Origin: Warburgia ugandensis
Taxonomy: Eukaryota > Streptophyta > Magnoliopsida > Canellales > Canellaceae
NCBI GenBank assembly: GCA_035236585.1
Contig: CP141126.1
Location: 9,933,001-9,997,000, forward strand
DNA: 64,000 nt
Direction of reading: 5' to 3'
This document shows positions 1 through 64,000 of the stretch, piece by piece (position 1 is the first letter of the stretch; each line of letters opens with the position of its first letter). Under the pieces are notes generated by a model. The model did not search any database, was not told the origin of the DNA, and worked only from the letters and a program-made list of their open reading frames with translations. The translations under genes and the position numbers were made by a program.

Positions 1-496
1 TTCCTTTTTATGTTTCTTTCACTACACCTCTCGCTCGGTGTCTCAAACACGGCTTCTCTTTAATCATAAAAATCATGTCCTGAGCTGCCGAACAGGGCTT
101 CTAAATTGGTGGCCCACTAATCCAATATTTCCTGACGGATCTTCAATCCTTAAATAGATAAGATCTGTTGGAAAAGTGATTGATCAACGGGCCACTAGTT
201 AATGTTGAGGTTTCTGTAGGTCTTGATGGAACAAGTACAATTATTGGAACAAATTTGTACATAGGCAACCAAGTTGGATCTTATGTTGTGCATTGATTGG
301 GATGGTCCACTTATTCGATTAGGTCACACGACGACAACTTTGTACACATCCTAAACGATTTTATGGAGCTGGATTAACTAGTGCTTCCATTATTGTTCAG
401 TCTAATTCTTAGTTGTACTGCCACGGGTAGTGCTGTTCTCCCCCTATTAATAAATTTCTACCTTTTTTTTGGAAGGATGAGCAGCACGGATCAAGA

Positions 497-634
497 TTGC
501 ATGCTGTTATCTGACGTCGGGATCTGATGGCAATGCCGGGAAGATGGTGGATTCCGGCATGATCAAGTTTTCGTACCATTATCTCACGCCGGGATCTGAC
601 GGCAGCAGTGGGACAGTAGTGGATTGCAGCATGA
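497..634. repeat. Two-copy degenerate tandem repeat of about 70 bp
   Basis: Two adjacent stretches share the same order of words: 'ttatctgacgtcgggatctga' followed by a 'gtggattccggcatgatc' half, then 'ttatctcacgccgggatctga' followed by 'gtggattgcagcatgac'. The copies are clearly related but diverged, so the duplication is not recent. There is no coding potential in either strand. The rest of 1-1660 holds no gene that I can support. Confidence 0.6.
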
Positions 635-1307
635 CATTTACTTTCATGTGGGCCTCGTATTTGAGCTAACTGTAAACTAGCTTGTGAAGCAGGCGGGCCA
701 GCAGTATAGCAAAGGAGAAGAAGGACAAGTAGGCCTCAATATTTTTATTTATTAATTTTTATATACATTAATTTCAAGGTCACCATTTCAACACCTAGTT
801 GGCAAGTCACATGTCAATGTAGGACTTCTGTAACACCATTAACGTTTTGGGTGAATTTTGGGCATGATTGAGAATGGTGTTTAATATAGTGTACAATGGC
901 AGTGATTTAAAGTTGACGGTATTTTTTTGAAAATTTGTAGGAAGCAAGGGGTTTTCCCTACAATTTTCACAAATAAAAAATGAAAATGAAAAACTATTTT
1001 CTTGTAAACCAGTATTTCTCATGATGTTTACGTGAATAAAAAAAACAAATTTTTGCAAAAGCAAAAAAACCTTATCTTCAATCTTCCATGAGATCTTCTG
1101 ATTCAGAAACAGTACACGATGATGAAAATTGATTAAAACTGATTTGAATAAGGGACCCTTTAAAAGTAAGATTTAATAGAAGTTAGCAGTTATTTTTCGA
1201 TCAAGGATAATTACCATGAACACTTAATATATACCACTAAAACTAGTGACTACAATATATGGTAGATTTTGAATTTCAAATGTTAGGAAACACAGAAAAA
1301 ATTCTAA

Positions 1308-1309
1308 CG

Positions 1310-1340
<31 letters not shown>
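1308..1340. repeat. (AC)n/(AT)n compound microsatellite
   Basis: A run of CA dinucleotides passes directly into about ten AT dinucleotides. It lies in non-coding DNA upstream of ATG13. Confidence 0.9.
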
Positions 1341-1660
1341 TTGTTCGTTATCAATTCTTCTATGATGTTCATTGAATACGTTCCTAGCTTTAATTAGCTG
1401 GGCTGTGTCTGGATGCTGTTCCTTTGAAGAAATTAGAGTGCTCAATGAAGACATGCTTCATAAGAAATAGGACTTCTACTCATTAATTAATAACCATCAC
1501 TTTCCTTTCTAAATTGTCAATTTTGTACCTCACCTAAAATGGTCCAACATCTTGTTCTCCATTAGTATAGGCTTGGGAGGCATTAATGTTGGGCCTAGGC
1601 TTAAAGTCCATTGCCCAATTACGACTCTATCTGTTGTTATCTATTGATCCAACATGATTG

Positions 1661-1976
1661 GAGCCAGATAAAAGGGCTGGGCTTGTAGAATGTGATTACT
1701 TGGCCATTGATAGACCTCTTGCAAGCCTCAGGGCTGGACAATTTCAACTTTTTATTTTTATTTTTGACATAGAGGAGCTGGGAAGATTATTCTGAACTGG
1801 GTTGAGTACAACTGCTGAGCCAGATAAAAGGGCTGGGCTTGTAGAGTGTGATTACTTGGCCATTGATAGACCTCTTGCAAGCCTCAGGGCTGGACAATTT
1901 CAACTTTTTATTTTTATTTTTGACATAGAGGAGCTGGGAAGATTATTCTGAACTGGGTTGAGTACAACTGCTGAGC
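1661..1976. repeat. Near-perfect 156-bp tandem duplication
   Basis: The 156-bp unit starting with 'gagccagataaaaggg' at 1661 is repeated head-to-tail from 1817. I find a single difference on reading ('tagaatg' versus 'tagagtg'). Such identity implies a recent duplication. The unit contains a T-rich run and no reading frame of note. It sits about 0.9-1.2 kb upstream of the ATG13 start codon, so it could belong to the promoter-distal region, but no regulatory element is recognised in it. Confidence 0.92.
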
Positions 1977-2098
1977 AATACAAACTAATGAGGGTCACAT
2001 GAGATTTCTTTATTGGAACATGTTTTACCCCAAGCAGTCCAACAAACCTTACTATGCAGTCCATGTTTGCTATTGCTACGTGTATGGGAATATAACTG

Positions 2099-2240
2099 AT
2101 CTTGGCGCAAAGGTAAAAGTTGTCATCGCATGACTTTGAGGTCATGCGTTCAAGGTGTGAAAATAGCTTCTTGCAAAAATATAAGATAAGACTACGCACT
2201 ATAAGCTCTTTGGTCCGCCCTTCCCCTTCCCCAGCCCCCT
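2099..2240 (+). mobile_element. Au-type SINE, 3' truncated
   Basis: The tRNA-like head 'cttggcgcaaaggtaaaag' (box A region) and 'gaggtcatgcgttcaagg' (box B region) match the other copies in the window, as does the body through 'ttggtccgccc'. The 3' portion (GC-rich hairpin part, 'gcttcgtgcactgg' and T tail) is missing or replaced. It lies immediately upstream of the inferred ATG13 leader, within a few hundred bases of the likely transcription start. Confidence 0.8.
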
Positions 2241-2586
2241 TTTGCTGCTTGAAAGATAGCCCAGGCCCCAGCCCCAGCCCATGCCAGTCTAACTACAATT
2301 GTGCATTCGTTTGGAGGGCCGGACTGGATTTTCTAACGGGTCTCTGCTTTCTTTCCTTGTCTTTCTTGTCGAGTTTCCAAAGTCTCCTGGGACTGGGTGT
2401 GGGATTTGCTGAGAAACCGGAATACCTCCTTTTAATATTGTTTTGTTACTTCCTTCTCTTCCTTGTGCATGTAGCTGTCTAATTCTAGGTTTTCCTGTTT
2501 CCAGAAAATCAAATAAAGTCTCTGGAAAATTGAACGGGATTTCTGATTACTTCAGTATGAAGTCACAGAAGAACAGCAGTATTAGG

Positions 2587-2746
2587 GTAAGAATTTCTCA
2601 CCCTTCTTTTTCTTCCCAGTTTTACTAATTTTGCCTCTGTCAATTACTATTTTTTGTGTACTTTGATCTGTCAATTTTGAATCTCTAAACTGGTTGAAAT
2701 GTGCTGCTTAGTTCTCTTTTTTCTGTCTTTTCTATTTTTATTCAAG
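2587..2746 (+). other. Probable 5' leader intron of ATG13
   Basis: A good donor (attagg|gtaaga) is followed by T-rich sequence and a good acceptor (attcaag|gttg). The interval is short, about 160 bases, and precedes the ATG13 start codon by about 150 bases. Many plant genes carry such leader introns. Inferred from the signals only; a transcript would settle it. Confidence 0.5.
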
Positions 2747-2894
2747 GTTGTGGTGATAAGAGCTCCAGTACTCTGGAAATTTTTTCGCGGATTGGATGAA
2801 AGAATTTGAGATGGAATTCTAGTGTTTGAGAAGGATTTTTACAGTGGGTTTTCGTTCGGTAACTAAGAAGTAGTTGCTCTTTGGAGGGAGAACT

Positions 2895-5800
2895 ATGGCA
2901 TGTTCGCCGAGTAATTTCCACTCCGAACCTGCGAAAATTGAGCAGATAATTACCGAATTCTTCGCAAAGAGTCTTCATATTATACTTGAATCGAGGTCGC
3001 CGTTTGTCTCTTCACGGAATTACAGTGGAGAGCTGACTTCGTCTCCGTCCTCATCGTTTTCATCTTCGAGTGTTAGGCCGAGGGATAAGTGGTTCAATTT
3101 GGCCCTCCGAGAGTGCCCAGCCGCTTTGGAGAACTTGGACCTATGGCGGCAGAGCAATCTTGAACCGTTGGTTGTTGATGTGATTCTCGTTCGGAGAACG
3201 ATTGAGCCTGAAACAACTACTTGGTCTCCAATGATTAAGAGGAGTCTTTCAAGGAATCTGTCGGCACGAGAGCGGTTACTGCATTGCTCGAATTCTGGGC
3301 AGGATGAGTTGCAGTCGGAATTGCGAAGCGAAAAGGTTATTGAGAGATGGGTACTGCAGTATGAGAGTCGGAAGAGTAATCTGAGGGATTTTAGTATGGG
3401 TAACAAGAAAACTGGTGGTAGCAGTTCTCATTCTTCTGAACCGTCTGCCGTGAATAAAAAGACGTATAAGAAATCAATTATACTGTTGAGGTCTTTGTAT
3501 GTGATGATTAGGATCTTACCTGCATATAAACTCTTTCGGAACCTCAATTCGTCGGGCCGACTCCTCCCATTTAGCCTTGCTTACCGGGTATCTTCCTTTG
3601 TGGAACCTTTCACGCGTAAAGAGGATGCAGAGATGCAGCATTATGGTTTTGTGCCAGTGGATACTTTTAGTGGTAGGCTTTGCCTGTCTGTCTCATATCT
3701 TCCAACATTGTCGGATGTGAATTCAGAACCTTCCACACCGATGTCCCCACAGTTAATAACAGATTATGTTGGTAGTCCAACGACTGATCCTCTTAAGAGG
3801 TTCCCTTGTCTTCCTCTGCCAGGATTACTGTCACCGTCACCTGGGCCAACTATGGCTGTGCCATTCTGGAGACGGCATAGCTGGGGCAGTGACCTTCACA
3901 GATTTGTACCTTCAGTGTCTCCCTCACCTTCGCCAACCTACTCGGATTCTCATGCCTTGCCTTCTAATCTGAATTCCAACTGCCTTCCTCCTCAATCTTG
4001 CGTAAATATGGACGTTTTGCCTCCTCTGGATTCACTACATCATCCACCAGAGACTCCATCCTCAAGTAATGTATCTTTGGCTCACAAAAAGAATACGAGT
4101 TTTGATGAATATTGGCCCTCACCTCCTTTCTCACTATCTCCTTCCCCTTCTCCACCAACCTACTTGCCCAGTGGTCATTTGTCAAATGCTCTTTTCCGGT
4201 CAGAAAGTGCTCCAGTACGCATACCCTCAGCTAAACTTGATGGGAATCCAAATTTACCTAGTCATGTTCTGCCTCCATCTCCATCTCCATCTCCTAAAGG
4301 CAGAAGATCCAGTTATGCTTCTCACACCGACAATGTCAAAACAAAAATTTCACAGACTGCTGTATCTCAAAGCTCTCCAGCTCAAAGCAAATATCTGGCA
4401 AGGCAAGATTCGTTAAGAGCAGGAGAGTTTCAGACTGGAGTAGCAGCTCAAAGGGTACTCATTCTTAAAACTTGACCTGACCATAATTCTGAACTGTAAG
4501 TTTATCAATTGGCACTAATGTGTATATCGTCCACTAGTCACTCTATTTTGGGAAGGATGAAGCTGGACATTTGACTGGGGCAAAGACGTCCAACAGTTCA
4601 CCACGAATCTCATTCTCTAGGAGTTCAAGTAGATTGTCTTTCCAAGATGACTTTGATGATTGTGAATTTGCCTGCCCATTTGCGGATGATGATGATGTAA
4701 CAGATCCACGTAACAGGTGTGCTGTTGAATGTTAGGCTTTATGGATGTTTTCCATTTGTTTTCTTACAATTGATTGTCTCACTATATACATTGATGCATA
4801 TGCATGACTACTTATTCCTCTTTAATCATGAATTTACAACTCTAGAAACAATCTCATTTAGGGTTAATTTTAGTCGGATTGGTGTTTGAGCAGGACTGCT
4901 GAAAAAGGAAGGCTTATGTTCACAGTGTTGGTTCCTTGCTCATCTGTCCTGTCATGTATACAATTTTGGTTGGTGATGCTTGATCTAGTATGCCTTATTT
5001 TGCCTCATAGTATTCGTATGTGGTTTTATGATTTTGTGGCTGTTCTCAAGTCTATAAAGGAGGGTTGCGCAAGGTTGCCAATTGGCATAATTTTTTTTGA
5101 CAAATGCCATGGCATGAATCTGACTACGACCTTCCCTCAGGCCAGGCCATTCTTCGTAAGCAACACACTGTGTCAAAGCCTATATGTAGTGAGAAATAGG
5201 CGAGGGCTGATAGGGTGTTCCCTCATAAGTGTGTGCTATATCGAATCTTAGGTGCAGTGGGAAATGAGCAATGGTTGTTAGAGTGTTTTCTCAGAAGCAA
5301 CCTTTGCATCAAAAGAAGGGGAGCCTTGGCGCAATGGTAAAAGTTGTCGTCATGTGACTTTGAGGTCATGGGTTCAAGGCGTAGAATCAGCTTCTTGCAA
5401 AATGCAAGGTAAAGCTGCCTACTATAGGCTCTTGTGGTCCACCCCTTCCTCGGACCCCGCATACGCGGGAGCTTCGTGCACTGGGGCTGCCCTTTTTTAA
5501 CTTTTGCATCAAAACAAAGATGAAATGGGAAGTAGGCAAGGGTTCCCATGCCGTTCTAGATGTGTGCATAGAAAGAAACTAACTCAGGAGAATAAGATTC
5601 ATATTGTCACATTAACATATAAGAGGATGGAGTTAGTATATATGAGTCAACATAGCTTGTGTTCAAGCTAAGTGGAAAGAGGCTAAAACTAGAGAAATCA
5701 ATGGGCATAAGTTCTGGTATATAGGAAAGGACAATAATAGATATTAGAAGAACCAGTGATAGAATTCTACTAATAGAACTTGTTTTAAAAGAGGAGATCA

Positions 5801-8800
5801 TAAATGTTATAAGTGCATATGCGCCATAGGTATGATTAGAAGATAGAATTAAGAGATAGTTCTAGAAAGATATGGAGTGATGTGCGAAATTCCCAACACA
5901 GAGATGATATTTGTAGTAGGAGACTTAAATGGTCAAGTAGGAAAAGAAAATGAAGGATATGATAAGGAATATAGAGGGTATGGTGTTAGAAAAAGAAATG
6001 AAAAGGGGAAACTATCTCCAATTTTGCTTTGACTTATAGCTTAGTTCTAACAAACACATGCTTTGAGAAGAGGAATGAATACTTATTAACGGTAAAAATA
6101 AATCATAAAGGGTAGTCCCGATGCATGAAGCTGTAGTGTATGTAGGGTCTATGGAAGGGGCGGACCACAAGGTTCAATAGTACGCAGCCTTACTTTGCAT
6201 TTTGCAAGAGGTTGTTTCCACATCTTGAACTCGTGACCTCAAGGTCACACGGCGACAACTCTACTGTTGTCCTAAGGCTCCCTGTTGTAAAAATAAATCA
6301 TATTAAAGCTAAATAGATATTTTTTTATGTAGGAATGGTGAAAGATCAATGTGTAAAGATTGTAAGGTGGTACTCGATGAGAGTTTAACCACACAACATA
6401 AGTTAATGATTATGAATATTTACATTAAGAGGCGAAAGGAAAGAAATGAACTTAATAGGAGTGCAAAACCTAAGTAGTGGAATTTAAAAGGAGAGAAGAT
6501 AACATTATTTACAAAGAGGTTAATAATAGCAGAAAAGTGAAACAATGAAATAGAAGTAAACACCACGTGGACTAATATGGCCCAGTCCATTAAGAAAGTG
6601 ACAAAAAATGTTCTAGGAGTATATAAAGGTATAGACAACTAGTAAAGGAAACTTTGTGGTAGAGTTAAAAAGTGCAAAAAGTTATTAAAGAGAAATGAGC
6701 GTGTTTAAAGCATGGTAGAGGACTTGAAATAATGAAAACTTTGAGCATATAAGAATGCTAAAAAGGTTGCTAAGAAAGTAGTAAGTGAGGCTAAACTCTT
6801 GGTGTTTGATAATCTTTATAATTGATTAGGGTCAAGAGAAGATGGGAAAGATGTATTCAAACTTGCAAAAATAAGAGAACATAAGTGTAAGAACTTAGAC
6901 CATGCTAAATGCATTAAATGTGATGACCAAAGGATATTAGTCAAAGATGATGAGATCAATCAAAGTTGAGAAAGTTACTTTTAGAAATTGCTAAATGACA
7001 ATTGCTTGAGAATATAAAGATTGAAAGAATTGTAAACTCAAATAAAGTTAGAGTATATAGATATGACCGTAGGATTAAGATATTTGAAGTGTTAGAGGCC
7101 TTGAAGAAGATGAAATTAGCAAAGGCCTTGGGGCGCGATGGTATTACCAATAGAGGCTTTGAAGGATACGAGAGATGCTAGGGTAGTTTCGTAGACAAAA
7201 TTGTTTAACAAGATTGTAAAATCGAAGAAAATGCCAGATGAATGAAGGAAAAGCTTTATCGTACTAATTTATAAGAATAAAATAGACATATAGAGTTGCG
7301 CTAATTATTGTGGGGTCAAACTTATGAGCCATATCATGAAACCTTGTGAAAGAGTGATTGAGAAGGGGTTACGACATTAGATAAGTGCACTGGAAAACTA
7401 GTTTAGTTTCATGCATGGGAGGTCTGCCTTATAAGCTATTTTCCTACGTAGAGAATTGATAGGGAAATATAGGGAGAGGAGGAAGGACATCCATATTGTC
7501 TTTATTGACTTAGAAAAGGCTTATGATAGGGTTTTTAAAGAGTTAATATGGTGGGTATTGGGCAAGAAAGGGGTTTCACGGGAGTATATAGAATAATTAA
7601 AGATTTATATGGGGGAGCGGTAACAAATGTTAAGACCACTAGTGGAGAGATCGATGAATTCTCTATCATTATAGGATTGCACCAAGGATCGACAATAAAC
7701 TCATACCCTTTCATGTTGGGTATAGATGAATTAAGAAAATATCTGTAGAAGGAGACTTCATGGTGCATTTTATTTGCAAATGACATAGTTTTGATTAATA
7801 AGATAATGGGAGAGCGCAAACACAAAGTTAGAGTTGTGGAGAGATGCTATAGAGTTTAAAGAATTTAAAATTAGTTGAATTAAGTTTTCCAAAAAGACCA
7901 CTTTGATTCTTCAAATCAAAAATTTATGAGTGGAGAGATTGAGAGGGATGTTACCTAGAGAATCCAATTGGGAAGTGTGCCTTTGGAGTTTTGTGTGATG
8001 GGCCAGTGCCACTTAAATTGAAAGGAAAATTCTATAAAATGGTTGTAAGGCCGGCCATGCTTTGTTGATTAGTGTTGGGCAGTTGAACAACATGTACATA
8101 GGATAAGCGTAGCGGAAATGAGGATGCTAAGATGGATGAGTAGCAAGACAAGAAATGAAATCATTAGAAGAAACTTAATAGTAGCACTCATAGGTAACAA
8201 GATGGGAGAGGGTAGACTTAGATGGTTTGGACATGTCCAATGGAAACAAAAAATGGTACTGGTTCGGAGTGAGTCGATCCAAGGGAAGGCCCAAAAGGAC
8301 ATTGATAGAAGTGGTGAAAAAAGATTTAAAACCATTTTAAATAAATGAAGTTATGACACTTGATAGAGGAGAATGGAGGAACAAGATTCGCGTAGCTGCC
8401 CCCAGTCGGGGTCAGGCCTTGATGATGATTATGATGAGTATCTCTAACACCTTGCGTCCTAACAACACAGAGGAAAATTTTCCAGTCAACATGTGCGACC
8501 TGTAGGTCTTTCCTCATGCCACCTTGACACATGTGAAATGGTACAAAGATAGCTTGATATCGATATTTGACATTTTGAAAGGTTGACTTGGTTCAGTGTG
8601 GTCAGTATTGAATGATATTTTGTTTGTATACTGTTCACGTTTCTTTCAAATTGCTGCTGGACATTATACTGATTTATGCCAAGTGTTTTATGCTACATGT
8701 ATAAACTGGTAGACTATATCTATATTAAATGTGCATGTTGTTGCAATTTTGGAAATGAAATGAAGTAGGCCGCAGAAACTTGGAGTGGTTTTCATTTCTA

Positions 8801-11457
8801 TGCAATGGGATAAGCAGTAGAATAAGCAGCCGAGTCAGTAGTTTATGGCTTCCAGCATGGCATGAAAGCACTGGTGGATGTGTATGCAGCAAGCCACACA
8901 GCCCACCTTGAGGGGAGTGGGGACGATGTCCTCCAGGAGAGGGGGCTGGAACTAGAAGCCAGTTGGATGCAGCAGACGACCTTGAGCTCCATGATGTTTG
9001 TGGTTAAGGGGGGGATAGAAAAGTTTTAACTAGTGCAAGTGCTAAACAAGTGAATGGAAGAAGGCCAGAAGCTAGTCAGGCACAATAGACGATCTCGACC
9101 TCTATAACAACCATGGTTAGGGAAGGAATCCGTTCTTTGAAGCACCTCAAAGAATGGAAGAAGGCTAGAAACTAGTCGCCACAATAGATGACCTTGACCT
9201 CTATAATGACCATGTTTTGGGAAGGAACCTTGAAGGACCTCAAAAGTGTCACATGGTGGCAAGTGAATGGGAGAAGGTTGTCTAGCCCAGGTGCTAAACA
9301 AAATTAAATCATCACATTGCAACAACGGAACCCTTCTACATAGGGAGAAAGATTGTGAAACCCTGTAATCATCATCAAAATGAACATAGCTCTAGAAATA
9401 TTGCCATGTTTATCCTGCTACTGCTTTATGGCAGCAAATTGATCAAGTACTGTTGTCATCTTCTGTAAATATACTTGAGTAAATAAGACACCCTTATTGT
9501 ATTTAACTTCAGGCTTCAGCCACAAAGTGCATGTATCTGATTAATGAGAAGTTAAAGAGTTTTGAAGGAATTTCAAGTGATCCTTTGCTGAGTTGTTACC
9601 AAGGAGAGCCTTGGTGCAACAGTAGAGTTGTTGCCGTGTGACCTTGAGGTCACAGGTTTGAGGCGTGGACACAGCCTCTTGCAAAAAATGCAAGGTAAGG
9701 CTGCGTACAACAGACCCTTGCCGTCCATCCCTTCCCCCCGACCATGCATTCATGAGAGCTTCGTGCTCTGGGCTGCCCTTGCTGAGTTCTTGCCAAGTGG
9801 TGTACATTAACTAGTGAGGAAAGGGTAGTGAAGAGTTGCACCAAGCGACTACTTGCTGACCTATAACAAGCCACAACTCCTATCAGGGTTTTCCTTGCAG
9901 CAACAATCTTAGCATCATTCTTGTTTCCTCCTATAGGTATTTGGTGGAATCTTTTGCCATCAAAATGAGGAAAAGATGCCCTGTGAACAGGCAAGGGAAA
10001 TGCTATCTAGATGACCTCTTTGTAATAAATAGTTATCATGGGGTGAGCTTCACGGTTAAAAAGTCAGGGCTCCCTGTCAGGGACTAAATGATGACAAGGG
10101 GGAGGATGCCGTGAACAAAGATAGAAGAAGAAATTAAGGATTCGAATTGGGAAAAAGAAGTAGAACGCCATGAACCCCTTGTCAAATGTATTCTTAGAAT
10201 ACCCCCTTCAATGTGCAAGCACCCTACCTCCAGTGCACTACCACAAACCCATGTGTTGCTTATGTTTATGCTCTATTCCCTTGCCAACACGTTATTGTCA
10301 TTTCTTTGTGGTTTTAGATTAGCTAATTTAAGAAGTTTTTGTGGATCTGATTTGTAGGGCAGAAAACGATTTCATTGGCTAGTGCTGGCAGGAACGCTAT
10401 GCCACCATATCATAACACCTCAACCAGTGGTTCCCTTTGGTTCATTTGCCATAATAGTATGCAATGCCCGTCTTATGATAGTGAACATTGCTCTTGAAAT
10501 TTTTAATAAAAGAGGGCACCTCTTGAAAATTTTAATATCATCTGATTACCTGTTGAGACCGTGGATAGAAGTGATGAGGAAAGATTTAAAAATGTTGGGA
10601 CTAAATGAAGTCATGGTATTTAATAGAGTGGAATGGAGGAATAAGATTCATGTGGCCGACCCCTAATTGGGATAAGGTCTTGATGATGATGATGATGATC
10701 TGATCACTTGTTGCCAATAGATACTGCAATTTCAAATTGTAAGTGTGCCTCTTAATAACACACACACACACACTCTTTCTCTTGTGCACGCCCACATACA
10801 GAGACACCCAGACACGTGCTCCCTGCCCACAACTTACATGCGTGCGCACCCCACACATATCCGCACATGTACACATACACCAATAAAATGTGTACATGGA
10901 GCCCATGCACGGCCACTATTTGTGGGTAACTGTATGAGGAAATGTCAGACACTGCCTAACTTATAATTCTTGCTCAAGTTTGCTCTCTCTCATGCGCACG
11001 TGGCATGGGACAATTCAAATGTATGGGAGCATCACAGTTCCGGAGTACATTCTCAACTGACCTCTAACAATGTTTTTTGTCCCTCAGGATGGAATCTTTT
11101 GATGGGAAAGGAAATGAGAATGAGGCTCTGGAATCTAGAGTTCTGTTACCAGTCAGAAAATCCCAAGATGCTGCTCTAGGTGCCCTCTTTCGGATGCTCA
11201 GGACTGCACCCCCACTCCTACAGGATTGTTCCAATTCGGCAAAGTTTCTGCAATCCTCCATTCAAGCCGATGAAAATTTAGACCCTGGGGCAGGGCACCT
11301 AAAGGACACTGTCTCAGGTTCAGGGATCATGTCTTCGACTTTTCTTATGTCGAGGACAATTGCAGATTCATTGGAAGAACTGAAAAGTTATAGAGAAACG
11401 AAAGATCAGCTACTTAAGCAAGCTAGCTCCCAATCATTGGACCCCCGAAAGCTCTAG
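2895..11457 (+). CDS. ATG13: Autophagy-related protein 13 (ATG13), ATG1-kinase regulatory subunit
   Basis: Three coding exons: 2895-4454, 4556-4716 and 11088-11457. They join in phase (0, then 2) to give about 696 residues without interruption. Exon 1 opens with the conserved plant ATG13 text 'KIEQIITEFFAKSLHIILES' and 'DKWFNLALRECPAALE', marking the N-terminal HORMA domain (about residues 15-260). Further matches are 'SFVEPFTRKEDAEMQ', 'STPMSPQLITDYVGSP' and 'RSESAPVRIP', then a Ser/Pro-rich disordered middle. Exon 2 carries the hallmark SRSSSRLSFQDDFDD near residues 541-555; exon 3 has 'SQDAALGALFRMLRTAPPL' and 'DSLEELKSYRETK'. The ATG at 2895 is chosen because plant homologues start about there; an upstream in-frame TTG is not needed. 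In the family, ATG13 tethers ATG1 kinase to ATG11/ATG101 and is dephosphorylated on starvation. The second intron is about 6.4 kb and full of retroelements in mixed orientations. Confidence 0.95.
5299..5514 (+). mobile_element. Au SINE inserted in the RTE LINE, with target-site duplication
   Basis: The body 5315-5498 runs from 'gagccttggcgcaatgg' through the box B word 'gggttcaaggc' to 'gtgcactggggctgccc' and a T tail. It is flanked by 'aacctttgcatcaaaa' (5299-5314) and 'aacttttgcatcaaaa' (5499-5514), a 16-bp duplication with one mismatch. This is one of the best preserved copies in the window and can serve as a local reference. It landed in the 5' leader of the LINE. Confidence 0.95.
6092..6302 (-). 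mobile_element. Au SINE inserted in the RTE LINE, perfect 16-bp duplication
   Basis: Reverse-strand SINE 6108-6286: 'gtcccgatgcatgaagc', 'ggggcggaccacaag', 'cttgaactcgtgacctcaagg' and 'cctaaggctccc' are reverse complements of the SINE parts. Identical 16-bp direct repeats 'gtaaaaataaatcata' lie at 6092-6107 and 6287-6302. This proves insertion into the endonuclease-coding part of the LINE after the LINE had arrived. Confidence 0.96.
8930..9260. repeat. Degenerate tandem repeat, unit about 105 bp
   Basis: Words such as 'gaatggaagaaggc', 'agaa(g/a)ctagtc', 'cacaatagac/tgac', 'gacctctata' and 'gggaaggaa' recur in the same order around 9050-9155 and 9155-9250. A more diverged relative ('gaactagaagccagt', 'gaccttgagctcc') is at about 8940-9010. 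It lies within the ATG13 intron and has no convincing coding frame. The remaining intron DNA at 8440-8930 and 9260-9580 shows nothing I can name. Confidence 0.7.
9585..9797 (+). mobile_element. Au SINE with 19-bp imperfect target-site duplication
   Basis: Body 9604-9778 with 'gagccttggtgcaacag', 'gaggtcacaggtttgagg', 'gcctcttgcaaaaaatgc' and 'gcttcgtgctctgggctgccc'. It is flanked by 'ttgctgagttgttaccaag' (9585-9603) and 'ttgctgagttcttgccaag' (9779-9797), differing at two positions. It sits in the long ATG13 intron, sense to the gene. The interval 9800-10540 after it holds nothing recognisable. Confidence 0.94.
10541..10713 (+). mobile_element. 5'-truncated RTE LINE 3' end with target-site duplication
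   Basis: The 143-bp body (10556-10698) matches the last part of the other RTE copies ('gtggatagaagtgatgagg', 'gtggaatggaggaataag', 'aattgggataagg') and ends in a (GAT)n tail. The flanks 'tctgattacctgttg' (10541-10555) and 'tctgatcacttgttg' (10699-10713) look like a 15-bp target-site duplication with two changes. This is the expected product of abortive target-primed reverse transcription. Confidence 0.9.
10757..10885. repeat. Degenerate (CA)n tract
   Basis: A short pure CA run gives way to about 110 bases of CA-rich sequence with cacaca/acatac words. It lies in the ATG13 intron about 200 bases before the last exon. Reading frames across it are low-complexity artefacts. Confidence 0.7.
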
Positions 11458-11760
11458 GCAGAACTGTGGGATGTAGATGGTTCCCATTCCTTCATAAACA
11501 TACTGTACAGTGTTGTTTATACCCATGGCACCCAGGTCTCTTCTTCATGTATAGTTTGAGCCTTTGTGGCATGTCTCACGGTCCATGGATCTTTATGCTG
11601 TTATGCATGTCTGTGAGCACAAGGGCGTGCATGCAAGGCAAAGAATTCATGACCGGGCTGCTGCTCTGTTTGATCGTTTCTTATGTAAAGTTCCTTTTCT
11701 GCCTGGCTGTTGATAATTGTATTATGAGAATCAAAAGGTACTCATGAGTGGAGAAGCCTA
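11458..11760 (+). other. Probable ATG13 3' untranslated region
   Basis: Sequence after the ATG13 stop codon is T-rich and contains short open frames without family resemblance, typical of a 3' UTR. An exact cleavage site cannot be fixed; A/T-rich signals occur around 11760-11790. Confidence 0.5.
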
Positions 11761-11840
11761 CCAACCTTATTATTAATACTATTTGAAATTCTTGTATTCT
11801 ACCGTAATCTGCTTCAAAAACTTGTCACTTTTTTGTTTAT

Positions 11841-11949
11841 ATCATGGATGAAATTTTTTGTGCAAACAGCCTATTGTAAAATGCAAGATAAAGCTGCGTA
11901 TTAGAGCTTCGTGCACTAGGGCTGCCTTTTATCATGGATGAAAATTTTT
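11841..11949 (+). mobile_element. Au SINE remnant with internal deletion and target-site duplication
   Basis: Only about 72 bp remain (11859-11930): part of the middle ('aaaatgcaagataaagctgcgta') joined directly to the 3' end ('gagcttcgtgcactagggctgcc'). Flanks 'atcatggatgaaattttt' and 'atcatggatgaaaattttt' form the duplication. The target-site duplication survives although most of the body is missing. Confidence 0.85.
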
Positions 11950-12320
11950 ATAAAGGAAAACTTGGTTGCCGTTGCTGCTATTTAGAAACAAGAAAGAGCG
12001 TAATCTGTGAGTACCAGCCGAGAATTCTATAGCTGATCCGCTTAATCTAAAGTTGTTTGAAAACTTTTATTTGCTTCCACATGGATGAAGTTACTATTCA
12101 TGTGCTCCATTTCACCATGCATGTGTCGGCGTATTGAGGAACGATTTTCCGTTGAAGGTCGAGGTGCCAATTATTCCAGAAGGTCGGGGCACGCAGATTT
12201 GTTAACACTGGAAGATGGCTTCTTCCACTGACGCCACAATATGTGGTTGGGGCTTTGTATCTGCTACGCAGTTAATCGGTGTGGCACGGATCAGTACTTT
12301 CAACCAATTTTGTAGTTTCC

Positions 12321-12497
12321 ATTGAATGAGCTAGTTAGAAGGGGAGTCTTGGTGCAATGGTAAAATCGTCATGTGATCTAGAGGTCATGGGTTCAAGGCA
12401 TGAAAGTTGACATTGTGGTCTGCTCTTCTTGGAACCCTGCATACGCAGAGCTTCGTGCACTGGAACTGCTCTTTTTTATTGAACGAGCTAGTTACAA
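12321..12497 (+). mobile_element. Au SINE with 20-bp target-site duplication
   Basis: Body 12341-12477 with 'gagtcttggtgcaatgg', 'gaggtcatgggttcaagg' and 'gcttcgtgcactgg' plus T tail; part of the middle is deleted. Flanks 'attgaatgagctagttagaa' and 'attgaacgagctagttacaa' differ at two places. It is intergenic between ATG13 and the VTL gene. Confidence 0.93.
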
Positions 12498-12499
12498 AT

Positions 12500-15160
12500 T
12501 AAATTTTGTCTCTTTAGTCGGACAGTATGGTTAGAGTAGGGTTGGACCAGTTTCTCAATGATTTTGTTTATCTTTCCAATTTTATTGGATATCTCTGAAG
12601 AGGCCATGGGCATGCAGCCTACCAAGGAGGGTGGGTCATGCAGGCATCGGAAACTTAATAAAAAGCTCGAGAGATCATAAGTTAGGATCCATTCATCGGA
12701 TGATGTTTCATTAAATCAGATTTAAGATGAGATCCAGAAATAAGCGGTTCTGATCACATAATTTTGGTCCCACTATTAGTTTCTGCCGGTCATCTAATCA
12801 CACGTTGGGCTCAGGGGACCATTATATGACCTCAGACGTGCTTTCCTGGGAAAAATACTTAACACTAGAATCCAACTTGTAAGAGACATGCAAACCATCC
12901 CATTAATAAAAAAAAGAGACATGAAAACCATCATCGGATGTGTTGATCATCGGATCCATGGATCTAGTGGCGCCATGTTTGATGAAGTCAAAGAAGTATA
13001 CGCATGCCTATTTTATGTTTACCCTTTTCTTTCTTTTTCCTTTTTTTCTTTTAAATAGTGACATTTTAGATAAAATACCCACACCACACACGTCCAGTAC
13101 AAGTCTTGACTCCGTGATCTTCACATAATGGGACACCCTCCCACCCCACTGCCCAAACTAACGCACCCAAGGTTTACTTTTTCCTTGGAATTTTAGGTTT
13201 ACCACATCATCTTGGTCTTGGATCCAAAACAGAAGATCTCAGAATTTGTTTTTCATTTGGCGATACTAAATATTGCAATTTTTTATTTTTTCTTTCCTGA
13301 GTCTCTGCCTGCTTTCTCTCCCTCTCTTGTACGTGTGTCGGTGCTAACTTGGTGGATTCTCAATTCCAAACCACCCCCAACACCAGAACCATGAAAAGAT
13401 AGACCATTTGCGTTCATCGGTCAGCCTCTGGCCCATTGACCTTTCTTTTGTTTGTTTGTTTTTTTTTTCTTTTGTTAAACAATCTACTAAAAGAAGAAGA
13501 AACAAAGAAAGAATAAAAAAACAGCATGTTTGGATGCGCTTTTCTGTAGCCAACTCGTGACCTGCACGGTTGAAACCCAATCTTGCAATGGGTTTCTCTC
13601 CTCTCTCTCTTCTAAGTGGTCATTTTCTCTCTCCCTCATCTTTTACTAGATACATCAATTCATCATGTGATCAGGGGCCTGTATGATCATCTAGTAAGTA
13701 TGCTCTTTAATAGATTGACATTTGAAGATCAGATAGGTTGTGGAATATAGCTTGTTCCTAAAGCAAAGGACTTCCAGTGGGGTGGCACAAGACTTGTATG
13801 TCTTTGTTTCTTTTTCTTGGTCCCATAGTATGCATTCTGTGAAAGCCGTTTATGTGGTTTTTTCTTTTCGTATTTCTGAAGAAACACTTGGATCGAACAG
13901 ATTTGCCAAAGTTTTGTTTTTAAGTGCTTATATTTAGGAAAGTGATTCTGTAGTTTCTGCTTTTCTGAACATTAGAAATAGAAATGAAAAGAACAATTGC
14001 CACCAGTTGTCAATTGAGACGAATTCTAACATATTCTAATATTGTATATAAGCTCAAATAATAGATTCAAGTATCGTTGGAGCCACAAGTTTCCAATAAT
14101 ATGCTCCCATGCAAGCCCTGAATTGTCTTACCCCCTCTTAATTACAGTGAAGAAAGAAAAATTAAATAACAAGGAAAGGCTAAAAGAAGTGGTTTATCAC
14201 TCTTTACTTATTCCACTTCGATAGGATGATCCTAGACGGAAGCCTACACTGGTTCCCCAGCCAAAAAGTTTAACTACTCATTCTAATAATACTCTTTCCG
14301 TGGGTGAGGTATCCTTTTGGCATGGGACTGCCGAACCACGTGAGTTGCTTCTTGATGCTAAGATGCACCAAAAAGTTCTTTCCCAATGGGTTGGTTCATT
14401 TCGTCCTCCTATCTAAGTAATTCTCTGTTTTCGTTCGTGATCATGTTGGGCGAAAGATATAAGTAGAGGGGGTGTAAAGAACCAAAAGCCCTTCTTTGAA
14501 GTTCCTCCTAGGTACATGGCTTACATAACCGCTTCAACATTCTTGGAAAATGGCTTTTTAATGACTTAGCCATTCAATCTTTTGAACTAATTGTCAATTC
14601 ATTGGAGATATGTTTATGCTGGTGCAAATCTAGCTCAACCCAAGAATTACCGATCTATGAGGATAATATAACCAATCCATCCAAAAGAAAAAAAAGCATG
14701 ATACGGAGGAATAAAGAGTCAATCTTTTCTGATATATTATCTTCATTTGTTTCCGGTAGACACAGATACACACGAGCAGCCTCCAATCCCTGACCTGCCT
14801 GCCTCGAGAGAGGCTCCTCCTTGCCCCACTGCACCAGTAGTTCTTTGCTCAAAGAGAAACACTGTTCAGACTGAGCTTCCCGAACTAACTCCATGACCTA
14901 TTTATCAGACTTCACACCTTTGGATGATCCGACACATTCATCTTCTAGACTCTTTCCTAGATAGGCTACCTGCAAAACTCATGCCCCTTGGAGTCTTCTA
15001 GTCTTCTAAGTAGTGGTATTTCTCTACTTTCCTAAGTTTATAATAAAAAACTTTTCACTAAAAGAGCATGAATTTTTGCAGCTAACCTATACAGGGGACG
15101 ATGAAGAATCTGAACAGGTGAAAGGGTCATGGAGTCAGTCCTCAGTAATACAATTTTGTA
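12500..15160. other. Intergenic DNA, no supported gene
   Basis: No frame resembles a known protein. One stretch (about 14230-14415, plus strand) reads without a stop as a short polar peptide (DPRRKPTLVPQPKS...) and could be a relic of a coding sequence, but I cannot name a family. T-rich and GA-rich runs occur at 13010-13060 and 13440-13530. Confidence 0.5.
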
Positions 15161-15283
15161 TTACGTATTAGTAAATCATAAACATTTCCCAACTTCATAC
15201 GTTACACAAACCCAACTTCACAACAGAAACAGAAGAGAGGAGAAACTAGAACAATGACATAAGCTAGCCCTTCTTTCTGATAT

Positions 15284-15937
15284 CTACAGCCCATGAGGCC
15301 CGATCAACTTCATAAACCCAAACGTGACGGCCATGGCTAACCACCCACCCATTAAAACTCTAACACAAGACCTCACCAAAGGCACCTTCCCGAGCTTAGC
15401 CCCAACCCCACCAAAAACGAACAAAGCAACCGTAACCGCCACAATAATCATCGCCAACCTAATCTTATGGTGACGGACGAAAGCCGCCGCTAATAGTGGC
15501 ACCGTGGCCCCCACAGAAAACGCCAACGCTGACGCGGCCGCGGCCTGAACAGGGTTCGGCAACTGAACTTTCTCCCCTTCATTTTCACTATCAGCACCCT
15601 CTCTACTCTTCTCTCGCTTCATTTGCGCCACCTCGATATCCAACTGGGAGTAAACAGAAACAAACTCTCCAATCGCCATGCTACAAGCTCCGGCGACTAG
15701 CCCAGCAAAACCGGCCAGAATCACCGTTTTCACGTCTTCCTTGACAGCTCCGACTCCCATCATAAGCGAAGCCGTCGACACCAACCCATCGTTGGCTCCG
15801 AGAACTGCGGCTCGAAGCCATTGTGCTCTCTGTGAGTAGTCAAATTCCTCCTTCCCACCTTCTTGGTTCAGTTGTGGCCCGGCTCCCATGTCGGAGATTG
15901 TGAGCTTTGTTTCACGTGGATTTTCTAGGACTGCCAT
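15284..15937 (-). CDS. VTL: Vacuolar iron transporter-like protein (VTL, nodulin-21 type)
   Basis: A single-exon gene of 217 residues. The ATG at 15937 (MAVLENPRE) is preferred over an upstream in-frame ATG at 16015, because family members begin shortly before the 'DYSQRAQWLRAAVLGANDG' segment and the extra residues look like leader. The CCC1/VIT domain fills residues about 35-215, with 'LGANDGLVSTASLMMGVGAV', 'LAGFAGLVAGACSMAIGEFV' and 'VSVYSQLDIE' diagnostic. About five membrane segments are visible (roughly 43-62, 70-92, 130-152, 160-180, 190-212). The linker between the second and third is short and charged, lacking the long cytosolic metal-binding helices of true VIT1; this is the VTL arrangement. 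Known members move iron (or manganese) into the vacuole and are repressed under iron deficiency. Substrate here is inferred. Confidence 0.95.
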   Translation of the reverse strand: MAVLENPRETKLTISDMGAGPQLNQEGGKEEFDYSQRAQWLRAAVLGANDGLVSTASLMMGVGAVKEDVKTVILAGFAGLVAGACSMAIGEFVSVYSQLDIEVAQMKREKSREGADSENEGEKVQLPNPVQAAAASALAFSVGATVPLLAAAFVRHHKIRLAMIIVAVTVALFVFGGVGAKLGKVPLVRSCVRVLMGGWLAMAVTFGFMKLIGPHGL

Positions 15938-16023
15938 GAAGGAATGCAAAGAAATAAGGGCGTAAGTGTTAAACGAGAGAAGAGATGAAGATGGAGTGTG
16001 GAAGACACATGCCAAGAAGGAGG

Positions 16024-16030
16024 TATTTAT
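16024..16030 (-). promoter_or_regulatory. Candidate TATA box of the VTL gene
   Basis: On the minus strand the sequence reads ATAAATA about 90 bases upstream of the chosen VTL start codon. The spacing fits a short leader of about 60 bases. Position and motif only; no transcript data. Confidence 0.45.
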
Positions 16031-16039
16031 GGTGTGAAT

Positions 16040-18920
16040 TTCATTCTACTGTAGAAAAGATGATGACGGGCACTGAGGAAAGGGCAATGGGCCTCCCCGT
16101 GTTGGTATTGTGCATGCACCTTTACGCATGTATTTTTATGGTTTGCTAGTGTAGATTCTTTATATTTAAGCTGTTCTTTCCTCTTTCTAGTTGGCTTTAG
16201 CTGAGAGGGAGTTAACGGAGGAATCTTGTTTTCGCAGAGTATATGCAGTTGCTTTAACTTGATATTTTAATCTTGATTGTTGGTGTATTTATGAAATTTT
16301 AGGAGTTTTGATCAGTGTTTTCTTGCTCTTTTGGTTGGCTTCTGGTGCTTACTGTTACTCGAACAATTATACGTTGTGGATTGTACAACTTACAGTAATT
16401 AAAGAGTAATAGTACTGCAGTTGCAGCAATATATATTACTGCTAGACCAGCTGTTATACTTTATGTAAAACCACGTTTACCTTCCTAGTTACTTCATCCA
16501 TAAATCTAGATCTTCCAAGTTAGACCATGGCTGAAAGTTACACCAATGTGAATGATTATAGTTGGCAAAGACATGGATGGTTCCAAGAGACTGTTCACTA
16601 ACCAAGCAGTTCGAATAAGTCGGGAAAGTGATTTGATGTCATAATTTCTTGTTCAATGGTATGGATCAATGGGCATTTCAAATTCGTACAATATACAAAA
16701 TCTTATCTTTTCGTAGTTATTTTGGAATAAAATTAGTTAGAATATGCTTGTCGAAGGACTAATCTCCATCCGCCTCGTAGTAATTACATGACCGTTTTCG
16801 CTGTTAGATACCACTTGATGCCCAATGGGCGTGAATTCCTCTCTGCCCATGCGTTCTATTATTTTCTACTTAAGTTGATTGCAGCAGTTTGGTCAGTAAA
16901 CCAAGTAGTTCCTGCTAGGAGAAATGCTAAACGGAAGCCCCTTCGAAAGCACTTCCATAGAAGCACGCGACTTTTGCATGAAGGAGCCCATCTTTGGATG
17001 ATCACCCTGCTCATCTGATAACTCAGGCTTTAGACATCCTAAGTTCAAATGCCAGTAGATAGAAATTAGTTTGTATAACAGTTGTTTAAATTCAACTCCC
17101 AACAACATGGGTTTTAAGATGCTAGAATCATCTATTCATCTTATTTTTTTGTTTACGAGATATAGGAAAGCCAGGCCAATCAAGATGCACAGGTCAGATC
17201 ATCCAAGAGGATGCTTCCATTTATTATTCTCTCTCCTCCTAGAAACCAAAAGAATAACTGAGTGCGTGTTTGGGAAACTTGTTTTTATTTCCCAAATACG
17301 TACTGACTTTAAGATGATAACGAATAAGTAATATATTTGTTTATGAAAACTTGCTCCACAAGATGACCACTGAGAAACCAAAAGGAGGTGAGGAAAAAAG
17401 GGGGGGAAAAATAGATGCATGGAATCCCGAAGAAAGAGGAAAGAAGTAGATGCTTTAAGGCAGTTATACCTGTAAGACTCATGTCTGTGGTGTGAGCTAA
17501 GACAAGACAAAGGAAGCTTATATTGAAAAAACAAGAAAAGGGGAAAAAGATGAGCGTTTCGGTTTCTGTTCTGCCTTTCGGTTTCTATTTCAGGAGATTG
17601 TAGTTAAAAAAATCATGGAATAATTGAAAATATTTTAATAACTCCAGACTACTTCATCCCTAATTAATCTCCAACAGTTTAGAAGTTCTTAGACTTCTTG
17701 TTTGAATTCAGTGCTATCTTAGGGAAATTAGAATGCATATTTCGAAAAAAAAATTCATAAATAATTCGTCTAATTTGTGTCACTTGTTAATCTAATTACA
17801 GGTTCAAATTAAAAGCTTCAGTTCTCAAACTTCTCATAAATGTTTTCTAATCTTCCGAGTATTCGTGTTGCCATGTGGTGCAGTATGTGATGCGTACAGA
17901 AATACGAAAAATTTTTTCTCTTCTTTATTGAAAAATATAATTTCCTCATAATGTGATCTAGTAAGTGGGATGATGGATTGCTGAATCGATTCCCACTGGT
18001 TAGTATGAGAAAGTGCATGGACAAATAAGAACAGTAAATTGTTAGGAGTGTGCTTTCCACATGACTGTCACCCACCATTATCTAGTTGGATCTTTAAATG
18101 GATTTTTTATCCCTTTTTATTCGTCTTTCCTGTTTTTTTATTGCTCCCCACTCAATTGAGAGCTTGTCTAGTGTGGGGTTTGACTGCTTTTTCCTTTGAT
18201 TTTCTCTTTACCAATTGGGGGTCCCTTCTAGAATCCATCATTGGGTGGTCACTGATTGTATTTCTTATCAATGTCAATGGTGAGCTCATGTTATAGCGGA
18301 GCTGAGGGTTAATTAATGATTAGTTTAAGTTACTCAACAGAGGCCGTTAGATCTTTGGTCTGTTTGGTAGTACCTGATCATTGTGCTGAAGAACTTTGAG
18401 GTCTTGCGTCTCCTACAATCCAATTCTTTTATCAGTGGGAACACATCATCTTAGACAGGTAATGTGCCAAGAATATTAACTATATATCTGTAATTCAATC
18501 CCTCCGAATGATTAAGATACCGCTTGTATTATTGATTTCAAACCATCTCATCCGTCCATGAATTGTTAGGATCATCAAAAGACGAAACTATTCACAAAGT
18601 TGGGTTTTTTTTTCTCCCTTTTTTTTAAGTGGCACTAAGAGTCCCCGGTTAAAAGCATAGGAGTTTACGCAATCTCTCTCTCTTAAAAATCCAAGCGGCT
18701 AATCATGTTTGGCATACACGAATTAGATAATTTGTGAGAAACAAATGAATTTGGATGATCTTGACTACTTGGTGATCATGAGGTTTCATATCTAGCCTTC
18801 TAAGCCATTCGAAATAATGATGAATAGCTTAGATCTATAAAAAACTATCACTGCTCATGAGAGAGTTAATATGAGCTTCTCCCATGTTTTTGAGGTGGAC
18901 TCCAACCAAAACTCATTTCT
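16040..18920. other. Intergenic DNA upstream of VTL, nothing recognised
   Basis: AT-rich sequence without supported genes on either strand. Short open frames lack domain resemblance and show no consistent codon preference. Part of the first kilobase presumably includes VTL promoter elements. Confidence 0.5.

Positions 18921-18924
<4 letters not shown>

Positions 18925-18961
<37 letters not shown>
18925..18961. repeat. (CT)n microsatellite
   Basis: About 18 CT dinucleotides in an uninterrupted run. Confidence 0.95.
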
Positions 18962-18966
<5 letters not shown>

Positions 18967-19140
18967 AGCTACAGGCTCTTATTAGGTGTGTTTTTAATAT
19001 TCAACAAAGAACAACAACAACAAACAGTTTTGTACATACGATGGCTTCAAGGCAGATCTTTGACCCACATGACAATCACGACTATGCTGGTCATGATATG
19101 GCTCATGGGGGAGAATGAGGAAAATAATAGAAACATCTAG

Positions 19141-19292
19141 GTCAACGATCTTGAGGTCACGGGTTTAAGGCGTGGAAACAGCCTCTTGCAAAATGCATAG
19201 TAAGACTGCGTACTATTAACTCTTGTAGTCTGCCCCTTCCATGAACCCTGCATACATGAAAGCTTTATGCAGATGGACTGCCTTTTTCTTTT
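19141..19292 (+). mobile_element. Au SINE, 5' truncated
   Basis: Starts in the middle of the tRNA-like head ('caacgatcttgaggtcacgg') and continues with 'gcctcttgcaaaatgc', 'actgcgtacta', 'ctgcatacatgaaagc' and 'ggactgccttttt'. No clear target-site duplication was seen. Confidence 0.85.
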
Positions 19293-19294
19293 AA

Positions 19295-22200
19295 TCAACG
19301 TCAGCGACTGTACCAACACAAGAAACGACTCAAATTTGAGGATGCCGTGACATGATGGCATAGCAGATTGATGATGACTTGGACAATCATAGGCCGGTGC
19401 ATGGCATACAATCTCAATCCATGATACTAGCACTAGATGAATTCACAGCCAATTAACAGTAGCTAGGATGTAGGAAGTAGATAGCAATTGCGAGGATAGC
19501 AAACAACGGGGACCCATTCGTTCGACTATCCATGTTGGTCATTACTAGAAACCAATAAGTAGCGGTTTCTACTTTCACATATGATCCCATCTGCATGATT
19601 TCTAACTATATGACGTGTACTTCTGATTTTTGTTGCTATATCTACACAGCGTACTAACTTCCCGCTGCAGTCAGAAAAAAGATATCCACAAAACTAGATT
19701 ATGGTTAGACTGGTAGTGGAGAATTTCACATTCTCAAAAAGAAAGAGAGGAACTGATCGTCTGCTTAAAATGGGCAGGCCAGGGGCCTGCTATGGATAAG
19801 GAATCATAAAATGTCCAACAGAATTTGTCTAAGAATTAATGTGGGGCCTAGTATGATTGATCCTAATCAAAATCATTAACTGTTGGCTCCTAGAAACAAT
19901 GAGCGAATGCCAATCTTTTGTATAAAACAATCTTGGGCCTCGGATTCTCCTAAGAGCGTTTTAATATCATCTCCTGAACCGTCTCTTTTCCACCTCACAG
20001 TGATACTGGTAAAGTAGACCTAGGCTCTAGGGCCTGGATACTCAGCGATCCAGAGAGTTTATCTTCTAGGCCATATCCCAGATAAGTCTGACCCCAAAAC
20101 TTCTTCTCATGGATGATGTTAACCTCTGTCAGATCTGCTAAGATTTTTTCTACTTTTCTGTTTGTGTATTTTTAACTTATTAGCAGGCAGTTGTCCACTA
20201 CAAACAATTAATAATGGTTAAGATCAATCAATGGATATGCTTTTTGGTGCATGAACTACCTATCATGCAGGCCAAAAGATTAGCAGTTTGGACTGCCAAG
20301 GTCTAGGCAGAACATATACTATTAACTGGTAAAAATCATTGCCCAAATCTACACTAGCAAACATACCAAATAAGGACTCTTTCTTTAGACACTTTTCTAT
20401 ACGAAACCACTAAGATCATGCACTACAGTCACGTCAACTTGTCCAATGTGGTAAAGAAAGAAAATCCAATACCACAAATTCAAGCGGTTAGCATGGAAGG
20501 AATCCATATTAAGAACTAGGCTGCAGATGATTGTGCCGAGTCTTTAAGTCTGTAAGGTGCCCCTTGTCTAATGTACACCTTGTCGCTGCCCTCATTTGGG
20601 AGGCAAGCTGCTCTTGTTGTTATTGTTGCAGCTGTTTTCATATTGCACAATGTCGAGCATCTCCTCCACTATAAGAAAAAGTAAACAAGATAAGCCACAT
20701 TCATGAAATTATTGCAGGATGCACTTGCAAAACTGCCTGCAGCTTTGAATAAATGCCCTCGCTTGAGGAACATGAGCAGCTAGCCCTGTGACAAAAGTTG
20801 CTGTCGTTCTCCAACCAAAAGGTTGCGAGTTCGTCCTACAAACTTTTTAGAGGAAAAAGGCCACGGTAGACATCTGTGGTTTTACTTTCGTTGATGGACC
20901 TAGAAGACAGTACCCTCCAAATATGGTGCAATGCTCAATTTTCTAGGCCAGCATTGGCCAAAGATATGTCCAATCTAGACTACTGAGCTTGTAAACTATC
21001 AGCAGGTCACCCACATGATTTTGGTTCCATGTACCGAATGAATATCCCGTTTGCATGATACAGGCCAACAATGATCAGTGGCTCACATTTCTCTGGCCGA
21101 ATGCAAAGCGTAAACAAAAGGCTTTACCCATTAAGTGTCTAGAATCGTCGAATATAAGTAAAATCATCACTAGTACTGGATCCCAAAGGTAAAATTAACA
21201 CATTAGAAATGTCAGGTAAGAGAGTGGGAGCCAATTTTGTTTAGCTTTTTACATAGAAATAGTTACTCTGTTAATACATGTGTTAAGGATTAAAGCACAA
21301 GAGAGTCCCACCAAATCTATCTTGCCAGAAGACATGTTCATTGTCTGAATATTGCTACTGCATGAGAATTGTTCGATGGTTATCCTTCAATAATGTTGTT
21401 CTTGAAACCCCCAAAGAACCTTACGGAATAACTTTTCCTCCACCTACGCTGTGAAAATTCGATGGCCATTGAAGAAAGACAAACAGATTGAACTTTGATG
21501 AGACACAACGATGTATGAAATGGAATTGTCGATAATGGGAAAGAATATTTTGTAGGCATTTGTAGCATCTTTTCAAGTCAATTTTGTTTATGGCTTGCGC
21601 GTATAAATTAGAATAGGGGAAGCAAGTACAACTAGGTCCAAACTTTGGTGTCAAAAGCCTCTCATTGTCCGAGTCCCTTTTTATTTGAAGGTCGTAAATT
21701 TTATTAGATAGTATGAGAAGTTTTAAAGGAAAGGTTCAACCTGATAGAAAGAAAAAATGGGGAGGGGGAGAATCACAACAATTTCCTCCACTCCCACAAT
21801 CAGATAGTGCACTAGCCAACACCTTTCTTGATCAAAGATGCCCATCCAAAGAGTAGGACGATTGATATCCTCCTTAGCCTCTTGATCCGCCCTCTCTCTC
21901 ATTAGTAGATATGAGGGTGTGTAGTATCTTGAAGTTTTGATTTTTCAATGACATACACATCTCTTCCACGACATAGATGTGCTTCCAAGGGGCATTTGTC
22001 GGATCCTTCATCCACATTATTGCATTTGTTGAATCGCCCTAGACTATGCAAGGAGATCAGAGTGATTGTGTGAGGACTCAGAATACCTTCTCTAACCGGG
22101 AGGATCTCTACATTAATTGCATGAACTGGTCCAGCTGGACCCAAAAATTCGGCTAAGGTCCAAGTCCGTATCTTAGACAGCCCAAGCACCAAAAACCATC

Positions 22201-23010
22201 TTCATCACTAGTCTTAAGAAATCAAATGAGCATACACGTTGGATCAGCCACTGCTGGGTCCCATTACAGTAGAGTTATCTAGAACCTTACCTTAAGGTTG
22301 TGCCTCCTGCATCATTCCTCGTTGATAAAAGAGGGAATTTCACGCAAGGCTGTGTCTGAAGAGACTCATGCAGTAGACAATCTTAACCATCTGAGTTCTC
22401 AAGAACTTTTATTCTGTTAATTCTAAGCATTTTGAGACGTCCATTTTATATGGCAGAGCAAGAAAGCGTCAAAACATTCAAATGAGAAAACTTTTGATGC
22501 AGGACGAGTTGAAGATGCCATTAGATCAATGATTGCCTGGGATCACCACGATAAATGAGTCCCACGTTACTTCTAGCTCCTAGGATGCTAAGTGCACCGT
22601 TGTCTGACCGATTAGCTCACAAAACCTCAGATTGCTAAACCTAGCCAAAGTAAGCCTCTAATTTGGCGCAGTTGACTCAATGATGCAACTGGTTCCAAAG
22701 CTCCTGCGCAGTCCAAGAAAGCCTTCATATTGGTCCAAACCCATCTAAAGCAAGGGAAAGTCTTGAAACCAAACCTCATACTGTGATAGGCTCATCCTTT
22801 CAACTGTTAGGAGCGTTTTCATACGTTACAGAGTTCACTCCTGAAATAATATGAAATTAGCTCGCTTGGGGTCCCACTTCGAAAAGAAAAGTAGCCTGAA
22901 ATTAAGGTCTTTGGCACATATTAAGCAGTGGCTATAAATGAAGGGCGTGATATAATAGCCCCTTATCTTTCATTTAGCAGCCCCTTACTAATGCTGTAGA
23001 CGGCTATAAT
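19295..23010. other. Intergenic DNA, no supported gene
   Basis: No protein family or RNA gene recognised. Around 20775-20835 a stretch ('agccctgtgac' ... 'gaggttcgtcc'-like) weakly resembles the A and B boxes of a tRNA-derived SINE of another family, but it is too diverged to call. Open frames in 21380-21660 and 21902-22192 lack domain resemblance. Confidence 0.5.
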
Positions 23011-23013
23011 TCT

Positions 23014-23093
23014 AGATGACCCTATATTTGTGAAAATCTGAAATATTTTTGAAAATCTGAAGATTCAGATTTTCACAAATATAGGGGTCATCT
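23014..23093. repeat. Short foldback (inverted repeat of about 30 bp)
   Basis: The arm 'gaccctatatttgtgaaaat' region at 23014-23043 is the reverse complement, with one single-base gap, of 23063-23093, around a 19-base spacer that itself repeats 'gaaaatctga'. A TA run follows directly. It could be a deletion derivative of a MITE or a simple palindromic duplication. Confidence 0.85.
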
Positions 23094-23929
23094 ATATATA
23101 TATATATATTACTTTTAGTTATAAAATGAACAGTCAAAAGTTTCACTGTCTATTTGATAACTGAAAGAGGCAATGGCTGGAATCATCTAATAGATGAGAA
23201 TTTTATAGTATGACCTAAGTCAAGGGAAACATTACAATTTTGGGTCTTCATAGATCTAAGGCCACTTGGAGTTATAGCTGTCTCAAGAATTTTTCTTAGA
23301 GACCTAATGAATTAAAAAGGGGACTGTTATATGATAACCCATGAAGGGAAGTCATTGAGAGCTTATGTAGCTGGTAGTGGGATATGTGAGTTGTTCTGTT
23401 CTTTTACAAGCCTACATATCCACACGTATCACGTCCAAACTCAGTTTTGGACTAGTGGTCATCTAAGGCCCGTGATATAATCGAAGGTTGAACAGAATGT
23501 GATAAGGATCAATAAGAGGGATCGAGCAAGAACCAAGAAGTGCCGGAAAAACCATTCTGGGAAGAAATTACAGAGAATTTGGCTGAAGAGGAGAGAAGAC
23601 GAAGGTAGGAAGATCTTAATCAAGGAATTCAGTGGACAAAGGTGAAGTCCGAAAAGAGGCAATTAGATAAAGCCAGCGAAGCAAGAAAACATGCAAAGTA
23701 CACCGATTGGATAAACTGCACTTGCGGATTTTTCAACTTCAAAAGAAGATTAATTTGCTGGAGGTGCACGAAAATCTGGTCAGGTTTTGATAAGGAGGCC
23801 CTCATCTTCTAAAAAACCCTAATTCGGAGAAAGCAAAGGGTTCCAAGGATCTAAGAGAGCGTATGACAGAGAAGAGAAGCGTCAAGAATCAAGTCACTGG
23901 GCAAGTCCGAAAACATACAAGGAGATTCT

Positions 23930-24720
23930 CGGTGGTACCAATCATGCGGCCGAGATTACCCGGACTTTGCACGTATCAAAGTGCCTGATTGCCGAGTGGA
24001 GCAGAATACTGGTATTCTAGACCGTACGATTATTGGGAGGCAGCAGCTGAATGACTGGGATAAAAGAACTGTTAAAGACTGGGGAGAAAATAACAGGAAT
24101 CTAAAAAACTAGGTGGAATAGTGGACTGCAGATCATAGGTTAGAAGCCCTAATTGTCCTCCCATCCGAGGAAGCAGTAGAGGGAGCCTTCTCCAATTGGA
24201 ACTTGATGAAATTCAAACCTTTCAAGAAAATGCATGCATGGTGATCGAACTTTTTTACACCTAAATATCTGTTCAGTCTCACTATCAAGGGAGTGCCATT
24301 GCAAGGATGGTGTGTCGATACCCTTAAAGATATCTCTAGCAAGTTTGGTTTGTTTCTCTGGATTCAGTTAGCTTCTCTGGTTTCAAAAGATGAGAGGCCA
24401 AGATCACCGTGCGAACTTTCGGGAAGTCACCTACGGGTTCTCGATTGAAAATCAAAGTGAAGGGTATTGATTGCGGGATCGAGGTTTTATTAGAGTGGCT
24501 TAGTTGTGATCCAAACAAAGAGGATACCTACGCCCAGTCCCCGGACTCCGGCAAGGTAGGAACCGGTCCGGGAAGCGCTTCTAGCATGCTATCCAACGGG
24601 CATTACATGCATGGTAATAGAATGCCAAGACTCCTCAAACATGTAAATCGTAAGAATAATAATGGTTTCGTCATCGATTTCAGCTATCTAATCTTCGTAG
24701 ATATGAAACGAACGTAAGTA
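23930..24720 (+). mobile_element. L1-type LINE, first-ORF (gag-like) remnant
   Basis: Conceptual reading shows 'NWNLMKFKPFKK', 'FTPKYLFSLTIKGVPLQGW' and 'SSKFG' in order. This resembles the DUF4283 / zinc-knuckle protein region of plant L1 elements, where an 'xIKGVPLHxW' word is typical. Frameshifts and stops interrupt it. Boundaries are approximate and the assignment is by motif memory only. It precedes a matching C-terminal L1 piece at 25.5-26.45 kb with the reverse-transcriptase core missing between them. Confidence 0.55.
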
Positions 24721-25519
24721 ACCCTTTGCATCCATGTCAACAAGGTTGGCGCACCTTAGGATGGGGTGAGAATAGAGGAAGAAGAATCGAAAAACCTTGC
24801 CCGAAATTTGTAGTGTAAAAAGAGAAAGTTTCGCGCTATTATATGTCGCTTTTTCAAGGTCCGATTTAAGTCGTCAAAATGTTGGAGCAAGAATTAATTT
24901 TGGTGTGGAGGGGTGGAAAAGAGAGAAGAAAATATACCTGTGTTAGGGGGTCACAGTTTCACGTGTGTTGAACTAGTGTGGTATTTGCGCAACTCCTTTA
25001 TAAAACACAAGTCAGCCTTTCAATCCCACTTTTACTTGTTAGGGCTACGTTTATTTACCCACTAAAGTAATGAGAGAACTAAAAAATGAGACTTACTAAA
25101 AAAAAACCTGTTATCCCTTACTTGAACTCAGTTGAGTTGTCTAAGTTACAAATAAGAAGCCAACTCATATTTTTATGTACTCACCCCTATCCACCTCCTC
25201 AATGGATAGCCAGGATTATTTCATGTAGTACATCAACGGTCCAGATCATCTTCTGGAACCCTCTTATTCTTTTTAGACTACTCTGTCATTCTCCTAAAAT
25301 ATTCTAGACTATTATAGAAGATCTAAGATATTTATAAGGAATTCTCTGGAAACTATGCCTTTTGGAATCATACCTTGTTCCACCTATTCATGAACACAGA
25401 TCTAAGTCCTTTAGACCACATGTATGAGTTGAGCATACCTTCCTTAGATCTTATAGGCCTTGCAAAGTAAGTTCATAAAATGTGGCATGGGATAGGGTTT
25501 GTAGACCAAAAAGAGAAGG

Positions 25520-26460
25520 GCTTGGAATTCACTCTTAGGAAAAAAATGGTGCTCGTCTAAACAAGTGGCTGTAGAGATACGCCAACAATCGTGATCTTCT
25601 ATGGAGAGCCCTTATTGATGCTAGATGTCATCGCAAACACATTTGATGGGTCGTAAAATTGCCAGGGATCCCGACTATGGCTGGATATATCCAAATTGCT
25701 AGATTTTTTTAAAGCACACCCTAGGCTTTATTTCTACAAGGCAGGTAAGGTGAAGTTCTGGACGGACTTTTGGGCGGTGGTCACGCTTTCAAGGCCGGCT
25801 TTTCCAAGGCTATTCAGGTGCTGCTAATAGATCAGATGTGTTTGTCAATGAATATTATACTAAAAACAATGAGGAGACCACCTGGTATGTCGCATTGCAT
25901 AGGTTATTGACAAGTTCAGAAGATGAACTCTCGCTCAGCTCATGGATAGACTTAAATCAGTCGTGATTAATGTAAAGGAATGACGATAAAACTATTTGGT
26001 TACCCAATTCAGATGGCAAAATTCTCTACCGGATTAGCATACAAACTCCTAAGGCCACAACAACCTACCTGGTCACTTGCTAATCTCATTTGGGATCCGG
26101 CCATAAGGCCAAAGATAGCGTTCCATGTCTGGGTTGTGGTTGGATAAAACGCCCACATTAGACAATCTTCAATCTAGAGGTCGGCAAGGACCGAGTAGAT
26201 GCTATATATGCATGAAAAATTCAGAACTCGGATCGTCTTTTTTATTATTCCCTTATACGCACCAGATTTGGGATTGAGTCATAGCTGATTCCTTTGAAAT
26301 TCTAATGATACAATGGCAATTTCCGAAGTCGAAGAAGAAGGGAAAGCTCCAGTGGAGAAGACTTTCTTTTATGGCAGTTACTTGGTGCTTGTGGAGTAGA
26401 AGAAGCAATATTTGTTTCAGAAATAAAAGTCTATCCACGCTGTAACTGATCATATCCTAA
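25520..26460 (+). mobile_element. L1-type LINE, C-terminal remnant with zf-RVT-like region
   Basis: Readings include 'LNKWLWRYANNRDLLWRALI' (rewritten with interruptions) and 'DKTPTLDNLQSRGRQGPSRC' followed by 'YICMKNSE' and 'PYTHQIWD'. This is the order of the zinc-binding domain found at the end of plant L1 reverse transcriptases. Stops and shifts are frequent, so it is dead. An Au SINE lies just beyond its 3' end. Confidence 0.8.
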
Positions 26461-26537
26461 GGTGGGTGACCAACTGGGCATCTATTCTTCCCGCTTAAGG
26501 GGTCATCCTGGGGTGATATATATTAGGAAATGGGAAG

Positions 26538-26745
26538 TAATTGTAACAAGCAATAAATGGCAGCTCCCGTACACAAAGCTCCTGTATATATGGGGTCTGG
26601 GGAAGGGGTGGACTACAAGGGTCAACAGTATGCAGTCTTATCTTGCATTTTGCAAGAAGTTGTTTTCATGCCTTGAACCCGTAACTTCAAGATTACACAA
26701 CGACAACTCTACCATTGTGCCTAGGCTCCTCTTCTAATTGTAACA
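26538..26745 (-). mobile_element. Au SINE with target-site duplication
   Basis: Reverse-strand body 26549-26734 ('cacaaagctcctg', 'aaggggtggactacaag', 'ccttgaacccgtaac', 'cctaggctcctc'). Flanks share 'taattgtaaca' (26538-26548 and 26735-26745). Nearly full length. Confidence 0.92.
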
Positions 26746-26749
26746 GAAG

Positions 26750-27960
26750 GTGAAACCCGAGTCTTGAGTCTTGGCTGGTGTGATAGGTGGAACTCTTGGA
26801 AATGCGCAACGAAACTTCATCTTTGATTACGCTGGCCCAATAGGAATCACAGATTCAAATGAAGATGAGTTGAAGTCGCTGTTACAGGGATTAAAATCTC
26901 GTCCGCAGTAAGGCTTTCTTCATTGAAGGTGGAAGGAGATTCATCCGACGTGATAGTGCGGATGCAAGGTTAGTGCACTCCTCCATGGAATTTTTGGCAA
27001 CTAGAGGATCAAATTAATTCTGCAGGAAACAGAGAATCAGGAGCATAAGTAAAGTAGCAATATTAGGATCTGGATTTAGCTTTTTCTAGTTTGGATTCCT
27101 AATTTGTTTTACCAGTAATAATAAAGAATTTTAACAGATTATTTGTAAATTTTGAGGTTAATCTCTTGAACTCAAATTTAGTTTGGTAAATTTGCATCTA
27201 ATCGGGATTAAACTGAGGCATTAAAAAGTCACGGCTTTTCCTCTCTTCTTTTGTTTTGTCCTTCTCATGGTAAAATCATACAATCATTTTCGCTAACTCA
27301 ATATAATTAGAGGCAACCAATCCTAAACACAAAATAAGTTGAAGGATCCCTAGTGAGGTGAGAGCGGGTCTGAATCATGCAGTGACAAGTTTTGAGTCTG
27401 CTCTACGGCTTTCTGAGTATTTATCTAACAATGTCACTGTTCAAAGAGAAAAAATAAAAAGGTTTAAGGATCATGTGCTCTTCCTTCTCATATATATATA
27501 TATATATATATAAAACTTAACTTTGTAACCAGGGGTAGAGTTAGGATTTAGAGCAAAAGGGAGGCAACAGAATAGAGTGCAAGGTTTGTACAGGCTTTGA
27601 TTGCCCTAAAAAAAGAACATATAACTATTTGTCCACAACGAGAGTTTCCTTTCAACCATCTCCAATAATAAAACAACACAATTCATAATAAACTCTTTCA
27701 TGCACCTGAACCAAAACAAAAGATACAATAACCCACCTAATGTTCTAGCACCCGAGGCAAAGAAAACAATTTAAAATTCTAACTTTGGACCTCTTTCTTA
27801 CGTCACAATTATTAGTAGATAATATATTTTTTTTGTTAAAAAAAAAGAGAGAAAAAAAGATATAAATAATACATCAATATTCAAAGTTTTAAATCACCTC
27901 ACCATCAATTTCTCATCTTAATAGTAAATGGAATAGTCATCGTGTGCACGTACACGCTCT
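26750..27960. other. Intergenic AT-rich DNA with an (AT)n run
   Basis: No supported gene. A pure AT dinucleotide run lies at about 27490-27512. The surrounding sequence is AT-rich and low in complexity. Confidence 0.5.
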
Positions 27961-27965
27961 TTAGC

Positions 27966-28165
27966 GTGAGAAGAAGTCCATTCTTTATTTTTATATAAAG
28001 AAGTCCATCAATTTTAGTTAATTATTTTATAGGCCTAAAACAAGTAGTTAGTATCATTTAAATGCATTGTTTTTATATTGAGTTACCTATTTAACTATGA
28101 ACAACCTAGATATACAAGAAAAAAAAAATCATGTATGAAAAAGCAAGACATGGACTTCTTCTCAC
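27966..28165. mobile_element. MITE candidate with 16-bp perfect terminal inverted repeats
   Basis: 'gtgagaagaagtccat' at 27966-27981 is the exact reverse complement of 28150-28165. The inverted similarity extends a few bases either side with mismatches. The 168-bp interior is very AT-rich, and a third 'aagaagtccat' word occurs just inside the left end. Size and structure fit a small non-autonomous DNA transposon. I cannot assign a superfamily because the target-site duplication is unclear (TTA/TAA-like ends are only suggestive). Confidence 0.65.
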
Positions 28166-29537
28166 TCTTAACAAAATAAGGCTTGCAAAAGTCATCTAGA
28201 CTAAGTCCCGATACGAGTAGATGCTCTCAAGCAGTTCTAAGAAGCATATACTATCTTTTCTTGGTGATTAGTTCTATAAATTGAAGTCATTCATCATGTT
28301 TGGAATGGATAAGATAGTCTTATATTTCTTTGAGTAAAAAATCACGGCCTTTCATTTCTATTTTATCATGCAAGCCCAAAATAATTGGCTAAGATTATGC
28401 AAATGCGATGATTTCTAATCCGTTACTTAAATAATGCATGTTGTATGTACTGAACACCTCAGATATTTGAAAATATGCTCCAGTGGTAGCTTCTACTTGA
28501 CACTTAAATAAGAGCATTTACCCCTGCATGGATTCATTTGATTTTCAACATTTATGGAGGTTAGGGGACCATTGCCCTCTTGATCCCTCCCTATTTCGGC
28601 CCATGCTTGTATAGTTTCTGAGTCTTTCATCCATACTTTAGATGGGCACTGGAGCTTTACATAGTGGGCCCCATCTGTGGATGATCTGGCCCACTTAGTT
28701 GATTTCTCCCGCGTGATATATCTGTTGCACGGCAGCCATGCCGGTTGGGCAGTTCTAGAATCATTCAAGTGCCATGATTTTGTGGACCAAATATTAAACG
28801 CCGGAGAAATAGTACAACGGGGCCGCATTAACCAAAGGGAGGCCCGTCATTGAACGGCCCCAAATGCTTTCATATCACTGTCCTCGACCGCGTGAAAAAT
28901 GGACTTTTGCACCTTGATCACTTATTCAAGCTGGGCATGATTTTCTCACCTGAACCCATCCGTCCTAGCCGTATGCGCAAGTGGTTAATGAGGATGGATG
29001 GATTACTACCTCACCTTTATGAGTCACTCAAGCTCCTAATGGGTTTCTAATGATCATTTATGTCCTAATCTCTCAAAATGACAAACAAGTGGTGGTCTTT
29101 CACATCAAATCTAGACCATGAATCAAAGGTCTCACGGTTTGAAAAGTATTTTCTGCTTGAAAAGACTTCACTATGGGTAAGGAGGACTTGCATCGGCAAT
29201 GAACATTGAACATGAAAGGCACTTACGTTCCCATCTTCTGACAGGAGGGTAGATGCACCCTTCCCATATAATCCTAGAGACCTGTAGCCGGAGTGCCGTC
29301 GGCAGCTCATCAGAGAAGAAGAGAGAGCCAAAGCACGCTTGTGTCATGATTGTCCTAAAACAGGCCCTCTTCAAGTTTCATGTTCTTGGCCTTATCTCAT
29401 CTCATGGGAACTTAATATGATGCATGCGCATTTGACTTAGAAAATAGGAGTAGACAGGAGTACGTTAAGGATTTCTCTTCTCAATGATCAAGCCATTCAT
29501 GTTATTGGCCAAGCAATTGATGAACCAACCGGAGAAT

Positions 29538-29609
29538 GGCCGTTTGACAAATTTCAGCCCTAGATCTTCAGTTTACAAGACTGATGCTCTACCACTCAGC
29601 TATAAGGGC
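29538..29609 (-). pseudogene. tRNA-Thr (UGU) relic
   Basis: The minus strand reads GCCCTTATAGCTGAGTGG then TAGAGC: an acceptor 5' side and D arm. Then comes a perfect 5-bp anticodon stem TCAGT/ACTGA around loop CTTGTAA, whose anticodon TGT specifies Thr. The T arm is damaged (no GGTTCGANNCC) and the 3' acceptor strand does not pair with the 5' strand. Hence it is read as a broken nuclear tRNA gene, not a working one. A truncated Au SINE abuts its 5' end. The anticodon stem differs from the plastid trnT-UGU that I remember. Confidence 0.6.
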
Positions 29610-29610
29610 A

Positions 29611-29744
29611 ATGGAAGGTACAGACCACAACGGTTTGTAGCACTCAGTCTTACATTACATTTTTGCAAGAGGCTATTTTCATGTCTTGAATTCATGACCT
29701 TAAGGTCACGTGACGACAACTTTACCATTAGGCCAAGGCTTCCC
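29611..29744 (-). mobile_element. Au SINE, 3' truncated, abutting a tRNA relic
   Basis: Reverse-strand parts 'acagaccacaac', 'gcaagaggctattttc', 'ttgaattcatgaccttaagg' and 'aggccaaggcttccc' are present; the 3' tail part is missing. No duplication seen. Confidence 0.85.
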
Positions 29745-29749
29745 TTCTA

Positions 29750-32700
29750 TTTGTTAAAATGAATGTCAAAAACACAAAAGCTTACACTGGTAGCCCAGGT
29801 GAGAGGCTCGTCTTGCGTCCCTCTGCTTACAAGGATTTAGTGCAAAGGATTACATTATATAAACTACTATAACGTTACCTTTGGCCGATGGATCAAAAAA
29901 CTTTGTTTCGTGCTAATCCTTAGTAACCGTTGTCCCGGTTTGTGTGAGTAATGATTTTGGGCTGACAAATGTCTAGCAACATAATTTGCAACCAGCCGAA
30001 ATACTCTTGGTTACAAGTTTGAGTCGTTGCGTTTTTCTCGATTAGGATTTGATTCACGAGTGTTTGCGAGTGATTCGCTCTGTAATTATTCACTTATAAT
30101 AAAAAAATTTAAAAATATAATAACTTTTGGAAGTTTTAAAAATTTTGTGCTTGAAGATGCACACAAATGTTTATTTATACCGTGAATCACAACATAGTTT
30201 CTCAAACGCAATTACATGCAGAGGCGTAAAAAAATGTCTCCTATCACAATTACGGAATAGGCGTGCTCTTTGGAAGATCTGTTATGTTTACCATACTTGT
30301 CCTCCCTTAGACGCCTACACACCAAAGATCACTACAATTGGATAATTTTAGCCTGAAAATCATTGTTGGTGATTCAATTCTTAAAACTAAAAAAATAAAT
30401 ATTGTAAAAAAATCACAAATCATTAAAAAAGGAAAAAGAATTCTCACAATCTTCATCCGATTGGTCGCTGACTTTTCACATTGTAATCTAAATAGGGTAT
30501 GTTCAACAAGATGAGTGACTTAGATCCAGGGAAGACATATGTCTACCACAGAGACACATTTTGTGCATCTTTCAATATCAAATGCTGTCCATAATAATCT
30601 TGGGATCCTGCCTAACTAGGCCTCGCCACTGAATGATCCGAAGGAACGGCTTACATTGCTAGAGACCAAAATTTGAGAGGTAAACGGATGCTTATCCCTT
30701 CATCTGATTTGTTGATTGAGGTAAGACCGCCCATGTTTGAAGGAGACCACATCTGCACTGCCTCTTTGATACCAGGACCAACTGGCTGTTAGTTGCCAAT
30801 AAGAAGAAGAAAAGTGTAGAGTAAAGAGACTGAGGGGCAGCAACACATTTGTGGGGTCCAATTCTGTCAAACCCACCTTATTAAGGAAACAGCGTGAGTA
30901 TTGAAAATTGACATCCCCCTTATTTATGTCGCAGAAACGGCATCTTTAATGTGAGCTCCATCTACTATTTGTGGCCATCACATGGGGAATACTGCTCCAA
31001 TTCAGGCATTAGAAAGCAATCACTTTTAATGCGCATTCGCACCGGCTTGTCCTCCCCTCGCGCACTTGCATGCCCGTTTTACTATTGTTTAGTGAGTCCA
31101 TTAGGCATTGTTGGTATTTTAACGTGCAATCGTACTGAAGAAATAGATGGCTTAGATTCTATGACATTTTCTCTCTTGAGTTTTGCAAGATTAGGGGGTT
31201 TATTTAATCCCATATGTTGAGCGTTTCTATTAAAATATATTCTACGATATTGTGGGATATGTATAATATGTTTTGTGACATATGTGATATGTGAGATATG
31301 TTCTATGATATTAACTTGCTTTTCTGTCGGCCTCTCCATTAGTTATCTATAGTGCAATTGTTCCGCTATTAGTGACTTGGTTGCTCTTAATATTTTTGGT
31401 GATATCTAAGATATAATAAAAATGCATCAACCAATTAGAATGCAATAATAATATTCCTTCACTTGCTAGAAAGAAGCCTTTACCTAGACATAAATCCTTT
31501 GATCTAAAATAGGCCTGGTATCTTGAATGATCACAGCCTTTGATCTATTAAGCCCATACTTCTTCTATGAAAATCAGTGGCACCAGAACCATGTGTGAAG
31601 GCCTCCTGATCTCCCACAAGATCAACCTATTCAGAGTTTTAGGACGTTTTATATATTGAAGTATTTGTAGGACCCACACTTTTGGTAATCTCAACCATTC
31701 ATTGCACACCATAGTCACCTAGTCATTAGAAGATAGAAGGTTGGATCACCCAAATCTGGTCCCCCATATACTTTTAGCGGCCAAAGTTGAACTTGAACCT
31801 TTTACCACATAAAATCTCCATTAATCAAAGAGCCTGTTGATATGATCTCCCACTTAATGTTTTTTGTTTATTAATCTCCCCAACTTTGCTGTTATTTTAT
31901 GTCAATTTTGACGGCAGAGATTAAAGTTACAAGAACAAAATCAAGGGGCTAGATCATAGTTAGACCAGTAGATGGAGATTGTGAGGAGGATGGATATGGG
32001 TCACTTGCATGCATTGACTAGAGTACGTAAAGATGGATGCACATTGAATGAATGTCATGGTATAAAGACACTCATTTCTTTTTTCTCTAAAAAAACATAG
32101 TTTGAAGTTTTTTTTTTATATAGAAATAATAAGAATTTACACTATAAAAAAAGATTGTTGTATAAACAATAAACATATTAGCTTTAATAATATTAAATAA
32201 ACCTGAGAGGATATCGTTGTCAAATAAGTTAAATATTTGAGATATGACATAATATTTTAGAAAAACCTAAGTAACATAGTTAAATAGAGTGTTTCAGATC
32301 GTCCTAAGAAATAGACAAAGGTGGGAGAACGATGGCTGATGGTAGACGTAGATGAATGCGCCACTTCATGTCGAGATCCTGAACAAATGCTTGACTCCAT
32401 GCCAAAGAAGTGGCCCGACACTTTACTCACTCCCGGTGCCCTAATAGGCTGTCTCCAGTTACCTGATAAAATGATCTTGTCGTTATCGGTAGAAAAGATC
32501 TTCCCGAGAACTTGTTTAAGGTGATAATGTAAACAGTCAAAGTCACGATGTCCACAATCACATGCTTGATACGCCGTGATAGTGAAAGGATAAGAGTAGG
32601 CCATGAATGATGGGTGGTAGTGCTGGGACCCACATTATATGTAATGCCCCGGTGGGACCCAGTAGCTAGCATAATCTTCATCTATGTATAAAGTTTTGAT

Positions 32701-33470
32701 ATTTTAATGGGACCCATTAATTGTATAATCACAATATAATTTGCTTGAAGACTTGTTTAATCCGTCTTGGGTAGCTTCTTGGGAATGGGAACAGCCTCTA
32801 GCAACTGGTCATATGAACATGGGAGTGCGGATATTATTTTCGATCTTATCTTTACTTCGCAAGTCTTCGGCTTCAAGCGTAAGAGAGAAGTTACGCCGTA
32901 GTCAGCAATAGACAAACAAAGAAATGGACTTAAAAAAAAGTCAGGAGACCATCACCTACTCTGTGACCAACCTTCAATGTCACATCTTCTCATTAGACCT
33001 TTCTTCTCGTCCTTTGCGACGACGAACCTACAGAGCATGGTGGCAGGTGGGAAACTACGTGGTAGCGGCCTACAAACTTGGGCAGGAGTCCAACGTCATA
33101 GCAGAGCACCAAAACCACGGAGCGCGGAGATTGAAAACTAGAAGAAAAGAGAGTTGTTACATAATACATGTGCTTATCTTAATAAAATAATAGTTGGGTA
33201 TACGTAGAACGACAACTGGGGGTTACTGGTTCAACTATCACTAACTTCGATCCATGCAGAGGCATTTGGCCAGTGGATTAACTCATCCAGTTATCATTTT
33301 TTGGACGGGTAAGCAGGCCATCCAGTTATCTATCAGCTAGCACGCACCAAGTTAAATGCAGGAGCCCATTCTCCGTCAACAGATAAAGGAAAGGCCATCC
33401 CCAAATACTACTGGAAAACAAAACCACAGCATAACGATGAAATTTGGGACCAAACATGAGGTAAGTTACA
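29750..33470. other. Intergenic DNA, no supported gene
   Basis: AT-rich, with scattered short open frames that do not resemble any family I know. The segment around 31240-31310 is built of imperfect 'gatatgtg' words. Around 32640 a 'taatgccccggtgggaccc' stretch resembles dispersed repeats of such genomes but is too short to classify. Confidence 0.5.
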
Positions 33471-33476
33471 TAAAAA

Positions 33477-33598
33477 GGGAAAGAGGTAGATAACAAAGGT
33501 TATATAGTACATAGTTTTACTTTGCATTTTTACTTATTTTCGTGGCTCAAACTTATGACCTCTATATCACATCACGACGACTCTATGGTTGCGACAGG
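33477..33598 (-). mobile_element. Diverged Au SINE fragment
   Basis: 'gggaaagaggtagataacaaagg', 'agttttactttgcattttt', 'ctcaaacttatgacctctatatcaca' and 'gacgactctatggttgc' follow the order of reverse-strand Au copies but with many changes. It is the oldest-looking copy in the window. Confidence 0.6.
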
Positions 33599-33599
33599 A

Positions 33600-34823
33600 A
33601 ATTTGCCCCAAAAGGTCCCAATTAACTCGTGCCTTGGAGAAGGAAGTTCCAGCCTCGTTAGCGTCCCGATTATGACTTAAAACAGCGGGATTAAGCAACA
33701 AAAAGCTCAATCCACATTCGTTGTTATGCAACCAACGCCATGGGCGAGCAGTTGAACCATTGGGGTGGTTCTAATCAATTGGCAAATGAAGTTAAGCCAG
33801 TAAGTGGGGTCTTCCGTGTAAAAGAATCCTACCGAGAGGCCACTGATAATAGGATGACGATGTTATCCCAGACAAGAACGGGCTTCTGTACATATGGGCC
33901 ACCTATGATCATATTGACCTGATGGGAAATCGTGACCGTTTGACCATGAGTTGGCACTGGGAGAGACAAATATGGTGGGAGATGGTGATATTGTGCGTTA
34001 TCATTGATCCATGGCTGTTTGGTTGCAAAGTCCACGCCGCCGTATGTGGATCTTGAAAATCACGAGCCAATGGACGGCCGTTCTTATGCGGTGGATGGGC
34101 ATATTTTCCACTTAAAAATCCTACTTCCCAAACTAACTCTAACCTTCCACGTACGACCTCATCCGTGTTTGAAGTCGCTGAAGAACAATCCAAAGTCTAA
34201 TAGTCGAATGATTGACATAATCTAATCTCCCCTCTTCCATAATAGACCGACACAGGGAACGGTTTGGACTTTTTCGACCACAAGACAACCAGGGGAGGCC
34301 GTTGTTGCCCGATTCGCCCATTTAGATAATTGAATTACGGTGCGACCCGGTTGCGGCTTGGCCGCGCATCCATGATTTAACCATGATGCGGGAGCCCATA
34401 TTGGAAATCCTACTTACTAGTTGTAACCTTGATTCCAATTTTGGTGCATGACTCGTCCACAGCACGATCTATCGCGTAAACGGTTAGGATCGTTGAATTG
34501 CGGTGGGGCCCATTCATTCACTATCAAGACACACCCCGGATGCTTTCCTTACTAATTCTAACCTACTGTCTACTATCTTACTTGTATCAACAATTCTGGA
34601 GTTTAATACTCAAATGCTTAACACAAGCAAACCAGTTGGATTTTGTGCTCACAAGATGAACGGTTTGGATCTTGCAACAAGCCACAAATAAATGGCAGTC
34701 GTCTCCCTCCCGTCGATTTCAACGGCGTCCTTTTGATTTCGATCAACACACGCACACTCCCTCCTCTCCTTATCAGTACTTGCACTACTTCACTAATCCT
34801 TTTCTTCACAAACACCCGAAAAC
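33600..34823 (+). other. Upstream region and leader of the bZIP gene
   Basis: No protein-coding gene supported. The last 100-150 bases before 34824 are C/T-rich ('ctccctcctctccttatc') as is typical of plant 5' leaders. No clear TATA box could be placed. Confidence 0.4.
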
Positions 34824-37800
34824 ATGGAAAGTCGCCTTGCCGACACGTCCTCCGGGAAACCATTTTTCGGCCAATACCCGGCCCGAAACGACATCGAACA
34901 GATGTCCGACACCCCGAAACGCGGTGCTCACCGTCGCGCTCAGTCGGAAACCTTCTTCCGGCTGCCTGACGATATCCTCTTTGATGTCGATGCCGATTTC
35001 GGCTTGCAGGACATCGATATTCCGGCGCTGACTCTGTCCGAAGGGAATGATTCTGCCGCAAACGGTGGTTTTCCGTCTCCCGTGGAGCCGGCCAAATCGG
35101 AGGAGTCTAACGGAACTATGGAGAAAGGGAAGATCGCCGGAAACAGCCATTGCAGGAGTATGTCGGTTGATGCGGCTTTCTTCGAGGGTTTAGGGTTTCA
35201 AACGCCGGGAAGTGGTGCTGGAGAGAGCGAGAAATCCGGGAGGAAGGGAATTCAGGAGAAGAGGATGCATCGGCATAGTAACTCGATGGATGGATCTTCG
35301 TCGTCGTTTGAAGCGGAATCGTCGAATGACTTTACAAAGAAGGCGATGGCAGCGGATAAGCTCGCCGAATTAGCTTTGATTGATCCCAAAAGAGCTAAAA
35401 GGTTCTGTTTTTTGTCTCCTGTGATCTTTGCAAAGAATTTGGTTTTTCCGTCTTTTGGTTAATTTGCTGGTTTTTCATAATATTTTAAAATCTTCGTTTG
35501 GATTCTTCGGCTGGTTGGGATTCGAGATGGGCATTTTGCCTGCATAGTTTGATTAACAGGTTGACTTGAAATTCCTTGTATTTCTGATTTTATTTCATTA
35601 TTATTTTTATTTTTATATGTTCTGGGGATTAGGCCTTGTTGGTGTTGATTAATTCAGCTTTCAAATGGTTGTATTTCTTCCAAATTGGGGTTGTGGAAAT
35701 TGGAGTTCTTGTCTGGTTAATTTGTTTTTTTCTCATGTTGTATCTTTTCTTTCGACCTTTCTCTTTTGGACTTTCAGAATTTCTTTCCTTTTCGACTCAT
35801 CACTTCTTGTCTGGTTACACTTAGCTTGTGCGGGGAATTTTTTATTATCAAGGCATAGCCTTCTTCCACTTTTAGCATTTCCTTTTCCCCTTTCTTTTCG
35901 TTTTATTTTTTCTGTTCTGGCATTTTTAAAGATTGGATTAATCTTTTTTTCTTCTGTATTTCTAATTTTGAGAAGCAAAATTTTGTTTAGGGTGTAGAGG
36001 AAGATGTTTGTGCTGTGTAGCAGTTTTTGATACATGATGTGTGAAATTAGGTGTTTGTTTTGCTTCCTATTTTAGGATTCTGGCGAATAGGCAATCAGCG
36101 GCGAGGTCGAAGGAGAGGAAGATAAGGTACACCAGCGAGCTGGAAAGGAAGGTACAGACGCTCCAGACAGAGGCAACGACTCTTTCTGCTCAGCTTACTT
36201 TGCTACAGGTATGAAGTTTGCGGTCATTTCATCAGTTTAGCTTGGTTTTTGCCAGTTGTACAGATCTGCAAGTGCTCATTTAGGGTTCCTTTTCTAGTCG
36301 ACTGTGTATAACTAATTTCTTTCTAGAAATACTTCTCTGTAGGCGAAATGATAAGGAATTGTATTTAGTTCTTCTATTTATGGTATTTGTGAAAGTTATT
36401 TGTTCACATGATAAGGTGATTGTTTATGATAACTGACTGTAAGATCCTTCTATGAAGAGCCTGTATAGTTTTAGTTGAGCTGTCTCTATTGGATGTCCGC
36501 CCGTCTTCCTCTATCTTAAATGCAGATGCCAGCATTGCTTTGAAAAAGTGGTTAGGAATGACTCAAGATTGGATTTGAGGGAACCATAAAAGTCATAGGT
36601 GGAAAAACTTTGATTGGGCTGTTGATTACAATAATAATATTAGACTTAGGACCGTTTGGTGATAGGAATTGTGAAAGATACCTCTTGGATGTGGGTATTG
36701 AAATTCTGTGGTGGACCTTTTTTTCTCCTTCACATAGAATTTTAGGCAAGAGACTCTTCTGTTTATGTCATTTGTTTTGTGAAGGAGTGTGGTACTTCAG
36801 AGTCCAAATCTGTGTATTGATGTGGTATATGATTTGTGTTGTTGTTATGTGACACCCCAGGTTTTATCAATCTGTTTCCCATATTTATACTCAAATAATA
36901 ATAATTTATTTATAGAAAATAGATGGGATTCCAAAACTTAAAACTCATCATTTAAAATTTGTCGCAACGTCAAGCAAATACCATTTAAGAAAACCCTGAG
37001 AGTCACTTCTCCTCAAAACCATACTGAAAAACAGAATGAAAAGTAACCATTTTGAGCATGCTCGCAAATTAAAACCACAATGAAATTTTGTAACTGCAAA
37101 GACACGTAATAGTGAAGTTCCAAAGCTCTAGGGTCTGTCCAAGATCACCACATCATCCATGAATAATTGCCTCCCCAGTGCGTGATGGTCCACGTGAAAC
37201 AGAGAGACTTGAGAGACAGGAGAGTGCGTTTTGAGCACTCTCTCTCTTCTCCTTACCTTATATCATTTTTTTTTCTTTTTCTTTTTAAATCAAAATGTTA
37301 CATGTTATGTCTCTTCGATTTCTCTTTAATCATGAACAATCACCACAGTTTATGTATTGCCTTCATACCTACAAGGGTCGTCACTCCGGGAATGAGTTAG
37401 GAAAAAATATAACCTAGGCTAGAGTTCATGTTTCGACTTGGAGAAAGTGAGGGAGGGAGGGATGGCTCACTGTGGCTCCCATCCCATGCAGCTTGTCTTG
37501 GGTGCTTTCAAAACAGCCATTAATTTTTTTATTTCTTCAATTGACTATGTTTCGTCAATCAAGTTATATATAATTAGAAGGAGAATAATGCCATCCTGTA
37601 TTTGGATCTTTTGATGCACATTCTTATATAGTCCACATCTTTCAGGGCTTATGAAATTGGTCCAACCACTTCCTTGTAGCTTGCTTTAATTTTTAAATGG
37701 CTTTCTTCAATTTTGTAGAAGTTGCTATGACCATATGCAGTATAAAAACCTGTGGACTACTCTGTAAGATACTTCTTCCTTAAACATCTCATGCAAAAAA

Positions 37801-40800
37801 CCTGTCACTGCATCCGCTTTTTGATGAAGAGGCCCATCATTTGTGTTTGTGAAAGCAAGAAATTATCTAAAGTATAAGCTTTAGAAATGGGCTACTTGAG
37901 TCATCGATCATGTTTACCCATTTTTCACTGGAAGATAGGAAAAGCATGGGTTTATGTCATTCAACTTAATGTCAGATGTAGACTTAAGTTGATAAACCTT
38001 GTAGCCAACGAGAATGTTTATTAGCATGTAGATATCCCATCCACCATTGCACCAGTCCCTATTTCACTTAATCGGATTTATCAAATGAAATAACTTCATT
38101 TGATTTTTGTATTTCACCAATTAAAGAGGTTAGCTTAGTGATAATCAAGATCCGTTTGACCATTATGTTTTACATGGAACTGAGTTCTTGACATAATCTG
38201 TTGCTTGGTGTTACTGCTGGAAACTTCCTGGTTATTATTTGCTTTAGTGAAAGTGATCCTTATTAAATCTTGATGATCAATTTCGTATTTCCTGCTACTT
38301 GCGGCTACTAAGATACCAGTATCAAATAATAGTACGTTGCTGCTAGAAAACAACTGTAGTAGGCTGTTCTTCTTGTAAGATTACCATTGGTATTCTGTTG
38401 ACACAGTAGTAATTTTGACTTATGGAGCATTATCAGGATTCGCCAACTTGATATACCTGGAGATCAACATTTGAAGGCAATGATTCTTTTATTTTATTTT
38501 TTATTTTATCTAATCATCTTTATTGTGATGTGGAAAGTAATAAATTCAAGGAATCTTTATGAGGGGATAATGCCTTCAAGAGGAAGCTCTTGTGAAGTAG
38601 CAGAAGGGATGTGGTTATTACAGGCACAGTGGAATAAATACAAGTTGAAGAGTAACATGGAGACTGATTCGTAACTGGCTGAAAGGAAGACTGACCTCTG
38701 AGTAGGGGTACTTAAAGACGATCAATATCATGACTTGACGTGTAAAGACTACAATCCACAAACACTGAACTGTTACATTGTGAACACCACTGAATTTTAG
38801 ATTCTACAATATGATGATTGCACTTCGTGGCGCCATTTTGAGATGGTGTATGTGAACATAGGGATGCTGGTTTGTAGCATTTTGCAAACAATAGTGATAA
38901 AAAACATGAGAAGTAAATTCTTCACTCTGTTACTTCAAAGGATTTTGGTACCAGTTCCCTAATGATGTTGAACAAATGGAAAAGGTGAAGAACATGGTAA
39001 ACACATTAAGAGTAATGCTTTTCCAAGTGCAATTATTGAAGTCGTCTACTGAGAATACTAGTCGCGCAAGGTTTCTTCTCAAAAAGTAGATCCTGATATG
39101 ATGAGCAAAGTAATAAAAGAAAACAACAGATGCAAGATCCAGACTAAGAGTAATATGGGATTGGTTTATATCTCACAATGAATGAACAACTTAAAATGAG
39201 TGGAAGAGATCTTATTAATAGCAAGAATTTGTGTTTGCATGAGCTGAGAACTACAAAAAACCAAGGTTTACAAGCTTCTTTGAATAGTGGAAATACATTG
39301 AATCAGCTTGAGCAATCAGCAAAGATTGCTTTGACCGAAATGATGATTCCAGTTTGGGAACCTACATGGGAGCACAAATTTAGAGACTACTTGAACTAGT
39401 GGCTGGAGAGCAAAGATAGGTACCTGCAAAATTCTCAATGAGTACTTATTCTGAAACATCCAGAAAGAGAAAATAACTATGAACTGAAATCAATATTAAT
39501 TGGAGAATTTATTAATGCTAGTAGTCACAATGACATCTAGAAGATGAAGATCAGAAAATCAGAATGGATGAAGCATTATTGATAAATGGGAGGGAAGTCT
39601 ATCTTCGTAATAATACTAGAAGATCATGTATGCAGTGAAAAAGGACATAGTCATTGCTCATTCTTTTTACTACCCAGAATGAAAGAAGCTTTTGAAGATT
39701 TACAAAACAAGAAAATGATCAAGGAAAATGTACAAGAAAGAATTCAAGCATATGGTTCATTAGACCGCGAAAGCATTCCAATAAGATTCTGTCAGGAAGA
39801 AAACTAATATGAGTAGTAAAAGCTCTTTCGTGGAAGTTAACATTGAAAGAGTGATGACAATTTGTTGTGTAATGGGAAGAGCACCTTGACCACAAGGTAC
39901 CTATTCATGGTTCATCAGTGTTGCTAATCCTTCACAATTGCTATCTGTAGATCCATGTCTCCAAACGTTGGCCTTAGTTGTATCTTTAGGAGGTTTTTGG
40001 TTGGAAATATCATACTGGAAAGTGTTGTTGCCCTCATTACTTCTACTTTGCTTTCAACCTCAACCTCTTCCACATCCATCAGAGGAAGAATTATCTAGAA
40101 CACTTTAAATAGTTCTAAGGATTTTTTATGTCATATGTGCTGAGTTTTGGTTGAAAATAGACTTTCATGTTCCAAGAGGAGGGGCCAAAGTATTGGAGGA
40201 AGTGGGAAAAGGAGCTCAAGTAACTACTGTCGTGATGAAGACTTTATCTTTATCACGAAGGCTGCTAACTGAATATTTTCTTAATCTTTATCATGTATTG
40301 GTTGTTGCATGGCAGTAAATTTTGATAAGATAGCATTTGAGGTGATTAAGTCATAAATTTGCCACTTCTGTAAGTTTTAATGCTCAAAATTGTAGTTCTA
40401 TGCAGGTCTAAGACTATTGCTTAGGTTTTAATAATGATCTCAAAGATAAGAATTGATTGGTATCTTCTATACTTGAGCTGAACTTTGAGAGTATAGATTA
40501 GATCCATCTAAAAATATTTATTGTTCTTGTTTGTCCATACATAAGCTTCAGGATTCAATCTTATGATATACTTGTGATCTCTATGTTCTTTCTGGACTAA
40601 ATGTTCAAGGGCACAGGTACTACCACCAAGATGGTGTGGAAAAGTTGGCCTACAAGCGATTCAAGCAAATTTTGATATTCAAAAGTATGAATTTGTAGCT
40701 GAAATGGTGAATAGATGGATAAAAACTAGTCCACATAAGAAGGAAAAGGAAGGAAAAAGAAGAGGAGGATGCCATTAGGCTGGAAGAAAAGCTAGAAAAA

Positions 40801-43800
40801 CTATAATTTTAGCAGGCATGAAGATAGTAAAGAGTTGAGGGGATTAAAGGAAGTAAGGAGAAGATTGCAGTACTTTTTTTTGGGTTGTCCTGGGGAGAGA
40901 GTGGAAATATGAAAACCAGAGAGAGGAAGTAGGTTTATGGCCTGAGAGAGGGTGTTGAGTTTTTCGCAAGTGCACGGCTGTTGTAGTCTAGCTAGTGCAA
41001 GTCCGGGTCGATTCTACGGGGACTTGACTTAAAAAGGTTGGAGTTTACACAAACTTTAATTATAAGTTAACAAAAATAACATTCGAATTGATTAACCCAT
41101 GAGTACAATGTTCTGAATTTAAATAAAATTAAATACAATAATAATCCAAAGGTAGATTCCTTGTCTTAATTGTTATGTCACGCAACGAACAGGAACTCAA
41201 CTACATAGTTCAGGAGTTAATCAAGAATAAGATAAAACAAGAATAAAGACAAACATGATAATAATAATGAAGGACAAAACGGATATATTTGGAATTAAAA
41301 CAAAGAGACAATGGGCAGAAATGGAATTTAATTAAAAAAAAACTAAAGTTTCAACAGTAAAATCACTATTATTTAAATAGTAAAAATACTGTTCATGAAT
41401 AGTGCTGAAGTTACTGTTCATGAATAGTACCAGACGAAGAAAGATGTCGACGGAGAAATCGATGCAGAGAAGAAGAAGAAGAATAAGAAGGAGAAAGAAG
41501 GGGGAAAAGAAGCCAGTGGGGAAAACCTGATTTGGGTTTTCTCCTTTGGGCTGGCCGGATGCGAGGAAGAGTAGGGAGAAAAAGGAAGAAGATGGGAAAA
41601 AGGGTGTGAAAGAGGAAAACTCGACTTGGGTTTTGCCTCTTGGATGGCTGGAGACAGGGAAGAACGAAGAAGAGGAAACAAGAGGAGGAAGAGAGAGGAG
41701 AAGAAAGAAGGGAAAGTGAAACCCGGGTTGGGTTTCAACCCCTGGGCTGTCTAGTGATCAGAGGAGAGAATGGTGATGGGTGCAGATGAGGTGTGACGAG
41801 GAACAGTGGGTATGGTGCAAGCTTGAGCAGAGCTGGAGGAAAGGTTGATCTGAGCAGGGAGCGGGTTTGGCTGATTGGTGGTAAAGAGAACAGGGGAACT
41901 GGGTTTTCTGTACGGGGTTGATGATGCCGGAAGTGCTTGAAGTGCCGGGAAACAAAGATGATTCCCATGGCGTTGGAGTGGTGAAGCGATCACTGAGTGT
42001 AGCTGGCATTGAGTAGAAGATGGGTAGAAGCTTGGTGCTGTGCGAGCGACGGGAGAGAGGGAGATTGAGATGACGCAAGTGAGGATATGAGGGAGAGAGA
42101 GGGCTGGGGTTGAAGGAAAAAGCTTTTTTTTTTCTTCTAATCTCGTCGGGTGTTGGGTATTGGGGCCGGAGAGAAAAGGGGTTGTTGGGCTTGTTGGGTG
42201 TGATGGAGAAGCAGGGAAAGCAGGAAAAGAGGGTAGGAGGAAGAGGGGGATGGTGACAACAGAGAGAGATAAGGATGAGCGACAGAGAAAGAGAGGAGCG
42301 TGAGAAGGAAGAGAAGAGAATAGAGAGAGAGGGAAAGAGATGTGCAAGCTGGATTGAGAGGCGGAGAGGAACACTCCTTCCGCCTCTCTCCGTCAAAGGG
42401 AAAAGAGAGTGACCTTTTTTTGGTGAAAACACACTTATATGAAGAGTGGTCGATCATGGCAGCCAACTCCTTGTCTCCCACTCAAGCTGCCTTCTCCTTC
42501 TAACATGGCTTTGTGTTGCCCACCTATGGCCGGCCCACTTTCGTCAAAGATGAGATCCATTATTTAACATCTTTAAAGCTTCCTTGTAAGGTGGGGTCCA
42601 CGCCTTTGATGATCTGATCCGATCAAGTCCATCTGGACTGTTCAAATTACTTTGATTATCTGCAAAACAAAATATAAAATTATGATTATCTAACTATGCA
42701 CCTAATTAGCTATAATGATCATCTGATCGTTAACTTTTTTGAATTAATGGTCAGATGATCGATTAGAGCTAAAATTAACTTAAAATTACTTAATTAAATA
42801 ATCTAATAAAACGTTAATTTAAGGTTATTTTAGGCAAAATTAAACACCCAATAGAGGGGGAGTACCAATTTGTATGATTTGATGTGGTCAGTCACAAGGC
42901 TTTTAACTATGAGGTGATTATGGATCTATTGGTGGACATCACTGTGTCATCTCAGTGGAATTGCCATATAGTTGGTCCATATATTTCTCGTTCTTAGTCC
43001 ATGTTGGGTGCCTGATGTTCCTATGTGATTGTTTTTGTTAGTTTCTTTGTGCGACTGCTGAGCCTCTCTCTCTCTCCAAGGAGAAATTCCTTACACCATT
43101 CAAAAGAAACACTAGGGTTATAACAAGGGGATCAAGTAGGAACAGCTCTCACCACAGGACAAGAAGATCAAAGTTTCTTGTATGTTCTTCTCACTCTTCC
43201 AACCGCCTCCTGTTTCCTTGCCTTAATAAATTATTTAAACCTTTCAAACAAACACTAGGAACAACTCTCACCACATGACGAGCTTGCTCTATCAACCCGC
43301 CTCTCTCTGTTCCTTATCTTAATAAATTATTTATACTTTTCAGAACAAACACTATGGTTATGTCTGGATTAAGTAGAAAATGGTCTCACCACATGACAAG
43401 AAGATCAAGCTCCTTGTCTGATCTCCTCACTCTACCAATCATTTACATCTTTACTGATTTACATCCAAGCATAAAGTGCATGTAGCTTTGATTTTATTGC
43501 CCTGCATATGGTACAATGATGATGTTGCTGTATGGATTATCCATGCAGATCAACTCAATATCATGTCCGTGCCTCTCTATAATAGTTTCTTTGAAGTTTC
43601 AATGAAGCAAAACATCTGTATCACAATTTCTGTTTACAAGCTTTCAGATTAAGAAGATAGTTTTAGTAACATATATATTCCATAGTTGACATTTGATTTG
43701 GCGATGCATTCTGAGCTAGCTCTATATATATATAACTAATTCTACATCTTCCAGAGGGACACTACCGGTTTGACTGCTGAGAACAAGGAACTCAAATTTC

Positions 43801-44504
43801 GTTTGCAGGCTATGGAGCAGCAGGCACATTTGCGTGATGGTATGTTTTCAAGAGGGTTGTTTGCCAATCATTTGCTTTAGTTCCACAGTTACTTTCTAGA
43901 TCACTTGTTGCCTCTATTGTGAATAAGTTCCTTGACAAATGGGAGTAGAAGAAGAAAATGTGCAGGTAGATACCCCAACTCATAATGAGCAAATTTTAGA
44001 TGCGCTTAGTATGCAGTCATTTGCTGTAGCATGGACCAATATCCCATTGCCTTATTAATAGTCAAATACTGTCATTTGTGGATTAATTGTCTTAGTCATG
44101 GGTCATGGATCATGACTAGAATAATAACACTATCATTAGGAATTTTCTTGTACTCGTGTTGGACCGTAAACAACTTTGAATGAGAACGTGCTATGCACTT
44201 GAATTTGAATGTCAGTTTTTGTGTTTAAACAGCTTTGAATGAGGCATTGAGGGAAGAAGTGCAGCGTCTTAAGATAGCAACTGGCCAAGTTCAAGCTGTC
44301 AATAGCAATTTCTTCAACCGGGGGCTACAGCAGTCGGCTTCACCATTTTTCTCTCACTCGCAGCAGCAGCAGCAACTGCATCATTTAGGTGGTCATCAAA
44401 ACCAGCAGCTCCATATGTCTCACACATCTCCAAGTGGCCAGCCTCTTGGAGGACCCTCCCAAGGGTCTATGGATTACATCAGTGGCTCTAATAATCGGAT
44501 GTAG
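34824..44504 (+). CDS. Group I bZIP transcription factor (VIP1/bZIP29/PosF21-like)
   Basis: Coding exons 34824-35401, 36076-36208, 43755-43839 and 44233-44504 join in phase to give 355 residues. The basic region (about 193-208) reads [15 protein letters not shown]. It has Lys at the N-x7-R/K position (N197, K205), the hallmark of plant group I; '[23 protein letters not shown]'-type sequence precedes it. The zipper follows through '[20 protein letters not shown]' and '[16 protein letters not shown]', then a Gln/His-rich tail. Three 14-3-3-type sites are visible: HRRAQS (36-41), HCRSMS (109-114) and HRHSNS (149-154). In VIP1 and relatives such sites keep the phosphorylated protein in the cytoplasm until hypo-osmotic or mechanical stress. 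Homodimer/heterodimer binding to AGCTG-like elements is family knowledge. Intron 2 is about 7.5 kb and interrupts the zipper coding region. Confidence 0.95.
36849..38400. other. bZIP intron 2, first part: unassigned DNA
   Basis: Starts with a 'tgtgacaccccagg' word and AT-rich sequence; a GA-rich run occurs near 37440. Nothing can be assigned to a gene or element family with confidence. Confidence 0.4.
38400..40950 (+). other. bZIP intron 2, middle: unidentified, faintly coding-like AT-rich region
   Basis: Several plus-strand frames of 60-75 residues (39178-39399, 39586-39807) are separated by stops and have a plausible mixed composition ('[18 protein letters not shown]', '[18 protein letters not shown]'). 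I do not recognise any domain. It may be a decayed mobile element or chance frames in A-rich DNA. Confidence 0.35.
40950..42860. repeat. Probable dispersed repeat in bZIP intron 2, class unassigned
   Basis: The left edge carries 'tttttcgcaagtgcacgg' and 'gtgcaagtccgggtcgattc', words I know as recurrent in intergenic repeats of many plant genomes. Then 'actgttcatgaatagt' occurs twice (about 41389 and 41415), followed by about 1 kb of extremely purine-rich plus strand (41440-42420). Long minus-strand frames in that part are Ser/Pro-rich low-complexity artefacts. Superfamily is unknown. Confidence 0.45.
42707..42771. repeat. Imperfect foldback in bZIP intron 2
   Basis: 'tagctataatgatcatctga' (42707 on) pairs in inverted orientation with 'tcagatgatcgattagagcta' (ending 42771), with a few mismatches and a loop of about six bases. 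It would form a strong hairpin in the pre-mRNA. Confidence 0.75.
43090..43445. repeat. Three diverged tandem repeats near the end of bZIP intron 2
   Basis: The words 'aacactagg/aacactatgg', 'ctctcaccaca(t/g)gac', 'aagaagatcaa' and 'cttaataaattattta' recur in order about every 95-145 bases. The copies carry length differences. Located 300-650 bases upstream of exon 3. Confidence 0.75.
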
Positions 44505-45380
44505 TGGTGCAAAAGTGCGCGAGTGTTGTTTTAGTAACAAAATTCTAGATTCGGTGGTGGAGATTCGTGAGGAGCTAACAAAGGTAACTTCCCAGATTCT
44601 GTTCATGTGTATATATGAATGATCTGTATGTATACTTTCGAGCAGTGGTTATCCAATATATGTAAAATTAGGGTCCTTTGAATCTCTATTTGCTTATACA
44701 TGTATTGTACAATGTATGTAGAATATTTTTGATAGTTTGTTTTCTCTCCATAAATCAATGTCCCACATATTTTTTACTGGAGAACAGAAAGATAACCCAC
44801 AGACAAGCCCCTGAAACGCAGGTCAGTCTAGTCTTGGGCAGCAATCGTCGCATCTCGCTGACCAGATAATTACGTTACCCATTTGTTCTGGGGAGATTGA
44901 CTTAGCATGGCTCTGAGTATCCCATTGGCGAGAGTTTTGTACTCTATAGTCCGCTCCAGTTAATGAATGGTTGATACTGTGTACATGTTCAACTTCTCAG
45001 GGAAGTTCAATGTTTGCTGACACTAGAGAGTGGATTCTGCAAATCCAGGTCTAATATTCGTTTTGTCGTTACATCTTCCCGAAAATTTTCCCTTCTGTGA
45101 ATTTCCACAATGGGTTAACAATCTGGACTAAGCCCAACTCAAATTCGTGGCCCCAGTACCATAGCTGGTGACTGCAATTCTTTTCTTGAATGGTCGATAC
45201 TCCCACTAACACACCCCCATGTTGGGTAGTGTCGAATTTGTGACCTCCACGATTCACACTCACTCGGGCCACATCGCGCACACTAGCCGGTAACAGCACT
45301 TGTGGCACGATTTTGGTTAGCAGGGCATTTGATTGCAAACTTTTGCTCTCCTCAATTTCCATTGCTAAGGGTTGAGCCAA
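44505..45380 (+). other. bZIP 3' untranslated region and flank
   Basis: After the stop codon the sequence is T-rich with no supported gene. The UTR may be spliced: 'gagctaacaaag|gtaactt' at about 44583 is a fair donor, but this is inference. Confidence 0.35.
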
Positions 45381-45383
45381 TTC

Positions 45384-45595
45384 CAATTTACACAGTATAT
45401 AAAAAGGGCAGCACCAGTGCACGAAGCTCCAGCCTATACGGGGTCAGGGGAAGGGGTGGACCACAAGAGCTTATGGTATCCAGTCTTACCTTATATTTTT
45501 ATAAGAAGCTGTTTTGACGCGTTGAACCATGACCTCAAAGTCACATGATGGCAACTTTTACCATTGCACTCTCCTTCAATTTGCACAGTATATAA
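45384..45595 (-). mobile_element. Au SINE with 19-bp target-site duplication
   Basis: Reverse-strand body 45403-45576 starts with the A-rich (complement of T) end and 'gggcagcaccagtgcacgaagc', then 'ggaaggggtggaccacaag' and 'cgttgaaccatgacctcaa'. Flanks 'caatttacacagtatataa' and 'caatttgcacagtatataa' differ once. It lies 20-30 bases from the 3' end of the neighbouring RTE LINE. Confidence 0.95.
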
Positions 45596-45614
45596 TAGTG
45601 TATATTTCAAGAAG

Positions 45615-48600
45615 AACATATCATCATTAAAATCATCATCATCAAGATCTTATCTCAATTAGGGGTCGGCCACATGAATCTTATTCTTCCATTCCTCTCT
45701 ATTAAGTACCATGGCTTCATTTAGTCCCAAAGTTTTTAAATCTTTCTTCACCACTTCTATTCACGTTCTTTTGGGCCTTTTCCTTGCCCTTTTAGAACCT
45801 TTTACTTGTATTGTCTCACTCCTTCTAACCTGTGTCGTTGTTAGTCTCCTTTGAACATGTCCAAACCATCTAAGTCTAATCTCCTTCATCTTGTTACTTA
45901 TTAGTGCTACCCCTAAATTTTCTCTTATATTTTCATTTCTAATTTTATCATTTCTTATCTTACCACTCATACATCTCAACATCCTCATTTCTGCGATGCT
46001 TATCCTATGAGCATGATGTTCTTTAATTGCCCAACACTCTGATCCATAGAGCATGGTTGGCCTTATGGCCATTCTATAGAATTTTCCTTTTAGTTTGAGT
46101 GGCACCCGCCGATCATACAAAACTCCATATGCACATCTCTATTTGTTCTAACTCGCTTGGATTCTCTGGGTAACCTCCCTCTCAATCTCTCCATTCTTAT
46201 AAATCATTGATCCTAAGTACCGAAAGTGGTCTTTTATGGAGACTTCTTGGTTATCAATCTTGACTGGTGTTCCATTCCTACTCCTTTCCTTGCTAAAATT
46301 GCATTCCATATATTCTGTCTTAGTTCGGCTAATTTTAAATCCTTTAGATTTTAATGCTTCTCTCCATAACTCTAGCTTTATATTTACACCTTTCATTGTC
46401 TTATCAAGTAAGATTATATCATCTGCAAATAACATGCACTAGAGAATCTCCTTATGCATATGTTTTGTTAACTCATCCAAAACCAATGTGAAAAGGTATG
46501 TGCTCAATGCTTATATACCCCTGCGAAACCCATTTATCGCCCAATACCTTTCATATTAACTCTCTATGAACTCTATCATAAGCTTTTTCTAAGTCGATAA
46601 AGACTATGTGGAGGTCTTGCCTCCTCTCCTTATATTTCTCTATTAATTGTCTTAGTAAAAAAATAGCTTCCATGGTAGACCTTTCAGGCATGAAACCAAA
46701 CTGATTATCCGATACACTTATTTCATGTGGTAGCCTCTTCTCAATCCCTCTTTTAAAAAGTTTCATAGTGTGGCTCATAAATTTGATCTCTCGATAATTA
46801 GTGCAGCTCTATATGTCTTCTTTATTCTTATAAATTGGTACAATAGAGCTTTTCCTCTACTCATTAGGCATTTTCTTTAATTTTATAATCTTATTAAACA
46901 ACTTGGTTAACCAAATCACCCCAATATCTCCCATATGCTTCCAAATCTCTATTGGTATACCATCAGGCCCTATGGCCTTTACTGATTTTATCTTTTTCAA
47001 GGCCTCTTTCACTTCATGTAATCTAATCCTATGTTCATATGTATAATATCCAATGTTATTTAGATTTATGGTATTTTCAATCCCTATATTCTCAGAGCCA
47101 TTGTCATTTAGCAAATTTTGAAAGTATGCTTCCCACTTTTGTTTGATCTTATTATCTTTGACTAATACCTTTTGATCATCTCTTCTAATATACCTAACAT
47201 GATCTAAGTCCTTACCCTTATGTTCTCTTACTTTTACAAGTTTAAACACATCTTTCTCACATTCTCTTGTTCCTAGTTTATTATAGAGCGCATCATATGC
47301 TTTAAGTTTAGCCTCACAATTCTCTTAGCAACCTTTTTAGCAATTTTATATTATTCATAGTTTTCATTATTTCTAGTCTTCTGTCATGCTTTAAAACACA
47401 TCCATTTTTCTTTAATAACTTTTTCCACTATTTCACTTCACCACCATATTTTCTTTACTAATTGCCTTTTATCTTTAGATACTTCTAAGACATCTTTTGC
47501 CACTTTTTTAATGGACTCAGCAATATTAATCCACATGATATGTACTTCTATTTTATAGTTTTAATTTTCTTCTACCATTAACTTATTTGTGAATGAGGTT
47601 ACTTTCTCTCCTTTTAAGTTTCACCACTTAATTTGTGGGTACCTATTAAGTTCATTTATTTTCTTTCAGTTTTTTATATAAATATCCATAACCATTAACC
47701 TATGTTGTGAGGTTAAACTCTCATCGAGTATCACCTTACAATCCTTACACATAGATTGTTCATTATTCCTAAGTAGAAAAAAGTCTATTTGGCTTTTATG
47801 AAGTCCACTTTTAAAAGTTATTAAGTGTTCATCCTTCTTCTTAAAGAGTGTATTTACAATGGCCAAGTTATATGACAAAGCAAAATCAAGGATATTCTCC
47901 CCCATTGCATTTCGTTGACCTATACTATACCTTCTGTGTATTCTATCATATCTTTTTTTTTCTTTTCCTACATGATCATTTAAGTCTGCTCCTATAAATA
48001 TCTCCTCAGTGTTGGGATTTTTTTGCATGACTCCGTCCATATCTTTCCAAAATCGTCTCTTGATTATATCTTGTAACTCTACTTGTAGTGAGTATGCACT
48101 TACAACATTTATAATCTGCTCTCCTAGAACAAGTTTTATTATTATAATTCTATCACTGATTCTTTTAACGTCCACAACTTTATCTTTTAATTCTTTATCT
48201 ATTATTATTCATATTCTATTTCTGTTTTTATCCTTTCATACATATCATAATTTATACCCATCTATTTCTCTAACTTTAGCCCCTTTTCCACTTGTTTTCT
48301 TAGATACAAGCGAGGTTGACTCTCCTACGTTTTATCACATCTATTAACTCCAAATTCTTATCTGCCAATGTCCCTATTTTCCATGTGACGATACAAATCT
48401 TATGCTCTAGAGATATCCTATTTATTGTTACCTTTCTCGACCTCCATAACATGAACCCATGTCCACTTTTCACTGCACCTGGGTTCTGATGTAGTGCGTC
48501 GCTTCCGAGGGGATGCTCTAACAACCCTTGCATATTTTTCACTGCACCCCAGGATTCGATGCAGTGTGTCGCTTATGAGGAACGCCCTAACTTGAGAGAA

Positions 48601-48640
48601 TGTCATTTTTCGATTCATGTCATGTTAGGGTTGCCATAGT
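45615..48640 (-). mobile_element. RTE-clade LINE, nearly full length, degraded
   Basis: Reading on the minus strand: leader with two copies of a roughly 70-bp repeat (48440-48600), then the start of the APE endonuclease (VTWKIGTLADKNLELIDV), more endonuclease (GADLNDHVGKEKKRYDR; SQIDFFLLRN; 'LTSQHRLMVMDI') at 48175-47666, and reverse transcriptase 47249-46148. That stretch holds the 'GPDGIPIEIWK' word, motif A IDLEKAYDRVH and catalytic FADD (MLFADDIILL at about 46435). A C-terminal 'MRMLRCMSGKIRNDKIRNE' ... 'LRWFGHVQRR' follows (46120-45761), and a (GAT)-rich tail (complement at 45619-45645). The catalytic motifs are kept but at least several stops or shifts split the frame. Better preserved than the copy in the ATG13 intron. 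Confidence 0.93.
48440..48600 (-). repeat. Two tandem repeats in the RTE leader
   Basis: 'cactgcacct/cccc', 'gatgtagtgcgtcgctt / gatgcagtgtgtcgctt' and the following 'gaggggatgctctaac / gaggaacgccctaac' occur twice with a period of about 70 bases. The same arrangement can be traced, more decayed, in the RTE copy at 5146-5300. Confidence 0.8.
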
Positions 48641-49035
48641 TTTAAAAAGTTGAAGATGATTTTCATTTCTTCCGTACAAACTAATATACAAATGCATATT
48701 CATTTGTAAGCAAAAAAAAAATAACAAAATCATCTTCAACTTAACCCTTGTCAGCAAATACCTGACGCAAAGGTTGTCACATTTTAAGAAGCTAGAGATG
48801 ATTTTCATTTCTTCCTCGCAAACTAATATACAAATGCATATTCATTTGTAAAGAAGAAGAGCCTTGGTGCAGCGGTAAAAGTTATCGTCATGTGACCTTG
48901 TGGTCCGCCTCTTCCCCAGACCCTGCATAGGCAGGAGCTTCGTGCACTGGGGCTGCGCTTTTTGTATTCATTTGTAAGAAAGAAATAACAAAATCATCTT
49001 TAACTTCTCCCTTGCTAGCTAGCACCTGACGCAAG
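48639..49035. repeat. Tandem duplication of about 143 bp, second copy split by a SINE
   Basis: 'gatgattttcatttcttcc' ... 'aaactaatatacaaatgc' ... 'caaaatcatcttcaactt' ... 'cacctgacgcaa'-type text appears at 48652-48775 and again from 48796 to about 49032. The second copy is interrupted by an Au SINE (48856-48964). The first copy begins at the 5' edge of the RTE LINE. Confidence 0.85.
48839..48980 (+). mobile_element. Au SINE with internal deletion and target-site duplication
   Basis: Body about 48856-48964: head 'agccttggtgcagcggtaaaag' through 'gtcatgtgacctt' joins directly to 'gtggtccgcctcttcc' and the 3' end 'gcttcgtgcactggggctgc'. The box B region and middle are missing, so this copy cannot be transcribed by Pol III on its own. 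Flanks share 'tattcatttgtaa(a)gaa'. Confidence 0.92.
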
Positions 49036-49039
49036 ATCC

Positions 49040-50060
49040 TCCTCATTTTTCATCTAGGCTTGGGACCGGCATTGGCAGAATTCTCGAGGGTAGGAGGCAT
49101 GGGGCATACTATGGTCAATGATCCAGACCATATGTCCCATGGGACGATCCTTAATTTCTGGATTTGTGTTGACAAATACTGAAAAGTGTAGCCCCTTTGT
49201 TTTGCAGCGGCCAATTCAAAAGGTCCGAAATTCTGTGAGACGCCAGATGTGTCTGGGCAGTTAATAACACTGGTTCCACTTGTGCACTTGGCCAATACAC
49301 ACCCATGATCTAACTGCCCGTTATATGATGGATGTGCATGTTTTGTAATGCAAACATAAATGGCTAGAAATACAAAGGGAGCTCATTCGGTCAATGATCA
49401 GAACCATTGGTCTGCCAAGCCTTTTTAATTGGTACACATTGTCCCTCATTGGACGATTCCAAGACTTGGCGATCCATCGACTTTGGAGTATGGCCATTTA
49501 TAAGCACTGTCTTTTCCTAGCTTTAGGAACTGGAGATTAACTAGGAGGCTAAAACACTAATACGGTCCATCCAATAATTTGCCTTGCATATTCTTCCAAA
49601 GGTAAATATTTGCATCCATTATCAAATCAACAGTAGGCCTACCAAATGCACCGTACTAATGATGCTGAAATGATATGGTCCGGATGAGGAGTATCTCATC
49701 ATACCTTGTGCACATGAAAGCTGAGGTCGGACCCAAGATGATCTAGAAGTTGAGAATTACGACAGACCACCGTCGTATGTCAACCTTCCATCTGATAGTA
49801 TTGCTTTCAAGAATTCGATACGTTCCACTCTGTTTTTAAGAGGAAATTTCCAATACTTGCAGCTTGTCTTGCTTGGTTGGCTTTACCTCTCAACTGCAAA
49901 GACAAAATTCTAGCCCATTAGGTATAGGAGTTGCCTCTTGGATCATAATCATATTAGAAACCAATAAGAACAAGCAAACAACAAGAAGGGAGATTTCCCC
50001 TATGCCACCTTCTTGTCTGTGAATCCGCAAGCCACAGATACCTGCGACAAACCAAACACA
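49040..50060. other. Intergenic DNA upstream of the P450, nothing recognised
   Basis: No supported gene or named repeat. Frames on both strands are short and lack domain resemblance. Confidence 0.5.
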
Positions 50061-50066
50061 GATTCC

Positions 50067-50076
50067 TTATATAAAA
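50067..50076 (+). promoter_or_regulatory. Candidate TATA box of the P450 gene
   Basis: 'ttatataaaa' lies about 220 bases upstream of the P450 start codon. If used, the leader would be about 190 bases. Motif and spacing only. Confidence 0.45.
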
Positions 50077-50291
50077 TATGGTGCCAAATAAAGTTGTCGT
50101 GCATACCAAAGTTGCTGTAATGAGTTACAAGTTCTATGCAATCCAAAAACCGGCCCATAACATTCCTCGCCAGTGAAAGCGACTACCAATTCTGTTTGAT
50201 GGCCAAGAGGACAAGGAAGACTACCAACTGTGACCAAGGTAAAACATGCTAGAACTGATAAATAGCTGTTTTTCTACCTCCAAGGACAGCA

Positions 50292-52370
50292 ATGGAGTTG
50301 ATTGGATTGCTGATCTTGGTGCTCCTATCCTTGCCTATAGTTAGGCTTTTGTTATCGTTATACTCATGGTATTCATCCTCAAGAGCAATAACAGGCATCC
50401 CTGGAACTCTTGGATGGCCTATTATAGGGGAGAGCTTTTCTTTTATATCTGAGTTCTCGAGCCCGTCTGGTATTTTCCGTTTCATGAACAAGAGACAGCA
50501 GAGGTATGCACGGATAGTGTAGCAAGTTAGCATGTTCTTGAAAATTTCTGAACCATTGTTGCTGATCTTTGTTTTTTTATTATTTCAGGTATGGAAAAGT
50601 GTTCAAAAGCAGTGTTTTGGGTAGATTTGTGGTCTTCATGACCGGAAGAGATGCAGCTAAAATCTTACTGTCGGGAAAAGATGGAATGGTGAGCTTGAAC
50701 CTGTTCTCTACAGGGCAGCAGGTTTTAGGTCCCACCAGTTTACTTCAGACAAACGGGGAAGAACACAAGCGACTTCGGCGACTAATTGCTGAGCCACTAT
50801 CGGTTGATGGCCTGAAGAAATACTACCAATTTATCAACCAGCTGGCGATGGAGACATTAGATAGCTGGCCCGAAAGAACAGTGCTTGTTCTTGAGGAGGC
50901 TTCATCGGTAAGTGGAGATGACATGGTTGAAGTGTGAGCTTGCAAAATTTCCAATGTTCTCAAGTGTGTTTGATCCTCCTCATTGTGCAGTTTACTCTCA
51001 AAGTGATCGGCAATATGCTGATAAGCTTAGAACCAGCAGGTGTGGAGCAAGAGAAATTCCAAGCCAACTTCAAACAGATATCTTCCTGTTTCGCATCCTT
51101 GCCTTTCAAAATCCCAGGATTTGCCTTTCACCGGGGCATGATGGTAGATCCAGGATACCCAACTGATGGCTTACAAGTAGTAGTACTTCACCACAAGATA
51201 TCTAACCATGGAATCTTACTTTTACAGGCACGAGTTCGGATGTTTGGCATGTTGGACTCCATCATAGAAAAGAGGAGGGAAGGCAGGGACTTGCGCTATG
51301 ACTTTTTACAGTCATTACTAAAGAAACACAGTGAAGCAGCAGAAGAAGATGAAGACAAATTTACCGATTCACAGCTAAAAGACAATATCTTAACTCTTCT
51401 CATTGCTGGTCATGATACCACGACTGCAGCTCTCACATGGCTCATCAAATTCCTCGAAGAAAATCCCACAGTTCTCCAAAATCTAAGAGTAAGATACTCT
51501 TGGTGATTTTTGAGTTACTAGAGTTTTGTTGATGACAAATACTAGAGTCTAAGGATAAAGTTACAGGAAGAACACAGGGCAATTCAAGGCAGCAAAAACG
51601 GTCCATCCCATCTCACCTGGTCAGATGTCAATAACATGCCTTATACCACTAAAGTGAGCAAGTTTCCTACTATTAACCACATGTCATAACATGAAGCTCA
51701 TGTTTTCTAATTTTAATCCTTTGGTGAAGCACAGGTGATCAGTGAAACTCTTCGAAGAGCCACGATATTGCCATGGTTTTCAAGAAAAGCTGCCCAAGAT
51801 TTTGACATTGATGGTATGGAAAGAAAATTAATTAAAAAATAATTCATGCTAAAGTCTGTATTCTGACACTAACACTACCATTTTCATTATCTTTAAGGAT
51901 ACAAAATTAAGAAAGGCTGGTCCGTCAACTTGGATGTAGTCTCCATACACCATGATCCAGACGTATTCACCCATCCTAATGTATTTGATCCATCCAGATT
52001 CGATGTAAGTCAACACCCTTTACTCGTGTAAGTACCTCTGGCTTCATGAGTACAGCAAATAACACAGTACCATAGCAGAAACCGCTGAGGTCCTTCAGCT
52101 ACCTTGGATTTGGCAGCGGACCACGTATGTGTCCCGGAATCAATTTAGCGAAGTTAGAAATCTCCATTTTCATCCATCACTTGGTCTGCAGATACAAGTA
52201 AGGAGCGAAAAGGAAGACATTTCTTTTACTTCTCAGGATTATCACTCATTTAACGTCATCTGTATTGCAGGTGGAGAGCACTGGAGAAAGATGACTCCGT
52301 GCAACCAACGTTAGTTCGCATGCCCAAGAACAAGTTTCCCATTGTAGTTGAGCCATTGCAGAGTCCTTGA
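50292..52370 (+). CDS. CYP722: Cytochrome P450, CYP85 clan, CYP722-like
   Basis: Nine exons: 50292-50503, 50589-50907, 50991-51143, 51228-51488, 51567-51653, 51735-51813, 51898-52004, 52079-52197, 52271-52370. All junctions are GT/AG and in phase, giving 478 residues. Residues 3-27 form a membrane anchor for the ER; '[14 protein letters not shown]' (35-48) is the Pro-rich hinge. The oxygen-activation motif AGHDTTT is at 288-294, ExxR (ETLR) at 348-351, 'FDPSRFD' ends exon 7, and haem binding [10 protein letters not shown] spans 417-426 with Cys424 as the iron ligand. '[16 protein letters not shown]', '[21 protein letters not shown]' and '[20 protein letters not shown]' point to CYP722; CYP707 or CYP720 are the alternatives. 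CYP722C members act in strigolactone (carlactonoate to orobanchol-type) oxidation; the role of other CYP722 groups is poorly known, so substrate is not assigned. Introns are short. Convergent with the serine decarboxylase, 152 bases stop to stop. Confidence 0.93.
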
Positions 52371-52463
52371 TAGATGATTTGAAAAGCCAAGGAGACGGCA
52401 ATTTACTGAGAATGCTATGGGGAAACATTAGAAATATCTTCCACATTTAACTTTCATGTCATT

Positions 52464-52469
52464 AATAAA
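52464..52469 (+). promoter_or_regulatory. Candidate poly(A) signal for the P450
   Basis: AATAAA about 95 bases after the P450 stop, in the 152-base gap before the end of the convergent decarboxylase gene. If used, the transcript would end within or very near the last exon of that neighbour. Confidence 0.45.
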
Positions 52470-52522
52470 CACTACGTGTCTCTTACTGAAAAAATAAAAC
52501 TAGCTCTAAAGGCACACATGCC

Positions 52523-55500
52523 TCAATTATGCAGAATACAAGCGCAGATTTCCTCTCCTACATCCGGTGCAATACAAGGAATTTGGACTTTTCCATCTTT
52601 GAACCAGGTTGAACGCTTCTGAACCAATTCATCCATGAAAACATCAAGCTTCTCAATGGTGATGTTAGGCATCACCACAACATGAGCAATATTTCCCTGG
52701 CAGGCAAGCTGCCACCTGCGTACAAACTCTTCATCTTGTGGCCGTTCAAAAACAACAGTGCTGCTGAGCTCATTAAGCATGGCACCAATCCCTGCAGTTC
52801 GCAGGCGATCCTTCAAGTAATGTGCATTGCGAAGGCACTTCTGGACTTCTTTCTGGAACCCTCTGTAGCCTTTCCGGTTCAAGGTGTACCAGAGGAAGAT
52901 TGGTGCGTGGCCATTTCGGCTGCCCATGATGGTGGCATCCCTAGAAGCAAGATATTCGACGTTCCTCGAAAGGGCATTGATGTGCTCCAATCTTGTTATC
53001 TGCACGCCACAAGGCATTGGACATCCCACAAACTTGTGCCCAGAAACACTCACACTTCCAATTGGCTTCTTAAATGTCACCTTCGGTGCCTGTTTACCAT
53101 CAGAACAATAAGCCCACGTAAGTCAAAAAGTCAAACCATAACGGTCAGGTACACCAGGAGAGTTCAATACGTAAATTAGAAACAAATTAGCTAATCCTTT
53201 GACCTATGGGCTCGAAGCATCATGAAATTGGCAGATAGCAAAAGAAATAACATACACGTTTCACAAAAGGCATCATAAGCCCAAATAGAGCACCGTCACA
53301 GTGAATATAAAATTGCTCTTGTTTAAATCCAGTTTCTTCGAGGGTCATTATAACCAGATCAAGATCATCAACAGCTCCCTTAACCGTTGTTCCTGCAAAA
53401 AGTGAAAGGTAATCTTAGCCATGAATTTGTATAAATATAGGATGTGAAAAGGAAATGTGAAAGAGGACGCACCAATGTTGACATTAATTATGGCTGGCTT
53501 GTCTTTGTTTTGAAGAAGTTTTCTCCTGAAATCTGCACAATCAATCTCACCAGATACTAGAGTGTCAACCTTTATGCAATCCATTCTGTACATCCGTGCT
53601 GCCTTGAAGACAGAATAATGGGACTCCCGTGAGGCATATAAAATTCCATCAGGTAACACTTCCCTCCTGCACCACAAAATGATACACATTAACACAAAAA
53701 CAACAAGATTACAAAGGGTTCATAAGATTATGATTGCATGCGTAGATTTACTCTTCCCTATAGCCAGAAGACAAATGCAGTTGAAGTGACTAACCCAACC
53801 AGAATACCGTGGAGATTGCCTTCTGTCCCACAATTTGTAATGTAACCCCAGTATTCATTCTTCTCTAACTCCCAAAGACGGGCAAACCAATCCAATACTC
53901 CCACTTCAAACTGTCTAGAGTGCACACCGTAGTTGCTCTCAATAAAGGGATCGCCCAGATTGTTGATGGAGAAATGTTGCAACTGTGCCAGAGCACCATA
54001 ATCGAAGTCCAGATTATAAGGGTAACCTGTATTAGATTAACATCCAAATGTAAGGAACGCAAGTTGCAGGTGTAGCATGAAAGAAATTTTTTGAATCAAG
54101 CTTGTGCAATTCTGATTTGTACACTAGAATCTAGATACATCTGCCAAAATGACTAGTTAGAAAGTTAGCAGCGATCGATGCAAACAAGCAGGTCAAGGCC
54201 AGCTATATCCAAAATCATTGATGATACTACTAGCTGAAGGATCGAGCTTAAATGCATTTCAACAGTTAGTACCAAATTAGAATGACAAGAGGGCACACAT
54301 GCAACTGATGCTTTGTACCTTTCTAACCTATTGTCAGAAATTGTCACTAATGAGTGGTCAGGTATACACATGGATGTCGCCCTACTCAGCAGTGATCTCC
54401 AATGCACATGAATCAGTATTGCAACAATTAATGCTTTAACTTGAATCTTACCAGAAAAATCCTGAAATGTAAATAACCTCTTAGCTGCCCTCTCTCTAAT
54501 GTCAAGCTGGTATGAACTTACTGTATGGTTCACCATATAGAAATACCATCAAAAGTCCTTCCATGAATAAGTTTACAAACAGGATGTCAGGGCACTGCTT
54601 CTCTGATCATATTGCTTTTCCAGGTACATAGTCAGAGTCTTCTTGTGTATTGACTATTTATCAACTTTAAAAAGGATTTGAAATTGTTATTTGAGCAATC
54701 TAACCCACTCATGATTTTATAATCCGGTTTCAATTTAAAAACATGGCTATAGAAGTGCTAGAGGTATTGAGAATACCTCAATCTTTTCAATTCATCCACA
54801 GAACTATAGGAGAAAAAAACGGATATTGATTGTTTTTTCAGTTCAATAAATGATTGGAATGAGGGACTCAATATACAAAGATCAGAGAGTTTTGGCTACA
54901 GCCACTTCATCGTATAAAGAAGGACAACAATGACCATCTTTGCAGCACCGATTCAAAAGCCACTCCTTGTTTCATATTACTGGCAGCTAAGCTAAAACCA
55001 AACACAAGCATCCCATAAGGAATTAAACTAGAAGAAACAGCAGCACCCCATCTTACAAAACCTAAAATGTAAGCGAAAACAAGGAGATGTTGCTAACTTC
55101 CCCCTCTGATTGGCATAGACTAGCAAATGACAATAAGGATTATATGTAGAGATCATTGGAATGGAAAGACGCAAACATCAATCCTACCCAATCATTTAGT
55201 TGCATCCAATTCAAGTTTATTTTTTACCATGGGATCTGCACGAACTAACAATACAATGAAACCTATTTAAGATCTTGGAGACCTCAACATTAAAAATCAC
55301 CCCTTGAAACACAAGGAGTACCTCAACATTAAAAATGAGGTGAAACTCAGTAAACAATCTTCGAAATCGCAGTTCATTGTTTTGATTTCTCACTATAAGA
55401 TAGGTCTCGCCATGTTATGCTTAAGTGAGTCCAGGATACTACTAAACAGACTTCCCCAGTTCTGCCTACCCGTAAGTTTCTAGCTAATCATTGCAAAAAT

Positions 55501-55933
55501 TGTATGAAAGGAATTGCTATAGTCCATGATAAATGGATCCGAAAAACCCACTAAAGATACGTATATAATAATAAAAGAAAGAAAGAAAAGGGCCCAAAAA
55601 ACGGCGATTTGTCATACCTAGATGGTGTTTGGTCCTTTCAACAAGAGATTTCCTGTACCTTGCCAAAACACTGGCCATATAAGCTTCCCTATCTCCTGTA
55701 ACCTCATCATCTACTTCAGGCTCTGTAATGGCAAAGCACGTTGTATGCACATTCCTCCCGAGCACAATCTCTCTTTTCTCCTTCTCACCTTCACCAACAT
55801 CACCATTAATGGTCAAGCCGTTGCAAACCCCCGGAGCAAGAGTGTCCGATATCTCCTTGGGATCTCTCTCTTCCGGCAACGGCTCAACCTTTCCGTTCCA
55901 TTCATTGTTAACTACTTCAAGACTGCCACCCAT
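52523..55933 (-). CDS. SDC: Serine decarboxylase (pyridoxal-phosphate group II decarboxylase)
   Basis: Five coding exons on the minus strand: 55933-55618, 54026-53795, 53666-53473, 53392-53256 and 53089-52523. Phases 1, 0, 1, 0 match throughout and give 481 residues, close to the Arabidopsis protein as I remember it (about 482). It turns L-serine into ethanolamine, the entry to phosphatidyl-ethanolamine and choline synthesis. The N-terminal about 95 residues are variable and acidic; then '[20 protein letters not shown]' and '[20 protein letters not shown]'. Catalytic-domain words are '[18 protein letters not shown]', '[19 protein letters not shown]', '[11 protein letters not shown]' (cofactor Asp) and [17 protein letters not shown], with the Lys of SGHK (about residue 312) as the Schiff-base residue. 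Intron 1 is about 1.6 kb. A likely 5' leader intron lies upstream (donor near 56268, acceptor near 56025). A second first exon lies 5.3 kb further upstream. Confidence 0.96.
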
Positions 55934-56019
55934 GATTAGATTACTTACAAGAACGCAAATCTCAATCTGCCTTCTTCACTACCAACTTTGCTTCCTCAGC
56001 AAATGCGGAAATAGTTAAA

Positions 56020-56340
56020 TATCTGAACAGAAAAACATCCAAAATCATCAGATTCACCACCTAATGAATCAGAAGAACAGATCGGGGCTGTAATCGCGCA
56101 ATGATCACACACCCAGATCGAAATTGCCTCAAAATAATAAAAGAATAGCGGGAAAAAGAGAGAAATGGAGATTGGCTAAACAAGGGAAGGATCTAGAAAA
56201 TGGAAAGCTTTGATTCTAAGATCTGCAACGAATTCAGAAGATTGAAATGAAAAGGCAGAGAAACGAACCTGAAATGGGAAAGAAGAAAGAACAAAGGAGG
56301 AGCGAATGCACTGCTACTTGGGGTTCTAAGATCGGCGGAC
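56020..56340 (-). other. Probable 5' leader and leader intron of serine decarboxylase
   Basis: On the minus strand 'cccatttcag|gttcgtttc' near 56268 can serve as a donor and 'ttttctgttcag|atattt' near 56025 as an acceptor. This would place the transcription start around 56340 or further up. Inferred only from signals. Confidence 0.35.
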
Positions 56341-56399
56341 CATTCGCTGAGGGAAAGGACTGAGGCGCTGGCCTTGCGTTTCTATTCTATTAATAGGTG

Positions 56400-57130
56400 G
56401 GGGCCCCTCGGACCAATTTTCCAGCAATTTCCCGTAAACTTCCCACACATCACTCGCATCCACTTGTCCCGGAGAGAAGAACGAGCTCTAGGGGAAAGTT
56501 TCTCTGGAACCAGGAGAATTCACAAGGAAGCCTGCCAGGCCTTACCAAAGATTCATGAGATGACTACACTAGAGAAGTCTCGGAGAATCTAGACAGCAAA
56601 GCAGTTTGAAGGGTCCCTTTAGTACCAAAATCCCATCTCCATGGGATGATCCTCATAAACGGACGGCTCCAAGGGTTAAGATTCATAGAGGAAAGCTCGA
56701 CTGACCCCATATGAATGAGGTGTGATGAAACGAGCACCCCTTCTAGAGCACACCTTGATACCGACTCATCATCTCATTTCTCATGCTTTGCATGTCTGAG
56801 AGGGTGTTAACGTATCCGTGGGGCTTGACATGGAGTGAGCGGTATGAAATGGGCCATGTTACTATTAGACCTAGTGGTGCTGGAAATGAAGTGACATGTC
56901 ATCATTTCACTGTTAGAGGTGCTTGAGCTAAGTTGAGATAAATTAATATTGTTTCATATCATGCAGGATTGGTAATCGGAAGCTAGATTTCATCTCATCT
57001 CACCTCATCTCGAGTCAGCTCACTCCATCTCAAGTACTATTAAAACGAAGTAAAGCTTATGGTTTGAAGGTTTGTTTCCTCGCAAAGGTAGGCTATAAAA
57101 AAATGTATACTATTTGATTGCACCTCATCT
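56400..57130. other. Intergenic DNA, no supported gene
   Basis: Contains 'catctcatctca' words that repeat irregularly near 56990-57030, a feature of dispersed repeats, but no element can be named. Confidence 0.4.
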
Positions 57131-57138
57131 AGAATGAA

Positions 57139-57299
57139 TAGTGCACAAAGCACAAGCATATATAGAGTTCAAAAAAGGAGTGGACTACAAATAGTTTATA
57201 ATATGCAGTCTTATCTTATATTTTATAAAGGACTGTTTTCACATTTCAAATCCATGACCTCTCGGAGTTGTGCCACTTAAAACCGTTGCACCTCTTCTG
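57139..57299 (-). mobile_element. Diverged Au SINE
   Basis: Reverse-strand parts 'gtgcacaaagcacaagc', 'aaggagtggactacaa', 'tgcagtcttatcttatattttataaag', 'ttcaaatccatgacctc' and 'ccgttgcacctc'. Several small losses; no clear target-site duplication. Confidence 0.8.
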
Positions 57300-58400
57300 C
57301 CGTGAGCATTATAGCACTCCTTAAATTCACATGTTATAGAAAAAATTTCGGTAAGAAAACTAGAATGCGGGTGTAAAAAATAAACCCTGTCAAACTTTCA
57401 ATCATCTGGGCCCAGTATCCAACTTGTAGTCTTTGTATCCATTTAAACAGGGATATAGCAGCTCCTATTTAATTTGCATGTTAGAAATGACAAAAATAGA
57501 TGGGCTGTTAGGCAAGTTATTAACGGTCTCTGTTTCGACCAAGTATGCCATGTGATATGACTAATTTTCTGATCCAACATGTACTGCTAAATCCATCCAT
57601 CTGCCCTATTTCACTTCAATCAGATGTTCTTATCCTCTTCATCGATTAACGCCAGAAAATGCCAAGCCATTGATTTTTGCTGGACATAAGCCTACAGCTG
57701 CGATGCCCATTATGTGGAATGCCTCTTGATGGGCTTAACTGGCCCCGCTTGAACAGATCGTCGGTACCATCGAGTCACTCAACCTCACGTACGTGCAAAT
57801 GTAAACAGAAAATGTGGAAACAAAACTTGTAAAATGTAAATGAAAAGAACTAACAAACCCACGTTGTAGGCCATTGGCAAGTACGTGGTGATTTAAGTGA
57901 AGCTACCATGGACCTGGCCCGGTCTTCCAAAATATCAGCAGGTGGCCGGCTAATTCGTTTGAATGGTTAAAAATGGTAAACTCTCTCATTTCCCATTTCA
58001 GACAGATAATTGCGGCAAATTTCAGTCAGTAGCGAAGGTGGTTTGTTTTTATCTTTCCCTTTTCCCCGTATGATGATGCATTGTGCACGCACCTGGCTAT
58101 CTGTTCTGCAACAACCGATGCTCAGGGGTTCGCCACATCAGCGGAGATGGCCCATTTGAAGCATTGGAAGCCCAAATATCTCACGGTTCCATAGTTGTAG
58201 TCGAATGATCTGAATAAACTTTCCGAGAGGGAGGCCCCCGTGGATTGGCTGCTACTCGCTTGTCTTCCTCGACAGTTTTCATGATCGGACTTACTAATGC
58301 AGGGGATGCAGATAAAGTAGGCATAACCGTGTGCTTGTTTTACTCATCAAACCATAAACAGCATAATGAAAGCAAAGAGCCGTCGAACGACGGATGGTCG
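57300..58400. other. Intergenic DNA, nothing recognised
   Basis: No gene, RNA or named repeat seen on either strand. Confidence 0.45.
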
Positions 58401-58404
58401 TGTA

Positions 58405-58584
58405 AAAAGGTAGCTCCGGTGCAGAAAGCTTCCACCGATGCAGGGCTCGGAGAAAGGGCAGATCACAAGCATATATACTATACAGTTTTATCTTGTATTT
58501 TTTCAAGAGGCTGTTTTTACATCTTGAATCCGTAATATTAAAACTCACATGATGACAACTTTATCGTTACACCAAAACTCCCCT
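58405..58584 (-). mobile_element. Diverged Au SINE, near full length
   Basis: Reverse-strand parts 'agctccggtgcagaaagc', 'tgcagggctcggagaaagggc', 'tcaagaggctgtttttac', 'cttgaatccgtaa' and 'accaaaactcccc'. Clearly an Au copy with many point changes. Confidence 0.85.
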
Positions 58585-58599
58585 TCAATTATATATGCC

Positions 58600-60430
58600 C
58601 ATCTCTTAGGCAAAAATAAGGTAGATAAAAGTATGTGTAGGCATTTCATATTCGGATCTTGAACCAGGCAAATCTCTTTATCAACCAGCCAATGATCTAA
58701 GGATAATGATTCTAATCGTCCACTTTCTCACCATTAATGGATGCTTACAAGGTTTTATCAGGTTAGTTATCATAAAATGCACCGAAATTATTCAAATGCA
58801 ATCCACTTTCCAGCTTTCCATGATACCCACTATCTGCACTGTTTAACACAGAAATCCAGTCACAAAACCTTATCAAACCCCATGTTTGGACAAATCCTTT
58901 ACCTGTCTAAATTATTACGTAAAGTTTCCATGGAAATTAAGAAAGTGTAAATAGAAATGATTTTCCTAAGAAATCTATTTTCATCAGAAAATTGTTTTCT
59001 TCCCTTTTGTAGCCAAGTGAGACACATTTGAGCACAATTCGAATACGTAAGCTTGCACTGGAGAGTAGGAGGGCCCCTTCTTTTCAACCACACAGCCCTG
59101 GACCAAAAACATGAGGTCTACATCTACTTAAATGTTATCCATAAAAAGAGATCTTCGATGTGTAATATTCATCCATTGACAAGTCCTAGCAAATAAATAA
59201 ATGGTTTGGATGATCGAACAAGTGGACTTCATCTAGACCTTTGCCTGTCACATTAATTATCCCCCATATCAATGTGTACACATCATCTATGAAACTCCAA
59301 TGGATCACATCGGTCACTTTCTATCCCTTCTTTCTGCACGTTTTTCACGTGAAGACATACTGTGTTCATGAAAAGCCCACGCGCAAGGGGGTACCAAGGC
59401 TCAGGCTGCCTCTTAAGACTTCGAAGAGTTCAATTAAGAGTACAGAGACACTTATGTTGGTGATTTCATCAGGGCTTATGCTGTTGGGGTTTTTAATTCC
59501 TGTGTCAGTTCAGTGCTAGAAAAAGGGGAGATATTATATGTGCACCAAGCTACATGGATAATTTGCGGCATGTGTGTACACGTCATATGGGCCCAACCCA
59601 GTATTATTGATTTGATTTATTAGCCTGCTGATGTGGTCGTTTCAGTTTCGGAGTTTTATTCTCCCATGCTATATTTCAAAAGGATACAAAAGCATCTTTT
59701 TTATATTGCTTAGTTTGAAAAAGAAACAAAAAGATATTTCTTATGTTGCTCTATTTCAGTAAGAAACAAAAAAATCTTCTTTTTTTCTTTTTTTATTATT
59801 ATGCAGAACTGGATTTAGAATCTTTTGGATCGGATCTGCTCCTATGATCTTCGTCGACCTCGAGTTGGGTTGAGATTGGGATTTTTCGTGTCATCTCAAC
59901 CTCTGCTAGCAGTGATATAGTTCATCTCATCTCAAGCACCACCAACTCTCCGTAAGACTTTGATTGAAGATCTCTAGAAATATGCAGCGGTATTATGCAT
60001 TAGGTCTATGGTTTATTCATTTTTGGGCATTCATAATCCGCCACGGCATTCTTTTGTTCAGCAACTTGATTCTCTAACCATAATAACTTGATTCTTCCTA
60101 TTTATATACTACAAAAGCAACTGAAAATCCTGCAGTTGCACTCCAATACTCTTTCTTTCTCTTTATGGAAGACTGTTAGAGTTTATTTGGTCTATAGCAT
60201 TTTACACTTTAAAAATCTAACATAATCATGTGTGGTAACTGCTCACGTCAGTTGTTTTGATGGAAGAATAAATGCTATCAGCCATCTATTAAAATATTAA
60301 AAAAAGAGGTCCTTGATTCATGCAGAAAACTACTTAGTTCTCTATCATCGAACACTATACAGAATTAGAAGATCTCTTAAAATAATATCAGAACTACTGC
60401 TAATGGCTGAAGGTAAGTTTCTAATCTATT
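58600..60430. other. Intergenic DNA, nothing recognised
   Basis: AT-rich with T-runs near 59780. Repeated 'gaaacaaaaagat' words at about 59720-59775. No gene supported. Confidence 0.45.
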
Positions 60431-60437
60431 TGCTTTA

Positions 60438-60645
60438 CTTTTGCTTATCTATCTAGACTGCAGCCCTATTGCACAAAGCTCCTGCTTATACAGGGTCCAG
60501 GGAAGGGGTGGACCACAAGGATCAACAGTACGCAGCCTTCTCTTGCATTTTGTTAGAGGTTGTTTCCATGACTTGAGCCCATGACCTCAAGGTCATGACA
60601 CCAACTCTACCATTGCACTAAGGCTCTCCTTTTACTTATCTATCT
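60438..60645 (-). mobile_element. Au SINE with 17-bp target-site duplication
   Basis: Reverse-strand body 60455-60628 ('cagccctattgcacaaagc', 'ggaaggggtggaccacaag', 'cttgagcccatgacctcaagg', 'cactaaggctct'). Flanks 'cttttgcttatctatct' and 'cttttacttatctatct' differ once. Well preserved. Confidence 0.96.
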
Positions 60646-60726
60646 GATTTTCTATAAACATTTAGAAAATGATTTACAAAGAAAACAAAGCAACTATACT
60701 AAAGCTCTTCTAAGCCTCAAAAAATA

Positions 60727-60769
60727 GAAGAAGAAGAAGAAGGAGAAGAAGAAGAAGAAGAAGAAGAAA
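60727..60769. repeat. (GAA)n microsatellite
   Basis: About 14 GAA/AAG triplets with one interruption ('aggag'). Confidence 0.93.
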
Positions 60770-60870
60770 TCCATATAACACAACTAGTTGCTTCCCTTAC
60801 TCAAAGAAACTATAGTAAACAAAGGCCTAAATAAATACAAATTCCTTTACTTGAAAGCAACTATGATATT

Positions 60871-61115
60871 GATCCCTATTCGGGATAAGGTCTTTATGGG
60901 CAGTCCCAGTGCACAAAGCTCCTGCCTATGCGGGGTTCGAGGAAAGGGCGGACCACAAGGGCCTATAGTATAATAGTAGGCAGCCTTACCTTGTATTTTG
61001 TAAGAGACTGATTTCATGCCTTGAACCTGTGACCTTAAGGTCACATGACGATAACTTTTACCGTTGCACTAAGGCTCCCCTTGGGATAAGGTCTTTAGAA
61101 TGATAATGATAATGA
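60871..61115 (+). mobile_element. Tiny RTE 3' end interrupted by an Au SINE
   Basis: 'gatccctattcgggataagg' before the SINE and 'tctttagaatgataatgataatg' after it reconstruct the last 50 or so bases of an RTE LINE, including its GAT-like tail. This is an extreme 5' truncation. The SINE target-site duplication lies inside this text. Confidence 0.7.
60882..61097 (-). mobile_element. Au SINE with perfect 15-bp target-site duplication
   Basis: Reverse-strand body 60897-61082: 'gggcagtcccagtgcacaaagc', 'ggaaagggcggaccacaag', 'ccttgaacctgtgaccttaagg', 'cactaaggctcccc'. The flanks 'gggataaggtcttta' are identical. Full length apart from a short extra 'tataatagta' duplication in the middle; among the youngest copies. 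Confidence 0.96.
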
Positions 61116-61257
61116 AAGCAAGTATGATCTAGGCTGTCCAATCTAACGGTCGAGATTTAAGGATAACTAAAATAATTTAAAATAGGAAATTAAGTGGGTA
61201 AAAGTAAAATATGTGGCTTAAGCCACATGAGTCATTTTAGGGAGCGATGATTCGTAC

Positions 61258-61579
61258 CTAAATGGAGCTCGGATCTTTCCGTGAGAAGCTTCTTGTACCT
61301 TGCCAATACACTGGCTATATAAGCCTCTCTATTTCCGGTAACCTCGTCGTCCGACTCCGGCTCCGTGACCTCGTGGCATTTGGTACGCACATTATCTCTG
61401 GTAGCAATCTCATGCTTCTTCTCTCTCCCCTCACCATCCCTGGCCTTGCCGTCATCACTCTCCCCGTTCGCAACAAGAGAAGAGCAAGGATTTGGAACCA
61501 TTTTCGAATCAAAATCTCTCGGCAACGGCTTGGTTTTGTTATTCAAATCGCTTGGAAGAACATCCATGCTTACTGCCAT
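61258..61579 (-). pseudogene. Extra copy of the serine decarboxylase first exon, rest of gene absent
   Basis: Open from ATG 61579 to a donor-like CTCCATTTAG|GTACGA at 61258, 322 bases, ending in the same phase (one base over) as the canonical exon 1. The encoded 107 residues match the neighbouring decarboxylase exon, strongest at the end: TEPESDDEVTGNREAYIASV then LARYKKLLTERSELHLG, with the acidic N-terminal part diverged. No exon 2-5 counterparts are visible between it and the intact gene. It is either a partial tandem duplicate (dead) or an alternative first exon that splices about 7.2 kb to the shared exon 2. No stop or frameshift within the exon. Confidence 0.85.
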
Positions 61580-62340
61580 AAATGCTCAAGCTACAGAAAC
61601 CTAATCCACGATGTTACTACAATCTGGGATCCCCGTTCTACACGTTTTTTTCTATTTTCTGCACTACCGACACTTTCAAAATCTGACAAGAGTAGCTCTA
61701 GCTACAAGGAAATCTGTGTATAAGTAAAGCGCGGATCCGTAAGGAAATGATCGACAATCTAAAGGAGAACGCTTTAGGTAAGAAGGAAGACGGGATCCAG
61801 AAGGGAAAGGGCGAAGGAAATGAATTTCGAAGAGTGGAAGGAAATGGTCGAGTTCGCTCAGGAATGCGAACTGAAGGTTCGTGCTCATCGCTATCTATAG
61901 ACGTCCGGTACAAAATTTACTCTCCCCATTTCTACCAATGGATAAATAAACACAAAAAACGTAACCTCCTGCAAAATACGGGGGGGACTGAAGGTCCAAG
62001 TTAACCAATTTTATTCGTCCAGACCTGTCTACACGGCAGGCTCTACTCCCGATGCGTCATACATAGAGATTCAGGTCTTAGAAATTTTTTGAAAAAATCC
62101 TGATTTTCTTTTGATCTGTTTTTTATGAAAAATTCAAAGTTCTTACAATTTTCAGATACAAAGCGAATTCTAAAAATTTAACATAAATGTATTTAATGTA
62201 ACTTATGTTTCACAAATAAGTTGTCAAAATCTCAAAAATTATTAATCAATCTAGATTAAAATTGAATTTAAAAGCTCAAATTCATATATGAAAAATGATT
62301 TTCTTTTAATACTTTTTCCAAATTCTTCAATAATGCTTGT
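61580..62340. other. DNA upstream of the extra decarboxylase exon
   Basis: About 400 bases next to the exon are mixed-sequence and could hold a promoter in minus orientation; no TATA box can be placed with confidence. 62050-62340 is AT-rich. No other gene seen. Confidence 0.35.
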
Positions 62341-62345
62341 TAGAA

Positions 62346-62516
62346 AGGGAGTCTTGGAGCAATGATAGAGTTGTCATGACTTTGAGGTTATAGGTTTGAG
62401 TTGTAGAAATATTTTCTTGTAAAAATGTAAGATATTGTAGCATACTAAAAACTATTAAAGGCTACCCCTTCTGAAATCGTGCATATAGCTTCTATGCATG
62501 GGGCTGCCTTTTTTTT
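62346..62516 (+). mobile_element. Diverged Au SINE
   Basis: 'gagtcttggagcaatgatagag', 'gaggttataggtttgag', 'cttctatgcatggggctgcc' and a T tail keep the family order with many changes. Its tail faces that of the next SINE. Confidence 0.85.
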
Positions 62517-62544
62517 CTGCTTTCTTTTTCTTCCTCAACTATAT

Positions 62545-62704
62545 AAGGGCAGTCCCAGTGCACACAGCTCCCGCCTATGCAAGGTTTAGGAAAAGGGTAG
62601 ATCACAAAGGCCTAAAATACATTGTTTTACCTTGCATTTGTAAGAAACTATTTTCATACCTTGAGTATGTGATCTCAAGTCACACGATGACAACTTCTAC
62701 CGTC
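62545..62704 (-). mobile_element. Au SINE, 5' end lost
   Basis: Reverse-strand parts 'gggcagtcccagtgcacac', 'gtttaggaaaagggtagatcac', 'ccttgagtatgtgatctcaag' and 'gacaacttctaccg'; the last 20 bases of the tRNA-like head are missing. Confidence 0.88.
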
Positions 62705-62709
62705 CTTTT

Positions 62710-63280
62710 CTCTGTATGCTTGCCAAATTTGTCTAATGTATGATCCGTTGAATCGACAGACGTAGGACGTTGCTTTTACCTTCCCTTAAAAGGCCCTAGG
62801 GTTGGACTTGTGTCCCACGTCTCATTCACACATGGTACAGAAATTATTGATCGTGGGAACAGGTTTGCCCCCCTTGTACTCTTGCCCAGAATTAAATTCT
62901 TGTTGGAAATATGGCCATACATTATACAACACTTCCAGGAAATTGGTGGGGGTTCGTGCAATTTGTCTTCAAATTAAAATAAGGTTTTGATGATAATAAT
63001 AATGACGAAGTTCGTACATCTGTAGTGTTGTCCGGGTCTGAGGAGCTAAGGATGTTTAGAGAGGACGTGTCTGCATCTTCTCCCTGTGAAGTAAGTAGAA
63101 CGGTCGAGATTAAGGTCGGTTACGAGAAGATTTTTCCCCAGTCAGGAATACGATCCAAAGTTTGTGGCTACGTGTCTACATTTCAGTGGTCACTTTCATT
63201 AACGTGATTCACGAAACCATGAGATTATAATTGTTTATGTTACAAGGAAAACACGTGATGTTATTGCTTGATTAAAATTT
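62710..63280. other. Intergenic DNA, nothing recognised
   Basis: A 'ttttgatgataataataatgacg' stretch at 62984-63006 resembles an RTE-like tail but has no RTE body before it. No gene supported. Confidence 0.4.
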
Positions 63281-63287
63281 TCGCCAC

Positions 63288-63530
63288 CAGCAAACCACTG
63301 GAAGGAGTCACATGTTTTTTATTATTTTTAATATGGTTGAAACCAAAAAAAATATTTTAAATTAAGCAAACCACTGGAAGGAGTGACATGTATATATATA
63401 TATATATTTTTAACATGGTTGAAACCTTTTTTTTTTATAAATTAAGCAAACCACTGGAAGGAGTCAACATGTTTTTTTTTTTTTTTTTTAACATGGTTGA
63501 AACCAAAAAATAAAATAAAAAATAATTAAA
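63288..63530. repeat. Three tandem repeats of about 80 bp with length-variable A/T runs
   Basis: 'agcaaaccactggaaggagt', 'cacatg/gacatg/caacatg' and 'taa(t/c)atggttgaaacc' occur three times, separated by variable T, TA and A runs. Copy starts are near 63290, 63366 and 63446. The conserved cores are almost identical, so the array is young or being homogenised. Confidence 0.92.
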
Positions 63531-64000
63531 TTAATTAGAAGAAGTCCCTTTTTCTAGGAAAAATTTTCAAAAAAAAGAAAAAAAGAAAAAAGCATCAACT
63601 TGTAGCCAAATTTCAGAAAAGAAACATAAATTTGTGGAGCTCTCAAATAAGGGCCCAGACTTAGAGCAATCAGTTGTAGCATCTACCTATCCATTCGTAT
63701 GGAAACCAACATGTTTCCGGAAAAGAGAAACATTTGGCAGATGAACCCCGTAGTGAACGACACTCAATGCATAACTCATCCTCAAAGCCAGTAGGCATCG
63801 GTTAACTTCGAGAGACTTGTGTTGCCAGTAAGGAGGTACTAGCTATTGCGAGCACCACCCTAGCTCCCAATTGTTGCTTGAAAGATGAGTCTACTCATTT
63901 AGAGTTTAGACCTATTTAGGGTTTAGAGTCCTGGATGCCAAGAACATCTTTGTCTTGGAGCCCACTAGCATGTGTGTCCATTTAGATCCATTTGTCGTCT
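63531..64000. other. Window end, nothing recognised
   Basis: AT-rich then mixed sequence without a supported gene or named repeat. Confidence 0.4.

Follow-up and report, generated by a model that had tools for sequence, protein, structure and literature searches.

An exon homologous to the first coding exon of serine decarboxylase (SDC) stands alone upstream of a complete SDC gene in a 64,000-nucleotide stretch of the Warburgia ugandensis genome (contig CP141126.1, positions 9,933,001 to 9,997,000; hereafter, the window). The divergence of this orphan exon from SDC predates the duplication that separates the two SDC genes of the genome, purifying selection acted on it in the past, and neither exons 2–5 of its own nor a counterpart beside the second SDC gene was found. 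On balance, the orphan is probably what remains of an old tandem SDC paralogue, here designated SDC', the first coding exon having survived the deletion of the others. C1 and C3 denote the parts of the genome that carry, respectively, the SDC gene of the window and the second SDC gene, and by extension those gene copies; features of the region are listed in Table 1.

Table 1. Features of the SDC region, in window coordinates.
Feature	Position	Strand	Remarks
SDC exon 5, stop codon included	52523..53089	-	
SDC exon 4	53256..53392	-	
SDC exon 3	53473..53666	-	
SDC exon 2	53795..54026	-	Phase fits either first coding exon
Normal SDC first coding exon and 3' part of 5' leader	55618..56022	-	CDS 55618-55933; upper end inferred, acceptor common to C3
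Inferred SDC 5' leader intron	56023..56268	-	Length 246 bp, against 117 bp on C3; its acceptor rivals exon 2 as partner of the orphan donor
Intergenic, upstream of SDC	56820..59205	.	Blockwise collinear with the region upstream of SDC on C3; SDC exons not found
Stretch without C3 match at collinear position, SINE-like repeats within	59206..61257	.	Inferred former site of the lost paralogue's exons 2–5
Orphan first coding exon	61258..61579	-	107 codons and one further base; GT donor at 61257-61256
Orphan 5' flank, possible promoter and leader	61580..62081	-	CpG observed/expected 1.13 over 61580-61960
TATA-like candidate CTATAGATAG	61891-61900		Read by eye
Dispersed repeat adjoining 5' flank	62082..62330	.	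39/40 scored matches are other copies, and all of these fall inside this repeat

Structure of the orphan exon and of the gene downstream

The orphan exon begins with ATG, extends over 322 nt without a stop, frameshift or loss of its donor, and leaves one base (G) before GTACGAATC; the SDC coding exon likewise leaves one G before GTATGACA. The preliminary description had reported an open exon with a GT donor in the codon phase of the normal exon, and had held that exon 2 at 54026 could accept either first exon. The former is confirmed, and the phase compatibility is correct. In own-genome searches the orphan matched exon 1 of C1 (E = 8.2e-23) and of C3 (E = 9.9e-23), which rules out a chance open frame (E = 8e-23). 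Protein-guided alignment of the orphan and SDC first exons places every indel in whole codons, and 50 of 105 aligned residues are identical to C1 (head, 21/62; tail, 29/43; last 35 residues, 26/35). The block is thereby confirmed as a true, phase-matched homologue of the SDC first coding exon. Only the variable head and the clamp helix are represented in it, the catalytic part being absent, and a Pfam search with the exon alone gave no family match. The earlier picture of conserved last residues behind a diverged, acidic head stands as to the conservation but not as to the charge: acidic residues number 12 and basic ones 10 in the orphan head, where the normal exon has 13 and 7, and the head is not unusually acidic.

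The five downstream coding exons, separated by GT-AG introns, join into a 481-residue protein that matches PF00282 (E = 2.2e-24) and, as its best PDB match, serine decarboxylase 8jg7 (E = 8e-250, residues 65-480). Judged by these matches, the gene is a full serine decarboxylase member. What the preliminary description took for its exon 1 probably does not come first in the gene, since an inferred leader intron (56268-56023), which that description missed, lies ahead of it. This intron, conserved on C3, would provide the coding exon with an acceptor of its own at 56023, which stands between the orphan donor and exon 2. Joined to that acceptor, the orphan donor yields a frame that stops two codons on, for a 109-residue product; read unspliced, the orphan exon reaches a stop after 115 residues.

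An own-genome search for SDC gave 11 matches, all accounted for by five exons on C1, five on C3 and the orphan; the one further SDC gene is that on C3. Neither a second copy of the orphan exon nor a third set of SDC exons 2–5 was found in own-genome searches, and the single orphan copy rules out a multi-copy fragment carried by a transposon. A PPR-like gene beside the SDC interval is common to C1 and C3, and the orphan exon was not found in the C3 interval from SDC to that gene. Low-stringency tblastn of the window plus 20 kb bears out the earlier statement that other paralogue exons are absent between the two first exons (next best E = 0.21). A larger tandem unit with the neighbouring P450 was also considered and rejected, since three P450 exon pieces used as query recovered no other piece in the window plus 20 kb. 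Among viral contigs, none of 61 pattern matches was confirmed as a relative of the orphan exon, nor was any of 64 among bacterial and archaeal genome contigs; among the papers that literature searches listed, none mentions the exon in its title or the opening of its abstract.

Age, selection and intactness

Pairwise dS between the orphan and SDC is 1.24-1.35 over the tail and 2.0-2.3, near saturation, over the whole exon, against 0.20 between the C1 and C3 SDC genes; in synonymous distance, the orphan/SDC split is several times older than the C1/C3 duplication. Head-only fits were left out (pairwise fits ran to bounds, and three-sequence fits gave extreme dS). The deep branch has an omega of 0.23, significantly different from 1 (2dlnL = 19.2, p = 1e-5). 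Assigning 35-50% of the deep branch to SDC leaves the orphan itself with an omega of 0.08-0.40, and 12/12 settings reject omega = 1 for it (p 0.0003-0.047). Two omegas do not fit significantly better than a single one of 0.33 shared by all branches (p = 0.145), so that test does not demonstrate relaxation on the orphan branch. These results support historical purifying selection on the orphan exon, not necessarily continuing since the C1/C3 split. The synonymous versus non-synonymous comparison proposed in the preliminary description gives a ratio below one; its suggestion of some selection or a moderate age holds for past selection, while "moderate" understates the age. Across 41 tail positions, nine changed in the orphan only, and at one the C1 and C3 residues agree with each other and differ from an orphan residue shared with Arabidopsis (binomial p = 0.02); the orphan lineage has changed faster than the SDC lineage.

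The probability of remaining intact was computed with a frameshift rate calibrated on C1/C3 introns, the pool being introns only, with the upstream stretch aligned at 60% identity excluded from pooled indel rates. Under neutrality for 0.6 substitutions per site it is ~1e-6 (4e-5 at half the frameshift rate), and for 0.10, which roughly matches the interval since C1 and C3 parted, it is 0.10 (0.19 at half rate). Stops and donor loss only, with no indels, give a looser neutral-time bound of 0.28 and P = 0.0017 at 0.6. A relic that was neutral for its whole life is rejected on these values. A fairly recent death of the exon fits these probabilities.

The CpG observed/expected ratio over 61258-61960 is 1.02 relative to a regional median of 0.47, a level reached by 4.9% of 1426 windows, and the peak is not exceptional. 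Scoring 40 of 172 candidates revealed no further match to the 5' flank. Its local score against the SDC leader was reached by 5/300 (C1) and 7/300 (C3) shuffles. For the last 50 flank bases the counts were 35/500 (C1) and 2/500 (C3), for the last 80 they were 232/500 and 114/500, and for the last 120 and 160 they were 32 to 77 of 500; for the C1 against C3 SDC flanks, the score was reached by 0/300. The flank similarity is borderline and mixed, so a duplication of promoter and leader along with the orphan exon is only suggested.

Probable loss of a tandem paralogue and competing readings

Under the relic reading, tandem duplication of SDC would have produced SDC' long before the segmental (possibly whole-genome) duplication that gave C1 and C3. 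SDC' would have been under selection for most of its life and lost after that duplication, wholly on C3, and on C1 through a deletion that removed its own exons 2–5 while sparing the first coding exon and 5' flank; the orphan exon would now make no useful protein. For this reading we count the old age with constraint, the fit with recent death, the faster orphan lineage, the awkward splicing to exon 2 and the failure to find an orphan on C3. Against it count the intactness of the exon, the CpG richness of exon and flank, which a live promoter and exon could also show, the looser neutral-time bound from stops and donor loss only, and the single-omega model that is not rejected. Neither exons 2–5, a second 3' end nor a deletion junction left any trace in the window plus 20 kb or among the C1–C3 matches listed, so that we infer the complete paralogue rather than see it. 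The preliminary description had named exons 2–5 of a separate paralogue, joined to the orphan, as a finding that would refute its proposal; they were found neither in the own genome nor by tblastn of the window plus 20 kb, and the relic reading therefore depends on a clean deletion without visible trace.

That description had offered two readings, an alternative first exon in working use and a partial tandem duplicate in the course of being lost, and is partly supported, the relic being the likelier and the alternative exon the less likely. As a working promoter and first exon, the orphan would be transcribed from a start upstream of 61579, skip the normal acceptor and exon, and join 61258 to 54026, for a 483-residue SDC with another N-terminus and an identical catalytic body. 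Shared phase, the intact donor, the open frame, omega below one and a CpG-rich flank without another match among the scored candidates all agree with such use, which we hold possible though doubtful. Long introns are tolerated here (C3 intron 1, at 13.9 kb, exceeds the 7.2 kb needed), and the better-kept tail corresponds by position to the dimer-clamping helix of solved enzymes (PMC11407765). The inferred 56023 acceptor, however, comes first and would end the frame, and this makes the alternative exon less likely than the relic. Between the donor and exon 2 there are 35 acceptor-like sites under a loose rule (at least 10 pyrimidines in 14), a crude one because the exon-2 acceptor itself fails it, and exon 2 is not marked as the favoured partner. 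Also contrary are the failure to find a copy on C3 and the change at nine tail positions where SDC of C1, C3 and Arabidopsis agree, although the body would be shared.

C1–C3 collinearity rests on the 32 of 132 matches that were listed, repetitive-looking rows having been dropped. The comparisons show no convincing collinear C3 match over 59206 to 76377 (window-plus-20-kb coordinates); the best, the one weak match whose order and orientation are collinear (65743-65800; 58 bases, E = 0.008), is not counted as synteny because the C3 spot also matches C1 75849-75901 in the opposite orientation. Dispersed repeats surround the orphan exon, with same-orientation SINE-like copies on both sides (60895-61064 and 62544-62703). 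Such surroundings would suit a fragment of a third, diverged SDC locus that moved here after the C1/C3 duplication, its source lost or outside the assembly. Yet it is unlikely that chance would set such a fragment down 5.3 kb away from SDC and on its strand, one exon copy and no third SDC were found, and no transposon ends were recognised around the exon beyond members of a widespread SINE-like family; we judge this origin improbable. More improbable still is a stand-alone short protein from a transcribed exon that ends early (115 residues unspliced, 109 via the leader acceptor), a clamp-helix polypeptide that might pair with subunits of SDC and act as its regulator. A stop closes both short frames, the purifying selection would be explained without exons 2–5, and the solved N-terminal helix lies antiparallel to that of the neighbouring subunit (PMC11407765). 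We would give the slimmest chance of all to a live short gene with its own promoter, kept since before the C1/C3 duplication, whose 109- or 115-residue product, bearing the dimer-clamping N-terminal helix of SDC, pairs with SDC subunits and tunes ethanolamine supply; if true, an enzyme's own first exon would here have given rise to a microprotein that targets it.

If the orphan is a relic, it would record the dismantling of a tandem sister gene, datable against the C1/C3 duplication, in which the first exon and 5' flank outlast the rest. SDC is a central metabolic enzyme, the source of ethanolamine and choline, and if the exon is used, such an enzyme would gain a second N-terminus under a separate promoter. 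In both cases, gene-prediction programs may link the orphan exon to SDC and produce a false N-terminus.

Comparison with known systems

Genes of the UGT1A and protocadherin type carry tandem-duplicated alternative first exons, each joined to a shared acceptor. The orphan is likewise a phase-matched duplicate first exon upstream of shared exons; unlike that type, the inner coding exon here appears to carry its own acceptor, and the outer exon would therefore be joined to the inner by default. Truncated tandem duplicates are found as fragment pseudogenes after chromosome duplication. The orphan resembles them as a partial copy beside a full one, with unequal loss between duplicated segments, but differs in its fully open frame and intact splice donor.

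The downstream gene belongs with plant SDC (AtSerDC; PF00282) and has five coding exons, the number also given for tea CsSDC (PMC7923638); the orphan, in contrast, is homologous to the first coding exon and has no catalytic part. In tea, the alanine decarboxylase CsAlaDC, with its new substrate, is derived from SDC by gene duplication (PMC7923638). Like CsAlaDC as described there, the orphan is a diverged SDC duplicate; CsAlaDC, however, is a complete gene on a chromosome other than that of CsSDC, whereas the orphan is one exon beside SDC.

An orphan first exon upstream of a serine decarboxylase gene

The serine decarboxylase gene (SDC) of the window encodes 481 residues matching Pfam PF00282 and the serine decarboxylase structure 8jg7 (E = 8e-250). 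Upstream lies a homologue of its first coding exon, here termed the orphan exon. The preliminary description reported it as open, with a GT donor and matching phase, and all three features hold. The two exons align end to end with whole-codon indels only. They share 50 of 105 residues; the N-terminal part (head) accounts for 21 of 62, the C-terminal part (tail) for 29 of 43.

Features on the window's contig (C1; window positions) and on C3
Feature	Position	Strand	Details
Orphan exon	61258-61579	-	ATG start; 107 open codons; GT donor kept
SDC coding exons	55618-55933, 53795-54026, 53473-53666, 53256-53392, 52523-53089	-	GT-AG introns
Second SDC gene	C3:84399552-84415459	+	five exons (own-genome match)
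Intron 1, second SDC gene	C3:84399868-84413776		
Cytochrome P450 gene	50292 to ~52300	+	oriented toward SDC; first two exons PF00067
Second CpG-rich stretch, upstream of SDC	58001-58600		observed/expected 0.90-0.93
SINE-like dispersed elements	60460-60631, 60900-61082, 58416-58585, 57140-57260, 62549-62703		~120-185 bp
Small repeat arrays	59667-59786, 63289-63530		spacings 40 bp and ~76-82 bp

The window (C1:9933001-9997000) belongs to a genome of 1.12 Gb in 14 contigs, probably a plant's to judge by the genes it carries. Within this assembly, the full SDC protein gave 11 matches, namely the five exons of each SDC gene and the orphan exon; exons 2-5 of a separate paralogue joined to the orphan exon, named in the preliminary description as a refuting find, did not appear. 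The orphan exon as query gave three: itself and the first exons of both genes. In the window plus 20 kb upstream, low-stringency tblastn detected nothing left of exons 2-5 in the neighbourhood of the orphan exon, bearing out the earlier statement that no other paralogue exons lie between, and no orphan exon in 60 kb around the C3 gene; the best matches outside known exons had E = 0.21 (C1) and 0.45 (C3).

SDC and its surroundings are collinear between C1 and C3, with breaks, among the 32 of 132 matches listed; these include blocks at 56820-59205, upstream of SDC, and, further upstream, a PPR-like stretch where C3 has two reading frames, the first of them matching PPR families. The orphan exon's surroundings have no convincing collinear C3 match among those listed, and its 500-bp upstream stretch, bounded by a dispersed repeat starting at 62082, has no other match among 40 scored of 172 candidates. 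Most of the CpG-rich stretch falls within C3-collinear blocks (among the matches listed), with no gene recognised. The SINE-like elements, which we take to resemble Au-type SINEs, lie between and around both first exons. A haem-binding-like motif near 52100, read by eye, places the P450 3' end a few hundred bases at most from the SDC stop; C3 has only short matching pieces of this gene, and its counterpart there may have decayed.

Age and selection

Synonymous divergence (dS) between the SDC genes of C1 and C3, products of a segmental (possibly whole-genome) duplication (the C1/C3 split), is 0.199 for exons 2-5 and 0.205 for exon 1. Between the orphan exon and either gene, dS is 1.24-1.35 in the tail, against ~0.20 for C1-C3, and 2.0-2.3, near saturation, over the whole exon. 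On the deep branch of the three-sequence tree, which joins the orphan exon to the SDC pair, the non-synonymous/synonymous ratio (omega) is 0.23. The test against omega = 1 gives 2dlnL 19.2 and p = 1e-5, and with the tail by itself p = 6e-4, so that neutrality is rejected in both cases; of the earlier suggestion of some selection or a moderate age, it is selection that this value, not near one, supports. A single omega of 0.33 across all branches was not rejected against two omegas (p = 0.145), and between C1 and C3 the omega of SDC exon 1 is itself fairly high, at 0.47. Since some of the deep branch is SDC's own, we assigned 35-50% of it to SDC under three SDC omega choices, for whole exon and tail; the orphan's own omega was then 0.08-0.40, with omega = 1 rejected in all 12 settings (p 0.0003-0.047). 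Compared with Arabidopsis SDC, 9 of 41 tail positions changed in the orphan only and one in C1 = C3 only; the orphan therefore evolved faster, but under constraint.

The introns compared between C1 and C3 contain 13 frameshift-sized gaps in 1545 aligned bases, at distance 0.22. Applying this gap rate (half rate in brackets) to an unconstrained exon of the orphan's length, the probability of remaining intact is ~1e-6 (4e-5) at 0.6 substitutions per site and 0.10 (0.19) at 0.10, roughly the time since the C1/C3 split. The 95% bound on neutral time is 0.13 (0.18) substitutions per site, or 0.28 counting stops and donor loss alone. These figures indicate that selection preserved the orphan exon through most of its history, up to about the time of the C1/C3 split or beyond; today it may still be under selection, or no longer so.

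Splicing context and probable history

Ahead of the SDC start codon, the C1 and C3 copies each have a donor-like site (CAG/GTTCGT on C1, GTTTGT on C3) and a common acceptor, TTTTTCTGTTCAG; the stretch from one to the other measures 246 bp on C1 versus 117 bp on C3. We read this as a putative leader intron, which would give the coding exon at 55618 an acceptor of its own at 56023. This bears on the two readings offered previously, a working alternative exon or a tandem-duplicate relic. Distance is no bar to splicing from the orphan exon to exon 2, since the first intron of the C3 gene spans 13.9 kb, but a transcript that starts at the orphan exon would meet the predicted acceptor at 56023 ahead of exon 2, and splicing to it yields Asp-Ile-stop. 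An alternative isoform needs exon 55618 to be skipped, which is possible but not the default, and we consider a working alternative exon rather unlikely. The most likely history, which we favor with moderate confidence, is that the orphan exon is the remnant of an old tandem SDC paralogue. Selection would have acted on this paralogue over most of its history, and its dismantling, after the C1/C3 split, would have spared the first coding exon on C1, with no part of it found on C3.

Intron 1 on C1 measures 1.6 kb, and its match to the longer C3 intron breaks at ~54372-54382 on C1 (among the matches listed), suggesting an insertion of ~12.6 kb on C3.

The N-terminus in solved enzymes

In a structural study, CsAlaDC and AtSerDC were solved after removal of 60 and 65 residues, respectively, from the N-terminus; what remains of the N-terminal domain includes a long helix that runs antiparallel to its counterpart in the partner subunit, forming a clamp (PMC11407765). 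The 8jg7 chain starts at SDC residue 65; by position, therefore, the conserved tail of the orphan exon corresponds to the part with the helix, and its diverged head falls in the stretch that was removed.
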